Positions 1 to 64,000 of a stretch of 64,000 bases of DNA are shown here, piece by piece. The stretch is taken from contig JAJYUA010000010.1 in assembly GCA_021792755.1 (NCBI GenBank), positions 1-64,000 on the forward strand, read 5' to 3'. Source of the stretch: Pseudomonadota bacterium. Lineage in GTDB: Bacteria > Pseudomonadota > Gammaproteobacteria > Steroidobacterales > Steroidobacteraceae. Numbering within the stretch: position 1 is the first letter of the stretch; each line of letters begins with the position of its first letter. A program made the translations under genes and the position numbers. The notes under the pieces were generated by a model, which saw only the letters and a program-made list of their open reading frames with translations, ran no database searches and was not told the origin of the DNA.

Positions 1-76
1 CATACAACGTCGTGCATACGGGTTGCGCGATGAGGAATACCTGCGGCTGAAGATCCTTACCTGCATGCTGCCTGCG

Positions 77-99
77 ATTTGATCAAAAAATGATCAAAT
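77..99. terminator. AT-rich hairpin next to partial tRNA-Pro
   Basis: There is a perfect 9-bp inverted repeat (ATTTGATCA / TGATCAAAT) around a run of five A. It lies 34 bp beyond the 3' end of the partial tRNA-Pro. On the minus strand it would follow the tRNA and could have been its terminator. The stem is AT-rich and there is no clean T tract after it, so it may instead be a protein-binding palindrome. Confidence 0.35.
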
Positions 100-132
100 T
101 CCACCCACACGATCACGCGAAGACCCATTTAT

Positions 133-177
<45 letters not shown>

Positions 178-320
178 GATTTCCTCGGCGTTGAACAGCG
201 CTCTAGGTCCCGGTTTCGTCAGGGCAGAGTTGCGCCGCCAGGTTCTGGTCTTCCGTCGAGACGCGCGGACCCGCAGTTCTTTCGCGGTGCGAGTCGCAGG
301 AGGACAGTTTAGGTGGCAGC
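178..320. other. Island end without a recognisable gene
   Basis: This is the non-coding stretch between the integrase stop and the partial tRNA-Pro. I see no tRNA 5' half, gene or clear repeat in it. Confidence 0.4.
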
Positions 321-1808
321 CTAGATTGCGTCAGACCGGATCGCAACCGGACGGGATCTGATCACGACTTCGGTTTCGCCAACAGACGGCAACTGGAGTG
401 GCTGCTTTTCGGCAGGCTGTCCAGCCGCCAGCTTTGCCCAATATCCCCGGTGCGGTACCGGGATGCCGGCGCGGCGGCAGGCCTTCGCGAGGCCGACGTC
501 GGTGATGGCATACGTCGCGGCGAGGGTCGCGATCGGCTGTGTCCAGACGAGATCGTAGAGCTCCTGGCGGCTGAATCGATAAACACGGTGGCCGGTGTTC
601 GTGACCATGCTCTCGTCGTCCCGGGGCTTTTTCTTGCGGCGGGAAGTTTTCGACGCCGCAATCCCTCGCAATCGCTCGCCGTGGCGGTCGAGGACACTCT
701 GGCGGTCTTGGGTCTGGAAGTAGGCGTAACCGGCGGTCGTCTTCGGATCTTTGTGGTTCAGAACGGCACCGACTAGATGCAGTGACACTCCGTCTTGCAC
801 GAGCCAGGATCCGACTGTGCGGCGCAGATCGTGGATCCTGAATTCCTCCAGCCCCGCGGCGGCTCGGACCCGCGTCCAGGCGGAGCGCAGATCCTTAAGC
901 GGTTGGCCGGTGAGTGGTCCGCAGATGACGTAGGGGTTTCCCTCGATTCGCGGAATCATCTTCAGTCGCTCGATCGCGGCGGTGGAGAGAGGGGCGAGCA
1001 GGGGCTCCCCGTTCTTTGTGCGTCCGATCGCCAGAGTCCGTCGGTCCCAGTCGACGTCACGCCATTGGGCCCTCAGCAGTTCCTTCTTGCGAACGCCAGT
1101 GAGGAGCAGCAGCCAGAGCGCGTGGCGAGCGTGTTCATTGAGCTCGCCATCGATGGCTCGCGCGAGCGCGGGCATCTGCTCGCCGGTCACGTAGACCTTG
1201 CGCTTACGTTCTGGGAATTCCTCGATGCCGGCGCAGGGGTTCGGAAACCCCCGAGGAACGAGACCCCAGGTCTCCGCGCAGTGGTACATCTTGCGTACGA
1301 TCTCGAGCAGCCGGTTCGCGGCATAGGGATGCTTGGCGCCGTACGTCGAGTGGATGTCCGCGATGTCCGCCGGGGTGATCGTCACGGCGAGTCGTGATCC
1401 GAGCTTAGGGACGAGGAGACGGTTCAGGTACTGCTCGTCGGTGTTTCCGGTCTGCTTCTTGGGCTTCGCGTGCTTGCACAAATAGATATCGACGAGCGAC
1501 TTCACCGTGCTTGCAGCCCGCAAGGCATCGTCGGCGGCTTGAGGGTCCTCCCGGTCCGCGACTTGGCCGAGAAAATTGCGTGCCTTCCTACGGGCTTCTG
1601 CGAGGGTCAGCGCGTCTGCGCGGCCGAGATTGGCAAGGCGCTTGCGGTGGTTCACCCGATAAGTGACCACGTACGCCCGTCGGCCGGCCGGATATACTCG
1701 CAATCCGAAGCAAGGAATCTCTTCGTCCCAGTAGATGCATTGCGCGTTTTTCTCGCCGAAATACGGCAGATTTCGCACAGTGTCTTGACGGAGTTTGGCC
1801 GTGGGCAT
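321..1808 (-). CDS. Tyrosine recombinase/integrase with an extra C-terminal DNA-binding-like domain
   Basis: This is a site-specific tyrosine recombinase of 495 residues, of the island/P4 type that integrates at tRNA genes. Residues about 1-95 form the N-terminal DUF4102-like arm-binding region (FGLRVYPAGRRAYVVTYR). Residues 100-200 are the core-binding SAM-like domain and 210-385 the catalytic domain. The catalytic set is visible: Arg240 (TGVRKKELL), Lys265, His326 and Arg329 (HDLRRT), His352 (LNHKDP) and Tyr361 (AGYAYF). After a basic linker, residues 410-465 add a second module (FSRQELYDLVWTQPI to RGYWAKLAAG). From memory, this module also occurs as the N-terminal HTH-like part of stand-alone hypothetical proteins. 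Most integrases of this class end near residue 400, so this looks like an in-frame fusion. The gene starts 156 bp from the partial tRNA-Arg. Confidence 0.9.
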   Translation of the reverse strand: MPTAKLRQDTVRNLPYFGEKNAQCIYWDEEIPCFGLRVYPAGRRAYVVTYRVNHRKRLANLGRADALTLAEARRKARNFLGQVADREDPQAADDALRAASTVKSLVDIYLCKHAKPKKQTGNTDEQYLNRLLVPKLGSRLAVTITPADIADIHSTYGAKHPYAANRLLEIVRKMYHCAETWGLVPRGFPNPCAGIEEFPERKRKVYVTGEQMPALARAIDGELNEHARHALWLLLLTGVRKKELLRAQWRDVDWDRRTLAIGRTKNGEPLLAPLSTAAIERLKMIPRIEGNPYVICGPLTGQPLKDLRSAWTRVRAAAGLEEFRIHDLRRTVGSWLVQDGVSLHLVGAVLNHKDPKTTAGYAYFQTQDRQSVLDRHGERLRGIAASKTSRRKKKPRDDESMVTNTGHRVYRFSRQELYDLVWTQPIATLAATYAITDVGLAKACRRAGIPVPHRGYWAKLAAGQPAEKQPLQLPSVGETEVVIRSRPVAIRSDAI

Positions 1809-2169
1809 GAGGGATTCGAACTCGGATTTTGAGTGACCACTGAGTGACCAACATCAAGCGTACTCGGGCGCACCTCGACCTGCAATAGCGAAGAGGTAAA
1901 GTTGTAAGTGATTGAAAATACAAGAGTAGCAAAGTCAGGCGCAGTGTGACGAAGCCGGTGTCATTGGCTACGAACCATGAGGTCGGGAGTTCGAATCTCT
2001 CCGGGCGCGCCAATCTCACACTCGTCTGCCCGCTAAGGATGTGCTCGAGGGCGCATTTCCGGTCGCGAGGAACCCGGGTCTGCTCGGCACGGCGAACGGG
2101 CGCACGGATTGCCGGCAACCGGCGGTGCGATACTCGCGGGCGCAGGGGACTGGATCCCCGGAGCAGCGC
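1809..2169. other. attP-side intergenic stretch holding the partial tRNA-Arg
   Basis: This is a 361-bp stretch between the integrase start and the formyltransferase. Its left part is relatively AT-rich compared with the window and holds the integrase promoter area. The tRNA-Arg 3' half is at 1965-2012. No gene of its own is seen. An open frame extends the formyltransferase upstream through this stretch, but it runs over tRNA-adjacent DNA without family similarity. Confidence 0.5.
1965..2012 (+). other. Partial tRNA-Arg (ACG), 3' half only; attachment-site remnant
   Basis: The stretch runs from an arginine anticodon loop (GGCTACGAACC) through a T arm (GGGAG, TTCGAAT, CTCTC) to an acceptor end CGGGCGCGCCA. 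A complete gene would need a 5' acceptor strand GCGCCCG and a D arm. Neither is upstream, and the anticodon stem is mostly unpaired. It is therefore the 3' half of tRNA-Arg(ACG), left as an integration core (attR/attL). By its orientation the element lies to the left, on the integrase side, and the chromosome to the right. Confidence 0.75.
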
Positions 2170-3042
2170 ATGCGCTTCGCCATCGCCACCTATGACCGGT
2201 ACCTCGGGGTCTTCGAGGCGTTCTGTCACGCCGGATGGATTCCGCTGAAGCTGTTCACCGTGCCTTTGAGAGATCCTGAGTTCGGCGATCAGCGGGCCTC
2301 GATCGCCCTCGCGGAGCGGATGGGCGCGTCGATTCAGCTCTCCCGTCTGTCGCAAAGGGATATCGCCGACCTCGGAATTGCCGGCTGCGATGTGCTGATC
2401 GTCGCCGGATATGACTGGAAGATCCCCGATTGGAATCCGCTGGTGAAGTATGCGATCAACTTTCACCCCTCCCCGCTGCCCGTGGGACGCGGCGCGTATC
2501 CGTTGCCGCGCGCAATTCTAGAAAATCACCCTTTCTGGGGAGTGACCTGTCACCGGCTGACCGCCGAGATCGACGCGGGGGAGATCCTCGCCACGGAGCA
2601 TTTCCCGCTGCGCGCGGATGAATGCCACGAAAGCCTCGATCTGCGCGTCCAGGTCTCCTGCAAACGCCTCGCGGACCGGGTCGCGCGCAATTTCGGCGGG
2701 CTGTGGAGCGCCGCGGCGCCGCAGGGGGACGGAACGTACTGGCCGAGGATCACGCTGGCGGACAAGACGATGGATTTTGCCAAGCCCATCGACGATCTGC
2801 TTCGCCACATTCGCGCCTATGGGCGAACGGGAAGCGTCGCGAATGTCGAGGGGACGTGGCACGTCGTGAAACGCGCCGTCGGCTGGCAGGAGGCGCACGG
2901 GCGGCGCCCGGGCGCGGTTGTCCATACTCATGCAAGAGCGGTCGTTGTCGCAGCTGCGGACGGCTGCCTTGCAATTCTCGACAGCGAGGTCGTGCCGCCC
3001 CACCTCGCCGTTCAGATAGCGGGGACGCAGAGAAAACCCTGA
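2170..3042 (+). CDS. Formyltransferase-family protein (Fmt/ArnA-like fold)
   Basis: This is a 290-residue protein of the 10-formyltetrahydrofolate-dependent formyltransferase family. The catalytic triad of methionyl-tRNA formyltransferase is recognisable: Asn97 and His99 in INFHPSPLP, and Asp135 in TAEIDAGEIL. The loop between them (GRGAYPLPRAILEN) matches the family. The C-terminal part is short and differs from the Fmt tRNA-binding domain, so this is probably a stand-alone formyltransferase acting on another amine or sugar and not fmt itself. I chose the ATG at 2170 because a GGAG at 2160-2163 precedes it by six bases and the family fold starts there (MRFAIATYDRY). The frame is open further upstream to a GTG at 2041. 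It is the first gene outside the integrated element. Confidence 0.7.
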   Translation: MRFAIATYDRYLGVFEAFCHAGWIPLKLFTVPLRDPEFGDQRASIALAERMGASIQLSRLSQRDIADLGIAGCDVLIVAGYDWKIPDWNPLVKYAINFHPSPLPVGRGAYPLPRAILENHPFWGVTCHRLTAEIDAGEILATEHFPLRADECHESLDLRVQVSCKRLADRVARNFGGLWSAAAPQGDGTYWPRITLADKTMDFAKPIDDLLRHIRAYGRTGSVANVEGTWHVVKRAVGWQEAHGRRPGAVVHTHARAVVVAAADGCLAILDSEVVPPHLAVQIAGTQRKP

Positions 3043-3288
3043 CGCTCGGCCGGGTTCGGCTCGGACGTTCCCTCGTCGCGATCCGGCGATGCTCGTCACA
3101 GCCGCCGTTCGATGCGCAGGCACCCACGGCGGGCAGTCGGGGCCGCCCCGATCTTCGCGATCGCGACAGTATCGGGGCGGCGGCAGTCTCTCGTACCTTG
3201 CTGGCGTGGATCGTCTCGAGTCCCTCTTTGCCGAGAGGCGCAGCAACAGTCGCGCCATCGTTTTCCCTTGGTGCCATAATCGGCGCCC

Positions 3289-4740
3289 ATGCGGCCAAGG
3301 CATATTTCCCTTCTGTTCGCCGCGCTAACCGCGGTATCGATGGCGCCGGCGCACGCCGAGTGGCGCGCGCTGGCACGCCTTCAGCACCAGGGGGCACTCG
3401 TGTCCGCGGTGGCGGTGGACCTCAGGACCGGCCACGTCATCGAGCAGCTGGATCCCTCGCTGCGGCTCACGCCGGCCTCGCTGACCAAGCTGGCGACCGC
3501 AGCCGAGGCGCTGCGGGAGTGGCCGCCGAACGCCCAGTTCCAGACCCGCCTGTTGTCCGCCCAGCCAATCCGCGGCGGTGTGCTCAGGGGTAACCTGATC
3601 CTTGCCGGCGCAGGCGACCCGTCGCTCGACGATCGGTCCCTGTGGGAACTGGCCGCCGAGGCGCGCGGCGCCGGACTGCACGAGGTCACCGGAGCGCTGC
3701 AGGTCGATCCGCTGCCGTTCGGAACGCTCGCCTGCGGGAACGCGGATCGCTGCGCTGCGCTGCTGCGCAGCGACAATGCCTACAACGCGCCGCTGTCGGC
3801 GATAGGGGTGGATTTCGGTACGTGGTGCGTGCGGGTCATACCCACGGCGCCGTGGCGGAACGCCCGCATCGACGGGTGCGGGGTGACGCATCTGCCGATC
3901 CCGGTCGTGGGTCAGATCCGTACCGTGCCCCGGGGCTACCGGCAGACTTTCTGGGTTGAGCGGCGCACGCAGAACGGCAACGATACGCTGGCGGTCGGGG
4001 GCAATGTGCCGGTGGATGACGGTCAGCGCGTCTATCGCGCCATGTCCGATCCGGCGCGAGGCACCGGCCTGCTGCTCAAAGAGGCGCTGCGCGAGATCGG
4101 GGTGCGGGTCGCCGGCCCGGTGGTGGTGCGCTTCGAGCAGTTGCCGGCGGGTACGCATCTGCTGGCGCGGGTCGACGGCCTGCTGGTGCGCGAGCAGCTG
4201 TGGCGGATGCTGCAGTATTCCAACAACTACATCGCCGATGTGCTCACGCTCGACATGAGCGCGGCGGCCCGGCCGCACGAGACGCTTGCCTCCGCCAGCC
4301 GTCTGCTGTCGGATTTCGTCGCGCGCACCGAGTACGGCGATCCGCCCGATCTGGGGCCGCCGCCGCTTTACAGCGGCAGCGGCCTGACCACGGACAACAG
4401 ACTCTCGGCGAACGATCTGGTACGGGTGCTCATGTACGAGTATCACGACACCCGCCGCTTCCCGGCGTTCTACGCCGGTCTGGTTGCCCCGGGCGATGCG
4501 CCGTTCCTCTTCCTGCGCCAGGGCGATCCCGCGTGGCTGAACCGCGTGGTCCTGAAGACCGGCACGCTGAACCAGCCGCGATCGGTATGCGGCATCGCCG
4601 GCTACCTGCGCCAGCGCGACGGCGGCTGGATTGCGTTTGCCGCCATCGTCAATGGCGGCCCGCGGTTCAGGCATGTGCCGCTCTACGAAGCGATCGGTGC
4701 GGAGCGCAGCGACATCGAGGCGCTGCTGCGAAAGTACTGA
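3289..4740 (+). CDS. dacB: D-alanyl-D-alanine carboxypeptidase/endopeptidase (PBP4, peptidase S13)
   Basis: This periplasmic penicillin-binding protein trims or cleaves peptidoglycan cross-links. It has 483 residues, a normal length for DacB. It starts with a signal peptide (basic MRPRH, hydrophobic ISLLFAALTAVSMA, cleavage after AHA). The three penicillin-binding motifs are present: Ser64-Leu-Thr-Lys67 (SxxK, nucleophile Ser64), Ser311-Asn-Asn313 (SxN) and Lys423-Thr-Gly425 (KTG). The long insertion between SxxK and SxN is typical of class C PBPs. It stands alone, followed by an unusual run of 20 G. Confidence 0.92.
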   Translation: MRPRHISLLFAALTAVSMAPAHAEWRALARLQHQGALVSAVAVDLRTGHVIEQLDPSLRLTPASLTKLATAAEALREWPPNAQFQTRLLSAQPIRGGVLRGNLILAGAGDPSLDDRSLWELAAEARGAGLHEVTGALQVDPLPFGTLACGNADRCAALLRSDNAYNAPLSAIGVDFGTWCVRVIPTAPWRNARIDGCGVTHLPIPVVGQIRTVPRGYRQTFWVERRTQNGNDTLAVGGNVPVDDGQRVYRAMSDPARGTGLLLKEALREIGVRVAGPVVVRFEQLPAGTHLLARVDGLLVREQLWRMLQYSNNYIADVLTLDMSAAARPHETLASASRLLSDFVARTEYGDPPDLGPPPLYSGSGLTTDNRLSANDLVRVLMYEYHDTRRFPAFYAGLVAPGDAPFLFLRQGDPAWLNRVVLKTGTLNQPRSVCGIAGYLRQRDGGWIAFAAIVNGGPRFRHVPLYEAIGAERSDIEALLRKY

Positions 4741-4753
4741 GCGGCTCCGCGCC

Positions 4754-4773
4754 GGGGGGGGGGGGGGGGGGGG
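4754..4773 (+). repeat. Homopolymer of 20 G
   Basis: An uninterrupted run of 20 G lies 14 bp after the dacB stop codon and about 130 bp before the amino-acid permease. It is non-coding. Such tracts are hypermutable by slippage and can form G-quadruplexes. The exact length may also be an assembly approximation. Confidence 0.9.
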
Positions 4774-4905
4774 CGCCGCGGCCGCCGGTTCCAGGATCGC
4801 CAGAGGCCGGGAGCACCGCACGGCTGCCCCGCCGGCGCCTGCCTGCGGGGGCCGCATTTCCCGATTTGATATGCTGATCGATCCTGCGCTCATCAGCCGG
4901 AGGGC

Positions 4906-6285
4906 ATGTTGTCCCGACTCGCCGAAGAAGAACAGGTCGAACCGGATCAGTGGGGCGAGCGCATGCCGCGCACCATCGGGCCGTGGAGCGCGGCGTCGGT
5001 GGTCGTGGGCATCACGATCGGCAGCGGGATCTTCCGGGTGCCGGCGACCGTCGCGGCCCAGCTCCATGCTGCCGGGACCGCGATGCTCTGCTGGCTGCTC
5101 GGCGGACTCGTGGCGCTCTGCGGAGCGCTCTCGGTCGCGGAGCTCGCCGCGGCCCTGCCCCGCTCGGGCGGAATATTCGCCTACCTGCTCGAGAGTTATG
5201 GGCCGTTGCCCGCGTTCCTGTTCGGATGGACGGAACTTGCGGTGGCCCGTGCGGCCGCCCTCGGCGCCACGGCCACCATCTTCGCCGAGTATCTCGGCTA
5301 TTTCATTCCGCTCACGGCGCATGAAGTGCGCTACGTCGCTGCGCTCGTGATCGTGCTCATCGGCGCGATCAACTACGTCGGCATCCGGCGCGCCGCGGCC
5401 GTCATGAGCCTGGCGACCGCCGCCAAGTACGCCGCGCTGTTGGGTTTGGGGCTGCTCGCATTCACCGTGGTCCGCGGCCCCGCCTCTCCTGCGCCATCGT
5501 TTCTTCCCCGCGAGGGCGGCGCCTCGCTGTCGCTCCTCGCGACAGCGCTGGTCCCCGTCATGTGGACCTACGACGGCTGGGCGGACCTGTCTTTCATGGG
5601 CGGTGAGGTGGCGCGCCCGCAGCGCACTTTGCCGCTGGCGCTCACCCTCGGTGCCGCTTGCGTGATGCTGGTCTATCTGCTGGTCAATCTGGGCTTCTGG
5701 TACGCGCTGCCGGCCGCGCAGATGGCGGCCTCGCCCCTCGTTGCGGCGACGGTGGCGGCGCGCATCCCCGCCTTCGGCGGAGCCGGCGCGGCGGTGATCG
5801 CGGCCGTGGTGCTGCTGTCGACGTTCAGCGGCTTGAACGGCTCGATGATGACCGGTCCCCGCGTGCTGTTCGCGATGGCCGACCGGGGTCTGCTCTTCCG
5901 TTCCATCGCCAGAGTATCACCGAGATTCCACAGCCCCTCGGCGGCGATCTGGGTAGCGACGGCGCTCGGCTGCATCTACGTGCTGGAGAATGACTTCGCA
6001 CAGCTCGCCGATCGTTTCATTCTCGGCATCTGGCCGTTTTACGCGCTGACCGTGGCGGGGGTGTATGTGCTCAGGCGCAAGCGGCCGGATCTGCCCCGGC
6101 CATACCGCACCTGGGGCTATCCGGTGGTGCCGGCGCTGTTCCTGCTCGCATCGCTCTGGATGCTCGGCAACTCGCTCCTCACCGCTCCGCGCAACACCGG
6201 CATCACGCTGCTCGTGATCGTGATCGGCATACCGGTCTACTACGCGTGGCGGGCGTTTACGCTTCGCCGGACGGCGGCACCGTGA
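4906..6285 (+). CDS. APC-family amino acid permease
   Basis: This inner-membrane amino acid/polyamine/organocation transporter has 459 residues and about 12 hydrophobic segments, as usual for the APC superfamily. The TM1 signature GITIGSGIFRVPATVAAQL is the unwound substrate-binding helix of this family. The substrate is not predictable. The start at 4906 has a GGAGGG just upstream with a very short spacer; an in-frame ATG at 4963 is the alternative. Its 3' end overlaps the convergent RND permease gene by 29 bp. Confidence 0.85.
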   Translation: MLSRLAEEEQVEPDQWGERMPRTIGPWSAASVVVGITIGSGIFRVPATVAAQLHAAGTAMLCWLLGGLVALCGALSVAELAAALPRSGGIFAYLLESYGPLPAFLFGWTELAVARAAALGATATIFAEYLGYFIPLTAHEVRYVAALVIVLIGAINYVGIRRAAAVMSLATAAKYAALLGLGLLAFTVVRGPASPAPSFLPREGGASLSLLATALVPVMWTYDGWADLSFMGGEVARPQRTLPLALTLGAACVMLVYLLVNLGFWYALPAAQMAASPLVAATVAARIPAFGGAGAAVIAAVVLLSTFSGLNGSMMTGPRVLFAMADRGLLFRSIARVSPRFHSPSAAIWVATALGCIYVLENDFAQLADRFILGIWPFYALTVAGVYVLRRKRPDLPRPYRTWGYPVVPALFLLASLWMLGNSLLTAPRNTGITLLVIVIGIPVYYAWRAFTLRRTAAP

Positions 6286-9200
6286 CCGGTGAGCCTTCGG
6301 AGGGGCCCGGGGCGTGGCCGGGGTCCTCGTCGAGCTTGTCACCGAGGAGACGGCGTACGCTCACGTAGCACAGCGGGATCAACAGCACGCCCAGCACCAC
6401 CGCGGTCAACATTCCGCCGACGACGCAGGTGCCGATGTCGTGGCGCGCGTTCGCGCCGGCGCCCGTGGAGACCACCATCGGAAGCACGCCCAGGATGAAG
6501 GCAAAGGAGGTCATGATGATCGGCCGGAATCGCATCCGGGCCGCCTCGAGCACGGCCTTGTGCAGGCTGAGGCCGTTGTGCTGCCCGGAGACCGCGAATT
6601 CCACGATCAGGATGGCGTTCTTGGCGGTGAGACCGATGATGGTGACCAGGCCGATCTTGAAGAACACGTCGTCCGTCAGACCGCGCAGGCTCGTCGCCGC
6701 GGCGCTGCCGATGATGCCGATCGGCACGGCGAGCAGCACCGCCGCGGGGATGCTCCAGCTCTCGTAGAGCGCGGCGAGCGCTAGATAGACGACCAGCACC
6801 GAGAGCGCGAACAGCGTGGGCGCCTGGGCGGCGGAGCTGATTTCCTGCAGTGATTGGCCCGCCCAGTTGAAGCCGAACCCGTGCGGCAGGTCGCGCCTGA
6901 CGATCTGCTGCATCTGGGTCATCGCCTGTCCGGAGCTGTAACCGCGGGCCGCGGAGCCGACGATCTCCACCGCCGGATACTCATCGTAATCGCTCAACGT
7001 CGGCGAGGCCGTCTTCCACTGTGGGCGCACGAAGTCCGACAACGGAATCATCGCGCCGCCGGGGCCTGCCGAGCCGGCCGCGGCGCCCGCGCCGCTGGTG
7101 CCCGCGCCGCTGGTGCCCGCAGCGCCCGCGCCATCGACATAGAATTGATGCAGACTCTCGGGGCTCATGCGGTACGGCGCCGCGGCCTGCACCAGCACCT
7201 GCTCGACCCGTCCGTCGTAGATGAACTGGTTTGCAAACACCGGCGCGAGCATCAGCTGCAGCGACTGATAGACCTGCTCGGGCGACACGCCCATCGACTC
7301 GGCCTCGACTCGATTGACATGCAGCATCAGCTCCGGCTGCGGCGGAAGGCTGTTGACGCGCACGTCGTAGAGCTGCGGATCCTTGGCCGCCTTGGCGAGC
7401 AGCGTGTGAACCGCCGAGCTCAGCGCGGCGCGCCCGAGCCCCGCCCGGTCCTCCAGGTAGAAGTCAAATCCGCCGAACTGCCCCAGGCCCTGGATGGTGG
7501 GCTTGTTGACCACGAAGATGCTCGCATCGTGGATCTGACTGGCCGCCTGCCTGTTGGCCCAGCGGATGACCTGCGTGGCCGTTTGACTGCGCTCGCTCCA
7601 CGGAATGAGGTGGATGAACGCCCTGCCGGCGCTCTCGGCGTTGCCGGCGAAGCCGCTGCCGGCAACCTGGAAGACATCGTGCACGGCGGGGTTCTTGATC
7701 ATCATCCGGTAGAACTGATGCAGCACCCCCTCGGTGCGCTGCAGACTCGCGCCCGGCGGCAGCTCTACGTTCGCCATGATATCGCCCTGATCCTCCTCGG
7801 GCACGAAGCTGCCGGGGAGCCTGGCGAGCAAAAACATGCCGAGCGCGACCACCACCGCAAAGGCCGTCATCCACCGGGGCAGGTGCGCGACCGACTGGAA
7901 TACCCGCCGCACATACGCCGCGCGCGTGCCCTCGAAGAGACGGTTGAAGCCGCGAAAGAGCGCGTTGTTCAGATGCGCCGGCCGCATGAGCGAGGCGCAC
8001 AGCGCCGGGGAGAACGACATCGCGAGGAAGGCGGAGAACACCATCGAGATCGACAGGGTGAGGGCGAACTGACGGTAGATGACCCCGGTGCTGCCGGTCT
8101 GCAGGGCGCTCGGAATGAACACCGCCGCGAGCACGAGCGTGATCGCCACGATGGCCCCGGTGATCTGGCGCATGGCTTTGCGAGCGGCCTCCTTCGGCGG
8201 CAGATGCTCCTCGCGCATGATGCGCTCGACCGCCTCGACCACGACGATGGCGTCATCGACCAGGATGCCGATGGCGAGCACCATGGCGAACAGCGTCAGC
8301 TGGTTGATCGAGTAGCCGAGCGCGTACATGCCGATCAGCGCTCCGGAAAGCGCCGTCGGAACGACTAGCATCGGGATCAGGGTGGTCCGGAAGCTTTGCA
8401 GGAAGACCAGCATGACGACGAAGACCAGCACGAAGGCCTCGGCTATCGTCACCATCACGTCCTTGATCGCCGCTTTGATGAACACGGTGGAGTCGACGGG
8501 CGCGAACCAGCTCACCCCCGCCGGGAAGGATTTCTGCAGCCGGCCCATCTCCTCCTTGACGAGCTTCATCACCTTCAGGCTGTTGGCGCCCGGCAGCAGC
8601 TGGATGCCGAAGGCGGCCACCGGGGTCGTGTTGACCTTGGTCGCGAACGCATAATTCTGCAGTCCGAGCTGTATTTTGGCCACGTCTTTCACGCGCACGG
8701 AGGTGCCGTTGGCGTTGGTGCGCAACAGGATGTCGCCGAACTGCCTGGGCGAGTGGAACCAGCCCTGGGTGGTGACCGTGGCGGTGCTTTGCTGGCCGGG
8801 CACCGCCGGGGCGGCGCCGATCGAGCCGGCGGCGATCTGGATGTTCTGCCCCTGGATCGCCTGCAGCACTGTCGCGGCGGAAAGTCCGTAGGCGTGCAGC
8901 TCGCTCGGGTCAAGCCAGATGCGCATGGCGTAATCGGAACCGAAGAGCGTCGCCGAGCCGACCCCCGGGATGCGCTCGATCTGATCGAGCACGTGCGAGG
9001 CGACCCAGTGATTGAGCGCGGCCCGATCCGGGCCTCCTGCCGCCGAGCGCAGCGCGATCACCCCGAGGAACCCGGCGCTCGACTGGTTGACCTGGATGCC
9101 CTGCTGGGTGACTTCGCTCGGCAGCAGGGGCTCGGCGAGCGATACCCGGTTCTGCGTCTGCACCTGGGCGATGTTCGGGTTCGTGCCGGTCTGGAAGGTC

Positions 9201-9472
9201 AGGGTGATCTGCGACTGACCGTAGCTTGACTGCGCGGTGAAGTACAGCAGGTTGTCGATGCCGGTCAGATCCTGCTCGATGACTTTGGTGACCGTGGACT
9301 CGACCGTGCTCGCATTCGCACCCGGATAGCTCGCGGTGATGGTCACCTGCGGCGGGGCGACCACCGGGTAGGAGTCCGTGGGCAGGCGGCTCAGCGCGAT
9401 GCCGCCGCCTAACAGGATGAGCAGGGCGATGACCCAGGCGAACACCGGCCGGTCGATGAAAAATTGCGGCAC
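6257..9472 (-). CDS. RND multidrug efflux permease (HAE1, AcrB/MexB family)
   Basis: This is the inner-membrane proton-driven pump of a tripartite efflux system, 1071 residues. The N terminus is family-typical (FFIDRPVFAWVIALLILLGG). The proton-relay residues are visible: the Asp pair in GILVDDAIVVVE, Lys in GLTAKNAILIVEF, and Arg in MRFRPIIMTSFAFILG. It starts with GTG, with AGGAG just upstream, 9 bp after the MFP stop, so the two form one operon. Oddly, the porter domain carries a low-complexity Gly/Ala/Ser/Thr insertion (GAGTSGAGTSG-like) where AcrB has a short loop. No TolC/OprM-type outer-membrane gene follows, so the pump must borrow one encoded elsewhere. Confidence 0.93.
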   Translation of the reverse strand: MPQFFIDRPVFAWVIALLILLGGGIALSRLPTDSYPVVAPPQVTITASYPGANASTVESTVTKVIEQDLTGIDNLLYFTAQSSYGQSQITLTFQTGTNPNIAQVQTQNRVSLAEPLLPSEVTQQGIQVNQSSAGFLGVIALRSAAGGPDRAALNHWVASHVLDQIERIPGVGSATLFGSDYAMRIWLDPSELHAYGLSAATVLQAIQGQNIQIAAGSIGAAPAVPGQQSTATVTTQGWFHSPRQFGDILLRTNANGTSVRVKDVAKIQLGLQNYAFATKVNTTPVAAFGIQLLPGANSLKVMKLVKEEMGRLQKSFPAGVSWFAPVDSTVFIKAAIKDVMVTIAEAFVLVFVVMLVFLQSFRTTLIPMLVVPTALSGALIGMYALGYSINQLTLFAMVLAIGILVDDAIVVVEAVERIMREEHLPPKEAARKAMRQITGAIVAITLVLAAVFIPSALQTGSTGVIYRQFALTLSISMVFSAFLAMSFSPALCASLMRPAHLNNALFRGFNRLFEGTRAAYVRRVFQSVAHLPRWMTAFAVVVALGMFLLARLPGSFVPEEDQGDIMANVELPPGASLQRTEGVLHQFYRMMIKNPAVHDVFQVAGSGFAGNAESAGRAFIHLIPWSERSQTATQVIRWANRQAASQIHDASIFVVNKPTIQGLGQFGGFDFYLEDRAGLGRAALSSAVHTLLAKAAKDPQLYDVRVNSLPPQPELMLHVNRVEAESMGVSPEQVYQSLQLMLAPVFANQFIYDGRVEQVLVQAAAPYRMSPESLHQFYVDGAGAAGTSGAGTSGAGAAAGSAGPGGAMIPLSDFVRPQWKTASPTLSDYDEYPAVEIVGSAARGYSSGQAMTQMQQIVRRDLPHGFGFNWAGQSLQEISSAAQAPTLFALSVLVVYLALAALYESWSIPAAVLLAVPIGIIGSAAATSLRGLTDDVFFKIGLVTIIGLTAKNAILIVEFAVSGQHNGLSLHKAVLEAARMRFRPIIMTSFAFILGVLPMVVSTGAGANARHDIGTCVVGGMLTAVVLGVLLIPLCYVSVRRLLGDKLDEDPGHAPGPSEGSPVTVPPSGEA

Positions 9473-9481
9473 CCGCGGCTC

Positions 9482-10621
9482 CTAGCGGTCCGGTCCGGGC
9501 ACGCTGCGCGAGGTTTTCACGGTGACCTTCTTGCCCGGGCGGGCCTCTTGAATCCCGCTGACGATCACACGGTCGCCGTTCGCCAGGCCCTTCGAGACGA
9601 TCCAGTCATCACCACGCGTTCCCTCGGTCTGCACGCTTTTCTCGACGACCGTGTCGTCCGGCGAGACCGTCAGTACGTACGGGTCGCCGGAAGCGTTGCG
9701 CTGCAGCGCAGCCTGCGGCAGCAGGAAGGCATGGATCGCGGTGCCGACAGCGAGGCGCACGTTCACGAACATTCCCGGCAGCAACTGGTGATTCGCGTTG
9801 GGCAGTATGGCGCGCAGGGCGATCGTGCCGGTGGTCGGGTCGACGGTGGCGGCGCGGAAATCGAGCCTGCCGGGCTTGCCGTAGGGCCGGCCGTTCGGCA
9901 GAGTCAACTGCACTTCGGCGCGAGGGCCGGCCGGCCTGAGGAGCCCGGCCTCGGCGTCGGCGGCGAGCTGTTCCTGCTCGGCGGCCGGCTCGTCGAAATT
10001 GACATAGATCGGATTGATCTGATCCACGGTGGTGAGCAGTGTCGGAGTGCCCTGGCCGACCATCGCACCTTCGGTAACTTGCTGCTCGCCGGCGATGCCG
10101 GTGATCGGGGAGGTGACGTCCGTGTATCCGAGATTGATCCGCGCCGATTCTACGTTGGCCTGCGCCTGCTGCACGAGCGCGGCGGTGGAGCGCTCGGCTG
10201 CCTCGTCCGTATCGAGTTGGGATTCGGACACGAGGTGGGCCTTGATGAGCACCCGGTCGCGTTGCGCGGTGATGTGGGCGTTGACGGCGTTGGCCCTTGC
10301 CTGGGCGAGCGTCGCCAGGGCGGCATCGAGGGCAGCCTGATAGGGCGCCGGATCGATCTCGAACAGTCGCTGGCCCGCTTCGACCTTGGAGCCCTCCCGG
10401 TACCAGCGCTTGAGCAGGACGCCAGGGACGCGGGCGAGCACGTTGGCTTCGCGATAGGCGGACAGCCGGCCGGTGAACGCGCGGGTCAGCGGGATCTGCT
10501 GCGAATGCGCGATCGTCACGATCACCGGCGGCGGCGGCGCCGCTTTCTCGGGGGCGGAGGAGCCGCAGCCGGCAAGCAGCGCGGCGGCCGCGCCGAGGGC
10601 CGCGATGGCGCCAGCCCTCAT
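9482..10621 (-). CDS. RND efflux membrane-fusion lipoprotein (AcrA/MexA family)
   Basis: This periplasmic adaptor links the RND pump to an outer-membrane channel. From the ATG at 10621 it has 379 residues with a lipoprotein signal (AALLAGC, lipid-modified Cys19). Lipoyl/barrel-sandwich halves flank an alpha-helical hairpin rich in Ala and Gln, followed by the beta-barrel (GRLDFRAATVDPTTGTIALRA). An upstream in-frame ATG at 10657 would add 12 charged residues and lies inside a direct repeat that looks like an operator, so I prefer 10621. It is first in the operon with the RND permease and divergent from the MarR gene. Confidence 0.9.
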   Translation of the reverse strand: MRAGAIAALGAAAALLAGCGSSAPEKAAPPPPVIVTIAHSQQIPLTRAFTGRLSAYREANVLARVPGVLLKRWYREGSKVEAGQRLFEIDPAPYQAALDAALATLAQARANAVNAHITAQRDRVLIKAHLVSESQLDTDEAAERSTAALVQQAQANVESARINLGYTDVTSPITGIAGEQQVTEGAMVGQGTPTLLTTVDQINPIYVNFDEPAAEQEQLAADAEAGLLRPAGPRAEVQLTLPNGRPYGKPGRLDFRAATVDPTTGTIALRAILPNANHQLLPGMFVNVRLAVGTAIHAFLLPQAALQRNASGDPYVLTVSPDDTVVEKSVQTEGTRGDDWIVSKGLANGDRVIVSGIQEARPGKKVTVKTSRSVPGPDR

Positions 10622-10648
10622 CCGATGATCAGCGGCTCGGGACGGATG

Positions 10649-10666
10649 TCTTGACATTTCTTGACA
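10649..10666. promoter_or_regulatory. Two TCTTGACA repeats one helical turn apart (candidate MarR operator)
   Basis: TCTTGACA occurs at 10649-10656 and again at 10659-10666, exactly 10 bp apart, in the gap between the divergent efflux operon and the MarR gene. Both copies also contain a consensus TTGACA -35 box for the rightward gene. The local MarR protein is the obvious candidate to bind here; this is inferred from position. Confidence 0.45.
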
Positions 10667-10783
10667 AACAGGGTGGAAACGGCGACAAATAGCGGTCCGG
10701 CAGATTGCTGCCGCGACAGTAGACTACAAGGCAGCAATAGCCGGAGCAGCCATCTTAGGGCAGCACCGTCCACAAGCCAATGC

Positions 10784-11359
10784 ATGATCGATAGACGGAA
10801 AGATTCACGCGACGACGTGCCGGTGCCGGCGCGGCGGGACTCGAAGTCCCGCCGCGCGCCGGTGGTGATGCCCGCTCAGCCGAAGGAAGAGCTCGGGGTC
10901 CGTACGCTCATCACCCGGGCGAGGGGCTCGGTGCTCTTGAGCCTCGATGCGGAGCTCGAGCGCTACGGCGTGACTGGAGCGCAGTTCGAGGTGCTGAAGA
11001 ATCTCTTCCGCAACACCAGCGAGACGGGCGCGAGCCTCTGCCGGACGCTGCACTACGACACCGGCTCGATGACCCGCATGCTCGACCGGCTGGAGGAGAA
11101 GGGGCTCGTGCGCCGCGAGCGCGGCGCGCGCGATCGGCGCGTCGTGCTGCTGCGCCTGACCGAGGCCGGCGAGCGGCTGCTGCCGCGCATCCGCCCCGCG
11201 GCGCGGCGCGCGCTTCGCCGGCACCTGACCGGCTTTGCGCCCGAGGAGGTCGAAAGCCTGAAGGACTATCTTGGGCGGATCATCGCCAACGGTCGGCGCG
11301 AGGAGGCCCAGGCGCCGGGTGCCAATACGGGCCGCTCAAAGAGCGGGGCCGCGCGCTGA
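10784..11359 (+). CDS. MarR-family transcriptional regulator
   Basis: This winged-helix repressor probably controls the divergent RND/MFP efflux operon. The protein is 191 residues from the ATG at 10784, or 163 from the ATG at 10868. The MarR core is clear: LDAELERYGVTGAQFEVLKNL, then a recognition region with LCRTLHYDTGSMTRMLDRLEEKGLVRRE, then the wing GARDRRVVLLRLTEAGERLL. The C terminus is a basic, Ala-rich tail. A divergent MarR regulator beside an RND pump is a classic local-repressor arrangement. Its last 24 bp overlap the convergent trehalase gene. Confidence 0.85.
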   Translation: MIDRRKDSRDDVPVPARRDSKSRRAPVVMPAQPKEELGVRTLITRARGSVLLSLDAELERYGVTGAQFEVLKNLFRNTSETGASLCRTLHYDTGSMTRMLDRLEEKGLVRRERGARDRRVVLLRLTEAGERLLPRIRPAARRALRRHLTGFAPEEVESLKDYLGRIIANGRREEAQAPGANTGRSKSGAAR

Positions 11360-13003
11360 GGCGCCCGGGGCGGGTGGCGGATGTGCGCCAGACCCGCTCG
11401 GGGGCGAGCCGGAAACCAGGCTCGGGTAGAGCGTGAGCAGCGCCTCGGTGACACCGTTGGTCCAGCCGAAGCCGTCCTGCAGGGGGTACTCCCCGCCACC
11501 GCCGGGCAGCTCCTGCTCGACGTTGTATTTTTCCACCAGCTTGCCGGTGCTGTCGTAGACGCGCCGCACCGTGGCGATCCAGCGGCGCGCGATGCTGTAA
11601 GCGAGTCGGCCGTGGCCGTAGCGGCGCAATCCGCGGATCGCGATCCACTGCAGCGGCGCCCAACCGTTCGGCGCATCCCACTGCTGGCCGGTCACGATGG
11701 TCGTGGTGACCAGGCCGCCGCGCCGCAACAGGCGCGCGCGGGTGACGGCGGCCACGGCGTTCGCCTGCCGGTCATCCGCAAGACCCACGAACAGCGGATA
11801 GAGCGTTGCGGCGGTGAGCTCGCCGGTGCGCCTGCCGGTGTGCCAATCGTAATCGGAGAAGTAGCTGAGGCGCCGGTCCCATAGATAACGGTCGATGGCC
11901 TGCCTGCGCCGCCGGGCCCGCGCGAGGAATCTGCGCGCGCAGCCGGACTCGCGCCGCGCCGCACAGCCGTGAGCGATCGCCTCCTCCAGGCCATAGAGCA
12001 GGCTGTTGAGATCCACCGGTACGATATCGGTCGTGCGGATGGTGGTGAGGTGACGCTCGTCCCCGAGCCAGCGCGAGCTGAAGTCCCAGCCGCTTTCCGC
12101 CGCCGCGCGCAGGTCCCGATAGACGCGCGCCGGCGGCCGGCCCGAGGCGCGCGCGGTGAGCACATCGTCCCGGTAGGACTCGTCGCGCGGCGTATCGGCG
12201 TCGGCCCAATACCGGTTGAGCAGGGCGCCATCGGGCATTGCGACGACGTTGCGGCGTGCTTGTCCCGGGCGCAAGCCGGCCGCTCCTTTCATCCAATAAG
12301 CGTACTCGCGCTTCAGCTCCGGCAGGTGGTCGGCCCAGGCGTGCGCCGGATCGCGCGCATCGAGCAGAGCGACCATCAGGTAGTAGACCGGCGGCTGGGA
12401 GCGAGACAGGTAGTAGGTGCGATTGCCGTTGGGGATGTGGCCGTATGTGCGGATCAGGTAGGAGAAGTCATCGACCATGTCCCGGGCGTTGGCCATGCGC
12501 CCGTCCGGAATCAGCCCCAGCATGGTGAAATAAGAGTCCCAGTAATAGAACTCCTGGAAGCGTCCGCCCGGGATGATGTAGGGCTTCGGCACGTAAAGGA
12601 GCGACGAGTACGGCGGCGGTACCGCCGCCGGCCGGGTGAGCAGCGGCCACAGCAGGGCAATGTGCGCCCGCAATGTCGGAGCCGGCGGGACATGCGTGCG
12701 ATCCGGCGGGGGAAGAGTGAAGTTTCGCTGGACGAAGCGCAGGAGCGCAGCGCGGCTGCGGGGATCGTCCTTGCGGTAGCGCCGCAGGATGATCTGGGGA
12801 GCGGCCTTGGGCACCGCGTCGACGAAGGTCATGCCGTCGGGGAAGATCGCGTCCATCTGGACGCGGGTGAACAAGGGCCCGAACAACCGCGCCGGCGTTG
12901 GGTAGAGCCGTTGCGCCCTATCCGCATGGGCCAGCGGGGCGATGAGCAGGCCGATCAGCACCGCAAGGGGCCACAGCGACGGGTGGGAAGTCCTGAATGG
13001 CAT
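11336..13003 (-). CDS. treA: Periplasmic alpha,alpha-trehalase (GH37)
   Basis: The enzyme hydrolyses trehalose to two glucose molecules. It is about 555 residues from the ATG at 13003, which begins a signal peptide (MPFRTSHPSLWPLAVLIGLLIAPLAHA). Both GH37 signatures are present: PGGRFQEFYYWDSY near the N-terminal third and QQWDAPNGWAPLQ near the C terminus. An upstream in-frame ATG at 13141 would put 46 residues ahead of the signal peptide and is unlikely. A tandem palindromic operator identical in type to the one before the neighbouring TonB receptor lies 220 bp upstream, so the two genes are probably co-regulated for uptake and cleavage of an alpha-glucoside. Confidence 0.92.
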   Translation of the reverse strand: MPFRTSHPSLWPLAVLIGLLIAPLAHADRAQRLYPTPARLFGPLFTRVQMDAIFPDGMTFVDAVPKAAPQIILRRYRKDDPRSRAALLRFVQRNFTLPPPDRTHVPPAPTLRAHIALLWPLLTRPAAVPPPYSSLLYVPKPYIIPGGRFQEFYYWDSYFTMLGLIPDGRMANARDMVDDFSYLIRTYGHIPNGNRTYYLSRSQPPVYYLMVALLDARDPAHAWADHLPELKREYAYWMKGAAGLRPGQARRNVVAMPDGALLNRYWADADTPRDESYRDDVLTARASGRPPARVYRDLRAAAESGWDFSSRWLGDERHLTTIRTTDIVPVDLNSLLYGLEEAIAHGCAARRESGCARRFLARARRRRQAIDRYLWDRRLSYFSDYDWHTGRRTGELTAATLYPLFVGLADDRQANAVAAVTRARLLRRGGLVTTTIVTGQQWDAPNGWAPLQWIAIRGLRRYGHGRLAYSIARRWIATVRRVYDSTGKLVEKYNVEQELPGGGGEYPLQDGFGWTNGVTEALLTLYPSLVSGSPPSGSGAHPPPAPGASARGPAL

Positions 13004-13737
13004 GGTTTTCGGTACCGGTTCGCTCGCGAGAGCGGCTCTTCTAGGCCAGAGCGCGGGCAGGAAACGCCTCGCGCCGAAAAAACAATGGGTTAGAGGATCG
13101 TTCACTTCGATCGATGGTCCGCAGGCAACCGGCTTGATCATTTCCCCTCACGCCTCTCGGGCGGCCGGCTGAAGTGTCGCACCGCATCTGTTGACCCGAG
13201 GGCTCGGGAGTCGCCGTCCTCCAATGACATCGATACCATGATGATATCGATATCAGCTGAAGCTGGCAATAGCATCCAACAGCCCGGGGGCGATCGGCGT
13301 TACACCCCTGATGAGTCCCATTGCCTCGCGAAAGGTGCACGCTGCGCGTGCGAGCCTCGGCGGCAGTGCGCTCGGTCTGGCGGCGACGGCGCGACCGACT
13401 TCCGCGACTTCGATCAACGTGACCGATGAAAAGCGATGTGCCCGTCTTCGACAGGTCAATCGCCGCCATCCGCTCCGCGATCCCGCCGCCGCGGATGGCG
13501 ATGCGGCGCTGCCCGCGCCGGCAGTTCCCGCCAGGCAGGCGTTCGGCCTCGCGCAGCGCCGCCGCGATCCTTACCCAAGGCACCTTCGTGCCGGCGCGCG
13601 CAGCCGCCTGCCACTTGAGTGCGGGCGCGAACGCCCCGCCCTCGCCGTGGCGGCCACCTCGGCCGCCACGGCGCCGCCGCGAACGCGAATCCCCCGCCGC
13701 GCCGGGGGGAAAGGCGCGGGGGGCTCCCGGGGCGGCT
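13004..13737. other. Intergenic region with LacI-type operator; no convincing gene
   Basis: This is a 734-bp gap between the TonB-receptor stop and the trehalase start. The tandem operator at 13225-13255 is the only clear signal. Minus-strand frames around 13253-13459 contain a short stretch (VTLIEVAEVGRAV) that faintly recalls the N terminus of LacI regulators. It breaks off before a helix-turn-helix is complete, so I do not call a pseudogene. Confidence 0.5.
13225..13255. promoter_or_regulatory. Tandem LacI-type operator upstream of trehalase
   Basis: There are two 14-bp palindromic boxes matching TGRYATCGATRYCA: TGACATCGATACCA at 13225-13238 and TGATATCGATATCA at 13242-13255. The central CG and the spacing fit LacI-family operators. 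The same pair recurs before the TonB receptor at 16602-16631. No LacI gene is in the window. Confidence 0.65.
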
Positions 13738-16305
13738 TCAGAACAGATACTTCAACTGCGCCTGTATCTCGCGGCCGAAGATGGGCCGGGCCATCTCGAA
13801 GCCGTTGCTGATCCCCGAGGTCAGGATGCGCGCATTGCCTTCCGTGAGCCCGATGGTGTCGGTGAGGTTCGTGCCCTGCACGCGCACCTCGAAATGCGTG
13901 CCGATGTCGCCCACGATGCCGGCATCCACCGTGTTATACGCGGGCAGGATCTGCTGATTGCCCGGGTTCGAGTAGCGCTGGTCGACATGGCTGAAGGTGG
14001 TGAAAAGAGTGACTGCGCCCCAGCTCATCGGCACCGTGTACTGCGGCGTGAACCGGAACTGCAGCCGCGGCTGGCGCTGCAGGAAGCTGCCATTGTTGTC
14101 GAAGCCGGGCGCACAGGCCCCGTTGGCCGCGAACTTGGTGCAGAAGTGCGTGTAGGTGGAGTCCTGCCAGTCGCCGGTCAGCTGCAGCTGCAGATGGTCG
14201 ATCGGGCTCCAATCACCGGAGAGGAGCACGCCGTTGGCGTTCGAGCCGTAAGTGTAGTTCACCTGCGTACCGTTGAAGAGAAACGCCTGAAACGGCACGC
14301 CGAAGAACTGGCGGTGGAAGAACGTCAGGGAGGTGAAGAACGAGTCTCCCGCCGCCTTGAACCCCACCTCGTAGTTCTTGACCTGCTGGGCATCGGGCGT
14401 GCCGCTGCGCAGATCGTCGAAGCTCGGAAAGTGATAGCCAGAGTTGACGCGAACGTACGCGCTCATGTGCTCGTTGAAATCGTAATTCGCGCCCACGCTC
14501 CACGCGCCCAGCGTATGGTCGTAGTTGGACGGGGTCCACTGGCCGGTGACCACGCTGACGCTGTTGTTGTAGAACGTGAGCGGATTGCCGTCGAGGTTCT
14601 CGTTCTGCGTGTTCTCGACGGTGCCGCTGATGTTGTCGTTCTCCACCCGGAACTCGGCGTCGAGCAGCCAGGGGCCGGTATGCCACTGATCCGACAGGTA
14701 CTCGGCGATGTTGCGGCCGCTGTAGTGATCCTGCAGGCTGTAGAAGGAGCCGCCCAGGATGCCGTTCTGGGTCACGTAGCCGGTGCAGGAGCCGCCGGGA
14801 GTCGCGGCGGTCGGGCAGCCCGCGGCGGTCGAGAGCGTCACGTTCACGAGGGGCGCGTTCGGCACCGCGAGCATCAGCTCGTTATTGCCCAGATACCAGG
14901 TGTCGTTGGCGGTGTAGCTGGCGAAGTAGGTGCCGAACGTGAACGTGTCACCCGAGAACAGCTGGCGGCTCAAGCGGATTTCGTTGGTGAACGACTGAAT
15001 CCTGTTGTCGACGATCCAGAATCCGAGCGAGGCGACCTGTGTGTTCGGGCTGACCGCGCCGCCGCCGACGATGCTCCCTGTCCCGCTGATGAACGGGCTG
15101 TTGCCGGTCGCGTCCATGATGGACGGCGTGCCGTTGGCGGTGGAGATCTGACTCGCGATGAAGCTCGAGAGCGTCTCGGGCGAGAGGTTGTTGAACAGAG
15201 CGTTGGTCGGCATGTAGCCGCCGGTGTAGCCCATGTTGTCGCTGAGCGCCCACTGGCCGACGTGAAGGTTCAGGTCGGCGCCGAACATGTGGACGTGGGA
15301 GCCGCGACCGTTGGCGAGGTCTGCACTGATGGTGCCGGGGGTGCAGCCGTTCGCCGGCTGGCCGGGTTGGACGCAGGGGAATTCCTGCACGGTGATCGCG
15401 CGGTTGGCGTTGCCCGCGAACGTGCCGGTGTTCGGGTTGAAGCCCGGGAAGGCCGATACGCGCTCGCCATTCGGGCTGACCGCGACCGGAATGTCGGTGA
15501 TGAACAGGTTCTTGTCGCTGAGTTCCCGGCCCCAGAGCAGCAGGTTGCCGTTGTGCCAGGTGTGGTACAGGGTGGCGGTGAACTGTCCGCCGTTATTGGC
15601 GGGGAACTGCGAGTTGCGCACGCCGTCCGACTCGCGGTAGAAGCCGCCGACACTGAAATACCAGTGATGGGACAGCGGTCCGCCGTAAAAGCCGTCCAGG
15701 CGGTACAGGCCGTCGGTGCCGAGCGTCAGGCCGATCTCGCCGTGCGGGGTCGGGGTGCCGTGACGCAGAATGTAGTTGACCGTGGCGCCGATCTGGCCGT
15801 TGGAGTACACCACCGAGGGGCCGCCCTGCACGACCTGCACCCGTTGCACGGTGTCGTCGAGGCGGATCAGGGAGGAGTTGTCCATGAAGGAGATCGTCGG
15901 GGCCGGGTAGACCGGTGAGCCGTTGATCTGCATCGTAACGTAGGGCGCATCGCCGCCGCCGGGGAAACCGGCGATCTCGATGTTCGGCCCGGTGTCGCCG
16001 CCGCTCGCCTCCGGCCACAGGCCCGGCACGATCTTCAACAGGTCGGCGGCGCTCGAGGCCATGGCGTCGTGGATCTGAGTGAGGTTGGCCGTGGTCACCG
16101 AGAAGCTGGCATTGAGCAGTTTCACGCCACTCGCCGTCGGTGTGGCGGTCACGATGACCGTTTGCAGCGAGGGCAGAACGGGGGCGCCGGCGGTGGAGGT
16201 TCCCTGGGAAGCCGGGGCCGCCGGATCGGCCGTCTTGGCGTGGACGCTGCCTGCCGCGAGCGTCAGTAGGCCGGCGACGTAGGCCGTCAACGGGTGACAT
16301 TTCAT
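13738..16305 (-). CDS. TonB-dependent receptor, probably for a trehalose-like or other alpha-glucoside
   Basis: This outer-membrane active-transport barrel has about 855 residues from the ATG at 16305, which starts a signal peptide (MKCHPLTAYVAGLLTLAAGSVHA) with AGAGG upstream. A TonB box-like stretch follows (LQTVIVTATPTA). The plug domain covers residues about 60-170, with DLLKIVPGL and VQRVQVVQGGPSVVYSNGQIGA. The long beta-barrel ends in a terminal Phe (QLKYLF). It shares a tandem LacI-type operator with the adjacent trehalase, so the substrate is inferred to be trehalose or a related alpha-linked sugar. Frames further upstream to 16632 run through the operator and are not used. Confidence 0.88.
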   Translation of the reverse strand: MKCHPLTAYVAGLLTLAAGSVHAKTADPAAPASQGTSTAGAPVLPSLQTVIVTATPTASGVKLLNASFSVTTANLTQIHDAMASSAADLLKIVPGLWPEASGGDTGPNIEIAGFPGGGDAPYVTMQINGSPVYPAPTISFMDNSSLIRLDDTVQRVQVVQGGPSVVYSNGQIGATVNYILRHGTPTPHGEIGLTLGTDGLYRLDGFYGGPLSHHWYFSVGGFYRESDGVRNSQFPANNGGQFTATLYHTWHNGNLLLWGRELSDKNLFITDIPVAVSPNGERVSAFPGFNPNTGTFAGNANRAITVQEFPCVQPGQPANGCTPGTISADLANGRGSHVHMFGADLNLHVGQWALSDNMGYTGGYMPTNALFNNLSPETLSSFIASQISTANGTPSIMDATGNSPFISGTGSIVGGGAVSPNTQVASLGFWIVDNRIQSFTNEIRLSRQLFSGDTFTFGTYFASYTANDTWYLGNNELMLAVPNAPLVNVTLSTAAGCPTAATPGGSCTGYVTQNGILGGSFYSLQDHYSGRNIAEYLSDQWHTGPWLLDAEFRVENDNISGTVENTQNENLDGNPLTFYNNSVSVVTGQWTPSNYDHTLGAWSVGANYDFNEHMSAYVRVNSGYHFPSFDDLRSGTPDAQQVKNYEVGFKAAGDSFFTSLTFFHRQFFGVPFQAFLFNGTQVNYTYGSNANGVLLSGDWSPIDHLQLQLTGDWQDSTYTHFCTKFAANGACAPGFDNNGSFLQRQPRLQFRFTPQYTVPMSWGAVTLFTTFSHVDQRYSNPGNQQILPAYNTVDAGIVGDIGTHFEVRVQGTNLTDTIGLTEGNARILTSGISNGFEMARPIFGREIQAQLKYLF

Positions 16306-16601
16306 GTTTGGTGCCTCTTCATGTGGGAGATGAACGGAAGGTGCGGCAGGGAGAATTCCCCGGCGGGAGTCGAGCCGATGGCCGGGCGTTGCGACCCATG
16401 GAGAGGGGTGTTGGCGTTGTACCGAGGCCGGATCGGCATCCTCGTGCGCATCCGGCATGTCCGCCCGTGAGGCTGCAATCCCTGCGACGTCCCGCCTCGG
16501 TGAGGCAGGACTGCCGTGGGTTCGAGCCCGGCGATCAAGAGCATGGCGGTTCCCCCCTGAAATACCGCAGATGAAACCGATGTGCGCTCCCGCTGGGAGA
16601 A
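16306..16601. other. Leader between operator and TonB-receptor start
   Basis: This is about 300 bp between the operator and the receptor start codon. It could be a long 5' leader. I see no gene, tRNA or recognisable riboswitch. Confidence 0.35.
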
Positions 16602-16631
16602 TGACATCGATACCAAATGATATCGATGTCA
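16602..16631. promoter_or_regulatory. Tandem LacI-type operator upstream of the TonB receptor
   Basis: The boxes are TGACATCGATACCA at 16602-16615 and TGATATCGATGTCA at 16618-16631, the same TGRYATCGATRYCA motif and arrangement as at 13225-13255. The two boxes together also form a 12-bp perfect inverted repeat (ATGACATCGATA / TATCGATGTCAT). It lies about 300 bp before the receptor start codon. Confidence 0.65.
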
Positions 16632-16801
16632 TGATGGCATTGCAATACTGCCTGCGCCTTGCGCCACAACGAATGAGCGTGGAAAACCGGTCCTGCTAAA
16701 ACCTGTTGCTCTATAACAACAGGAGCGGGGGTGAAAGGCCGGTCATTCAGCCCGGCATGGCCGAGGCGGCAGGGCCGCGAACCCCGAGCCGCCGGTCCGC
16801 C
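16632..16801. other. Gap between typA and the TonB-receptor operator
   Basis: This 170-bp stretch follows the typA stop. No gene and no clear terminator hairpin are seen. Confidence 0.35.
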
Positions 16802-18637
16802 TCAGGCGGTGAGGGCCTGCGGGTCCGGGTCCGTCTCGCGTTGCGCGCGGCGGCGCTCCTGATCGGTGAGATAGCGCTTGCGGATGCGGATCGAGGCCGG
16901 CGTCACCTCGACGAGCTCGTCGTCGGCGATGAATTCCACGGCGTATTCCAGCGTGAGGGCGATCGGCGGGGTGAGCAGGACGGCATCGTCCTTGCCGGCG
17001 GCTCGGATGTTGGTCAGCTTCTTGGTCTTGATGGGGTTGACCACCAGATCGTTGTCGCGGCTGTGGATGCCGACGATCATCCCCTCGTAGAGCTTCTCGC
17101 CGGGGCTCACGAACAGCCTGCCGCGCTCCTGCAGGTTGAACAGGGCATACGCGACGGCCTCGCCGTGCTCGTTGCTCACCAGCACGCCGTTGCGCCTCTC
17201 GGGTATCTCGCCCTTGACCGCAGCGAAGCCGTCGAAGATGTGGCTCATCAGGCCGGTGCCGCGGGTGAGGGTGAGGAACTCGCCTTGAAAGCCGATCAGG
17301 CCGCGCGCGGGAACGCGGTAATCCAGGCGCGCCCGGCCGTTGCCGTCCACGGCCATGTCCGTGATCTCGGCGCGCCGCCGCCCCAATGCTTCCATCACCG
17401 CGCCCTGGTGTGAGTCTTCGACGTCGACGGTGAGGGCTTCATAAGGCTCCTGCACCTCGCCGTTCACCAACCGGGTGAGCACCTGGGGGCGGGAGACGGC
17501 GAGCTCGTAGCCCTCGCGGCGCATGTTCTCGATGAGGATGGTGAGGTGCAGCTCTCCGCGCCCGCAGACTCGGAACACGTCCGGTGAGTCCGTATCCTCC
17601 ACCCGCAGCGCCACGTTGCTCTGCAGCTCCCGCTGCAGCCGCTCACGCAGCTGGCGGCTGGTGACGAACTTGCCTTCCCTGCCGGCGAACGGCGAGGTGT
17701 TGACCTGGAATTGCATGGCGAGCGTCGGCTCGTCGATCCGGATCGGTGGCAGGCCCTCGGCACATTCGCTGTCGCAAACGGTCAGGCCGATGTTCGCCGC
17801 CTCGACGCCGGTGATGGCGACGATGTCGCCGGCGCCGGCCTCCTCGACCGGATGACGTTGCAGGCCGGTGAAGGTGAGCACCTGGGCGATCTTCGCCGAT
17901 CCGCGATCCTCCTCGCCGTAGCGCAGCGCCACGGCCTGGCCCGGGCGGATCGAGCCGCGGCGGATGCGACCGATGCCGATGCGGCCCACGTAGCTGTTGT
18001 AGTCGAGCGTGGAGATCTGCAGCTGCAGCGGTCGGTCGCCTTCGGCGGCCGGCGGCGGCACGTGCTCGAGGATGGCCTCGAACAGTGCGGTCATGTCGCT
18101 CGCCGGCGTCGCGTGATCCTTGCCGGCCCAGCCCTGCAGCGCAGAGGCGTAGATCACCGGGAAGTCGAGCTGCTGGTCGCTGGCGCCGAGCTTGTCGAAC
18201 AGCTCGAAAGTCTGGTCGATGACCCAGTCGGGGCGCGCGCCCGGACGGTCGACCTTGTTGACGACCACGATGGCCTTCAAGCCGAGCGAGAGCGCCTTGC
18301 GCGTGACGAAGCGGGTCTGCGGCATGGGGCCCTCGACCGCATCGACCACCAGCAGCACCCCGTCGACCATCGAGAGCACGCGCTCGACTTCCCCGCCGAA
18401 GTCCGCGTGCCCCGGGGTGTCGACGACGTTGATGCGGGTGCCGCGGTATTCGATGGCGCAGTTCTTGGCGAGGATCGTGATGCCGCGCTCGCGCTCCAAC
18501 TCATTCGAGTCCATGATGCGCTCGGTGAGCTTCTCATGGGCGGCGAAGGTGCCGGACTGCCTGAGCAGACAGTCGACCAGGGTGGTCTTGCCGTGATCGA
18601 CGTGCGCAATGATGGCGATGTTGCGGATGGGCTTCAT
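16802..18637 (-). CDS. typA: Ribosome-associated translational GTPase TypA/BipA
   Basis: This EF-G-like GTPase takes part in 50S assembly and stress adaptation. It has 611 residues, the normal length. The G domain motifs are visible: G1 AHVDHGKTT (residues about 10-18), the G2 Thr in RGITI, G3 DTPGHADF, and G4 NKVDRP. Domains II, III and V and the TypA-specific C-terminal domain (RGRLFVSPGEKLYEGMIVG, then LTLEYAVEFIADDELVEVTP) follow. It stands alone on the minus strand between the receptor operator and a divergent ABC transporter. Confidence 0.97.
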   Translation of the reverse strand: MKPIRNIAIIAHVDHGKTTLVDCLLRQSGTFAAHEKLTERIMDSNELERERGITILAKNCAIEYRGTRINVVDTPGHADFGGEVERVLSMVDGVLLVVDAVEGPMPQTRFVTRKALSLGLKAIVVVNKVDRPGARPDWVIDQTFELFDKLGASDQQLDFPVIYASALQGWAGKDHATPASDMTALFEAILEHVPPPAAEGDRPLQLQISTLDYNSYVGRIGIGRIRRGSIRPGQAVALRYGEEDRGSAKIAQVLTFTGLQRHPVEEAGAGDIVAITGVEAANIGLTVCDSECAEGLPPIRIDEPTLAMQFQVNTSPFAGREGKFVTSRQLRERLQRELQSNVALRVEDTDSPDVFRVCGRGELHLTILIENMRREGYELAVSRPQVLTRLVNGEVQEPYEALTVDVEDSHQGAVMEALGRRRAEITDMAVDGNGRARLDYRVPARGLIGFQGEFLTLTRGTGLMSHIFDGFAAVKGEIPERRNGVLVSNEHGEAVAYALFNLQERGRLFVSPGEKLYEGMIVGIHSRDNDLVVNPIKTKKLTNIRAAGKDDAVLLTPPIALTLEYAVEFIADDELVEVTPASIRIRKRYLTDQERRRAQRETDPDPQALTA

Positions 18638-18918
18638 GAGAGGCAGATGGGGCTGGCGTATTGCCGGGTGGCAAAGACTTCGAACTATAGCAGATTCCGG
18701 TCCGGCCAGCTTTGGGCATTTCCCGTCCCATCCGGGCGCTCCGTGCTCTGCTCATGCGCGGTCACCCAGCCTGGCCGCGGTGGCGCCCCCGGCGCGCCGG
18801 CGCCAGGCCGGGCCGGAGGCGGGCGGTCGCACAGGCAAGCCGAGGGCGGCCGCGCTGAGGCGCCGGAGGCTCGAACTGTGCCTTGGAATCGTCAGCCGAT
18901 GCCCCCACATCTGCGTTG

Positions 18919-20772
18919 ATGTCCATTGCCGCACGCGCCCGCCGCGAGGCGCTCTCCGCGCCTCCTTCCGAGCCGCTGACGCTGCGCGGGTTCCTCGGCG
19001 TGTTCCGCTACAGCCGCCGTGCCATCGAGCTGGTCTGGAGCACCAACCGGGCGCTCACCCTCTCGTTTGCCCTGCTGACGCTCGTGGCCGGTGTGCTGCC
19101 GGCTTCCGTGCTCGGTATCGGCTCGCTGATCGTCGACGGCGTCGTCGCCGCTATGCGCAACGCAGGCGCCGGCACCTCGCACGTGATCGAGCTCGTCATC
19201 ATCGAGGGCGTGCTGGTCGCTTCGATCGCCGCCGCCCAACGCGGATTGACCCTGTCCCGCTCGCTGCTGCGCGTTCAGCTCGGGCAGCGCGTCAACGAGA
19301 TGATTCTCGAGAAGGCGCTGACGCTCTCGCTCGGGCAGTTCGAGGATTCGGAGTTCTACGACAAGCTCACCCGGGCGCGCCGCGAGGCCTCGAGCCGGCC
19401 CTTGAGTCTGGTCACCCGGACGTTCGGGCTGGCGCAGAACGCCATCTCGCTGGCGAGCTTCGCCGCGCTGCTGGTGCAATTCTCTCCCTGGGCGGTGCTC
19501 GTGCTGCTGCTCGCGGGTCTGCCGGCATTCGTGGCCGAGGCCAAATTCTCCGGCGATACATTCCGGCTGTTCCGCTGGCGCTCGCCGGAGACGCGCATGC
19601 AGACCTATCTCGAGACGGTGCTCGCCCGGGAGGACTACGCCAAGGAAGTGAAGCTGTACGGGCTCGGGCCGAGGTTGCTCGACAGGTACCGCGGCATCTT
19701 CCACCGGCTGTACCGGGCCGATCGCGCGCTCACCGTACGGCGCGATCTGTGGGGTTTCGCCCTCGGCTTGGTTGCAACATTGTCTCTCTACGCCGCGTAT
19801 GCCTGGATCGCCGTCAGCACCATCAGGCGGGTGATCACCCTCGGGGAGATGACGATGTACGTCGGGGCGTTCCGCCAGGGCCAAACCGCCGTCTCGGCGA
19901 TGCTCTCGGCCGTGGGCGGCATGTACGAAGACAACCTCTACCTCTCGACGCTGTACGAGTATCTGGAGACGCCGGCGCCGTCGCCATCGGGGGGCATGGT
20001 GCGCGGTCCGCAGCCGCAGGACGGCATCCGCTTCGAGGATGTCGGCTTCGTCTACCCGGGCGCGCGGACTGCTGCGCTCGAGCACGTCTCCTTGCATTTG
20101 CCGCCCGGCACCAGCCTGGCGCTGGTCGGGGAGAACGGCTCGGGCAAGACGACGCTCATCAAGCTGCTGACACGGCTGTACGCGCCGACGAGCGGCAGGA
20201 TCCTGCTCGATGGCCGGGATCTCGCCGACTGGGACGAGCAGGCGCTGCGCGGGCGGATCGGGGTGATCTTCCAGGACTTCGCCCGCTACCAGATGCCGGT
20301 CGGAGAGAACATCGGCGCGGGCGATGAGCGCTATTTCGAGGATGAAGCCCGCTGGCGGGAAGCGGCCCGCATGGGCCGCGCCGATAGCTTCATCGAGGCG
20401 CTGCCCGCGGGCTATCACACACAGCTCGGCACGTGGTTCCGGGACGGGCATGAGCTTTCCGGCGGGCAATGGCAAAAAGTGGCCCTGTCGCGGGCTTTCA
20501 TGCGTACCCGTGCGGACGTGCTGGTGCTGGACGAGCCGACCGCCGCCATGGACGCACAGGCGGAAGCCGAGGTGTTCGAGCGTTTCCGCCAGCTCGCTCA
20601 CGAGCGCATCACCATTCTCATCTCGCACCGCTTCTCCACGGTGCGCGTGGCCGACCAGATCGTGGTGCTCGACCATGGCCGCATCCTGGAGCGCGGGAGC
20701 CACGAGGAGCTCATGAGGCTCGATGGCACCTACGCGCGTCTTTTCACGTTGCAGGCGCGCGGGTATCGCTGA
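18919..20772 (+). CDS. ABC-type exporter half-transporter (membrane domain fused to ATPase)
   Basis: This is a single-chain half-transporter working as a homodimer, of the lipid/peptide/drug exporter type. It has about 617 residues. Residues about 30-330 form a six-helix membrane domain. The ATPase domain is C-terminal, with Walker A GENGSGKTT, the Q-loop IFQDFARYQ, the signature LSGGQWQKVALSRAF, Walker B VLVLDEPTAAMD and the H-loop ISHRFSTVR. The start is uncertain: an ATG at 18919 or a TTG at 18883. A GGAGG at 18864-18868 is 14 bases before the TTG. The partner genes give no hint of substrate. Confidence 0.85.
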   Translation: MSIAARARREALSAPPSEPLTLRGFLGVFRYSRRAIELVWSTNRALTLSFALLTLVAGVLPASVLGIGSLIVDGVVAAMRNAGAGTSHVIELVIIEGVLVASIAAAQRGLTLSRSLLRVQLGQRVNEMILEKALTLSLGQFEDSEFYDKLTRARREASSRPLSLVTRTFGLAQNAISLASFAALLVQFSPWAVLVLLLAGLPAFVAEAKFSGDTFRLFRWRSPETRMQTYLETVLAREDYAKEVKLYGLGPRLLDRYRGIFHRLYRADRALTVRRDLWGFALGLVATLSLYAAYAWIAVSTIRRVITLGEMTMYVGAFRQGQTAVSAMLSAVGGMYEDNLYLSTLYEYLETPAPSPSGGMVRGPQPQDGIRFEDVGFVYPGARTAALEHVSLHLPPGTSLALVGENGSGKTTLIKLLTRLYAPTSGRILLDGRDLADWDEQALRGRIGVIFQDFARYQMPVGENIGAGDERYFEDEARWREAARMGRADSFIEALPAGYHTQLGTWFRDGHELSGGQWQKVALSRAFMRTRADVLVLDEPTAAMDAQAEAEVFERFRQLAHERITILISHRFSTVRVADQIVVLDHGRILERGSHEELMRLDGTYARLFTLQARGYR

Positions 20773-20886
20773 TCGAATCTTGAGGACGAAGGACGGATGG
20801 GGAATGATCCGCACGCATTCAGCGCGACGATGGTCGCGGGGATCGCGCCGCGTGCCGATCCATTGGCGCCGGGCGGTGCTTTTGGT

Positions 20887-20903
20887 ATTATTACAACAAT
20901 TAT
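20887..20903 (+). promoter_or_regulatory. GTATTAT-type operator candidate (copy 1)
   Basis: ATTATT-ACAAC-AATTAT forms a near-palindrome preceded by GGT, 41 bp before the acyl-CoA dehydrogenase start, in an AT-rich island inside GC-rich DNA. It aligns with sites at 25152-25168 (opposite strand) and 39569-39585. The shared pattern is GTATTAT, five variable bases, then CA-T-AT. Confidence 0.45.
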
Positions 20904-20943
20904 AAAATACGCCGATCCGGCGGCTGCCGGGGGGGATGAACCG

Positions 20944-22107
20944 ATGGAATTCGCGCTCAACGAAGAACAGCAGCTCATCGTCAAGACGACCGGCGAGTTC
21001 GTGCGCCGGGAGCTCTACCCGCACGAGGCCGAGGTCGAGGAGTCCGGTCATCTGCGCGAGCAGCTGCGGCGGGAGCTCAAGGCCAAAGCCATCGACGCCG
21101 GGCTGTATGCGGCCAACATGCCGGCCGAGGTCGGCGGAGGCGGCCTCGATCCGGTGAGCTGGGTGCTCTATGAGAAGGAGCTCGGGCGCACGAGCTATGC
21201 GCTGCATTACTCCTGCGTCGCGCGTCCCTCGAACATCCTGCTCGCCTGCGAGGGAGAGCAGCGCGAGCGCTACCTGCTGCCGGCGGTGCGCGGCGAGCGC
21301 ACCGAGTGCCTCGCCATGACCGAGCCGGGCGCCGGATCGGACCTGCGCGGCATGAAGACGACGGCGGCCCTGCAGGGCGGGGACCTGGTGCTGAACGGCA
21401 CGAAGCACTTCATCAGCCACGCCGACCACGCCGACTTCGTCATCCTGTTCGCCGCCTCCGGTCAGGAGAGCACGCCGCGCGGCAGCCGCCGCCTCATCAC
21501 CGCGCTGCTCGTCGACATGGGCACGCCGGGGTTCGAGGTCCTGCCGGGCTACCGCAACGTGTCCCACAGAGGCTACACCAACAGCATCCTGAAATTCACC
21601 GATTGCCGGGTGCCGAAGTCGGCGGTGCTCGGGGAGCTGCACAAGGGCTTCGAGGTCGCCAACACCTGGCTCGGCGCGACCCGGCTGCAGGTGGCCGCCA
21701 ACTGCCTGGGACGGGCGGAGCGGGCGCTCGAGCACGCCAAGCAATGGGCGGTGGACCGCGTGCAGTTCGGCCAGAGCATCGGCAAATTCCAGGGCGTGGC
21801 GTTCAAGCTGGCCGACATGGCGGTCGAGCTGCGCGCCGCGGAGCTGCTGACGCTGGAGGCGGCCTGGAAGCTCGGTGAGGGCACGGCGACGGATCTCGAT
21901 CTGTCGATCGCCAAGCTCAAGGCCACCGAGATGCTCGCCATGGTGGCCGACGAGGCGCTGCAGATCCATGGCGGCATGGGCCTGATGAGCGAGCTGCCGC
22001 TCGAGCGCATCTGGCGCGATGCACGGATCGAGCGCATCTGGGACGGCACGAGCGAGGTACAGCGGCACATCATCTCGAGGGCGCTGCTGCGCCCCCTCGG
22101 CGGCTGA
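20944..22107 (+). CDS. Acyl-CoA dehydrogenase (CaiA-like context)
   Basis: This FAD enzyme introduces the alpha-beta double bond into an acyl-CoA. It has 387 residues. Family motifs are AMTEPGAGSDLRGMKTTA (FAD/substrate loop), NGTKHFISHADHADFV, RVQFGQSIGKFQ and the C-terminal LQIHGGMGLMSELPLERIWRDAR. At the position of the catalytic base in medium-chain enzymes (YEGTSEIQ) this protein has WDGTSEVQ, so Asp replaces Glu. The ATG at 20944 is preceded by a run of G at 20931-20935 that can serve as ribosome site. The gene converges with a CaiD-like hydratase and CoA ligase. Together these suggest oxidation of a CoA-activated betaine such as gamma-butyrobetainyl-CoA; that substrate is an inference. 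Confidence 0.85.
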   Translation: MEFALNEEQQLIVKTTGEFVRRELYPHEAEVEESGHLREQLRRELKAKAIDAGLYAANMPAEVGGGGLDPVSWVLYEKELGRTSYALHYSCVARPSNILLACEGEQRERYLLPAVRGERTECLAMTEPGAGSDLRGMKTTAALQGGDLVLNGTKHFISHADHADFVILFAASGQESTPRGSRRLITALLVDMGTPGFEVLPGYRNVSHRGYTNSILKFTDCRVPKSAVLGELHKGFEVANTWLGATRLQVAANCLGRAERALEHAKQWAVDRVQFGQSIGKFQGVAFKLADMAVELRAAELLTLEAAWKLGEGTATDLDLSIAKLKATEMLAMVADEALQIHGGMGLMSELPLERIWRDARIERIWDGTSEVQRHIISRALLRPLGG

Positions 22108-22170
22108 CCGTGGCCCCATATCGCAGGCACGGCGCAGGCGCAGGGACGTGCCCGCCGCCGGAGGTGGCGA

Positions 22171-22204
22171 GCGGCGCGCAAAAACCACGCTTTTTGGGCG
22201 CCGC
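22171..22204. terminator. Bidirectional terminator between convergent genes
   Basis: There is a strong stem-loop: GCGGCGC and AAAAA on the left pair with TTTTT and GCGCCGC on the right, around a six-base loop, with one internal mismatch. It lies between the acyl-CoA dehydrogenase and hydratase stop codons, and because of the A/T arms it can work in both directions. Confidence 0.75.
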
Positions 22205-22249
22205 CGCGCTGGGCCGGGCACGATGCCCGGAGCCAGCGCGTCAAATGAG

Positions 22250-23041
22250 TCAGCAACCTTTCCAGGCCGGCTTGCGCTTCTCGGCGAACGCCCGGGCCCC
22301 CTCCTTGAGGTCCTCCGAGCGAATGACCCGCTGAACGGCCTCCAGGCTGTCGTGCAGCTCGAACGCCTGGTGCTCGGGGATCATCTCGGTATGGCGCAGG
22401 AGCTGTTTGATCGCCGGGAACAGCAGAGGCGGGCCGTCGGCGAGCTGCCGGGCGATCTCGCGCGCCTTGGCGAGCGCCTCCCCGCGCGGCACGACATGAT
22501 TGGCGAGTCCCCAGTGCTTGGCTTCGGCGGCATCCATCCATCGGCCCGTCATCAGGAACTCGACCGCGACGTGGTAGGGAATCCGCCGTCGCAGCTTGAT
22601 CGTGCCGGCGTCCGCCAGGACGCCAACGTTGATCTCCGGCAACGCGAAGCGGGCGTGCTCTTCCATCACGATGATGTCGCAGCCGAGGGCGATCTCGAAG
22701 CCGCCGCCGCAGGCGATGCCGTTGATCGCGGCGATGACGGGCTTGTCGAGATTGCGCGGATAGTTGAGGCCGCCGAACCCGCCGCTGCCCCAGTCCTCAT
22801 CGGAGCGCTCCCCGTCCGCGGCAGCCTTGAGGTCCCAGCCGGGGCAGAAGAACCGGTCGCCGGCGCCGGTGACGATCGCGATGCGCAGCGCGGGGTCGTC
22901 GCGGAAGGCGCTGAACACCTCGTTCAGCCGCCGGCTGGCGGCAAGGTTGATCGCATTCGCTTTGGGCCGATCGATCCATACTTCGATGACCGCGCCGTCC
23001 GTGACGGTGCGAATGCCGTCTGTCTCGCTGATGTTCGACAT
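22250..23041 (-). CDS. Enoyl-CoA hydratase/isomerase, CaiD-like (crotonobetainyl-CoA hydratase type)
   Basis: This crotonase-fold hydratase has 263 residues, the same size as E. coli CaiD. Many blocks match CaiD from memory: WIDRPKANAI, FRDDPALRIAIVTGAGDRFF, GWDLKAAADGE, GGFGGL, LDKPVIAAINGIACGGGFE, ARFALPE and FAEKRKPAWKG. The two catalytic Glu (GGGFE and ALPE) are kept. CaiD interconverts crotonobetainyl-CoA and carnitinyl-CoA. A GGAG sits eight bases before the ATG, one base after the upstream CoA-ligase stop, so the two genes are co-transcribed. The similarity makes a carnitine/butyrobetaine role likely but does not prove the substrate. Confidence 0.85.
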   Translation of the reverse strand: MSNISETDGIRTVTDGAVIEVWIDRPKANAINLAASRRLNEVFSAFRDDPALRIAIVTGAGDRFFCPGWDLKAAADGERSDEDWGSGGFGGLNYPRNLDKPVIAAINGIACGGGFEIALGCDIIVMEEHARFALPEINVGVLADAGTIKLRRRIPYHVAVEFLMTGRWMDAAEAKHWGLANHVVPRGEALAKAREIARQLADGPPLLFPAIKQLLRHTEMIPEHQAFELHDSLEAVQRVIRSEDLKEGARAFAEKRKPAWKGC

Positions 23042-23042
23042 G

Positions 23043-25127
23043 TCAGGGCTCCTCGGTGAGGCGGACCAATGCGTCCACCGCGACGGCGCCGCGGCCGGCC
23101 GGGCGCACGATGACCGGATTGAGATCGAGCTCGATCAAGCGATCGCGGCTGTCCCGAGCATAGCGCGCGCACCCGAGGGCGGCCTGGACCAGCGCCGGGA
23201 TGTCCCCCGGGGGGGCGCCGCGAAAGCCGCCGAGAAGCTTTGCCACGGCGAGTGAGGCGATCGCGCGCTCGATGTGCGCGGCCGTGAAGGGCGGCAGCAG
23301 AATCACGGTGTCTTTGAGCAGCTCGGTGAGGACGCCGCCGGCGCCGAGCACGAGCAGCTGGCCGAACTGGGCGTCGGTCTTGATGCCGATCAGGATCTCG
23401 GCGACTGCGTCGGTGATCATCTGCTCGACGAGCAGCCGGTCGGACAGCCGCGACAAGCGGGCGGCCGCGGCATCGGCTTCGGCGGGCGTACGCACGTTGA
23501 GCACTACGCCTCCGACATCGGACTTGTGCTCGAGCCCCGGTCCTGCGACCTTGATGACGACCGGAAAGCCGATGTCGGCCGCGGCGTCGGCCGTGTCCGC
23601 GGGCGCTACGAGCCGCGACGCCGGCACCGGCACCCCGCAGGCCGCGAGTGCCGCCTTGCCCTGGTATTCGGTCAGCGTGCGCGTCCGCGGCGCACCCGCG
23701 GGGGCATGCGGCGGTGTATCGCGCCGGGGCTTGAGCAGTTCCACCCGTCCCCCGCAGTGCCACGCCTCGCCGATCCGCGCGGCGAGATCGAGAGCTTCGA
23801 GCGCTTCGCGCTGACCCTGAAGCGGCGCGATCCCCGCGGCGAGGCACCGGAGGCGCACTTGCGCAGGGAGGGATTCCGGCAGAGAACTGACGAGCGCGGT
23901 GCGCGCCTGCGTTTCTTTCGAGGCCGCCTCGAACTCCTCGATCACCGCGAGGTAGCTTGCCGCGTCCGCCTCCTGCGCCGGCGGACAGTCGATGAGCAGA
24001 CCCACCGCGTCGTATCCGGCGCCCTGCGCGATCGAAAAAAGCGATCGCAGCCGCGGCCGGTCGAACCAGATGTGGGTGTGGAAATCGAATGGATTCGACA
24101 GGGTGACGCGATCCGTCAGCAATGTGCCCAACTGCCCGGCCTGCTGTGAGGGAAGGGGCGGGAAGCGCAGCTGAAGTCCGCGGGCCGTGTCCGCGGCCAT
24201 CGCGGTATCACCGCCCGATGCGCCCATGAGCAACAGCCGGTGTCCGGGCAGCGGTCCTCCGGCATGCAGCACCTTCAGGGTTTCGCACAGCGTGGCGAGG
24301 GTGTCGCAGCGGGCAATGCCGATCTGGCGGCAGAACGCATCGAAGGCGGCGTCCGAGCCGGCGAGCGAGCCGGTATGGCTGTGCACGGTGCGCGAGGCGG
24401 CCTCGGTGCGGCCGGTCTTGACCAAGGCAAGGGGCTTGCCGGCCCGCCTCGCCTGGTCTATGGCGAGGGCGAAGCGCTCGGCATCCTTGATGCCCTCCAC
24501 GTACAGTCCGAACGCCGTGACCCGCTCGTCCTGCGCGAGCGCTTCGATCAGATCCTCCACGGCGATGCGCTCCTGATTGCCCACCGTGAGTACGTAGCCG
24601 ATCGGCAGCGAGCGGCGGTTGAAGAGCAGATCGAGCGCGATCGTGCCGCTCTGGCAGATCAGCGCCACGCCGCGCTGCGGCGGGACGCCGACCACCTGGT
24701 CCGGCCAAAGCGCCGCCCGATCGAAGAAATTGATGAAGCCGTAACAGTTGGGGCCGAGATACGGCAGGGCGCCGGCGGCGCCGGCGAGCTCGCCGGCGAG
24801 ACGCCGGCCCTCCACGGCGCCGGTCTCCGAGAAGCCCGAAGCGAAACAGACGAATCCGCCGGCGCCCCGGCGCGCGAGCGCCGCCGTGATGGCGGGCGCT
24901 TCGCGCGCCGGGGCGGCGATGAACGTCGCATCGGGACTTCCCGGCAACTCCTCGATCGAGCGGTAGTAGCGCTGCTCGGTGCTCGATGGGCGGCGCGGGT
25001 GAACGCGCCACACCTCCCCGCGATAGCCGATGGCACGGCACGCTGCGGCGGCCGCATCCGCCCAGACTCCGCCGCAGAGCGCGACGGTTCGCGGCGCCAG
25101 GAGGCGCTCCATCGCGCCGTCGATCAT
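23043..25127 (-). CDS. Acyl-CoA ligase, ADP(NDP)-forming (acetyl-CoA synthetase/Pat-type domain order)
   Basis: The protein has about 694 residues with the fused alpha-beta architecture of ADP-forming acyl-CoA synthetases. The N-terminal CoA-binding Rossmann part contains YLGPNCYGFINF. Succinyl-CoA-ligase-like domains include GVALICQSGTIALDLL and the phospho-His region HSHTGSLAGSDAAFDAF. The C-terminal ATP-grasp domain includes GFPVVIKVAGPGLEHKSDVGGV and LIELDLNPVIV. It probably activates the carboxylate used by the co-transcribed CaiD-like hydratase and the nearby dehydrogenase, replacing the AMP-forming ligase CaiC or transferase CaiB. The start is the ATG at 25127; a GTG at 25142 is possible. 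Confidence 0.8.
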   Translation of the reverse strand: MIDGAMERLLAPRTVALCGGVWADAAAAACRAIGYRGEVWRVHPRRPSSTEQRYYRSIEELPGSPDATFIAAPAREAPAITAALARRGAGGFVCFASGFSETGAVEGRRLAGELAGAAGALPYLGPNCYGFINFFDRAALWPDQVVGVPPQRGVALICQSGTIALDLLFNRRSLPIGYVLTVGNQERIAVEDLIEALAQDERVTAFGLYVEGIKDAERFALAIDQARRAGKPLALVKTGRTEAASRTVHSHTGSLAGSDAAFDAFCRQIGIARCDTLATLCETLKVLHAGGPLPGHRLLLMGASGGDTAMAADTARGLQLRFPPLPSQQAGQLGTLLTDRVTLSNPFDFHTHIWFDRPRLRSLFSIAQGAGYDAVGLLIDCPPAQEADAASYLAVIEEFEAASKETQARTALVSSLPESLPAQVRLRCLAAGIAPLQGQREALEALDLAARIGEAWHCGGRVELLKPRRDTPPHAPAGAPRTRTLTEYQGKAALAACGVPVPASRLVAPADTADAAADIGFPVVIKVAGPGLEHKSDVGGVVLNVRTPAEADAAAARLSRLSDRLLVEQMITDAVAEILIGIKTDAQFGQLLVLGAGGVLTELLKDTVILLPPFTAAHIERAIASLAVAKLLGGFRGAPPGDIPALVQAALGCARYARDSRDRLIELDLNPVIVRPAGRGAVAVDALVRLTEEP

Positions 25128-25151
25128 GATACGAGCTCGCACTATTTAAAC

Positions 25152-25168
25152 ATTATTGTGATAATAAT
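25152..25168 (-). promoter_or_regulatory. GTATTAT-type operator candidate (copy 2), divergent promoter
   Basis: This is a perfect inverted repeat ATTATT-GTGAT-AATAAT, read on the minus strand as GTATTATTATCACAATAAT. It lies between the divergent CoA ligase and aldehyde dehydrogenase genes and could control both. It matches the sites at 20887 and 39569. Confidence 0.5.
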
Positions 25169-25213
25169 ACAATACGACGCCAAAGCGCGGCAAGACCCGT
25201 GGGGGAGGCTGAC

Positions 25214-26638
25214 ATGCACGAGCGGTTGCTGATCGATGGGCGCCTGGTCGCGGGCGAGGGCGCCGAGGAGACCATCCTCGATCCGGCGAGCGGCGAGCGC
25301 CTCGCCGTCATATCCGGCGCGAGCGTCGGGCAGGTGAATGCGGCGGTCATGGCGGCCGAGCGGGCTTTCGAGACTTGGCGGGCCGTGGCGCCGAGGGAGC
25401 GGGCGGCGCGCCTGCTCGCCATCGCCGCGCATGTCGAGAGCGAGGCGGCGCAGTATGCCGAGTTCGAGTCCCGCAACACCGGCAAGCCGCTTGCGGCCGT
25501 GCTGGCCGATGAGATTCCCGCCATCGCGGATGTCTTTCGCTTCTTCGCCGGCGCCTGCCGCAGCCCGCACGGCATCGCCGCGGGTGAATACCAGCCGGGG
25601 TGCACGAGCCTCATCCGCCGCGATCCGGTGGGGGTCGTGGCCGCGATAGCCCCGTGGAATTACCCTTTGATGATGGCGGCGTGGAAGCTGGCGCCGCCGC
25701 TCGCCGCCGGCAACACCGTGGTCTTGAAGCCGTCCGAGCAGACCCCGCTCACCGCGCTGAAGCTCGCGGAGGCGCTCGCGGAGCATTTGCCCGCCGGCGT
25801 CGTCAATGTCGTGGCCGGACGCGGCGACCCGGTGGGGAGTCTCCTTGCCGCGCATCCGCGCGTGCGCATGGTATCGCTGACGGGAGATGTGGGGACCGGG
25901 CAGAAGGTGCTGGCCGCGGCCGCCGGAAACTTGAAGCGCACCCACCTCGAGCTCGGCGGCAAGGCTCCTGTGCTGGTGTTCGACGATGCCGACCTGGAGC
26001 TCGTCGTGGCGGGCGTACGCACCTTCGGCTATTACAATGCGGGCCAGGACTGCACGGCGGCTTGCCGCCTCTACGCCGGTTCCCGGATTCATGACCGCCT
26101 CGTCTCCGATCTCACGAGCGCGGTGCGCACCATCAAAATGGGCACCCAGCGCGAGGGGGGCGTGGAGATGGGGCCGCTGATCTCGGCGGCGCAGCGCGAG
26201 CGGGTGGCGGGATTCGTCGCGCGCGCGGCGGCGGTGCCTCATATCGAGGTCACCACGGGCGGCCGGCCCCGCCCCGGCACCGGCTTCTTCTACGAGCCGA
26301 CCATCGTCGCGGGTGCGCGCCAGGATGATGAGATCGTGCAGCGGGAGGTGTTCGGGCCGGTGATTTCCGTGACCCGCTTCGAGGATGCCGAGCAGGCGCT
26401 CGCCATGGCGAACGATTGCGAATACGGCCTCGCCTCCTCGATCTGGACCCGTGACGTGTCGCTCGCAATGCGGGTCGCCGCCGGGCTGCAGTACGGTGTC
26501 ACTTGGGTCAATACCCACTTCTCGACCGTGAGCGAGATGCCCCACGGAGGCTTCAAGCGCTCCGGCTATGGCAAGGACCTCTCCGTGTACGCTCTCGAGG
26601 ACTACACTGTCTCTCGCCACATCATGGTCCGGCAGTGA
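25214..26638 (+). CDS. Aldehyde dehydrogenase, gamma-aminobutyraldehyde / trimethylaminobutyraldehyde type
   Basis: This NAD(P)-dependent aldehyde dehydrogenase has 474 residues. The active-site residues are Glu246 (LELGGKAP) and Cys280 ([11 protein letters not shown]). Cofactor-binding and family motifs are [31 protein letters not shown] and EVFGPVISV. The overall pattern ([30 protein letters not shown]) is that of PatD/YdcW-type gamma-aminobutyraldehyde dehydrogenases, the group that includes 4-trimethylaminobutyraldehyde dehydrogenases. The start is set by GGGGGAGG five bases before the ATG at 25214. It is followed 24 bp later by a PotF-like binding protein, linking uptake and oxidation of an amine-derived aldehyde. 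Confidence 0.88.
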
Positions 26639-26662
26639 CGCACGGCCCCCGGGAGTCCGCCC

Positions 26663-27796
26663 ATGCGCATGAGCCTGAAATCGACCGCCGCCGGGTGCGC
26701 GCGCGCAGCGCTGCTGCTTGTCGCGACAGCGGGGCTGAGCGCCTGCGGGCGCACCTCCTCGAAGCCGCCCCGCCAGCGGGTGCTCTACGTCTACAACTGG
26801 GCGGACTACATCGGCAAGGACACGGTGCGCGACTTCGAAGCCAAGACCGGCATCCGCGTGATCTACGATACCTACCCCTCCTCCCAGACCGAGGAGGCAA
26901 GGCTGCTCGCGGGCGACTCGGGTTACGACGTGGTCACCACATCGATGGATTACTTCGCCCGGCAGATCAAGGCCGGAGCCTACGAGCCGCTCGATAAGGC
27001 GAAACTCACCAATTGGAAGAACCTCGATCAGCGCGCGCTCGCCATCGAAGCCAAGGCCGACCCCGGCAACCGCTACGCCGCGCCGTACATGCACGCCATC
27101 AACGGCTTTGCCTACAACGTCGATGAGATCCGCGCCCGCCTGCCCGATGCCCCGACCGACAGCCTGCAGATGCTGTTCAATCCGCAGGTGGTCAAGCATT
27201 TCGCGGGCTGCGGCGTGTCGTTTCTCAACTCGCCGGAGAACGTGCTGCAGCTCGCGCTCAAGTACCTGCACCTCGATCCGAACACGACCCGCAGGCGGGA
27301 CTATCTGCGCGCGGAGAAGCTGCTGATGGCGGTGCGGCCCTACATCCGCGCGTTCGATTCGAGCCAGTACATGAGCGGCCTGATCAACGGCGACTACTGC
27401 ATCGCCATGTCCTATTCGGGCGATTTCGCGGTGGCCGAAGCGCGCGCGCGCGCCGCGGGCCTTCACGTGCCCCTCGCCTTCACGGTGCCCATCGAGGGCG
27501 CCAATCTGTCGTACGACGCATGGCTCATCCCCGCCGGGGCGCCTCACCGGCGCGCGGCGCTTCAGTGGATCAACTACCTGCTCGAGCCTCGCGTCATTGC
27601 CTCGATCACCAACCAGATCTATTACGGCAACGACAACCGGGCGGCTGATCGCTATGTCGATCCGTCGATCCTGCATAATCCGAACATCTATCCTACGCGG
27701 CAAATGGAGGCGAGGCTCTACGAGTCGAAGCCGGCGTCCGCGAAGCTCGAGCGCCTGCGCACCCGCATCTGGATGCGCGTCACGACGGGGATCTGA
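26663..27796 (+). CDS. potF: Polyamine/quaternary-amine ABC transporter substrate-binding lipoprotein (PotF/PotD family)
   Basis: This periplasmic ligand-binding component has 377 residues. It carries a lipoprotein signal (LLLVATAGLSAC, lipidated Cys28). The PotD/PotF start of the mature fold is clear (VLYVYNWADYIGKDTVRDFEAKTG), with later family blocks YDVVTTSMDYFARQ and LSYDAWLIPAGAPH. The ligand may be a polyamine or a methylated derivative; the genes around it favour the latter. It is 24 bp after the aldehyde dehydrogenase on the same strand. Its matching permeases are on the opposite strand, convergent and overlapping by 17 bp, and its ATPase is 10 kb away. Confidence 0.88.
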   Translation: MRMSLKSTAAGCARAALLLVATAGLSACGRTSSKPPRQRVLYVYNWADYIGKDTVRDFEAKTGIRVIYDTYPSSQTEEARLLAGDSGYDVVTTSMDYFARQIKAGAYEPLDKAKLTNWKNLDQRALAIEAKADPGNRYAAPYMHAINGFAYNVDEIRARLPDAPTDSLQMLFNPQVVKHFAGCGVSFLNSPENVLQLALKYLHLDPNTTRRRDYLRAEKLLMAVRPYIRAFDSSQYMSGLINGDYCIAMSYSGDFAVAEARARAAGLHVPLAFTVPIEGANLSYDAWLIPAGAPHRRAALQWINYLLEPRVIASITNQIYYGNDNRAADRYVDPSILHNPNIYPTRQMEARLYESKPASAKLERLRTRIWMRVTTGI

Positions 27797-28676
27797 CCGC
27801 GCGCGGCACCCGCTCGCGGAGATCGGGCACGCGCGGGGCGGCGTTCAGCCGCTCCGCTTCGTGCATCTCGAGCTCGTGGCGCGCCTCGGCGCGGCGCATC
27901 ATCCACCCGGCGCAGATCACGCCCGCGCCCACCGCCACGATGATGAGGGTGGCGAGGGCGTTGATCACCGGGCTCAAGCCCAGCTTTACCTTGGAGTAGA
28001 TCAGCATCGGAAGCGTGTTGGTGGAAGGTCCGGCCATGAAGCTTGAACTTACGAGGTCATCGAGCGACAGCGTGAAGCTGAGCAGCCACCCCGAGATGAT
28101 CGCCGGGGCGATGAGCGGCAGGGTGATGTCGATGAAGGCCCGGCCCGGACCGGCGCCGAGATCCATGGCCGCCTCCTCCAGCGACTGGTCGGCGCCGTGC
28201 AGCCGCGACTGCACGGTGACGGTCACGTATGCGATGCAGAACGTCGCGTGCGCGAAGACGATCGTGAAAAAGCCGCGATGGGGCCAGGAGAAGGTGTGCA
28301 GGAGCGAGACGAACAGCAGCAGCAGCGCGATGCCGGTGATGACCTCGGGCATCACGAGCGGCGCGGTCACCATGGCGGACAGCAGGAACCGGCCGGGGAA
28401 GCGCGCAAAGCGCACGAGCGCGATGGCCGCCAGAGTGCCGAGCACGACCGCGATGGAGGCGGCGCACATGGCCACCTCCAGCGACAGCAGCGCTGAGTCG
28501 AGCAGGTTCTGGTGGTGCAGGAGCCGCGAGTACCATATGGTGGAAAATCCGCCCCAGACGTTGACCATCGGCGAGGCGTTGAACGAGTAACCGATGAGAA
28601 CCACGATCGGCACGTATAGCACCCCGATGCCGAGGCACAGTATCGCTACGTGAAGCGCGGAGAATTGGCGCCGCAT
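27780..28676 (-). CDS. potI: Polyamine-type ABC transporter permease (PotI-like)
   Basis: This inner-membrane subunit has 298 residues and about six TM segments. It resembles E. coli PotI strongly: LYVPIVVLIGYSFNAS, FSTIWYSRLL, MVTAPLVMPEVITGIALLLLF, then the EAA loop SLEEAAMDLGAGPGRAFIDITLP and ISGWLLSFTLSLDDLV. The start codon is four bases after the PotH stop, so PotH and PotI are co-transcribed. The last 17 bp overlap the convergent potF. Confidence 0.9.
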   Translation of the reverse strand: MRRQFSALHVAILCLGIGVLYVPIVVLIGYSFNASPMVNVWGGFSTIWYSRLLHHQNLLDSALLSLEVAMCAASIAVVLGTLAAIALVRFARFPGRFLLSAMVTAPLVMPEVITGIALLLLFVSLLHTFSWPHRGFFTIVFAHATFCIAYVTVTVQSRLHGADQSLEEAAMDLGAGPGRAFIDITLPLIAPAIISGWLLSFTLSLDDLVSSSFMAGPSTNTLPMLIYSKVKLGLSPVINALATLIIVAVGAGVICAGWMMRRAEARHELEMHEAERLNAAPRVPDLRERVPRAVRSPS

Positions 28677-28680
28677 GGGG

Positions 28681-29571
28681 TCAGCTCTCTAGGTGTCGTG
28701 CGCTGAAGTACTGGTAGATCGCGATCGGGCCCACCAGCAGCACGACGAAGGCGATGGCGACGGCGGATGCGACCGGCCAGTCGTGATTGGTGAAGAACTC
28801 ATCCCACAGGACTCGGCCGATCATCAGGTTGCCGGGGCCGCCGAGAAGCGAGGGAATGACGAACTCCCCCACCGCGGGAATGAACACCAGCATCGAGCCG
28901 GCAATGATCCCGGGCAGGGACAGAGGCAGCGTGATGTCGAGAAACGCGCGCCAGGGCGGGCTGCCGAGGTCGGATGCCGCCTCGAGCAGCGCCGGATCGA
29001 GCTTCTGCAGCGTGGCGAACAGCGGCAGCACCATGTAGGGCAGGTAGGAGTAGACGATGCCGATGTAGATCGCCAGATTGGTGTGCATGATCACCAGCGG
29101 GTGCGAGATCAGCCCGAGGCGCAGCAGCAGCATGTTGAGAATACCATCGTTTTGAATGACCGCCTCGAGCGCGTACACCCTCAGCAGGAACGACGTCCAG
29201 AAGGGCAGGATGATGGCGAGGAGCAGCACTTTCTGCGTGGCGCGCGGCGCCCTCGACATCGCATAGGCGATCGGGTAACCGAGCAGAAGACAGGTCAGCG
29301 TAGAGAAGAACGCGGTGCGCAGAGAGAACAGGTAGGCCAGGCCGTAGACCTCTTCCGTGAACAGGCGGCGGAAATTGTTCAGATCGAGCGTGAGATGCAG
29401 GCGGTGGTCCGCCGTACGGGTGAATATGTCGGTGAAGGGGGGGATGCGGATCACCGATTCCGCGAAGCTGATCTTCAGCGTGTAGAAGAACGGTACCAGA
29501 AAGAAGATCAGCAGAAAGAGGAGCGGCGGCAGGATGATCAGCCAGCGCCGCGCATGCCTCGTGCGGTTCAT
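28681..29571 (-). CDS. potH: Polyamine-type ABC transporter permease (PotH-like)
   Basis: This inner-membrane partner of the PotI-like permease has 296 residues and about six TM segments. Typical PotB/PotH blocks are LLLGYPIAYAMSRAP, LLAIILPFWTSFLLRVYAL, and the EAA loop LLEAASDLGSPPWRAFLDITLPLSLPG. It is the first gene of the leftward unit, starting 54 bp from the divergent TetR-Rieske regulator. That regulator is therefore well placed to control transport. Confidence 0.9.
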   Translation of the reverse strand: MNRTRHARRWLIILPPLLFLLIFFLVPFFYTLKISFAESVIRIPPFTDIFTRTADHRLHLTLDLNNFRRLFTEEVYGLAYLFSLRTAFFSTLTCLLLGYPIAYAMSRAPRATQKVLLLAIILPFWTSFLLRVYALEAVIQNDGILNMLLLRLGLISHPLVIMHTNLAIYIGIVYSYLPYMVLPLFATLQKLDPALLEAASDLGSPPWRAFLDITLPLSLPGIIAGSMLVFIPAVGEFVIPSLLGGPGNLMIGRVLWDEFFTNHDWPVASAVAIAFVVLLVGPIAIYQYFSARHLES

Positions 29572-29625
29572 GATGTGTATGCTGAATTTGGCCTCGGAGC
29601 CATTGTGCAGGATAAGATTGCCGCC

Positions 29626-31197
29626 GTGTCAAGCGAACGCCATACCAGCGCCCCCACCCCTTCCGGTGCGTCCGCCCGTGCGCCGCGCATGCGCCAGCGC
29701 CAGCGGCTGATCGATGCATGCATCGCCGCGCTTCACCTGTACGGACCGTCGCGCACTACCGTCGAGAAGGTGGTTGCGATCGCCAACCTCTCCCCGGGCA
29801 TCGTGCGCTTTTATTTCGATTCCAAGGACGCGATGCTGGTCGCCTCGCTCGCCTATCTCGCCGCGGAGTTCGAGGAGCGCGTGCTCGCCCCGGTCGCAAG
29901 GCTGAAGATCACGCCCACCCACGCCCTCGAGCGGCTCGTGGAACTGTATTTCGATCCGCAGATCGCGAGCCCCCGCAAGGTGTCCGTGTGGTACTCGTTC
30001 TGGGGCGAGGCGAGCTCCCGCCAGGAGTACCACGACATCTGCGGCAAGAAGGACGACGAGTTTGCCACGCTCGTGCGCGAGCTGGTCGAAGCGGTGATGG
30101 CCGAGGCGGGCCTGGCGCATCTCGATGCCGATGCGATCTCTCTCGGGCTGATCGGCGTGCTCGAGGTGCTCTGGCAGAGCATCGCGTTTCAGAACGAGGA
30201 GAACATCGACCGCGCTGCCGCCCGCCGCCGCTCGCTCGCGTATCTCGGCTCGGTATTCCCGGGAATGTTCCCGGCGGGCACTCGATCTGGCCCCCCCCCG
30301 CGCGAATCCGCCGTCCCGCCCGGAACGTGTCCGGATGGCCGTTTGCCCGGCTGGGCGTATTCGGACGCCGCCTTCTTCGCGCTCGAGCGCGAGCGGCTGT
30401 TCCGGCCCGCCTGGCAGGTGGTCGGTGTTGCCGAACAGCTCGGTCGGGCCGGAGCGTTCATCACCGCCGCCTGGCCCTGGGAGCGGGTGCTGGTGGTGCG
30501 TGGCGCCACCGGGACGCTGCACGCGCTGCGAAACGCTTGTCGCCGCCAGCCGCACGCCTTGCTCGAGGAGCTTTCCGGCCGGGTTGCGGGCAAACTGCGT
30601 TGCGCAGCTCACGATCTGAGTTACGATCTCGATGGCCGGCTGCTCGCAGGCACGACGCCCGGAGACCTGATGCCGCTTGAGCTGACGAGGCTGGGCCCCC
30701 TGCTCCTGGTGCGCTCGCCGTGTCCAAGCGGGCAGCTGGGCGGCGGCGTTCCCGAGGTCACGCTGGATACCTGGCCGGCTTTGCACGTGGCGCGGATCGA
30801 GACAACGATCGCAGCGGCCGACTGGAAGCTCCTCGTCGAGCAGTGGCTCGAGAGCCCCGATCCCGGCCGGCATTTCCTGCCGCCGAATCAACTGCTCGAC
30901 CTCGCATCCGAGCCGCCGCAGATCCTGCAAGCGCTGCCGGAGGCCGCCGGGCGGACCCGCGTGGTGCGTTTCGAGCTGCGCACGGCGCAACGCGCCCGCC
31001 GACCGGGTCGCGGCACCCGCCCGGCCGGTGTCAACGTGACGGGTGAGATCGCGCTCGCCGAATCGGCCCAGCGCGGGCTCGAGGCATTTCCCGTGCAAGC
31101 ACAGGATGCCGGCCCCCTCACCCCGGAGCTGGCGCGTTTTCGGCACTCGATCGCCATGCTGTTGCCGTTGCTCGGGTCGGATCGGGTCACGAGCTAA
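29626..31197 (+). CDS. BetI-like TetR repressor fused to a degenerate Rieske-oxygenase domain
   Basis: This is a predicted transcription regulator of 523 residues (GTG start at 29626; an ATG at 29689 is the alternative). Residues about 22-70 are a TetR helix-turn-helix (RLIDACIAALHLYG, then VEKVVAIANLSPGIVRFYFDSKD). Residues 80-215 match the BetI ligand domain (YSFWGEASSRQEYHDICGKKD). TetR proteins normally stop here at about 200 residues. In this one the frame continues into a Rieske-oxygenase-like half. A start like the neighbouring enzyme (LPGWAYS, RPAWQVV) is followed by a Rieske cluster region with Cys305, Cys326 and His329, but with Arg307 where the first His ligand should be. A remnant of the catalytic domain (ADWKLLVEQWLES) lacks the Fe-binding His pair. 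It therefore looks like a sensor and not an enzyme. A C9 run at 30291-30299 lies in the linker. The gene ends overlapping the genuine Rieske gene by 4 bp. Confidence 0.8.
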   Translation: MSSERHTSAPTPSGASARAPRMRQRQRLIDACIAALHLYGPSRTTVEKVVAIANLSPGIVRFYFDSKDAMLVASLAYLAAEFEERVLAPVARLKITPTHALERLVELYFDPQIASPRKVSVWYSFWGEASSRQEYHDICGKKDDEFATLVRELVEAVMAEAGLAHLDADAISLGLIGVLEVLWQSIAFQNEENIDRAAARRRSLAYLGSVFPGMFPAGTRSGPPPRESAVPPGTCPDGRLPGWAYSDAAFFALERERLFRPAWQVVGVAEQLGRAGAFITAAWPWERVLVVRGATGTLHALRNACRRQPHALLEELSGRVAGKLRCAAHDLSYDLDGRLLAGTTPGDLMPLELTRLGPLLLVRSPCPSGQLGGGVPEVTLDTWPALHVARIETTIAAADWKLLVEQWLESPDPGRHFLPPNQLLDLASEPPQILQALPEAAGRTRVVRFELRTAQRARRPGRGTRPAGVNVTGEIALAESAQRGLEAFPVQAQDAGPLTPELARFRHSIAMLLPLLGSDRVTS

Positions 31198-32354
31198 GCA
31201 AAACAGGCCGGGGCGGACGGCTCGCGCACCTCCGGGATGCGCTCGCGCAGCAGCTCGTGGAACTGGAACATGCAGCTTTCGAGCCTTGAAAGGGGCCCGG
31301 GCTCGTAGGCGCGCGAGCCGAGGCCGCGCTGCACCCGGGTGCACAGGAACTCGTCTTCGCGCTGCACCTGGCGGTTGATCCGCGCACACAGGTAGCGCAG
31401 GACGCGCATCTCGCGCCGCGAATCCGGGTGCGCGAAGCAGCCGCCGCGGATCGTGCACTTGCCGGGTCCCCGCGGCAGCACCTGGAAGAAATCCATCTGG
31501 TCGGGAAAGATGTCGATGCCGGTGTTCGGCAGCATGCTGTAGAAGCGCCAGCGCCGCCGATGCTCCTCGGGTAGGTCGTCGGCCGTCGGCACGACGAGTT
31601 TCTGATACAGGCGCTCGCTCCAGCGGCTCGAGGGCAGATCGCGCATGTGGCTGACGCCGCGCGCCACGCCGCCCGGCAGCAGCACCTGGTCCTGGTAGTC
31701 GGGTGTGAACATGCGCTGCAGCCCCGGGTGGCCGATCGGCACGTGATAGGACTCCAGGTAGTTGTCCATGGCGACTTTCCAGTCGCAGTCCCAATGCTCG
31801 ATGTAGAGGGGCCCCAATGGCTGCATCGCCTCGATGTGATACGGCTCGAGCTCGACGGCGAGCTCGCCCCACACCGCCTCGATGGGCGGCGGATCGCCGG
31901 CAAGGCATACGAATACGAATCCGAACGCCACCTGCGAGCGCGCGGGCTTCAGCCCCCAGCGCGCGCGGTCCAAACCGGGAAACGTGTCGCGCTCGGGCGT
32001 GCCGATGAGCTCGCCGCCGAGCCGATACGACCAGCCGTGGTAGGGGCAGACGATCGGCCCGGAGCAGTGGCCCGATCCTTCGAGCAGGCGCGCGCCGCGA
32101 TGGCGACACACATTGTGATACGCGCGGATCGCACCTTCCGAATCACGTACCACCACCACGCCGCTTGCGCCGAGCTCAAACGTGGCGAAGTCGCCGCGAC
32201 GGGGGACGGCATTGACGTGACAGACGATCTGCCAGCTCGGCTCGAGGATGCGCTCGAGCTCAAGACGGGTCATCTGCGGATGATTGTAGGTCCAGGCCGG
32301 CAGAGCGCGCGGCGTGCTGGGTGATTCTCTAGTGCAGGCGGCGGGCGCATTCAT
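31194..32354 (-). CDS. Rieske non-heme iron oxygenase, alpha subunit (betaine/choline/carnitine oxygenase-like)
   Basis: This ring-hydroxylating-dioxygenase-family oxygenase has 386 residues. The Rieske [2Fe-2S] ligands are Cys83 and His85 (NVCRHRGARLL) and Cys103 and His106 (CPYHGWSY). The mononuclear iron site is seen as DWKVAMDNYLESYHVPIGHPG, with bridging Asp197 and His204/His209, and an acidic third ligand is likely in FPDQMDFF. In this family quaternary-amine demethylases (GbcA, Stc2) and hydroxylases (CMO, CntA) share this layout. Context favours a methylated amine, but an aromatic substrate cannot be excluded. No reductase partner (GbcB/CntB-like) is in the window. Its start codon overlaps a BetI-like palindrome. 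Confidence 0.85.
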   Translation of the reverse strand: MNAPAACTRESPSTPRALPAWTYNHPQMTRLELERILEPSWQIVCHVNAVPRRGDFATFELGASGVVVVRDSEGAIRAYHNVCRHRGARLLEGSGHCSGPIVCPYHGWSYRLGGELIGTPERDTFPGLDRARWGLKPARSQVAFGFVFVCLAGDPPPIEAVWGELAVELEPYHIEAMQPLGPLYIEHWDCDWKVAMDNYLESYHVPIGHPGLQRMFTPDYQDQVLLPGGVARGVSHMRDLPSSRWSERLYQKLVVPTADDLPEEHRRRWRFYSMLPNTGIDIFPDQMDFFQVLPRGPGKCTIRGGCFAHPDSRREMRVLRYLCARINRQVQREDEFLCTRVQRGLGSRAYEPGPLSRLESCMFQFHELLRERIPEVREPSAPACFA

Positions 32355-32372
32355 TTGAAGCCTCGTTCAAAT
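32353..32372. promoter_or_regulatory. BetI-like palindromic operator (copy 1)
   Basis: ATTTGAA-GCCTCG-TTCAAAT is a perfect inverted repeat with 7-bp arms overlapping the Rieske oxygenase start codon. Its 16-bp core TTGAAGCCTCGTTCAA aligns with the cores at 59529-59544 and 62978-62993 (common pattern YTGnA-nnn-TCGTnCAA). It resembles the BetI-type operator of choline genes. Confidence 0.55.
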
Positions 32373-32422
32373 AAATTATATGAATATATAAGTATATCGC
32401 CGGTAAATTATATGTATATATA
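32373..32422. promoter_or_regulatory. Two 18-bp AT-rich direct repeats in a divergent promoter
   Basis: AAATTATATGAATATATA at 32373-32390 and AAATTATATGTATATATA at 32405-32422 differ at one base. Their starts are 32 bp apart, about three helical turns, so a dimer or tetramer could bind one face. They lie between the Rieske oxygenase and the aminotransferase operon, in very AT-rich DNA that also supplies -10-like sequences. Confidence 0.6.
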
Positions 32423-32477
32423 GACTTTTCATCGGGCCGATGCTACCTTGCGGTCAGCAACGAGCGCGGGAGGGGAT

Positions 32478-33806
32478 ATGTCGCGAGTCCTAGAGAGAAG
32501 CCAGGCGCATTATCGGCAGGCACTGACGCGGCTGCCGCTCGGCGTTGCCTCGAACTTCCGCTTCTGGGGCGAGGATCGCACGATCTACGTGAAGTACGGT
32601 CGCGGCGGGCGCATCGTCGATCTCGACGGCAACGAATACGTCGATTACCGCCTTGGCTACGGGCCGGCGATTCTCGGTTACGCCGACCCGCGCGTCGATG
32701 AGGCCGCTCGGGAAGGGATGCAGGTCGGCGGGGTGTTCGCGCTGTCGACCGAGCGCGAGTACCGCGTGGCGGAGCGGATCGCGAAGATGGTGCCGGCCGC
32801 CGAGCTAGTACGCTTCTCCAACTCGGGCACCGAGGCGGTGATGGCGGCGCTGCGGCTCGCCCGCGCCTACACGGGCAAGAATGATTACATCATCCTCGAG
32901 GGCAGCTATCACGGCCTGTTCGACGCGGTCATGTGGTACACGCCGATGGACAAATGGTCGCAGGTCGGCGACCCGGAGGTCTACCCCTACAGCCAGGGCG
33001 TGCCGCTCAGCACGCGCAGCTTCGCGCACTTCGTGCAGGCCAACGACGCCAACCAGCTTGAGGACGTGCTCAATCGCCATGCCGGCCAAGTCGCCTGCCT
33101 GCTCATCGAGCCGATCATGGGCAACTGCCTCGGCATCGCTGCCGATCCGGCCTACATGCGCGCCGCCCGCGAGCTTTGCGACCGCTACGGGGTGCTGCTG
33201 GTGATCGATGAGGTGAAGACTGGCTTCCGCGTCGCCCGTGGCGGTGCGCAGGAGCTTTATGGCATCCAGGCCGATCTGTGCACGTTCGCCAAGGCGGTCG
33301 CCAACGGCTATCCCATCTCCGTACTGGCCGGACGCGAGGATGTCATGCGCAAGATCGGGCGCGGCGTTGCGCACGGCGGCACCTACACGGCCCACTCCGT
33401 GTCGCTCGCAGCTGCGGAGCGAACGCTGCAGATCCTGGATGAAACCGACGCGCTCGCGCGCATCGCGCGCTACGGCACCTCGTTGCGCGAGGGGATGAGC
33501 GCCATCCTGCGCGCTCGCGGCGTGGCGCACAGTTTCGTCGGGCATCCGTCGATGAGCGGTCTGTACTTCGCGCAGGAGCCCCCGCGCACATACCGGGACT
33601 GGAAGGGGAGCGACTACAGCTTCTATGACGCAGCGGCAAAAGTGCTGCACGACGAGCGCGTCCTGTGCGAACCCGATTCGCGCGAGCCGTGGTTCGTCTG
33701 CGCGGCGCACGACGAGTCCTGCCTCAAGCAGACTTTGAAGGGCTTCGAGATCGCGGTCGACAAGACGCTCTCGGCACAGCGCGGCAGGCAGCAGGCCAAG
33801 GCTTGA
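32478..33806 (+). CDS. Class III PLP aminotransferase (glutamate-1-semialdehyde aminomutase-like)
   Basis: This PLP-dependent enzyme has 442 residues from the ATG at 32478, which has GGGAGGGG upstream. The fold and motifs match HemL/omega-transaminase-type class III enzymes: FSNSGTEAVMAALRLARAYTG, GSYHGLFD, LLVIDEVKTGFRVARGG, and the PLP lysine in TFAKAVANGYPISVLAG. It is too divergent and in the wrong context to be the haem enzyme HemL. It heads an operon with two FAD oxidoreductases, a GcvT-like protein and a PotG-like ATPase, so it probably transaminates an amine or amino acid intermediate of the imported compound. Confidence 0.85.
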   Translation: MSRVLERSQAHYRQALTRLPLGVASNFRFWGEDRTIYVKYGRGGRIVDLDGNEYVDYRLGYGPAILGYADPRVDEAAREGMQVGGVFALSTEREYRVAERIAKMVPAAELVRFSNSGTEAVMAALRLARAYTGKNDYIILEGSYHGLFDAVMWYTPMDKWSQVGDPEVYPYSQGVPLSTRSFAHFVQANDANQLEDVLNRHAGQVACLLIEPIMGNCLGIAADPAYMRAARELCDRYGVLLVIDEVKTGFRVARGGAQELYGIQADLCTFAKAVANGYPISVLAGREDVMRKIGRGVAHGGTYTAHSVSLAAAERTLQILDETDALARIARYGTSLREGMSAILRARGVAHSFVGHPSMSGLYFAQEPPRTYRDWKGSDYSFYDAAAKVLHDERVLCEPDSREPWFVCAAHDESCLKQTLKGFEIAVDKTLSAQRGRQQAKA

Positions 33807-33808
33807 CG

Positions 33809-35431
33809 ATGTCCGAAGCCGCGCCGGTACCGAAGCGGTCGAACGGGCGCGATCGGCCCGAGGCAATCGTGGTGGGCGCGGGTCACAACGGGCTCGTCGC
33901 CGCCTGCTACCTGGCGCGCGCGGGCCTCAGGGTGCTGGTGCTGGAGCGTAATGCCTACGTCGGCGGCGCCGCCGTCAGCCGCCGATTGTTCAGAGGGTTT
34001 ACGTACTCGAACTGCTCCTACGTCTGCAGTCTGCTGCGCACCGAGATTATCCGGGCGCTCGATCTGCCCTCGTACGGATTGCAGATCATTCCGTACGAGG
34101 GCGGATGCACCCTGATGCGCGACGGCGGGCATCTCGCCCTCTACGACAATCACGACGCGCTGCGGCGCGAGATCGGCCGGCATTCGCGCCGGGATGCCGA
34201 GGCCTACGACCGGTTCATGCGCGATATGCTGCGGCACTGCAGGTTCATCAAGCCGCTGCTGCTGCGCGCTCCACCCGACCCTACTACGTTGCGGCCGCGC
34301 GACCTGCGCGAGCTCCTGTATCTCGGCCGGCACTTCTCGGGTCTCGGCGAGGAGCGCATGTACGACACGCTGCGATTCTGGACGATGAGCTGCGCAGATC
34401 TGCTCGATGAGTACTTCGAGAGCGAGATCGTCAAGGCGCACCTCGCCGGCAGCTCGATCATCGGTACCGCGCTCGGTCCGCGCTCGCCCGGAACCGCTTA
34501 CGTCCTGCTGCATCACTACATGGGCAGCATAGATGGCACGGTGGGTGCGTGGGGCTTCGCGCGCGGCGGCATGGGCGCGATCACCCAGGCGCTGGCGAGC
34601 GCGTTGCGCGCGAACGGTGGTGAGATCCGCACCGAAGCGTCCGTGGACCGTATCCTCACCCGCAACGGGCGCGCCACCGGGGTCGTTCTCAGCGGCGGTG
34701 AGGAGTTGCACGCCAAGATCGTGGTTTCCAACCTCGACGTGCGCCGAACTTTCCTCGAGTCAATGGATGCAGCGGATCTGCCGCAGGAATTCCTCGCGCA
34801 GGTGCGGCGCTTCAAGATCCGCGGCTCCTCCGGCAAGCTCAACATCGCCCTCGACGGTCTGCCGCGCTTCCCAGCGATTCCGCCCGGCGCGCCTTGCATC
34901 CGGGGCGACATGCACGTGACCGATACGATCGACATGCTCGAGCGCGCCTACGACGACTGGAAGGAGGGGCGCTGGTCGCGGCGGCCCTATATCGACATGC
35001 TCATTCCGACGCAGATCGATCCGACCATGGCCCCGCCGGGCAAGCACTACATGTCGGTCTTCGTACAGTACTGCCCGTACCACCTTGCCGAGGGCCCGTG
35101 GACCGAGGAGCGCCGCGCGCGCTTCGGGCAGACCGTCATCGACAGCATCGCGCAGCACAGTCCGGGCTTCAGGGATCTCATCCTGCACGCGGAGATCCGC
35201 ACCCCCTGGGAGATCGAGAAGGAAGTCGGCCTGACCGAAGGCAACATCTTCCAGGGCGAGCTCACCTTCGATCAACTGCTGTTCAATCGCCCGATCCCGG
35301 GGTATGCGCAATACCGCTCGCCGATCCGGGGGCTGTACATGTGCGGCTCGAGCACTCACCCCGGCGGCGGGGTGATGGGCGCCCCGGGGGCGAATTCGGC
35401 AGCCGCGATCCTTAGGGACCTGCGCCGGTGA
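33809..35431 (+). CDS. FAD-dependent oxidoreductase, PYROXD2/phytoene-desaturase-like (1)
   Basis: This flavin oxidase/dehydrogenase of unknown substrate has 540 residues. It has an N-terminal Rossmann FAD motif (VVGAGHNGLVAACYLARAGLRVLVLE) and the second FAD contact near the C terminus (GLYMCGSSTHPGGGVMGAPG). The arrangement is that of PYROXD2 and carotenoid-desaturase relatives, which are numerous and mostly uncharacterised in bacteria that degrade amines. It starts two bases after the aminotransferase stop, and its stop overlaps the GTG start of the next paralogue (GTGA), so translation is coupled. Oxidative removal of a methyl or amine group is a reasonable guess. Confidence 0.85.
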   Translation: MSEAAPVPKRSNGRDRPEAIVVGAGHNGLVAACYLARAGLRVLVLERNAYVGGAAVSRRLFRGFTYSNCSYVCSLLRTEIIRALDLPSYGLQIIPYEGGCTLMRDGGHLALYDNHDALRREIGRHSRRDAEAYDRFMRDMLRHCRFIKPLLLRAPPDPTTLRPRDLRELLYLGRHFSGLGEERMYDTLRFWTMSCADLLDEYFESEIVKAHLAGSSIIGTALGPRSPGTAYVLLHHYMGSIDGTVGAWGFARGGMGAITQALASALRANGGEIRTEASVDRILTRNGRATGVVLSGGEELHAKIVVSNLDVRRTFLESMDAADLPQEFLAQVRRFKIRGSSGKLNIALDGLPRFPAIPPGAPCIRGDMHVTDTIDMLERAYDDWKEGRWSRRPYIDMLIPTQIDPTMAPPGKHYMSVFVQYCPYHLAEGPWTEERRARFGQTVIDSIAQHSPGFRDLILHAEIRTPWEIEKEVGLTEGNIFQGELTFDQLLFNRPIPGYAQYRSPIRGLYMCGSSTHPGGGVMGAPGANSAAAILRDLRR

Positions 35432-36990
35432 GCGCCTGCCGTTACGACTGCATCGTCGTCGGAGGCGGCCACAATGGCCTCACCTGCGCGGCGTACCTCG
35501 CCAGGGCGGGGCGCTCCGTGCTCGTTCTCGAGGCGCAGGAGGCCGTCGGCGGAGCGGCGCGCACACGGGAATTCGCCCCGGGGTTCCGGGTGTCCGCGTG
35601 CGCCCATTTGCTGCACCTGATGCCCGGCTGGCTGTCCCGGGAGCTCGATCTCCCGCGTCACGGGCTGCGCATGGCCGCGGAGCGCATGCCGACCTTCGCA
35701 CTTTCCGCCGCGGCAGGGGTGTTGCGGATCGATCCGCGCACGCACGGCGCACCGGCCGGTCTGAGCGGCGTCGATGCGCGTGCCTATCCGCGGTACGCAG
35801 CGCGCATGAACCGGCTGGCCGCGGCACTATCTGCGCTGCTCGAAGCAGTGCCGCCGCGCCTCGGCACCGGCGCTTGGCGAGATCGGCTCACGCTGTTGCG
35901 ACTGGGAGCGCGGCTGCGCTTCATCGGACGGCGCGATCTGCGCGAGGCGCTGCGTATCGGTGGCATGTGTGTGCAGGACCTCCTCGATGAGCACTTCGAG
36001 AGCCCCCTGCTCAAGGGCGCACTCGCCTTCGATGCAGTCCTCGGCACGAACTACGGGCCGCGCTCGCCGGGAACGGTGTTCACTCTTTTGTATCGCATGG
36101 CGGCCGGCACGGCGTCGGCCCATGCCGTCGCGCAACCTGCCGGCGGGCTCGGGGCGCTGTGCGAGGCGCTCGCCGCCGCGGCGCGCAGCGCCGGCGCGAC
36201 GATCCGCACCGGGGTGCCCGTGGCGAGCATCGTGCTGCGGGACGACCGCGCCGCCGGTGTGCGTCTGGAGACGGGAGAGGAGTTCGAGGCCGGGTGCATC
36301 ATCTCCAACGCGGATCCCGCCACGACCTTCCTCGATCTGCTCGGGGCCGAGCATCTCGACACCGGTTTCGTGCGCCGCGTGGCTCACCTGCGTACCCGGG
36401 GCATGACCGCAAAACTCCACCTGGCGCTCGAGCGCCCCCCGCGCTTCGCGGGCCTCGAGGACGCCTCGCCCGGACGCATCGTGCTGGCGCCGTCTCCCGA
36501 GTCGATCGAGTGTGCGTTCAATCACGCCAAGTACGGCGAATTCTCCACCCTTCCGGCGCTCGAGGTCCTGGTTCCGTCCGCTGCCGATCCGACGCTCGCG
36601 CCTCACGGCAAGCACGTGCTGTCGGCGGTGGTGCAGTACGCGCCGTATCGCCTGGCCGCGGGATGGACGGAGCATCGGCATCAATTCCTGGATGCGATCC
36701 TGGCGCTGCTCGAGGCACATGCGCCGGGACTGCGCGACTCGGTGTGCGCCGCGGAGTTGCTCACCCCGCAGGACATCGAAACGCAGTTTCGCATCCGCGG
36801 CGGGCACTGGCATCACGCCGAGCTCGCCCTGGATCAATTCTTCATGGTGCGTCCGGTGCCGGGCGCCGCCCAGTACCGCGCGCCCGTGCACGGCCTTTAT
36901 CTGTGCGGCGCCGGATGTCACCCGGGCGGGGGAGTCATGGGGGTCGCCGGGCGCAATGCGGCGCGCGAGGTCCTGAGAGAGGCGGCCTGA
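35428..36990 (+). CDS. FAD-dependent oxidoreductase, PYROXD2/phytoene-desaturase-like (2)
   Basis: This is a paralogue of the preceding gene, 520 residues, starting at a GTG that overlaps its stop. FAD motifs are VVGGGHNGLTCAAYLARAGRSVLVLE at the N terminus and GLYLCGAGCHPGGGVMGVAG at the C terminus. It shares the central block (RSPGT, a Gly-rich substrate loop, HGKHVLS) with the other two copies in this window. The two adjacent paralogues may form a heteromer or act on consecutive intermediates. The substrate is unknown. Confidence 0.85.
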   Translation: MSACRYDCIVVGGGHNGLTCAAYLARAGRSVLVLEAQEAVGGAARTREFAPGFRVSACAHLLHLMPGWLSRELDLPRHGLRMAAERMPTFALSAAAGVLRIDPRTHGAPAGLSGVDARAYPRYAARMNRLAAALSALLEAVPPRLGTGAWRDRLTLLRLGARLRFIGRRDLREALRIGGMCVQDLLDEHFESPLLKGALAFDAVLGTNYGPRSPGTVFTLLYRMAAGTASAHAVAQPAGGLGALCEALAAAARSAGATIRTGVPVASIVLRDDRAAGVRLETGEEFEAGCIISNADPATTFLDLLGAEHLDTGFVRRVAHLRTRGMTAKLHLALERPPRFAGLEDASPGRIVLAPSPESIECAFNHAKYGEFSTLPALEVLVPSAADPTLAPHGKHVLSAVVQYAPYRLAAGWTEHRHQFLDAILALLEAHAPGLRDSVCAAELLTPQDIETQFRIRGGHWHHAELALDQFFMVRPVPGAAQYRAPVHGLYLCGAGCHPGGGVMGVAGRNAAREVLREAA

Positions 36991-36991
36991 G

Positions 36992-38197
36992 ATGCTCACC
37001 GAAACCGAGCCGCACTACCGCCAGCCGCTGCTGCGCACGCGGTTTCACGAGCGGATGCGCGCCTACAGCCAGGTCGACTCCTTCATCCCGTGGTCCGGGT
37101 ACAGCACGGTCGACGTGTTCACCAGCGTCGAGCAGGAGTACTTCGCCATACGCAACAGCGCCTCGCTCTACGACCTGACCCCAATGGTGAAGTACCGCGT
37201 CGCAGGTCCGCAGGCCACGCGCTACCTCGATCGGCTGCTGACGCGATCCGTCGCGAAGCTCTCCCCCGGCAAGGTGGCCTACGCCATCTGGTGCGACGAT
37301 CGCGGCCAGCTGATCGATGACGGTACGGTGTTTCGCATCGCGGAGTCGGAATACCGGCTGTGCACCGCCGAACGCCAGCTCGACTGGTTGCTTGACTCGA
37401 GCATCGGCTTCGATGTCGAGATCACCGAGGTGACAGCCGACATCGCCGCGCTGGCGCTTCAAGGCCCATGCTCATGCTCGGTGCTGCGGGCGATGGGACT
37501 TCAGGGCGTCGAGGTGCTTGCGCCCTTCGAATTCAAGCACTTCGTCTTCGGAGCGGGAACCGCGGCTCTCGTCTCGCGCACCGGCTTCACCGGCGACCTC
37601 GGCTATGAGCTGTGGGTTGATCCGTCCGAGGCTGAGCGGCTCTGGGACGGGCTGATGGACGCCGGACGCGTCCGCACGATCCGGCCCGTGGGATCACGCG
37701 CGCTCAACATCGCGCGGCTCGAGGCCGGCTTCCTGATGCCCAATGTCGATTTCGTCTCGAGCGCCCACACCCTGCGCAACGGTACGGCGCGCTCGGCCCT
37801 GGAGTTCGGCCTCGGCTGGCTCGTCGACTTCGGCAAGGGCCATTTCACGGGCCGGCGGGCGCTACTCGAGGAGAGCCGGCGCAAGCCGCTCCGGCGCTTG
37901 GCGGGCCTCGATGTGGCCGGGACCAAGCCGGCCCACAACGCGCTGCTGTACTCGGACCGCGCAGGGCGCAGGCAGATCGGCAGCGTGACGTCGGCGGCCT
38001 GGTCGCCGACCTGCAAGCGCAACCTCGCGCTGGCGATGCTCGACGCGCCGCACTTCGATATGGGGCGGCAGGTGTGGGCGGAGATCTATGTGAACCGTGA
38101 GCTGGTATGGCAGCGGCGCATGGTGCCCGCCCGGGTGGTCGAGCGGCCGTTCTTCGCGCCCGCGCGCCGACGCGCCACGCCAGCGGGGGACTTTTGA
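36992..38197 (+). CDS. GcvT-like aminomethyltransferase (folate-binding T-protein family)
   Basis: This tetrahydrofolate-dependent protein has 401 residues and resembles glycine-cleavage T-protein and the C-terminal halves of dimethylglycine/sarcosine dehydrogenases. Visible blocks are YDLTPMVKYRVAGPQATRYLDRLLT, then ALQGPCSCSVLRAMG, SRTGFTGDLGYELWV, and the C-terminal GSVTSAAWSPTCKRNLALAML. It starts one base after the FAD oxidoreductase stop. The stand-alone form beside two oxidoreductases suggests it captures one-carbon units (formaldehyde level) from their reaction as methylene-THF. This would mirror the fused architecture seen elsewhere in the window. Confidence 0.85.
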   Translation: MLTETEPHYRQPLLRTRFHERMRAYSQVDSFIPWSGYSTVDVFTSVEQEYFAIRNSASLYDLTPMVKYRVAGPQATRYLDRLLTRSVAKLSPGKVAYAIWCDDRGQLIDDGTVFRIAESEYRLCTAERQLDWLLDSSIGFDVEITEVTADIAALALQGPCSCSVLRAMGLQGVEVLAPFEFKHFVFGAGTAALVSRTGFTGDLGYELWVDPSEAERLWDGLMDAGRVRTIRPVGSRALNIARLEAGFLMPNVDFVSSAHTLRNGTARSALEFGLGWLVDFGKGHFTGRRALLEESRRKPLRRLAGLDVAGTKPAHNALLYSDRAGRRQIGSVTSAAWSPTCKRNLALAMLDAPHFDMGRQVWAEIYVNRELVWQRRMVPARVVERPFFAPARRRATPAGDF

Positions 38198-38200
38198 GCG

Positions 38201-38219
38201 CCGCGCCTGATAGGCGCGG
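38201..38219. terminator. GC-rich hairpin between gcvT-like gene and potG
   Basis: CCGCGCC-TGATA-GGCGCGG gives a perfect 7-bp stem five bases after the GcvT-like stop and 30 bp before PotG. There is no T tract, so it may be an mRNA stabiliser or attenuator and not a full terminator. Confidence 0.45.
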
Positions 38220-38249
38220 TGGTGATGGACGCGGCGGGAGCTTGCCGGT

Positions 38250-39428
38250 ATGTTGACGGCAACGCAATTGCGGAGCGCCAATGTGACAACAACCGCGCTC
38301 ACCGGTAACGGCGACCGACCGTGGACCAACCCGGAGGCGAAGCCGCAGATCGTCATCGAAGGGGTCACCAAGACCTTCGGCGCGGTCACTGCGGTCGATA
38401 ACGTCAGCCTCGGCATCTACCAGAGCGAGATGTTCGCGCTGGTCGGCGCCTCGGGTTGCGGCAAAACGACGCTGCTGCGAATGTTGGCGGGGTTCGAGCG
38501 CCAGAGCGGTGGACACATCAGGATCGACGGAGTCGAGATGAGCGAGGTGCCGCCGCACGAGCGCCCGGTCAACATGATGTTCCAGTCGTACGCACTGTTT
38601 CCCCACATGACCGTGGAGAGCAACGTCGGCTACGGGCTGCGGCGGCTGCCGTTGAAGCGTGCCGAGCGCAAGCGGCGCATCGAGCAGGCGCTCGAGATGG
38701 TGCAGCTCGGCCCCCTCGCGCAGCGCAAGCCGCACCAGCTCTCCGGCGGCCAGCGCCAGCGGGTGGCGCTGGCGCGCGCGCTGATCCGCCAGCCGAAGGT
38801 CCTGCTGCTCGATGAGCCGCTGTCGGCCCTCGACAAGAAGTTGCGCGAGCAGACCCAGTTCGAGCTGATGGACCTGCAGTGCAAGGTGGGGATCACGTTC
38901 GTCGTGGTGACGCATGACCAGGATGAGGCGATGGCCCTCGCCACCCGCATCGCGGTGATGGACCGCGGCCGGGTGATCCAGGTGGGCACGCCCTCGGAGA
39001 TCTACGAATTCCCCAACTGCCGGTTCGTCGCCGATTTCGTCGGCACGACGAACCTGTTCCAGGGGGCGGTGACGGCGGTCGAGTCCGGTCTGGTGACCGT
39101 GCATTGCCCCGATACCGGCAGCGACCTGCTGGTCGATGATGTTGGCCGGTTCGTGCCCGGCCAGCGCGTGTGGGTGGCGCTGCGGCCGGAGAAGATCCGC
39201 CTGAGCAAGCAGCCCCCGGGCGAAGAACGCATCAACGTGTTGCGGGGGGTCGTCTGGGAGCTCGGTTATCTCGGCAAATGCTCCACCTACCAGGTGAAGC
39301 TCGCGACCGGCAAGCTGGTGACCGCGCTCGGGCAGAACGTGCGGCGCACGTCGCAGTGGACGATCGACTGGAGCGATGAGGTATACATGAGCTGGCAGCC
39401 GGACGCCGCCGTGATCTTGCAATCATAA
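38250..39428 (+). CDS. potG: Polyamine-type ABC transporter ATPase (PotG/PotA-like)
   Basis: This ATPase should power the PotF/PotH/PotI-like importer. It has 392 residues. Walker A is GASGCGKTTL, the Q-loop region is NMMFQSYALFPHMTV, the signature LSGGQRQRVALARAL, Walker B VLLLDEPLSALD and the switch His VVTHDQDEA. A C-terminal TOBE regulatory domain follows (FVGTTNLFQGAV, then LRPEKIRLS). The first 30 residues are a variable extension. It is last in the aminotransferase-oxidoreductase-GcvT unit, which ties transport to catabolism. Confidence 0.9.
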   Translation: MLTATQLRSANVTTTALTGNGDRPWTNPEAKPQIVIEGVTKTFGAVTAVDNVSLGIYQSEMFALVGASGCGKTTLLRMLAGFERQSGGHIRIDGVEMSEVPPHERPVNMMFQSYALFPHMTVESNVGYGLRRLPLKRAERKRRIEQALEMVQLGPLAQRKPHQLSGGQRQRVALARALIRQPKVLLLDEPLSALDKKLREQTQFELMDLQCKVGITFVVVTHDQDEAMALATRIAVMDRGRVIQVGTPSEIYEFPNCRFVADFVGTTNLFQGAVTAVESGLVTVHCPDTGSDLLVDDVGRFVPGQRVWVALRPEKIRLSKQPPGEERINVLRGVVWELGYLGKCSTYQVKLATGKLVTALGQNVRRTSQWTIDWSDEVYMSWQPDAAVILQS

Positions 39429-39568
39429 CTACACTCCGCTTCCCGGACGGACGGGGCGAGGAGAACTGCATGGGCGCACGTTGCAGGTACTTTGGGGCCG
39501 GGAGCCGGGCGCTTCCGGAGCGGGTTGCCACGGCAACCGTTGACACGAGCGTTGCGTTGAACTACGGT

Positions 39569-39585
39569 ATTATCGTATCAGTAAT
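39569..39585 (+). promoter_or_regulatory. GTATTAT-type operator candidate (copy 3)
   Basis: ATTATC-GTATC-AGTAAT, preceded by GGT and followed by AAAAAG, lies 31 bp before a TonB-receptor start. It aligns with the sites at 20887 and 25152 (GTATTAT, then CA-T-AT). The palindrome is weaker here than in copy 2. Confidence 0.4.
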
Positions 39586-39615
39586 AAAAAGAATCACCGG
39601 CACGACGGGGGTCTT

Positions 39616-42093
39616 ATGAGTATTGCTGCAAAGTTGCCTTCATCGGAGCGTGCCGGGGCGCGCGGGGCTCGCACGTGCCCGAAGATCGCGCTCGCGGTGA
39701 CTGCGGCACTGTACGGGGCGGCCGCGCTGCAGGCACGGCCGGCATCGGCCGCCGTTGCGGGCGGCGCCTTCGGTCCGTCGACGGCTCTGCGGGAGGTGAT
39801 CGTCACCGCAACCAAGATGCCGCAGAACGTGCAGGACATCCCCGAGGCGATCCAGGTGATGACCGGCAAGGACCTCAACGACCTGGACCTCACGCGTTTC
39901 CAGACCCTGGCGGCTCATCTGCCGTCGGTATCAATGGTCAACATGGGACCGACCGAGCAGACCTTCAACATGCGCGGCGCTTCCGACGGCTCCAGCGCGA
40001 ATGCCGCTGACACATCGACCACCGGATTTTTCCTCGACGACGCCTCCACGAGCTATTACGACGCGATTCCCGACCTGCACCTCTACGATATCCGGCGCAT
40101 CGAGGTGCTCGACGGTCCTCAGGGCACGCTCTTCGGCGCGAGCGCCATGGCGGGCGCCGTGCGCGTCATCACGAACAAGCCCGACTTCAATCGCTTCAGC
40201 GCCGGCGTCAGCCTGAACGGCAGCCAGATACAGAACGGCGGACAGAACAGCACCGTGGAGGGGTATCTCAACCTGCCTGTGGTCAAGGGCGAAACCGCCA
40301 TACGGCTGTCGGCTTTCCTGGTGCATCGAGGCGGATTCATCGACAACGTGCTTCAGACCAGGCACTGGGTGAACGGGGTCGTGTCCACCAACGCCGAATG
40401 GGCGCGCAACAACTACAATACGGAAAGGGAGTATGGAGGGCGAGTGGCAGTCGCGCAGAGGTTCGGCAAGTACTGGAACGCCGTCCTCACCATCAATTTC
40501 CAGAATCAGGATGTCGCCGGATCCTGGTCGCAGGATCCGAGCCTGCCGCCTTATCAGCTGCGCAAGAACGCGCGGTTCGGGCCGGAGAACATCCGCGACA
40601 CGTTCACGGACTACGATCTGCATGTCGAGGGCGACGTCGGCATCGGGGATCTGATCTACGCCACCACCTTCTGGACGTATCCGTATCATTACACCAGCGA
40701 ATACTCCAACTACGTCCAGTACAATCCGTTCCCCGACTCCTATCAAAACTCGCCGGCGCTGCTGCAGAGTCTGAGCTGCCTGACCGGGCCGACGATCGGA
40801 GGCGGAACGTCCCCGTACAGCGGCTGCCAGGCCCCGATCATGTACGACAACTACGACATCTGGACGCGCCAGTGGTCGAACGAGCTGCGCCTGCAGTCGA
40901 AACCGGGCGGCCGTTGGCACTGGCTCGCCGGCCTGTACTGGCAGAAGACGCGTCAGCTGTATGACGAATGGTACTACATGCCGGGGATGCAGGCCAGCGG
41001 CCAGGCGTACCAGAGCGCGCTCTCGTACTACAACACCTACACGCAAAGCGCCCAGCCCCTGCCGCATGAGTGGTACAGCAGCGTCTCGCGCAACGACACA
41101 CTCGAGACGGCGGAATTCGCCGATGTCACCTACGACATCACGAAGCGCTTGAGCATCGAGGGCGGACTGCGCTGGTTCGACGGCACCTACAGCACCAGCG
41201 ACCAGTGGGCCTCGTATTTCTACCAGGCGAGGACGCCCTCGCCTCTGTACAGCGTCTCGGCGCACAAGCTGACCGGCATGGCGAGCGTTTCCTACAAGGT
41301 GACTCCGCACGTGATGGTCTACGGGACCTTCAGCCAAGGGTACCGCATGGGTGGGGTGAACGGAGGGTACGCGTCGTCGTGCTACCAGCACGGCGTGCCG
41401 CACACCTTCACCCCGGACACGGTCGACAACTTCGAGGTGGGCTGGAAATCGACCCTTCTGCGGGGCCGCATGCGCTGGAACGGCGCGTTGTATTACATGC
41501 CGTGGAAGAACTTCCAGGCGCCAATCTACGACGCGTCCATATGCTCATCGGGAACCTTCTTCGCGAACTTCGGCAAAGCCCGCATCGAGGGCGCCGAGAG
41601 CGACATCGAGTACCGAGTGGTGACGGGCCTGACGCTTCAGGCCTCCTTTGACTACAACGATTCGCGCCTGGTCAGCATCAAGCCGGACTTCACCGGTGCG
41701 CTCACGCAGATGATCAAGCCGGACGAGCGGCTGCCGATGGTTCCGTTCTTCGCCTACAGCGCGAGCCTGCGATATGTGCACTCGCTCAGCAGGGCGCTCG
41801 ACGGGTTCATTCAGTACGACATCGTGTACCGGGGCAGCATGTGGAGCGACTTGCGCGCCATCGCCAATCCCGCGCTCGGCAGCAAGGGCACGGCCCGCTC
41901 GCTGCAACCGTCGTACAGCATCTCCAATGTCCGCCTGGGTGTGGAGAATTCCAGGTGGACCGTCGAGGCGTACGTCACCAATCTGACGAACAAGGACGCC
42001 ATCCTCCTCGTCAACACGGCCAACTACGATACGCGACAGACGACAAACCAGCCGCGTACGTTCGGGCTGCGAATAATCTACAAGTGGCTGTAA
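39616..42093 (+). CDS. TonB-dependent receptor (amine-cluster receptor 1)
   Basis: This outer-membrane receptor has 825 residues. After an N-terminal export signal it has a TonB box-like LREVIVTATKMPQNVQDIP and a plug domain (LAAHLPSVSMVN, RRIEVLDGPQGTLFGASAMAGAVR). A barrel follows, ending in FGLRIIYKWL. The ligand is not a typical siderophore by motif. Its promoter shares an operator-like motif with the acyl-CoA dehydrogenase and CoA ligase/aldehyde dehydrogenase promoters, which suggests it imports the same compound or a precursor. Confidence 0.88.
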   Translation: MSIAAKLPSSERAGARGARTCPKIALAVTAALYGAAALQARPASAAVAGGAFGPSTALREVIVTATKMPQNVQDIPEAIQVMTGKDLNDLDLTRFQTLAAHLPSVSMVNMGPTEQTFNMRGASDGSSANAADTSTTGFFLDDASTSYYDAIPDLHLYDIRRIEVLDGPQGTLFGASAMAGAVRVITNKPDFNRFSAGVSLNGSQIQNGGQNSTVEGYLNLPVVKGETAIRLSAFLVHRGGFIDNVLQTRHWVNGVVSTNAEWARNNYNTEREYGGRVAVAQRFGKYWNAVLTINFQNQDVAGSWSQDPSLPPYQLRKNARFGPENIRDTFTDYDLHVEGDVGIGDLIYATTFWTYPYHYTSEYSNYVQYNPFPDSYQNSPALLQSLSCLTGPTIGGGTSPYSGCQAPIMYDNYDIWTRQWSNELRLQSKPGGRWHWLAGLYWQKTRQLYDEWYYMPGMQASGQAYQSALSYYNTYTQSAQPLPHEWYSSVSRNDTLETAEFADVTYDITKRLSIEGGLRWFDGTYSTSDQWASYFYQARTPSPLYSVSAHKLTGMASVSYKVTPHVMVYGTFSQGYRMGGVNGGYASSCYQHGVPHTFTPDTVDNFEVGWKSTLLRGRMRWNGALYYMPWKNFQAPIYDASICSSGTFFANFGKARIEGAESDIEYRVVTGLTLQASFDYNDSRLVSIKPDFTGALTQMIKPDERLPMVPFFAYSASLRYVHSLSRALDGFIQYDIVYRGSMWSDLRAIANPALGSKGTARSLQPSYSISNVRLGVENSRWTVEAYVTNLTNKDAILLVNTANYDTRQTTNQPRTFGLRIIYKWL

Positions 42094-42225
42094 GCGGCTT
42101 CGGCGCCGGCGCACGGCGGTGTGGTCAGCGACCCAAGGGCGTGAGCTGAGCGGGAAACTCGTGCGGCTAGCGCAATGGCGCCCCGGATGGATCCGAGCTT
42201 TCCGGAACGCATCGGGGGTGGGGTA

Positions 42226-43821
42226 ATGGCGCGCGTACAATCCGTCCAGGCAAATCGGCCGCTCCTTTGGCTTGGGGGTGCTGCGGAAAGAATTGCGCCG
42301 CTTTTTCTTTGCTTCACTCGCTCATGTGGTGCTGCCGGCCTGTTTGTCCCCGGCGGGAGTCTTGCCGTAGGTTTGATTGCGGCAATGCTCACTCTGTCGG
42401 CGGGAGCGGCCGATGTTTGCACGGCTCATGCCGGAGCCGTGAATCCCCTTCGCTTCGCGCGCGCTTTTCTCTGTACCGCCGACCCGGAGGCTGCGACGAC
42501 CGTTCCGGGCTGGATCACCGTCGCGGGCAGTCCGGCGCTGCAGTGCGCCGGATCGCTGCCCGCGAGCTGGCCCGGGGAGCGCCCGCCGCGGGTCGTGATT
42601 GCCAGCGGCCCTTACGGGACGAGCGTGCTCGAGAGAGTGCTTCCGCTGCTCCCCCGGGCGGCCGTTCATTTTCGCCTGAGGTTGTCCGCGTCGTTTGCCG
42701 CTTGGGGAGGCAGGTCTGCCCAAGGGCTCTTCAGCGCCCTGTTTCTGGGCGCTTCGGGTCAGGCGCTCGGTCCGGCGATTGTGCTGCGCGGGCCGCGGGC
42801 GGCGCGCGGCAACGCTCCGCCGCGCTTCGAGCCGCAAAGCGTCGTGCGAAGCATTCCAAAAGGGGCGGTCGCGCTCGAGCTGCGCCTCGCGATGGATGGG
42901 AAGACCGACGTGGCAGACAGCTATGTCGCCGCGATGCGGCTCAAGGTGTCTCCTCCCATGAGGTTTGCGCCGCCGGCGCCTCCCGTGGCGCATGTGCCGC
43001 GCTTCACGCACGTGTTTCTGATCATGATGGAGAACACGAACTACGGCCAAGTCATCGGCGACTGGAAAGACGCCCCCTACGTCAATTCGTTGGCCGCGCG
43101 CGGCGCGCTGCTGGCGAACTACCAGGGGGTCTATCACCCGAGCGATGAGAATTATCTCGCCATCGCCGGCGGGGCCACTTTCGTCGGGGGACCGGTGTAC
43201 TTTCCGGACATTCATGTCGATGCCAGGAACCTCGGCGACCTGTTGCAGGCGTCTGGAAAAACATGGAAGGCGTATGAAGAGGGCATGGGCCGGCCCTGCA
43301 ATGCGAGCACGCGATACGACCGCAACTACGAGCCCGACGACGCGCCGTTCATCCTGTTTACGGACATCCAGGACGATCCGGGGCGCTGCCGCGCCCATCT
43401 CCTCGGCATGCGCCAATGGCCGCAGGACCTCAAGCGTATCGCGACCACGCCGGCATTCGCCTGGCTCGCGGCGGACGATTACAATGACGGGGAGATGCCC
43501 GGAAACGGATCTCCCGCGAGCCTGCGCGTGCAGAATGCGTGGCTACGGCGCACCCTCGGGCCGCTGTTCAAGTCGCCCGCCTGGCGCGAGCAGAAGAGCC
43601 TGCTTATTCTCACCTGGGACGAATCCGACAGCACGGCGCACAACCACATCGCCACGATCGTGCTCGGCTCACGCGGGACGGTGAAATACGGCTACGTCAG
43701 CCGCGTGCGCTACGACCATTACAGTACGGCGCGCACCATAGAGGCCGCGCTCGGCCTGCCCGCAATGACGAGCAACGATGAGTATGCGCGGCCCTTCAAC
43801 GATGTGTTCGTCCGCCGCTGA
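42226..43821 (+). CDS. Phosphoesterase-family protein (phospholipase C / acid phosphatase-like)
   Basis: This probably exported hydrolase has 531 residues and starts at the ATG at 42226 (GGGGTGGGG upstream; in-frame ATGs at 42175 and 42187 are alternatives). A hydrophobic stretch (AVGLIAAMLTLSAGA) could be a signal or anchor. The catalytic C-terminal domain resembles the phosphoesterase family that holds bacterial phospholipase C and acid phosphatase AcpA. Its metal-site block is FLIMMENTNYGQVIG, with later HPSDENYLAIAGG, WLAADDYNDGE and LTWDESDSTAHNHIATI. It sits between two TonB receptors, where it could release a phosphate ester or phospholipid headgroup; the substrate is unknown. Confidence 0.75.
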   Translation: MARVQSVQANRPLLWLGGAAERIAPLFLCFTRSCGAAGLFVPGGSLAVGLIAAMLTLSAGAADVCTAHAGAVNPLRFARAFLCTADPEAATTVPGWITVAGSPALQCAGSLPASWPGERPPRVVIASGPYGTSVLERVLPLLPRAAVHFRLRLSASFAAWGGRSAQGLFSALFLGASGQALGPAIVLRGPRAARGNAPPRFEPQSVVRSIPKGAVALELRLAMDGKTDVADSYVAAMRLKVSPPMRFAPPAPPVAHVPRFTHVFLIMMENTNYGQVIGDWKDAPYVNSLAARGALLANYQGVYHPSDENYLAIAGGATFVGGPVYFPDIHVDARNLGDLLQASGKTWKAYEEGMGRPCNASTRYDRNYEPDDAPFILFTDIQDDPGRCRAHLLGMRQWPQDLKRIATTPAFAWLAADDYNDGEMPGNGSPASLRVQNAWLRRTLGPLFKSPAWREQKSLLILTWDESDSTAHNHIATIVLGSRGTVKYGYVSRVRYDHYSTARTIEAALGLPAMTSNDEYARPFNDVFVRR

Positions 43822-44265
43822 GGCGAGCTTGCCGCGGCAGCGCGACGCGGTCTCGTCATGGCGCTCGCCTGCGTCAGCCTCCGTCGATCGGGCGGGGCGG
43901 AACGGGCGCCGAGCGAGTCCCGGGGTTGCTTACGCAGTGGGGCGTCCATAGCGTCAAGAGCGCGAAGCGCTGTGATCCGGCCTGCTATGGGCTCGAACGT
44001 GGCCAGTTACGGAATTGGACAATAACCGTAGGAATTCCGGTACCGTTGACTCGCAGGGCCGCGCGCCCGCGACGGGCCGCGGTACGATTTTCCGCAGAGA
44101 GCGCCTTCCGGTCCGATGACGCACCGGGCTGCAAACCCAAAAGAGCCGTGATGCTTCGGGCAGCCGGAAGGCACTTCATAAAACGCGAGCGGACCGTACG
44201 GATTGCGCTTGCAGCAAGAAGAGGGCGGTTGCGCAGCGGGCACGCGGTGGCCCATGGGGTGGCGT
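43822..44265. other. Intergenic region before TonB receptor 2
   Basis: This is a 444-bp gap without a convincing gene. It holds an inverted repeat CGGAATT (44010-44016) / AATTCCG (44033-44039) with a TTGGACAAT between the arms. This is the only operator-like signal I see there. Confidence 0.45.
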
Positions 44266-46905
44266 ATGAAGTCGAATATTGTCCTGTCAAGAACGGTCGC
44301 TGCGATCCTGGGCGTGGCCGCCGTCCGAGGCGTCCTCGCCGCGACTGCCGCAGCGGGCGCGCCCGCAGGTGGCAGTGCGCAGCTGAAGGAGGTCATCGTC
44401 ACGGCGACGCGCCGCGCGGAGAGCCTTCAGAACGTCCCCGTCGCGATCCAGGCCCTGACGGGCCACATGCTCCATCAGCTGCACGTCCACACGCTCTCGC
44501 AGTACCTGCAGTATGTGCCCAACGTCACCATGGCGGCCATGGGTCCGGGCCAGGGGATCTTGTACATGCGGGGACTCGGCACCTCGAACACCGGCGTGCA
44601 AGGGGAGGGTTCGGTCGGCGATTTCCCCACCGTCGGCACCTACCTCGACGACCAGTCGCTGATGTTGCCGGCCCGGGATCTGGATGTCTACGCGGTGGAC
44701 TTGAATCGCATCGAGGTCGACGAGGGCCCGCAGGGCACGCTTTTCGGCGCGGGAGCGGAGGCGGGCGCCATCCGCTACATCACGAACAAGCCGAAGCTCG
44801 ATACGCTCGAAGTGAACGTCAACGCCGGATATGGTACGACGGCGCACGGGGGGGCGAACAGCCGCGTCGACGGGGTGCTCAACATTCCGTTGCTCGCGCA
44901 CAAGCTCGCGGCTCGTGTGGTGGTGTTCACCGACAGCCGCGGCGGCTACATCAACAACCTGCCGGCAACCTTCTCGCGAGGCAGTACCGATCTGGGCTTG
45001 GTGGCGGAGAACGGCGGCGTCGTGCCCGGGAACAGCGCGACGATCAACAACTATCTGATCGCCGCGAGACACATCAATCCGCTCACCTACAAGGGCATTC
45101 GCGCCGAGCTGCTCTACAAGGTCAACGACAACTGGGACGTGCTGCTCACCCAGATGTACCAGAACATGGACGCGCAGGGCGTGTTCTACGAAATGCCCTA
45201 CAGCACGGTGGGCGCGAAAGTCAATGACGTCACCGGCGTGCCGATCGGAACCGTGCCGTTGCCGCCGCTGTCGGTGAATCTGTTCAACCCCTCCTACGAC
45301 AAGGACAGGTTCGAGGACACCGCGGTGAGGGTGCGCGGCAAGGCCGGGCCGTTGAGCGTGGTGTACTCGGGCTCTTACCTGGACCGCAACGTCGCGCAGT
45401 CTCAGGACTACACGAACTACGCGCGCGGCCGCTTCGGATACTACTATCAATGTACGGGGGTCACCTACAGCTCGACCTCGGGCAACCCCAATGCAACCTG
45501 TTACTCGCCGAGCGCCGTCTGGACCGAGTCCTTGCGCAACACCAACGTGCAGCAGGAGCTGCGTGTGAGCACGCCGCGCACCTGGCGGCTGCGGGCGATC
45601 GCCGGGGTCTTTTACTCCGATCTCAAGATCTACGACGACACCGCGTGGCATTACAAGACGGTACCGGACTGCTCGCCGACAGGACCGACGTCCAACTGCT
45701 TCCTGCCGATCCAGCCGTGGCCGGGGGTGCCGGCGGTGGTTCCCGGCGTGCGCAACTCCAGCGTGGCGTTCATGGACGACTTCACGCGCGTCAACATCCA
45801 GAAGGCGGCGTACTTCTCGAGCAGCTTCGACATCGTCCCCCGCAAGCTGACCATCACGGCCGGTATCCGCTACTTCGACATGTACGACTCGGAGATCGGC
45901 GGGGACGTGGGCAGCTTCGGCTGCAAGCAGTTCAGTTCCACATCGTATTTCGGACCCTGTCTCACTCCCTACGGCACGAACTTCGCCAATCAGGTCCACA
46001 CGGCCGTCGAGACCGGCCACCTCGGCCGCGGGAGCCTGACCTGGCACATCACGCACAACGTGATGGTGTACTACACCTATTCGCAGGGTTTCAGGCCCGG
46101 CGGCTTCAACCGCGGCAGCTCCGCGGAGCTGCCGGGCCAGAACGGCGTCGCGCAGTTCCTGACGCCGCTGGTCTACACCTCGGACATCCTAACAAACAAC
46201 GAGGTCGGCTGGAAGACGATGCTGTTCGGCGACAAGCTGCGCTTCAACGGAGCGATCTACAACGAGAGTTGGAATCACGCGCAGACGGAGTTCTTCTGTC
46301 CCCAGTGCGGCTTCGGTAATCTGACCTTCTTTACCAACGGAGCGCACTACCGGGTGAGAGGCATCGAGCTGCAGATCGCCGCGCGGCCGATGCGCGGACT
46401 CACGGTGCAGGGCTCGGCGGCCGTGAACAGCGGCGAGCAGATCAACTCGCCGGCCCTGATCGACAACAATCCGGCGAGCCCGAACTTCGGCAAGGCCATC
46501 GCCACGTATTATGCCAATGGCGTCGCGATCCCGGTGCGCAATCCCTTCGGCCCCATCGGCAGCAACCTTGCGCAGTCCCCGCCGTTCAAGGCGAATCTGA
46601 CGGTCCGGTACGAGCGACCCGTCGGTCCTTATCTGGCGTACGTGCAGGCGGGCTTCCAGCACTCGGCCTCGGCGATCTCCTCCAGCCAGTACTTTTCCGA
46701 CTTCAGGCTGCCGTCGTGGACGACGTACGCGGCCTCGCTGGGCGTGTCGAAGGGCGACTGGACCGTATCGCTCGTTGGCACGAACCTCACGAACGTGAAC
46801 GAAAGCCTGTATACCACCGCCACGCAGTTTACGCTCACCGAGACCCCCATGAGACCGAGGGTGGTGGAACTCGTCTTCAGCTACCACTTTTCGCGGCACG
46901 AATGA
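44266..46905 (+). CDS. TonB-dependent receptor (amine-cluster receptor 2)
   Basis: This outer-membrane receptor has 879 residues from the ATG at 44266 (MKSNIVLSRTVAAILGV signal). The TonB box is LKEVIVTATRRAESLQNVPV. The plug contains YLQYVPNVTMAAMG and LNRIEVDEGPQGTLFGAGAEAGAIRY, and the barrel ends VVELVFSYHFSRHE. It is of the same subfamily as receptor 1 but clearly diverged, so probably a different ligand or an old duplication. Its stop is 35 bp from the convergent dimethylglycine dehydrogenase. Confidence 0.88.
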   Translation: MKSNIVLSRTVAAILGVAAVRGVLAATAAAGAPAGGSAQLKEVIVTATRRAESLQNVPVAIQALTGHMLHQLHVHTLSQYLQYVPNVTMAAMGPGQGILYMRGLGTSNTGVQGEGSVGDFPTVGTYLDDQSLMLPARDLDVYAVDLNRIEVDEGPQGTLFGAGAEAGAIRYITNKPKLDTLEVNVNAGYGTTAHGGANSRVDGVLNIPLLAHKLAARVVVFTDSRGGYINNLPATFSRGSTDLGLVAENGGVVPGNSATINNYLIAARHINPLTYKGIRAELLYKVNDNWDVLLTQMYQNMDAQGVFYEMPYSTVGAKVNDVTGVPIGTVPLPPLSVNLFNPSYDKDRFEDTAVRVRGKAGPLSVVYSGSYLDRNVAQSQDYTNYARGRFGYYYQCTGVTYSSTSGNPNATCYSPSAVWTESLRNTNVQQELRVSTPRTWRLRAIAGVFYSDLKIYDDTAWHYKTVPDCSPTGPTSNCFLPIQPWPGVPAVVPGVRNSSVAFMDDFTRVNIQKAAYFSSSFDIVPRKLTITAGIRYFDMYDSEIGGDVGSFGCKQFSSTSYFGPCLTPYGTNFANQVHTAVETGHLGRGSLTWHITHNVMVYYTYSQGFRPGGFNRGSSAELPGQNGVAQFLTPLVYTSDILTNNEVGWKTMLFGDKLRFNGAIYNESWNHAQTEFFCPQCGFGNLTFFTNGAHYRVRGIELQIAARPMRGLTVQGSAAVNSGEQINSPALIDNNPASPNFGKAIATYYANGVAIPVRNPFGPIGSNLAQSPPFKANLTVRYERPVGPYLAYVQAGFQHSASAISSSQYFSDFRLPSWTTYAASLGVSKGDWTVSLVGTNLTNVNESLYTTATQFTLTETPMRPRVVELVFSYHFSRHE

Positions 46906-46940
46906 GGGCGGCGCGGCCTCGGGCGGAATGCCGGGCGCGG

Positions 46941-49376
46941 TCAACCCCGCATCCGCGAGCCCTCAGGATCGAACGGCGGCTCGCTGAGAATCCTCGCCGC
47001 GCGCCTCTCTCCCAGGATCTCGATCTGGAAGGCATGTTCGGCGGTGTCGGCCGCGAGGGCGGCCGGAACGTATCCTTGCGCGAGTGAGCGATCGACACGG
47101 TGGCCGTAGCCGCCGGAGGTGACCCACCCGATGACTTCGCCACCGTACCAGATCGGCTCATCGCCGAGCGCGTCGGCGTCGGTGGCGTCGATCGCGAAAC
47201 TCACGCGCCGGAGCCGGCCGCCGGTCTTCTTCTCCTCGCATGCGGCTGCACGGCCGATGAAGTCGGGCTTGCCGAGATCGACGAATCGGTCGAGGCCGGC
47301 TTCGAACGGCCCGTAGATCGGTCGCAGCTCTCGGAACCACGTCGGATAATTCTTCTCGAGTCGCATGCTGAGCAGCGCCCGCATGCCGAAGAGCACGAGC
47401 CCGAGAGTCCGGCCCGCGGCCCTGATTTGCCGGTAGAGCCGCCGCTGGTACTCCGGCCTCACCCAGATCTCGTAACCCAGCTCGCCCGTGTAGCTGACGC
47501 GGTTGATCATCGCCGGAACGTCGGCTACATCCGCGGCACGGTGATCCATGAACTTGAACGCCGCGTTCGAGAGGTCTTCGTCGGTGAGCCGCGCCAGCAG
47601 CTCGCGCGCGCGCGGCCCGGCGATTGCGAGCCCGATGAGGCCCTGGTCGAAGCGGTGGATGCTGACCGAGCCATCGGTGGGCAGGTGGCGCTCGAACCAG
47701 CGCATGTGATGGATCTGCGCCTGGGATGAGCCCCACATCAGGAAGCGCGCGGAGGCGGCGCGCGCGATGGTGAAATCGCCGATGAGCTTGCCGGCCGCAT
47801 TGAGCATCGGGGTGAGGGTCATGCGCCCCTCGGGCGGCAGCTTGTTCGTCATCAAGCGCGCGAGGAACCCCTCCGCGCCGGGGCCGGTGATCTCGTATTT
47901 GGCGAAGTTGGCGATTTCGGTCGCGCCCACGGCCTCGTGCACGCCGAGACATTCCGCCTTGACGTGCGCAAAGTCGTTCGAGCGGTGGAAGGAGACGATA
48001 TCGCGCGGCTCTACGCCCTTCGGGGCGAACCACAGCGGCGTTTCCAGGCCCCAGCTGTCGCCCATGACCGCCCCTTCGGCCAGCATCACATCGTACAAGG
48101 GGGTGGTTTGCTGGGGCCTGGCGGCGGGCAGCTCCTCGTTCGGGAAGCGGATCGAGAAGCGCCGGGAGTAGTTCTCGCGGACTTTCTCGTGGGTGTAGTG
48201 CCTCGTCGCCCATTCTCCGTAGCGCGCCACGTCCATCGCCCAGACGTCGAAGCCCGGATCGCCGTGGACCATCCATTGCGACAGAGCGAGGCCGACGCCG
48301 CCGCCCTGGCTGAAGCCCGCCATGACCGCGCAGGCGCACCAGAAGCCGGGCCTGCCTTGAACCGGACCAACGAGAGGGTTGCCGTCGGGAGAGAATGTGA
48401 ACGGGCCGTTGATGACGCGCTTGATGCCGGCGCGGCTCATCGCGGGGAAATGCTCGAAGCCGAGCTCGAGAGACGGGGCGATCCGCTCCAGATCCGGGGG
48501 CAGCAGCTCGGTGCCGAAATCCCACGGCGTCGTCCGCGGTTGCCAGGGCACGCAGGCCTTCTCGTAGGTGCCGAGCACCATGCCGTTGCGCTCCTGGCGC
48601 ATGTAGATCTCGGCCTTGAAGTCGATCGCGTGCGGCAATTCCCGGCCGTGCGCCCGGTTGTATTCGATGACTTCGGGCATATCGTCCGTCACGAGGTACA
48701 TGTGCTCCATCGCAAGCACCGGGAGCTCCAGCCCCACCATGCGGCCGACCTCGCGCGCCCAGAGGCCGGCCGCGTTGACGACGTGCTCGGCGTTGATCGT
48801 ACCGGCGGTAGTCGCGACGTCCCACGTGCCGTTCGAGCGGCGCGAGAGGGCGGTGACCCGCGTGTGCTCGTAGATCTCGGCGCCGCCGATGCGCGCCGAC
48901 TTGGCATAGGCGTGCGTCGTGCCATAGGGATCGAGATTGCCGTCGGCGGCATCCAGCATGGCGCCGACGAAGTATTTTTCCTCGATCAGGGGCAGCAGCT
49001 CCCGGGCCTCCCGGGGCGTCAGGAGCGAGGTCTCGAGGCCGAGGTAGCGCGCCCGGCCGTGCGCCATTTTGAGCCACTCCATGCGCTCGGGCGTGTCGGC
49101 GAGCAGCAGGCCCCCGGAGCGATGCAGGCCGCAGGCTTGGCCGGAGATCCTCTCCAGCTCGTCATACAGGCCGATGGTATAGCCCTGCAGCTTCGCCACA
49201 TTGGGGTCGCCGTTGAGCGTGTGAAAGCCGCCGGCGGCGTGCCAGGTCGATCCCGACGTCAGATGATCGCGCTCGACCAGCACGACATCCTTCCAACCCG
49301 CCTTGGTCAGGTGATAGAGGACGCTGCAGCCAACCACCCCGCCGCCCACGACGAGCACCTGTGCGTGAGATCTCAT
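46941..49376 (-). CDS. Dimethylglycine/sarcosine dehydrogenase (FAD oxidase domain fused to GcvT domains)
   Basis: This oxidative N-demethylase has 811 residues. Residues about 1-370 are a DAO-type FAD domain (VLVVGGGVVGCSVLYHLTKAGWKDVVLVE, SGSTWHAAGGFHTLN with the covalent-FAD-type His region). An FAO_M linker leads into two GcvT folate domains (about 430-800; AIAGPRARELLARLTDEDL, VSYTGELGYEIWV). The family converts dimethylglycine to sarcosine or sarcosine to glycine and passes the methyl carbon to tetrahydrofolate. The start at 49376 opens directly on the FAD motif. It fits between betaine demethylation and the downstream soxBDAG operon. Confidence 0.9.
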   Translation of the reverse strand: MRSHAQVLVVGGGVVGCSVLYHLTKAGWKDVVLVERDHLTSGSTWHAAGGFHTLNGDPNVAKLQGYTIGLYDELERISGQACGLHRSGGLLLADTPERMEWLKMAHGRARYLGLETSLLTPREARELLPLIEEKYFVGAMLDAADGNLDPYGTTHAYAKSARIGGAEIYEHTRVTALSRRSNGTWDVATTAGTINAEHVVNAAGLWAREVGRMVGLELPVLAMEHMYLVTDDMPEVIEYNRAHGRELPHAIDFKAEIYMRQERNGMVLGTYEKACVPWQPRTTPWDFGTELLPPDLERIAPSLELGFEHFPAMSRAGIKRVINGPFTFSPDGNPLVGPVQGRPGFWCACAVMAGFSQGGGVGLALSQWMVHGDPGFDVWAMDVARYGEWATRHYTHEKVRENYSRRFSIRFPNEELPAARPQQTTPLYDVMLAEGAVMGDSWGLETPLWFAPKGVEPRDIVSFHRSNDFAHVKAECLGVHEAVGATEIANFAKYEITGPGAEGFLARLMTNKLPPEGRMTLTPMLNAAGKLIGDFTIARAASARFLMWGSSQAQIHHMRWFERHLPTDGSVSIHRFDQGLIGLAIAGPRARELLARLTDEDLSNAAFKFMDHRAADVADVPAMINRVSYTGELGYEIWVRPEYQRRLYRQIRAAGRTLGLVLFGMRALLSMRLEKNYPTWFRELRPIYGPFEAGLDRFVDLGKPDFIGRAAACEEKKTGGRLRRVSFAIDATDADALGDEPIWYGGEVIGWVTSGGYGHRVDRSLAQGYVPAALAADTAEHAFQIEILGERRAARILSEPPFDPEGSRMRG

Positions 49377-50027
49377 GGGGTCTCCGGTGCGAAGATTCCG
49401 ACACCGGGGTCGCACGGGACGCGCCGCCCCCGTGTCGCGATGCATCTGGAGGCTGGTATAATATACAGCGGGTCGGCGCTTGAGCGATCGGGCCGCCGGC
49501 CCGTGACCGGCGACGCTGCGAGCCCCTCGCGGCAGGCAAGCGCAATGCTACGGTGGTGTCGGCTGCAGGCGTGCGTTGGGTAAGGGTACATCGTCGTTTC
49601 CAGGCTGGACCGTCAGCCTCCTGACCGCGGAACAGCCCTCATCGGGGGGGATTAAAGACGTTGAGCCGTCTTCTGCGGATCTGCGCCGGCATCATAAGTC
49701 GGTATGTGCGCCCTGGGGCCTGCCGTACGGGGGCGCGCGGACCCATTTGCTAGGAATTCCGGCGATTTGGTCGGTCGCGTCGGCCCATTGCGGGCGGCGG
49801 CTCGCCGGGTCCTTCGGCGCTTTGCGCCCGCAGGCTACGCGGCGCATCTTGCGCCGGCGGTCCGGGGCGGCGGCGGTGCTGCTTCCCGGCCGGCTTGCGC
49901 ATGCGGCGAACCCGGGGGCAGCCGGCCCTTGCACGGCGAGAGATGCTGGCGGGCCACGGAGCAATCCCGCGTGTCCGTCATCCGCGGCGGCGCAGTTGCA
50001 ACCGGCCGCCCGAAATCCTAAATTCAA
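49377..50027. other. Long intergenic region between DMGDH and AraC regulator
   Basis: This 651-bp divergent gap has no convincing gene in either strand. An 11-bp perfect palindrome GTATAATATAC at 49456-49466, about 80 bp before the dehydrogenase start, is the only AT-rich element and probably carries a -10 box. The rest is GC-rich with no clear repeats. Confidence 0.5.
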
Positions 50028-51146
50028 ATGCGCATGCCCCAGTCACAGACCTCGGATCTGCTAGTCACGGGAGGACCGATCGGCGCCGAAGGCGCCGGTG
50101 CGCCGGCGGCGCCGGACCGCGGAGGGTTGTTCCGTGCCTTTCTCGCCGGCCCGTGCGGCACTCTCGCTGACGCCTTCGCCAATCTCGAACGGGCCCCGGG
50201 AGTGCAGGTGATCGCCCGCCACGCCCGGCGGCGGCTGCTGGCGGCGCGCGTCGTTTTTCCCCCAGAGGAGGGCGAGGGCTACTGGGAGCTGACGCAGATC
50301 GGCGATGACGTGTACGTCGTCGTGTCAAACGTGTCCTACAGAAGCTCGCGGCGCGAGCTCGTCCCGGGCGACGGGATGATCCAGTTCTATTTCAAGCTCT
50401 CCGGGGACCTCACTCTTGGGGTGAGCCAGACCGAGCCGCTGCGCCTGAACCGGCCGAGCCTGCTGGTGTACTTCCAGCCGGTCGGATTCGACATGCAGGA
50501 ATGGTCCGCACCGAGCATCCGCGAGCGCAGCGTGACCGTCAACGTGCGCGCCGAGTATCTGATCGAGAATTTCATGACTTCCCTGGCGCACGCGCCGCCG
50601 CAGCTGAGCGCGCTGCTGACGGGCTCACCTCGGCAGTTCAATTACTGCCAGTTGCCGCTCAGCTCGCGCATGTTCGATCTTGCCGCCCGGCTGGTCGAGA
50701 GCGTCTATACCGGCACGCTTGCGCTCGTGCACACGGAAGCCTCCATCCTCGAGCTGCTGTGCGCGGCCGTGGCGGAGTTCGGCGCCGCGGAGCAGGCGCC
50801 GATCGAGCAGTTCAGCGAGCACGATCTGCGTTGCCTGCACGCCGCGCGCGCTCTGCTCTTGAAGCAGTTCTCGCCCGCGCCGACGATCCGACAGGCGGCC
50901 CGCGCGGCCGGAATGAGCGAGACATCGCTGAAGCGCGGGTTCAAGAGCCTCTTCGGCGAGACCATTTTCGACTTCTCGGTGCGCTGCCGGATGCAGCATG
51001 CGCTCACCTTGTTGCGCGAGCGGCGAATGCCGGTGGCGCGAGTCGCCGAAGCGGTTGGCTACAGTCACCAGACCTCGTTCGCAACCGCCTTTCACCGGCA
51101 CTTCGGCCTGTGTCCGAAGGACGTGCGGGGGCAGAGATTCCGCTGA
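50028..51146 (+). CDS. AraC-family transcriptional regulator
   Basis: This regulator has 372 residues. Residues about 1-250 are an uncharacterised sensor domain. The C-terminal AraC DNA-binding domain has two helix-turn-helices (IRQAARAAGMSETSLKRGFKSLFG and VARVAEAVGYSHQTSFATAFHRHFG), followed by the usual PKDVR end. It lacks the DJ-1/PfpI-like sensor of GbdR, the AraC activator of glycine-betaine genes in Pseudomonas. Its position between the divergent dehydrogenase and the MttB-sox operon suggests it controls one or both. Confidence 0.88.
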   Translation: MRMPQSQTSDLLVTGGPIGAEGAGAPAAPDRGGLFRAFLAGPCGTLADAFANLERAPGVQVIARHARRRLLAARVVFPPEEGEGYWELTQIGDDVYVVVSNVSYRSSRRELVPGDGMIQFYFKLSGDLTLGVSQTEPLRLNRPSLLVYFQPVGFDMQEWSAPSIRERSVTVNVRAEYLIENFMTSLAHAPPQLSALLTGSPRQFNYCQLPLSSRMFDLAARLVESVYTGTLALVHTEASILELLCAAVAEFGAAEQAPIEQFSEHDLRCLHAARALLLKQFSPAPTIRQAARAAGMSETSLKRGFKSLFGETIFDFSVRCRMQHALTLLRERRMPVARVAEAVGYSHQTSFATAFHRHFGLCPKDVRGQRFR

Positions 51147-51351
51147 TCCGGTGCGCAAGCCGCGTGGCCAAGACGCGCAGGCATTCCCCGGCGGGGTGCT
51201 GCCGTCCATGTCGCGGTCCGCGCCTCGAGGCGGCCCCCCCCGGGCAGGGCGCCTGCCGGCGCGGACCCGAGTTCCTAGCAAGCACGCCTGAGCGCCAAGC
51301 TTCCCGGACGGCCATCTGCGGTATGTTCGACGGCAATTCATGAGGCTGATC

Positions 51352-52881
51352 ATGAGAGCTAACCGTCGTCACCCGGGAGCAGGCAGCCGGCAGAGTGCGC
51401 AGCCCCGCCCGGCCGACTACCGGCGGCTGCGCAATCCGTTCACGCCGCAACGTGTGTTTTCCGACGATGCGGTCGCTGCGATGCACGAGAGCGCGCTCAA
51501 GATCAACGAGACGCTCGGCATCAAGGTGCTGCTGCCCGAAGCTCGAGATCTCTACCGCGAGGCGGGCGCACTGGTGGATGAGGACACGCAGATGGTGCGC
51601 ATCGGGGGGGAGATCATCGCGCAGGCGCTCGAGAGCTGCCCGCGCTCCTTTCGGGGCTTCGGGGCCGACCCGCAGCGCACCGTGGAATTTGCGCCGGGGA
51701 CGCTGGTGTTCGTCGGCGGCTCGAGCTGCCCGAACGTGAGCGACTTGGAACGTGGCCGGCGACCCGGCGCGCTCGCGGACTATATCGAGCTGCTCAAGAT
51801 CAGTCAGCGCTTCGACGTGCTGCAGATTTCGGGCAACTACACCGAGGCGCAGGATGTGCCGGTGCACCTGCGCCACTACGCCATGCTGCGCGCGCAGCTC
51901 ACGCTTTCGGACAAGATGCCGTTCGTGCACTCGCGCGGCCGGGAACAAGTGCGGGATGCCTTTGCAATGATCCGTCTGGCGCGCGGACTCGGCGAGCAGG
52001 AGTTTCGGCAGGCCGTGTACGCCCATACCATGATCAACAGCAACTCCCCGCGGGTGCTCGATCATTCCATGGCCCAGGGCCTGATCGATTTTGCCCGCCA
52101 TGGGCAGATGGCGATCGTCACCCCGTTCTGCCTTGCCGGGGCCATGGCGCCGATCACCATCGCCGGCGCCCTGACGCTGCAGCACGCGGAGGCGCTCGCC
52201 GGCATCACGCTCGCGCAGCTTGCCCGTCCCGGTGCGCCGGTGCTCTACGGCAGCTTTCTCTCCAATGTCGATATGAGGTCCGGCTCGCCCGCTTTCGGCA
52301 CGCCCACCCACATGCAGGCCACCCTCGGGGCCGGACAGCTTGCGCGCCTCATCGGGCTGCCGTGGCGCGCCGGCGCCGGCACGGCGGCCAATGTGGTCGA
52401 CGCCCAGGCGGCGTGGGAGACGCAGTTCTCGCTTTGGGCGAGCGTGCTCGCCGGCGCCACCGTGTGCATCCATGCGGCGGGCTGGATGGAGGGCGGATTG
52501 ACGCATAGCTACGAGAAATTGATGATCGATGTGGAGGTCTTGCAGATGGTCGCCGAGCTGTGCGTGGCGCCGCCCGCCGACGAGGATGCGCTCGGCTTCG
52601 AGGCAGTCGCCACAGTGCCGCCCGGCGGGCATTTCTTTTCGGCGGCGCACACCATGGCGCGCTACCGCACGGCGTTCTACGAGCCGTTGATCGCGGACAC
52701 GGCCAATTTCGGCGCCTGGCAGGAGGCCGGCGGGCGCACTGCCACGCAGCGGGCGTGCGAGAAGTGGAAGCAGACGCTCTCGGATTACACGCCACCGCCG
52801 GGCGCGGCGGCCTGCGGCGAGGCGCTCGAGGAATTCATCGCCCGGCGCACCGAGGAGGGCGGCGCCCCGCCGCTCACCTGA
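51352..52881 (+). CDS. MttB-family (trimethylamine methyltransferase-like) protein 1, without pyrrolysine
   Basis: This TIM-barrel methyltransferase-family protein has 509 residues. Family blocks are INETLGIKVLLPEARDLY near the N terminus, then HSMAQGLIDFARHGQMAIVTPF, LAGAMAPITIAGALTLQHAEALAGI, and GTPTHMQATLGAGQLARL. It has no in-frame amber codon, so it belongs to the non-pyrrolysine branch, in which glycine-betaine (MtgB), proline-betaine and carnitine demethylases are known. The known enzymes pass methyl to a corrinoid protein, but none is encoded here. The start at 51352 has a GAGG six bases upstream. It heads the NCS1-sox operon. Confidence 0.85.
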   Translation: MRANRRHPGAGSRQSAQPRPADYRRLRNPFTPQRVFSDDAVAAMHESALKINETLGIKVLLPEARDLYREAGALVDEDTQMVRIGGEIIAQALESCPRSFRGFGADPQRTVEFAPGTLVFVGGSSCPNVSDLERGRRPGALADYIELLKISQRFDVLQISGNYTEAQDVPVHLRHYAMLRAQLTLSDKMPFVHSRGREQVRDAFAMIRLARGLGEQEFRQAVYAHTMINSNSPRVLDHSMAQGLIDFARHGQMAIVTPFCLAGAMAPITIAGALTLQHAEALAGITLAQLARPGAPVLYGSFLSNVDMRSGSPAFGTPTHMQATLGAGQLARLIGLPWRAGAGTAANVVDAQAAWETQFSLWASVLAGATVCIHAAGWMEGGLTHSYEKLMIDVEVLQMVAELCVAPPADEDALGFEAVATVPPGGHFFSAAHTMARYRTAFYEPLIADTANFGAWQEAGGRTATQRACEKWKQTLSDYTPPPGAAACGEALEEFIARRTEEGGAPPLT

Positions 52882-52882
52882 T

Positions 52883-54274
52883 ATGCCGACCGCGATCACG
52901 GCGGAACGTCACAGCATCGATTTCATCCCGCTCACCGAGCGCTACGGCGCGCCGCGGCGGCTGTTCACGCTCTGGTTCAGCGTCAATCTGCACATCCTGG
53001 GGGTGGCCCTCGGCGCCCTGAGCATCGCCGCCGGGCTGAGCCTCGCTCAGGCGGTGGTCGCCCTCGCGCTCGGCAACGCCATCGGAACCGTCATCATGGC
53101 CGCGCACTCGGCGCAGGGACCGCAGCTCGGGATTCCCCAGATGATCCAGAGCCGGGCGCAGTTCGGCGTCCTCGGGGCCGCGCTGCCGTTGGTGGCCGTG
53201 ATCGTGATGTATGTCCTCTACACCGCCGCGGACCTGCTGATCATGCAGGGCACCATGAGGTCGCTGTTCTCGCTCGGCAGCGACGGCTCGCTGCTGGTGA
53301 TAGCCCTGGCGACGCTGGTCATCGCCTACATCGGCTATGAGCTCATCCACCGCATCGGCAAGGTCATGACGATTCTGTCGGGCGGGCTGTTCGCCGCCGG
53401 CGCAGTGCTGTTGTACGCCGATCACCACGCCGGTGCGGCCGGCGTCCACCCCGCGAACGCACCGCTCATCGCAACGGCCTTCTCGCTGACCATCACGCAG
53501 GCGGCAGCCTGGTCGTTCAGCTACGGGCCGTACGTGGCCGACTATTCCCGGTATCTTCCGCCGGACGTGTCCACGGCGAAGACCTTCTGGAGCACGGCGC
53601 TCGGTTGCTTTTTGGGCTCCACCCTGATCATGATCTTCGGAGCGTATCTGGCATACAAGATCCCGGCACTCGGGGCCAATCCGGCCGAGGCGGTCGCCGG
53701 CCTGTTCGGGCCGGCCGCTCCCCTTGCCGAGGTGCTGCTGATACTGGCCATCGTATACGGCAACGTGATGAACGTTTACAGTGCATACATGTCGAGCTGC
53801 ACCATCTTCTCCGGTTTCAACCGCATGAGTCGCGTCGGAAACGCGTTCAAGCTGCTCGTGATGTCCGCCATCATGGCCGCCGCCATCGTGGTGTCCATCG
53901 GCTCGCAGCACGACTTCCAGGGGTATTTCGCCAACATCCTGAGCGCGATGGTCTACATGCTGGTGCCGTGGAGCGCCATCAATCTCGCCGACTACTACCT
54001 GGTGCGCAAGGGCGTCTATGACATCGATGCGATGTACGACATCCACGGCATCTATGGAGCGTACCGCTGGCGCACTATCGCGGTGTTTCTGACCGGCATC
54101 GCGGCGCAGACGCCGTTCATGGACTTCAGCTTCTACCAGGGGTGGGTGACGCAGCGCATCGGTGCGGACATCGCCTGGGTGCCGGGGTTGCTGATTCCGG
54201 CGGTGCTGTACACGCTCGTGGAGCGCGGCAGGGTGCTGCAACCCTGCGTAGCGCGCCCGGGGTCCGCCGGCTAG
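52883..54274 (+). CDS. NCS1-family permease (nucleobase/cation symporter type)
   Basis: This inner-membrane transporter of about 12 TM segments and 463 residues is of the cytosine/allantoin/hydantoin permease family. NCS1 marks are FTLWFSVNLHILGVALGAL near TM1 and GPQLGIPQMIQSRAQFGVLGAALP, an NCS1 signature-like loop. It begins one base after the MttB stop and 18 bp before soxB, so it is co-transcribed with demethylation genes. It may import a small N-methylated compound; the family usually carries heterocycles such as nucleobases or hydantoins. Confidence 0.85.
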   Translation: MPTAITAERHSIDFIPLTERYGAPRRLFTLWFSVNLHILGVALGALSIAAGLSLAQAVVALALGNAIGTVIMAAHSAQGPQLGIPQMIQSRAQFGVLGAALPLVAVIVMYVLYTAADLLIMQGTMRSLFSLGSDGSLLVIALATLVIAYIGYELIHRIGKVMTILSGGLFAAGAVLLYADHHAGAAGVHPANAPLIATAFSLTITQAAAWSFSYGPYVADYSRYLPPDVSTAKTFWSTALGCFLGSTLIMIFGAYLAYKIPALGANPAEAVAGLFGPAAPLAEVLLILAIVYGNVMNVYSAYMSSCTIFSGFNRMSRVGNAFKLLVMSAIMAAAIVVSIGSQHDFQGYFANILSAMVYMLVPWSAINLADYYLVRKGVYDIDAMYDIHGIYGAYRWRTIAVFLTGIAAQTPFMDFSFYQGWVTQRIGADIAWVPGLLIPAVLYTLVERGRVLQPCVARPGSAG

Positions 54275-54292
54275 CGTTGCGGGCCCGGGCGA

Positions 54293-55549
54293 ATGTATCG
54301 TTACTCACTGTTGCGGCTCGCTCGGCACGCGCTCTCGGACCGGCCCTGGCCGCGCGCGTGGCGGCAGGCGAAGCCGCGAAGCCATTACGATGTCGTGATC
54401 ATCGGCGGCGGCGGCCACGGCCTGGCCACCGCCTACTATCTGGCCGCCAATCACGGCATGGACCGGGTGGCCGTCGTGGAACGGGCGTACATCGGCGGCG
54501 GCAACGTCGGGCGCAATACGACGCTGGTGCGCTCGAACTACATGATGAAGGGCAACACGGAGTTTTTCGAGTTCTCGCTGAAGTTGTGGGAGGGGCTGTC
54601 GCATGAGCTCAATTTCAACGTGATGCTCTCGCAAAGAGGGCAGATCGTCCTCGCCCACTCCCCGGCGCAGATGGATGCGCTCGCCCGCCGGGGCAACATC
54701 ATGCGCCTCAACGGAATCGATGCCGAACTGCTGGAGCGCGCAGAGCTGCGGCGCCTGCTTCCCTATCTCGATTACTCTGCGGCGGCGCGCTTTCCGATCC
54801 TCGGGGGGCTGCTGCAGGGCAGGGCGGGCACGGTTCGCCACGATGCGGTCGCCTGGGGCTATGCCCGCGCCGCCGATTCCCTGGGAGTCGATATCGTGGA
54901 AGGCTGCGAGGTCACCGGATTTCTCCGCGACCGCAGCGGTGTGCACGGGGTCGAGACGACCCGGGGGAGAATCCTGGCCGATCGAGTCGCCGTCGCCGTC
55001 GCCGGTCACTCTTCGCAGGTCGCGGGGCTCGCGGGCCTCAGGCTTCCGATCGAGAGCCATCTGCTGCAGGCTTTCGTCACCGAGCCCGTCAAGCCGTTCG
55101 TGGACCACGTGATCTCCTTCGGGCCCGAGCTGTTCTACATCTGCCAGTCGGACAAGGGCGGTCTGGTGTTCGGAGGCCACATCGACGGATTCAACAGTTA
55201 TACCCAGCGCGGCCAGTTCCCGAAGGTGCGGCAGGTGGCCGAGTGCGCCGTTGCGCTGATTCCGGGCATGTCGAGGTTGAAGCTGCTGCGCCACTGGGCG
55301 GGCATCCAGGATATGACGCCGGACGGAGGACCGTTCATCTGCCGCACGCCGATCAGACATCTGTATCTGAACGGCGGTTGGTGCTACCAGGGGTTCAAGG
55401 CCACTCCGGCGGTCGGCTGGTGCCTGGCCGCGACCATCGCTCGCGACGAGGAGCACCCGCTCGTACGCTGTTATGCGCTCGATCGGTTCGCGCGCGGCGG
55501 TGAGAGCCTCGACGAGTACGGCCACGGCCACCGGCCCTACAGGCATTGA
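54293..55549 (+). CDS. soxB: Sarcosine oxidase, beta subunit
   Basis: This is the beta subunit (418 residues) of heterotetrameric sarcosine oxidase. The complex oxidises sarcosine to glycine with methylene-tetrahydrofolate and H2O2. The FAD motif is VVIIGGGGHGLATAYYLAANHG, followed by the covalent flavin region (NVGRNTTLVRSNYMM) and the C-terminal LYLNGGWCYQGFKATPAVG. The gene order B-D-A-G is the standard one. The soxD start follows three bases after its stop. Confidence 0.95.
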   Translation: MYRYSLLRLARHALSDRPWPRAWRQAKPRSHYDVVIIGGGGHGLATAYYLAANHGMDRVAVVERAYIGGGNVGRNTTLVRSNYMMKGNTEFFEFSLKLWEGLSHELNFNVMLSQRGQIVLAHSPAQMDALARRGNIMRLNGIDAELLERAELRRLLPYLDYSAAARFPILGGLLQGRAGTVRHDAVAWGYARAADSLGVDIVEGCEVTGFLRDRSGVHGVETTRGRILADRVAVAVAGHSSQVAGLAGLRLPIESHLLQAFVTEPVKPFVDHVISFGPELFYICQSDKGGLVFGGHIDGFNSYTQRGQFPKVRQVAECAVALIPGMSRLKLLRHWAGIQDMTPDGGPFICRTPIRHLYLNGGWCYQGFKATPAVGWCLAATIARDEEHPLVRCYALDRFARGGESLDEYGHGHRPYRH

Positions 55550-55552
55550 GCC

Positions 55553-55846
55553 ATGCTGAGAGTCCACTGTCCGCTGTGCGGGGAGCGCCCGTACACCGAG
55601 TTTCGCTACGGCGGGGACGCGAGCAGGGCCCGGCCGGCACTCGGCACGAGCAGCCTCGAAGCCTGGCACGACTATCTGTTCCTGTTCGACAATCCCAAGG
55701 GGCCGCACCGGGAATTCTGGCAGCACGAGCAAGGCTGTCGTCAATGGCTGCTCGTGGTGCGCGATACCGCGACCAACGTCGTGCGCGAGGTGATCGTGGC
55801 GAGGAATGCGGGCCCGGGCGGCGGGCAAGGCCCGGGCAGCCGATGA
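55553..55846 (+). CDS. soxD: Sarcosine oxidase, delta subunit
   Basis: This small zinc-binding subunit has 97 residues. The zinc ligands are visible: Cys6 and Cys9 (HCPLCGER), and a His and Cys in QHEQGCRQW. Other family blocks are EFRYGGDA and WHDYLFLFDNPKG. The stop overlaps the soxA start (ATGA). Confidence 0.95.
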   Translation: MLRVHCPLCGERPYTEFRYGGDASRARPALGTSSLEAWHDYLFLFDNPKGPHREFWQHEQGCRQWLLVVRDTATNVVREVIVARNAGPGGGQGPGSR

Positions 55847-58827
55847 TCGCGGGGCCGCGCAGGGTGCCGGTCGCCGGCCGCATCGATCCGCATCGGCCGC
55901 TGAGGTTTTCCCTGGACGGCAGAGCGTTCACGGGTTATCAGGGCGATACGCTGGCTTCGGCCCTGCTCGCCGGCGGGGCGAGGGTCATCGGCCGGAGCTT
56001 CAAATATCATCGGCCGCGCGGTTTTCTCGCGGCAGGCGTGGACGAGCCGAACGGACTGTTCACCCTCGGGGAGGGCAATCGCACCGAGCCAAACGCGCAG
56101 GGAACCATGGTGCAGATCACTGAAGGACTGAGCGCGAGCTGTCAGAACGCCTGGCCGTCGGTGCGCTTCGACCTCGGCGCGGTCAATGCCTGGTTTGCGC
56201 CCGCCCTGCGGGCGGGCTTCTACTACAAGACTTTCATGGGACCGGCGCGGCGCTCGTGGATGACCTACGAGCGTCTCATCCGCAGGGCCGCGGGCCTCGG
56301 TGCAGCGAGCCACGAGCCGGACCCGGACCGCTATGAGACGCGCTACGCGTTCACCGACGTGCTGGTCATCGGCGCCGGTCCGGCCGGTCTCAGCGCCGCG
56401 CTCGCCGCCGGCAGCACCGGCGCACGCGTGATGCTCGCCGAGCAGGACGGATTGCTCGGCGGCACGCTGCTCGGTGATCCGGTGACGGGCGACACGGAAG
56501 TCTGGCGCACGCGGATCGAGGCGCAGCTGCGGTCGCTTGCCGGGCTGCAGATCCTGCAGCACACGAGCGCCGCGGGCATTTACGACGGCGGCACCGTGGT
56601 TCTGGTGACCCGGCGCGATCATTGCCGGCCGGACCCGAGCGCCGGCGAGGCGCTGCAGATCCTCACCACGGTGCGGGCGAAGGCGGTGGTCCATGCCACC
56701 GGGGCCGTCGAGAGGCCGCTCGTCTTCGCGGATAACGACAGGCCGGGAATCATGCTGGCTTCCGCCGCCCGCGCTTACCTCAACCGTTACGCGGTCGCCT
56801 GCGGCCGGCGCGCCGTCGTTCTGACCAACAACGACAGCGCGTATGCGGCGGCATTCGACCTGCTGCCGCACATCGACAGCATGGTGGTGGCCGATGTGCG
56901 CCGTGCCATCCACCCATCGCTGGCGGCACAGGCGGCGTCACTCGGCATCGAGGTCCATACGAGCGCGGTGGTCGCGGGCGTGCGCGGCCGCGCGGCGGTC
57001 CGGGGTGTCGTTCTGTGCCTGGGCGAGGGCCGGCCGCGCTTTCGATCGATTGCGTGCGACTTGATATGCATGTCGGGCGGCTGGTCGCCGCTCGCCCACC
57101 TGAGTTGTCATGGCGGCATCAAGCCCCGTTACCGCAAAGACAGCGCAGCTTTTGTTCCGGGCGGCTATGCAGCGGGGCATTTCGGGGCCGGCGCGCTGAC
57201 GGGGGCGTTTTCGCTGCAGACCGCGGTGCTGGAGGGCTGGGAGGCGGGAAACCTGGCCGCCGCCTTCGGCGGCTTCACCCGCGCGGCGGATGGCCTGCGA
57301 CCTGTCCCTCCGGCGGCGGCTCCGTGGGAGTCGGCGAACCATCACATCGAGCCGGTCTGGCAACTGCCGGGCGCGCGAGCCGGCAAGGCGTTCGTCGACT
57401 TCCAAAACGACGTGACCGTCCAGGATCTGCTGGTCGCGCACCAGGAAGGGTATGGCTCGGTCGAGCATCTGAAGCGCTACACCACGCTCGGCATGGGCAC
57501 CGATCAAGGCAAGACGAGCAACATCAATGCGCTGGGAATCATGGCGGGTCTTCGGGGCATCGACCTCGAGGACGCCGGCACCACGACCTTTCGGCCGCCT
57601 TTCACTCCCGTGCGTGTCGGGGCATTAGCCGGCAGACACGTCGGCCGGCACTTCCGACCGCTGCGGCGCTCTCCTCTTCACGACTGGCATCTGGCACATG
57701 GGGCGCAAATGATCGAGGCCGGCCCCTGGCTGCGGCCCTGGTATTACCTCTGGGCGGGCGATGCCGTGGAGCGGGCCTACATCGAGGAGATGCGCCTCGT
57801 GCGGCGCGCGGTCGGTCTCTCCGACGTCTCGACGCTCGGCAAGATCGATGTCCAGGGTCCCGATGCGGCGCAATTTCTCGACCGCGTCTATGTGAACGGA
57901 TTCGCGAGGCTTCCCGTGGGCAAAACCCGCTATGGAGTGATGCTGAGCGATGCCGGCACGATCTTCGACGACGGCACCACCACGCGGCTTGCGGACACCG
58001 GTTATTTCATGACGACGACCACGGCCGGCGCGGAGGAGGTGCTGTGCTGGCTGGAGTTCCTTCTGCAGACCGCCTGGCCCGATCTGCGGGTCCACGTGAC
58101 GTCCGTGACGGACGAGTGGGCGGGCATGTCGGTCGCCGGTCCCAAGGCGCGCGCCGCGCTCGAGCGGGCCTTTCCAGGTGAGGATTTTTCGGACCCGGCC
58201 GTGCCGCACATGGGCTGTCGGGAACTGCTCGTGGAGCGAATACCGATGCGGCTGATCCGCCTGAGCTTCTCCGGCGAGCTCGCCTACGAGCTGTACGTTC
58301 CGGCAGGCCATGCCCCGGCGGTGTGGGAGCACATGCTCTGCAGCGGTGAACCGCTCGGCATGCGGCCCTACGGGCTCGAAGCGCTCGCGGCGCTGCGCAT
58401 CGAGAAGGGTCATATCGCCGGCTCGGAAGTCGATCCCCGCCTTTCCCTCGATGACCTGGGTCTTGGCCGGATGGCGAGGCTCGAGAAGCCCTTCGTCGGC
58501 CGGGAGTTGACCGCTCGAGCGGCGGGCGGCCCGAAGCGGCCGTCCCTGGTCGGCATCGAGTGCCTGGAGCCGGGCAAGCGCCTGCGCGGCGGGGCGATCC
58601 TGTTCGCGGCCGGGGAGCCGCTCAAGGGTCACGGCCGCGGCTATGTCACCTCGGTCACCTGGTCGCCGACCCTGGAGAAGTTCATCGCGCTCGGCCTGTT
58701 TGCCGGTGGCCTGGATCACCTCGGCGAAGAGATCGTCTGCGCCTTTCCGCTCAAGGGTGAGCGGGTGAGGGCCCGGATCACATCTCCGGTATTTCTGGAT
58801 CCGAAAGGCGAGCGTCTGCATGTTTGA
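55843..58827 (+). CDS. soxA: Sarcosine oxidase, alpha subunit
   Basis: The large subunit has 994 residues. The N-terminal 2Fe-2S-like domain (about 1-100; GYQGDTLASALLAGGARVIGRS) leads into an NAD/FAD-binding domain (about 170-480; VLVIGAGPAGLSAALAAG) and a C-terminal GcvT-like folate domain (about 600-960; VDVSTLGKIDVQG-type block, LSFSGELAYELYV). The complex uses tetrahydrofolate as methyl acceptor, like the GcvT-like protein and the dehydrogenase elsewhere in this window. Translation is coupled to soxD by overlap at ATGA, and soxG overlaps its end by 8 bp. Confidence 0.96.
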   Translation: MIAGPRRVPVAGRIDPHRPLRFSLDGRAFTGYQGDTLASALLAGGARVIGRSFKYHRPRGFLAAGVDEPNGLFTLGEGNRTEPNAQGTMVQITEGLSASCQNAWPSVRFDLGAVNAWFAPALRAGFYYKTFMGPARRSWMTYERLIRRAAGLGAASHEPDPDRYETRYAFTDVLVIGAGPAGLSAALAAGSTGARVMLAEQDGLLGGTLLGDPVTGDTEVWRTRIEAQLRSLAGLQILQHTSAAGIYDGGTVVLVTRRDHCRPDPSAGEALQILTTVRAKAVVHATGAVERPLVFADNDRPGIMLASAARAYLNRYAVACGRRAVVLTNNDSAYAAAFDLLPHIDSMVVADVRRAIHPSLAAQAASLGIEVHTSAVVAGVRGRAAVRGVVLCLGEGRPRFRSIACDLICMSGGWSPLAHLSCHGGIKPRYRKDSAAFVPGGYAAGHFGAGALTGAFSLQTAVLEGWEAGNLAAAFGGFTRAADGLRPVPPAAAPWESANHHIEPVWQLPGARAGKAFVDFQNDVTVQDLLVAHQEGYGSVEHLKRYTTLGMGTDQGKTSNINALGIMAGLRGIDLEDAGTTTFRPPFTPVRVGALAGRHVGRHFRPLRRSPLHDWHLAHGAQMIEAGPWLRPWYYLWAGDAVERAYIEEMRLVRRAVGLSDVSTLGKIDVQGPDAAQFLDRVYVNGFARLPVGKTRYGVMLSDAGTIFDDGTTTRLADTGYFMTTTTAGAEEVLCWLEFLLQTAWPDLRVHVTSVTDEWAGMSVAGPKARAALERAFPGEDFSDPAVPHMGCRELLVERIPMRLIRLSFSGELAYELYVPAGHAPAVWEHMLCSGEPLGMRPYGLEALAALRIEKGHIAGSEVDPRLSLDDLGLGRMARLEKPFVGRELTARAAGGPKRPSLVGIECLEPGKRLRGGAILFAAGEPLKGHGRGYVTSVTWSPTLEKFIALGLFAGGLDHLGEEIVCAFPLKGERVRARITSPVFLDPKGERLHV

Positions 58828-59440
58828 GTGTCGCCCAGCCCTCGCCGGCCTGTTGCAGCCGCGACCCGCAAGCCCCGCGGCGAGCGCGCTCGTCGTTGGC
58901 GAAGAGTCCGGTTTTGCGCTTCTGCAGGTGTCCGCGTTCACCGGTAGCGAGGGCGAGCTCGAGCGAATCGCGCAGCACGTGCTCGGCGCGGAGCTGCCGC
59001 AGCGCGTGGGCGCACCGGGCGGCTGCGAGGATCGCCACATCTTCAAGGTCGGGCCCGGGCAGTTCTGGATCGTAGGGCCGCAAGATGCGCGGATCGCCTG
59101 CCTGCAGGACGCCGTGCCCCGGCAGATCGGCTCGACCGTGTCGCTGTCCCACGGCCGCACGCGGCTGTTCATCGACGGCGCATCGAGCCGCGCGGTGCTC
59201 TCGGGAGGCATCGCGCTCGATCTGCACCCCGAGGTATTTCGTCCCGGCGCCTACGCGCTCACCGACCTGCAGCACACTCCGGTGCTGCTGCATCGCGTCA
59301 GCCAACACCGGTACGAGCTGTACGTGCTCAGGACGTACGCCGTCTGGGTCTGGGAGTGGCTCACGGACGCCGCGCTGCCGTTCGGCTTCGCAGTCGCCGC
59401 GGCAGCTGCGCCGCAAGACCCGCCTGAAGTCCGGACATAG
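58820..59440 (+). CDS. soxG: Sarcosine oxidase, gamma subunit
   Basis: The smallest folate-related subunit has 206 residues. Family blocks are GQFWIVGP, VSLSHGRTRLFIDG, and the end block TYAVWVWEWLTDAALPFGF. It overlaps soxA by 8 bp. Its stop codon lies inside the first copy of a 16-bp perfect tandem repeat. Confidence 0.9.
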   Translation: MFECRPALAGLLQPRPASPAASALVVGEESGFALLQVSAFTGSEGELERIAQHVLGAELPQRVGAPGGCEDRHIFKVGPGQFWIVGPQDARIACLQDAVPRQIGSTVSLSHGRTRLFIDGASSRAVLSGGIALDLHPEVFRPGAYALTDLQHTPVLLHRVSQHRYELYVLRTYAVWVWEWLTDAALPFGFAVAAAAAPQDPPEVRT

Positions 59441-59458
59441 AGAAGTCCGGACATAGAG
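59427..59458. repeat. 16-bp exact tandem duplication across the soxG stop
   Basis: AAGTCCGGACATAGAG occurs at 59427-59442 and again at 59443-59458. The soxG stop TAG (59438-59440) is in the first copy and an identical TAG lies in the second. The core GTCCGGACA also occurs in the palindrome at 62995-63006. Confidence 0.8.
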
Positions 59459-59528
59459 GATGGCGGACGGGCGGCGCGCTCGGCCGCGCACAGGCGCGGC
59501 CGTGCCTTGACTTGCGCCGGCTCTCTGC

Positions 59529-59544
59529 TGTACATTCGTTCAAT
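59529..59544. promoter_or_regulatory. BetI-like palindromic operator (copy 2)
   Basis: CTGTACATTCGTTCAA, followed by TAG, lies 97 bp before the third FAD oxidoreductase. It matches TTGGACAATCGTACAA (62978-62993) at 12 of 16 bases and agrees with the core at 32355-32370 in the strongly kept positions TG-A and TCGT-CAA. Confidence 0.55.
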
Positions 59545-59641
59545 AGCAACGAACCGGCGCTTCGGTCGTGACCGTGCCCGCGAGTGATGTCTTTGATTCC
59601 CGAGAGCCGCGCGCCGGGCAGGAGCTGGAGCATTTGCCGTC

Positions 59642-61267
59642 ATGAGCGCTGAAACGTGCGACGTTCTCATCATCGGGGGCGGTCACAACGGGCTGGTCTG
59701 TGCCGCGTACCTGGCCGGGGCGGGACTCGGGGTCACGGTGCTCGAGCGCCGTGAGGTGGTCGGCGGCGCGGCCGTGACCGAGGAGTTTTATCCCGGGTTC
59801 CGCAACTCCGTGGCCTCCTACACCGTCTCCCTTCTCAATCCGAAGGTCATCCGCGACCTGAATCTGCCGGCCTACGGCCTGCGCATCGTCGAGCGCAGGA
59901 TGGCGAATTTCCTTCCCACCGCGGATGGGCGCTACCTGTGCAGCGGTGAAGGTCGGACCCGCAGCGAGGTCGCGAAATTCTCAGCGGCGGACGCCGGACG
60001 GCTGGACGCCTACGGCGCACGGCTGGAAGCGATTGCGGACGTGTTGCGCAGCCTGGTGCTCGAGACGCCGCCGAACGTGGTGCAGGGCGGCTGGTCAGAG
60101 GCGCTGCCGGAGCTGTTGCGCGCCAGGCGTGTCGGCTCGCGGATCAGCAAGCTCGATATGAGTCTGCGCCGCGAACTGCTTAGGCTGTTCGCCACTTCCG
60201 CGGGCGAGTATCTCGATGGCTGGTTCGAGAGCGACCCGATCAAGGCGGTGTACGGTTTCGACGGCATCGTCGGCAATTACGCGAGTCCCTATTCGCCGGG
60301 CTCGGCGTACGTGCTGTTGCACCATTGCTTCGGCGAGGTGAACGGCAAGAAGGGTGCGTGGGGCCATGCCATCGGCGGCATGGGCGCGATCACGCAGGCG
60401 ATGGCAAAGTCGGCCGCGGCTCGCGGCGCGGTCATCCGGGTGGGCTGCGGCGTGCGCCAGGTTCTCATCGAGCGCGGCCGCGCCGTGGGGGCGGTCACGC
60501 AAGCGGGGGAGACGATTCGCGCCTCGGCGGTCGTGTCCAATTTGAATCCGAAGCTGCTTTATCTGCAGCTCATCGATGCCGCGGAGCTACCGCGGGATTT
60601 TCTCGAGCGCATCGCGCAGTGGCGCTGCGGCTCGGGCACGTTTCGCATGAACGTGGCGCTCTCGGAGCTGCCGGACTTCACGTGTCTGCCGGGCAGGACG
60701 GTCGCCGATCATCACACCGGCGGTATCATTCTGGCTCCCACCCTGGGCTACATGGAACAGGCCTATTTCGATGCCCGCACCTACGGATGGTCCCGGCAGC
60801 CGATCGTCGAGCTGCTCATTCCCTCCACGCTCGACGACAGCCTCGCTCCGCCCGGCAAGCACGTGGCGAGCCTTTTCTGCCAGCACGTCGCCCCGCAGCT
60901 TCCCAACGGGGAATCCTGGGATGCGCACCGGGAGACCGTGGCGGATCTGATGATCGACACGGTCAACCGCCATGCGCCGAACTTCAAGGCCGCGGTGCTC
61001 GGCCGCCAGATCATGAGCCCGCTCGACCTGGAGCGCACCTTCGGCCTGATCGGCGGGGACATCCTGCACGGGGCGTTGCAGCTCGATCAGATGTTTTCCG
61101 CCCGGCCGATGCTCGGGCACGGCAACTATCGCGGGCCGCTGCCCGGCCTGTACATGTGTGGGGCCGGCACGCATCCCGGCGGGGGCGTGACCGGCGCTCC
61201 GGGACACAACGCGGCGCGGGAGATCATCGCGGACTTTCGCAGGCGCCGCCTGCGCCGGGCGGGCTGA
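59642..61267 (+). CDS. FAD-dependent oxidoreductase, PYROXD2/phytoene-desaturase-like (3)
   Basis: This is the third paralogue of this family in the window, 541 residues. The FAD motif is LIIGGGHNGLVCAAYLAGAGLGVTVLE, and the C-terminal contact is GLYMCGAGTHPGGGVTGAPGHN. It is a single-gene unit with its own promoter carrying a BetI-like palindrome shared with the convergent MttB-family gene. The substrate is unknown; co-regulation with an MttB-like protein suggests both act on the same methylated amine. Confidence 0.85.
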   Translation: MSAETCDVLIIGGGHNGLVCAAYLAGAGLGVTVLERREVVGGAAVTEEFYPGFRNSVASYTVSLLNPKVIRDLNLPAYGLRIVERRMANFLPTADGRYLCSGEGRTRSEVAKFSAADAGRLDAYGARLEAIADVLRSLVLETPPNVVQGGWSEALPELLRARRVGSRISKLDMSLRRELLRLFATSAGEYLDGWFESDPIKAVYGFDGIVGNYASPYSPGSAYVLLHHCFGEVNGKKGAWGHAIGGMGAITQAMAKSAAARGAVIRVGCGVRQVLIERGRAVGAVTQAGETIRASAVVSNLNPKLLYLQLIDAAELPRDFLERIAQWRCGSGTFRMNVALSELPDFTCLPGRTVADHHTGGIILAPTLGYMEQAYFDARTYGWSRQPIVELLIPSTLDDSLAPPGKHVASLFCQHVAPQLPNGESWDAHRETVADLMIDTVNRHAPNFKAAVLGRQIMSPLDLERTFGLIGGDILHGALQLDQMFSARPMLGHGNYRGPLPGLYMCGAGTHPGGGVTGAPGHNAAREIIADFRRRRLRRAG

Positions 61268-61408
61268 TTGCCTCGGCGTGTGTTCATGGGCGTGCGCCGG
61301 GCTTCAGGCGGCGCGGTGCCGCCGGCGGCGATCAGGCTCTTGGCGGTCTCGACCGCGATCGCCGCATCGCGGCAGTAGGCGCCCGGCCCGCGCACGGCCT
61401 TGCGGAAA

Positions 61409-62938
61409 TCAGCCCCTTGCGCGCCTGCTCCGGCGCTGCCCGCGCGCTGCCGGCGCGACGCTCGGCCGCTCCGCTCTCGGCAGCGTCTCGGGAAGGATCT
61501 CGCCCGGCCCCATTCCGCTCCTGACGATCCGGATCATCTGCTCATCGACCCTTGGATCCAAGGGCGGGGACACGTACGCGCCGAGCAGCCTCTCGACTTC
61601 CTGGTGCACGCGCTGATCGAGAGTCATGCCGCCGGCTTGCAGCCACGTCTCCCTGTTGATCCGGTCGAACACCATGCCGGGCAGATACAGCTCGCTCGGC
61701 CAGTGCTTCAGCGTGTGCTGCGAGGTGAGCAGGTGCTTCTCGTGCAGCAGCTGCCGAACCAGGTCGCGGGTGGGAAGATCTTCCCGCACGTCGAAGTCGC
61801 GGCAGAAATGCAGTGCCTGTCCGCACAGCTCGTCATCGAAGACGAGTTTTCCGAGACTGAAAGTGAGGACGTAATCGAGCATTCCGGGGCCGGAAACGGA
61901 ATTGATCCCGCTCATGGCCGCGAGCAGGGCGCCGCCGAAGGTCTCGGCGCCGGCCTGGGCATCGAGGAACTTGCCCTCGCTGAGGGCCATGTAGCTCTGC
62001 GTCGGCAGATCCAGGTGCTTCGCGACCTCGACGTAGGCAAGGTTCAGGTGCAGCGTCTCGATGGCCGCCATCGGCGACATGGCCGTTTTCATGTGGAAGG
62101 TGGCCGGGGCGCCGCCAAACAGCACCGGGATGCCGGGCTTGACGATCTGCGCCATGGTCAAACCGGCCAACACGTCGGCCACGTGCATGACGGTCGCGCC
62201 CACCAGTGTGACCGGAGCGATCAGGCCCATCAGGGTCACCGGCACGATCTCGACGGGGATGCCGTATTCGATGCAATCGAGCAGGTTCTGGCAGGAATCC
62301 TCGCTGTAACGGTAGAAGCCCGTGGCCGTGACGGTGAAGATCGACAGCGGGCGGGCAATCAGGTCCGCCTTGTCGCGGCGGAACAGCTGCATCATCTCGG
62401 CCATGCGCACCACGCCGTGCTCGGAGAATGCTCCCGACACGACGGGTTTGACGGAATTGGTCAGCACCAGATACAAACGCCACGCGTCCGACACCATCGG
62501 CTCGATGTCGTTGGTGGAAAAGGCCGTGGCGAGATAACCGAGATTTTTCAGGCCGTCGGCCACGCGCACGTACTCGATGAAGTCGCGCGTCGCGGAAAGG
62601 CGGGTCTCGCCGGTGCGGTGGTCGAGCACGTGCAGACCGCTCGAGCCGGGAACGAAGTGCACCTTTTGTCCGCCGAGACGGGTGTACGGCGCGCCGTCGC
62701 GGTCGTAGAGCGGGAAGCCCTTCGGGGCCGTCTCGATGGCGCGCTCCACCACCTCGGCCGGGAACAGCACGCGCTCGGCATCATCGGCGGTGCGCGCGAG
62801 CTTCAGCCCGTGATCGAGCAGCCGCTCCCGCAGCCGCGTGCCGCGCACCTCGACGCCGATCTCGGCCAGAATCCTCTTGGCCTCATCGAGTATGGGGCCG
62901 ACGAGCTGATCGGGAACGACGCGAAGCTGCGGTCTCAT
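61409..62938 (-). CDS. MttB-family (trimethylamine methyltransferase-like) protein 2, without pyrrolysine
   Basis: This is the second MttB-superfamily member, 509 residues, only distantly similar to protein 1. Family blocks are [25 protein letters not shown], then [46 protein letters not shown], and [20 protein letters not shown]. There is no in-frame amber codon. The start at 62938 ([10 protein letters not shown]) fits the family; the frame open upstream to 63070 runs through the operator. No corrinoid protein or reductive activase gene is adjacent. It converges with the third FAD oxidoreductase. Confidence 0.82.
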
Positions 62939-62973
62939 GCAGGCGCAAGTCCGTCCTTCTCGGGGAAGGGTAG

Positions 62974-63006
62974 CTATTGGACAATCGTACAATAGTGTCC
63001 GGACAC
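62974..63006. promoter_or_regulatory. BetI-like palindromic operator (copy 3) plus adjoining GTGTCCGGACAC palindrome
   Basis: CTATTGGAC-AATC-GTACAATAG (62974-62995) is a near-perfect inverted repeat with 8 of 9 arm positions matching. It contains the 16-bp core TTGGACAATCGTACAA (62978-62993). Sharing its last base, a perfect 12-bp palindrome GTGTCCGGACAC follows (62995-63006). Both lie just before the second MttB-family gene. Confidence 0.6.
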
Positions 63007-63172
63007 TGTCAACCCGCGCGCCGCGGCCGCACCCGGCCTCGCCGTGCGCTCCGCGGACGGGGGCGGCCATTGCGGCTGCCCCCGGCGCGGATGTTTCGCG
63101 GGCGCGAAAGCGCAGACCGGCTGCGTGGTTGGGTCATCGCACGCTTGCGGCCGACGATGCCATCCGTGCATC

Positions 63173-64000
63173 ATGATCTCGATGTCATCCAACAGGCATG
63201 GGGTCGGGCCGCGGATCCGCTGGCGGATCTTCGGGTTGCTGTTCACGCTCGGGCTGATCGCCTACGCGCAGCGCACCAGTGTGACGATCGCCGCCGAGCA
63301 GATGATGCCGGACCTGCACCTCACCCAGCTGCAGATCGGCTGGATCGAGCAGGCCTTCGTTATCGGCTACGCGCTTTTTCAGCTGCCGGGCGGCCTGATC
63401 GGGCAGAGGGTTGGTGCCCGCGTGGCATTTACGGCCTTCGGCTTCGTGGCGTTCGCTGCGATCATGGCGAGCCCTGTGGCGCCGGAGTTTATCGGCGGCG
63501 CGGACCTGTTCGTCGTGCTGGTCGCGGCACAGTTTTTCCTCGGGGCGGCGCAAGGCGGAGTCTTTCCCGTCTCGAGCGGTGTCTTCGAGACCTGGTTCCC
63601 CGTTCGCCAATGGTCGCTGGTCCAGGGCGCGCAGAGCATGGGCCTGAATCTCGGCTCCGCGATCACCCCGCCGCTCATTGCCGTGCTCATGCAGGGCATC
63701 GGCTGGCAGCGGGCACTCGTCTGGTCGAGCATGCCGGCGGTCCTGGTGGTCGCGCTTTGGGCCTGGTACGCGCGCGACACGCCGCGTGAGCACCGGGCGG
63801 TCTCGCCCGCTGAGCTGGCGGAGCTCGGCGAGGTCGCGCGGGCGACTGTGGATGCGAAGCTTTCCGTGCGGCGTCTGCTGCGCATGGTCGGGCATCGCAA
63901 TACCGCGCTGCTCACCGCGTCGTATCTGTTGATGAACTATGCTTTCTACCTGATCACCAATTGGTGCTTTCTCTATCTCATCCAGCAGCGTCATTTCCCG
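63173..64000 (+). CDS. MFS transporter (partial, runs off the window end)
   Basis: This is the N-terminal 276 residues of a major facilitator superfamily permease. Helices 1-6 are visible: FGLLFTLGLIAYAQRTSVTIAAEQM, a motif-A-like GGLIGQRVGARVAF between TM2 and TM3, and LGAAQGGVFPVSSGVFETWFP, typical of the anion:cation symporter (ACS) subgroup for organic anions. The seventh helix has begun at the edge. The start is the ATG at 63173 or 63182; neither has a strong ribosome site. It is divergent from the second MttB-family gene, so it may import that pathway's substrate. Confidence 0.82.
   Translation, partial: MISMSSNRHGVGPRIRWRIFGLLFTLGLIAYAQRTSVTIAAEQMMPDLHLTQLQIGWIEQAFVIGYALFQLPGGLIGQRVGARVAFTAFGFVAFAAIMASPVAPEFIGGADLFVVLVAAQFFLGAAQGGVFPVSSGVFETWFPVRQWSLVQGAQSMGLNLGSAITPPLIAVLMQGIGWQRALVWSSMPAVLVVALWAWYARDTPREHRAVSPAELAELGEVARATVDAKLSVRRLLRMVGHRNTALLTASYLLMNYAFYLITNWCFLYLIQQRHFP

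Follow-up and report, generated by a model that had tools for sequence, protein, structure and literature searches.

The window, which is the whole 64,000-nucleotide stretch of DNA analysed, contains a gene cluster in which one open reading frame encodes a TetR-type regulator fused to a Rieske-oxygenase-like domain (Table 1). The fusion gene converges with an intact GbcA/CntA-type Rieske oxygenase gene, and the overlap of 4 bp between the two genes in the preliminary description of this DNA is correct. The neighbouring oxygenase possesses both the C-x-H..C-x2-H motifs and NYLESYHVPIGH. The reading frame of the aminotransferase gene opens at 32448, with an ATG at 32478. The synteny is kept in the relatives and consists of divergent PotB/PotC-type permeases, the fusion, the convergent Rieske oxygenase, the divergent class III aminotransferase and two FAD oxidoreductases. 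The latter are tandem CrtO/phytoene-desaturase-like flavoproteins in an amine-catabolic cluster and are also kept across relatives. At six loci (L033, L034, L035, L038, L039 and L041), the fusion is separated from the main oxygenase by two inserted genes, for a second aldehyde dehydrogenase and for a second, very different oxygenase-like protein; in the latter, no N..E.YH..H, the usual pattern of the iron site, was detected.

Table 1. Features of the fusion gene and its surroundings, with positions in the window
Feature	Position	Strand	Basis or remark
PotB/PotC-type ABC permease, divergent from fusion	28681..29571	-	Syntenic in most fusion loci
TetR-pseudo-Rieske-oxygenase fusion gene	29626..31197	+	523 aa, GTG start, TAA stop
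TetR_N helix-turn-helix, residues 28-73	29707..29844	+	PF00440, 25.9 bits, cut-off 24
TetR_C_6, BetI-type dimerisation and ligand domain, residues 97-210	29914..30255	+	PF13977, 49 bits, cut-off 27
Disordered, fast-evolving linker with C9 run, residues 215-239	30268..30342	+	dN/dS 0.3-1.1, pLDDT <50
Rieske-like domain, residues 240-350	30343..30675	+	PF00355, 30.4 bits, cut-off 20.3
C305-x4-H310 motif (CRRQPH)	30538..30555	+	His at C+5 instead of canonical C+2
C326-x2-H329 motif	30601..30612	+	C326 in 45/46 and H329 in 46/46 dead fusions
Oxygenase catalytic-domain remnant without iron ligands, residues 351-515	30676..31170	+	hhalign against neighbouring enzyme; CntA superposition
Junction where active-site segment (~65 residues) drops out	30853..30873	+	Profile-alignment gap
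Intact GbcA/CntA-type Rieske oxygenase, convergent	31194..32354	-	Pfam Ring_hydroxyl_A and Rieske
Predicted operator 1, TTATATGAATATATAA	32376..32391	.	Palindrome search
Predicted operator 2, TTATATGTATATATAG	32408..32423	.	32 bp from operator 1
Class III aminotransferase, divergent from oxygenase	32478..33806	+	Pfam Aminotran_3
Two FAD amine-oxidase/CrtO-like oxidoreductases	33665..36990	+	Domain searches
GcvT-like aminomethyltransferase	36992..38197	+	Best NCBIfam match is the C-terminal part of TMAO demethylase

The single open frame indeed joins a BetI-type TetR protein to a Rieske domain, and all three Pfam domains score above their cut-offs; the Pfam match to Rieske covers residues 263-345. 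With TetR_N and TetR_C_6 above the curated cut-offs, the protein belongs to the TetR family and to the subgroup with a BetI-type C-terminal domain. BetI is a choline-responsive TetR repressor. Against the BetI equivalog model TIGR03384, the fusion scores 72.3 bits where the cut-off is 201.3, and it is therefore a BetI-type TetR protein rather than BetI itself. Similar to BetI, it consists in part of TetR_N and TetR_C_6 and sits among genes for quaternary amines. Different from BetI, it carries an extra domain of 300 residues, and its operators and regulon also differ. The AlphaFold2 model of the fusion has a mean pLDDT of 79.9, with most of the fused domain at ~90. The TetR half of the model matches 3e7q (Z 19) and, among others, 4kwa (Z 18), the structure of a TetR protein with choline.

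The fused domain was thought to resemble the first two thirds of the neighbouring enzyme, but it corresponds to the whole alpha subunit minus ~65 residues. Profile-profile alignment with hhalign pairs 280 of 289 residues with the neighbouring enzyme (E 3e-38) and reaches both C-terminal ends, and its sole gap, of ~65 residues, is the site of both iron His. The pair of iron-site His is thus absent, as claimed before, because both lie within the deleted segment. The comparison of a predicted structure with CntA, which had been suggested as a check, gave a superposition of model residues 235-514 on CntA residues 13-371 over 272 residues with a Z of 25.4 and an rmsd of 2.8. The top fold matches are quaternary-ammonium oxygenases, i.e., CntA, stachydrine demethylase and the demethylase 3vca; the fold shared with the CntA/GbcA/stachydrine demethylase type spans 272-279 residues (Z 24-25). 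By profile alignment and superposition, the domain has the fold of a Rieske oxygenase alpha subunit and descends from one. Its identity to the partner oxygenase is ~25%, and no match to Ring_hydroxyl_A was found in the fusion protein with Pfam. While its fold is like those of CntA, GbcA and stachydrine demethylase, the domain has lost the canonical [2Fe-2S] His, both iron His and the conserved Asp, is shorter by ~65 residues and is joined to a DNA-binding protein. The 2-His-1-carboxylate iron site of an active enzyme is missing, given that both His are deleted and the Asp position is variable.

In CntA, the cluster ligands are Cys86, His88, Cys106 and His109, and the iron ligands are His208, His213 and Asp323 (PMC7948474). 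The protein encoded in the window keeps C305, C326 and H329 and has R307 in place of the first His, just as first noted, and thereby lacks the C-x-H ... C-x2-H cluster ligands of an active enzyme. An invariant His310 at C+5, together with Pro309, had been overlooked. Ligands were counted in 46 distinct dead fusions, 45 of which keep the C305/H310 region, and C305, P309, H310 and L312 are present in all 45 (see Table 1 for C326 and H329). The C+2 position is occupied by R, H, Q, V, E, A, K or I; it is His in 7/45, and the canonical Rieske ligand set is lost in the other 38/45. The residue aligned to the iron Asp varies as well (E, Q, D, A, T, S and others). The true oxygenases of the same loci invariably carry C-x-H and C-x2-H, and their C+5 residue is A, S or T. 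In the lineage of L032 (L032:4929-6308), the Rieske-like N-terminal half with C305/H310 is lost and the frame is open to the end. These counts indicate that most members no longer have the canonical Rieske and iron sites, whereas a shifted set of two Cys and two His is kept and is invariant in 45/46 sequences. The Rieske-like part with C305/H310/C326/H329 is probably metal-binding.

Counting the full-length architecture in databases had also been suggested as a check. In a table of matches from 396 genomes of the order, a single-frame fusion was counted in ~45 uncultured relatives, which share 38-88% identity with the window's protein and fall in several genera of one family. A metagenome-derived relative whose protein is 88% identical has the same architecture, and its junction is read in frame without the C9 run; the few exceptions among the fusion loci have premature stops or splits (e.g., L035). 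As the genome of the window is a draft of 57 contigs and the linker contains the C9 run, an error at this run might have joined two genes in assembly or annotation. This artefact is ruled out by the same single frame in ~45 independently assembled genomes, some of them without the C run, and has next to no chance of being the explanation. No relative was found in a search of viral contigs, and in a phylum-wide sample of genomes the oxygenases were all separate, with no fusion found.

Pairwise dN/dS varied among the parts of the protein, ranging from ~0.04 to 0.18 for the TetR part, from ~0.11 to 0.48 and mostly between 0.1 and 0.3 for the Rieske-like part, and from 0.25 to 0.70 for the rest, i.e., the catalytic remnant. 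Codon bootstraps of five pairs gave dN/dS intervals below 1. The fused domain is under purifying selection, and its Rieske-like part is more constrained than the catalytic remnant. The preliminary description of a BetI-type regulator joined to a Rieske oxygenase that is dead is upheld, and dN/dS well below 1 indicates that this fusion is kept by selection.

A palindrome, TTATATGnnCATATAA, is found, usually twice, in the divergent oxygenase/aminotransferase intergenic region, and 25/27 retrieved regions of this kind contain at least one site with no more than three mismatches. Within the window, the only matches are the two predicted operators, where 0.08 are expected. Among 48 loci, 48/50 sites are in the oxygenase/aminotransferase promoter, compared with 1.95 expected by shuffling. 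Two promoters, at 32353-32422 and 29572-29625, had been put forward as binding regions of the fusion protein: the predicted operator sites were found in the former, while the search of the window found no TTATATGnnCATATAA site in the latter, the fusion's own promoter. Between the permease and fusion genes (29572-29625), the window and its relatives have a conserved stretch, CTATTGTGCGnGATAAACTT, which is probably a promoter and differs from the palindrome.

A genome-wide search of the window's genome with no more than two mismatches found only four sites, as two pairs. The second pair has a spacing of 31 bp and is found ~44 kb from the pair in the window (L125:8193-15142, on contig C8 of the same genome, ~12 kb past the window end), between the genes for an OYE-family flavoprotein and an MttB-like methyltransferase. 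Beside it are genes for a carnitine 3-dehydrogenase homologue (529 bits; cut-off 592)/thioesterase and an NCS1 permease. Based on sequence, this second pair is likely a target of the fused repressor. In other genomes, extra sites are upstream of the OYE/MttB pair (L153, L154 and L157) or of TonB receptors (L149, L151, L152 and L155). The operator pairs are 31-32 bp apart in the window's genus, and genomes with TetR only keep 31-bp pairs. We infer the pairing of the fused regulator with TTATATGnnCATATAA from their co-occurrence and assign the sites to it since we recognise no other regulator that these loci share.

A TetR protein joined to a Rieske oxygenase that is apparently intact, 596-631 aa in total length, is encoded in six genomes of the order (L079-L084) and in three genomes of other gammaproteobacterial families (L099-L101). 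All nine contain C-x-H, C-x2-H, both iron His and the Asp. They span at least five gammaproteobacterial families and are possible bifunctional repressor-enzymes. In L099 and L100, a second Rieske oxygenase adjoins the intact fusion, with the iron-site motif DNYIDALHVRxAH and not the usual ExYH form. The promoters of the intact fusions themselves hold a different palindrome pair, TnAAyGnnCrTTnA, with a spacing of 20 bp, which suggests autoregulation.

In the oxygenase tree, seven intact fusions group with the dead domains (92/94) and apart from the neighbouring oxygenases, and in the TetR tree intact and dead fusions also group (83/83); support for both groupings is moderate and the branches are long. 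The His at C+5 is common to the seven intact fusions and the dead fusions and is found neither in L101 nor in the neighbouring enzymes; the L101 fusion may be a separate event. A tree that unites the dead domain with the neighbouring oxygenase is rejected by the AU test (p = 0.0047). Recruitment of a dead domain from the neighbouring enzyme, as proposed earlier, is thus not sustained, and the oxygenase tree and the AU test rule out that the regulator acquired its domain by a recent duplication of the neighbouring oxygenase. As the dead domain is placed apart from the neighbour and beside intact fusions of 614-631 residues, its nearest relatives, the likely order is a live fusion first and death later. 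Within the TetR tree, the unfused L016-L020 and the shortened L097 and L098 branch from among the dead fusions, a placement that suggests repeated loss of the domain: it was lost at least three times, while the operators and TetR were retained. The proteins are of graded size, with 614-631 aa (intact), 540-580, ~520, 459, 276-316 and 222-237 aa (TetR only), and can be ordered, through intermediates and deletions to complete losses, as a series of erosion. With moderate confidence, we attribute these proteins to a single old fusion to a live oxygenase, followed by death and erosion.

Our best reading, which we consider probable on balance, is that the fusion protein is a quaternary-ammonium repressor whose TetR half reads the ligand and whose once-live oxygenase is now a relic kept for its Rieske-like part. 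As a TetR/BetI-type repressor, it would control a regulon for catabolism of carnitine/betaine-type quaternary-ammonium compounds. Judging from the operator sites, its TetR half would bind the twin TTATATGnnCATATAA in the divergent oxygenase/aminotransferase promoter and would also bind at the OYE/MttB and TonB-receptor genes; DNA would most likely be released when a quaternary amine enters the BetI-type pocket. The C-terminal domain would descend, with moderate support from the trees, from an oxygenase already fused to TetR while its catalytic residues were intact; the active site would then have been lost and, in some lineages, the complete domain. Selection would keep mainly the Rieske-like fold with its rewired C305/H310/C326/H329 set, which would bind a metal or an Fe-S cluster and tune the repressor to the iron or redox state or, alternatively, would stabilise the repressor assembly. 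We entertain only tentatively the further suggestion that the intact relatives of 614-631 residues are working repressor-oxygenases, bound at their own promoters and sensing by turnover, of which the window type would be a dead, iron/redox-reporting descendant.

The strongest rival to this reading is that the TetR half alone works and the oxygenase domain is a vestigial passenger, i.e., a tolerated and slowly eroding tail. The graded size series, the unfused forms nested among dead fusions, the repeated domain losses and the unchanged operators of TetR-only genomes are all in line with it, and an active-site remnant that evolves fast, with dN/dS up to 0.7, is consistent with erosion. However, a mere passenger is hard to reconcile with a Rieske-like part whose dN/dS is mostly 0.1-0.3 with bootstrap intervals below 1, with C305, P309, H310, L312, C326 and H329 invariant in ~45 genomes of several genera, or with a reading frame retained almost everywhere, and we regard it as possible but doubtful.

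Two other roles for the domain were considered. According to the preliminary description, the regulator measures the substrate of the enzyme, with the dead oxygenase pocket binding it and controlling the TetR half. Although the best fold matches are to quaternary-ammonium oxygenases and the regulon acts on compounds of this kind, this idea is weak because the deletion removes the iron site and much of the lining of the substrate pocket. Furthermore, residues near the third ligand are variable and the TetR_C_6 half, which has a BetI-type pocket already, is more likely to sense the ligand. A substrate sensor of this kind is very unlikely. The domain might instead trimerise like an oxygenase alpha subunit or join the true oxygenase, and so bridge the paired operators or let the enzyme level feed back on transcription. 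CntA is an alpha3 trimer (PMC7948474) and the window's genus has paired operators 31-32 bp apart, but the same 31-bp pairs are found in TetR-only genomes and the domain is only ~25% identical to its partner enzyme, which makes such an assembly module unlikely.

No described TetR-Rieske fusion was found in the open-access literature, a scope outside which most subscription journals fall. The nearest precedent is BzdR, which consists of a helix-turn-helix domain and an inactive shikimate-kinase-like effector domain and for which an intermediate with a live enzyme was built synthetically (PMC3602430). Both BzdR and the fusion join a DNA-binding domain to a catalytically dead enzyme homologue in a catabolic regulator, but their DNA-binding and enzyme families differ, and the fusion has natural counterparts in which the joined enzyme is apparently live. 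In tetralin degradation, the Rieske-type electron-transfer proteins ThnA3/ThnY help to regulate the catabolic pathway (PMC3771892). Different from the fusion, they are separate proteins that work with a LysR-type activator, and neither TetR nor an oxygenase fusion is involved.

That an enzyme can become the sensing part of a regulator is an old idea, of which the live-enzyme intermediate has so far mostly been reconstructed (BzdR, PMC3602430). Here, the natural stages apparently coexist: TetR beside an oxygenase gene, an intact fusion, a dead fusion and loss of the domain. The analysis also provides a Rieske fold with a new candidate set of metal ligands that is open to testing and, for a large uncultured group of gammaproteobacteria, a predicted operator and regulon for the breakdown of carnitine/betaine-type amines.
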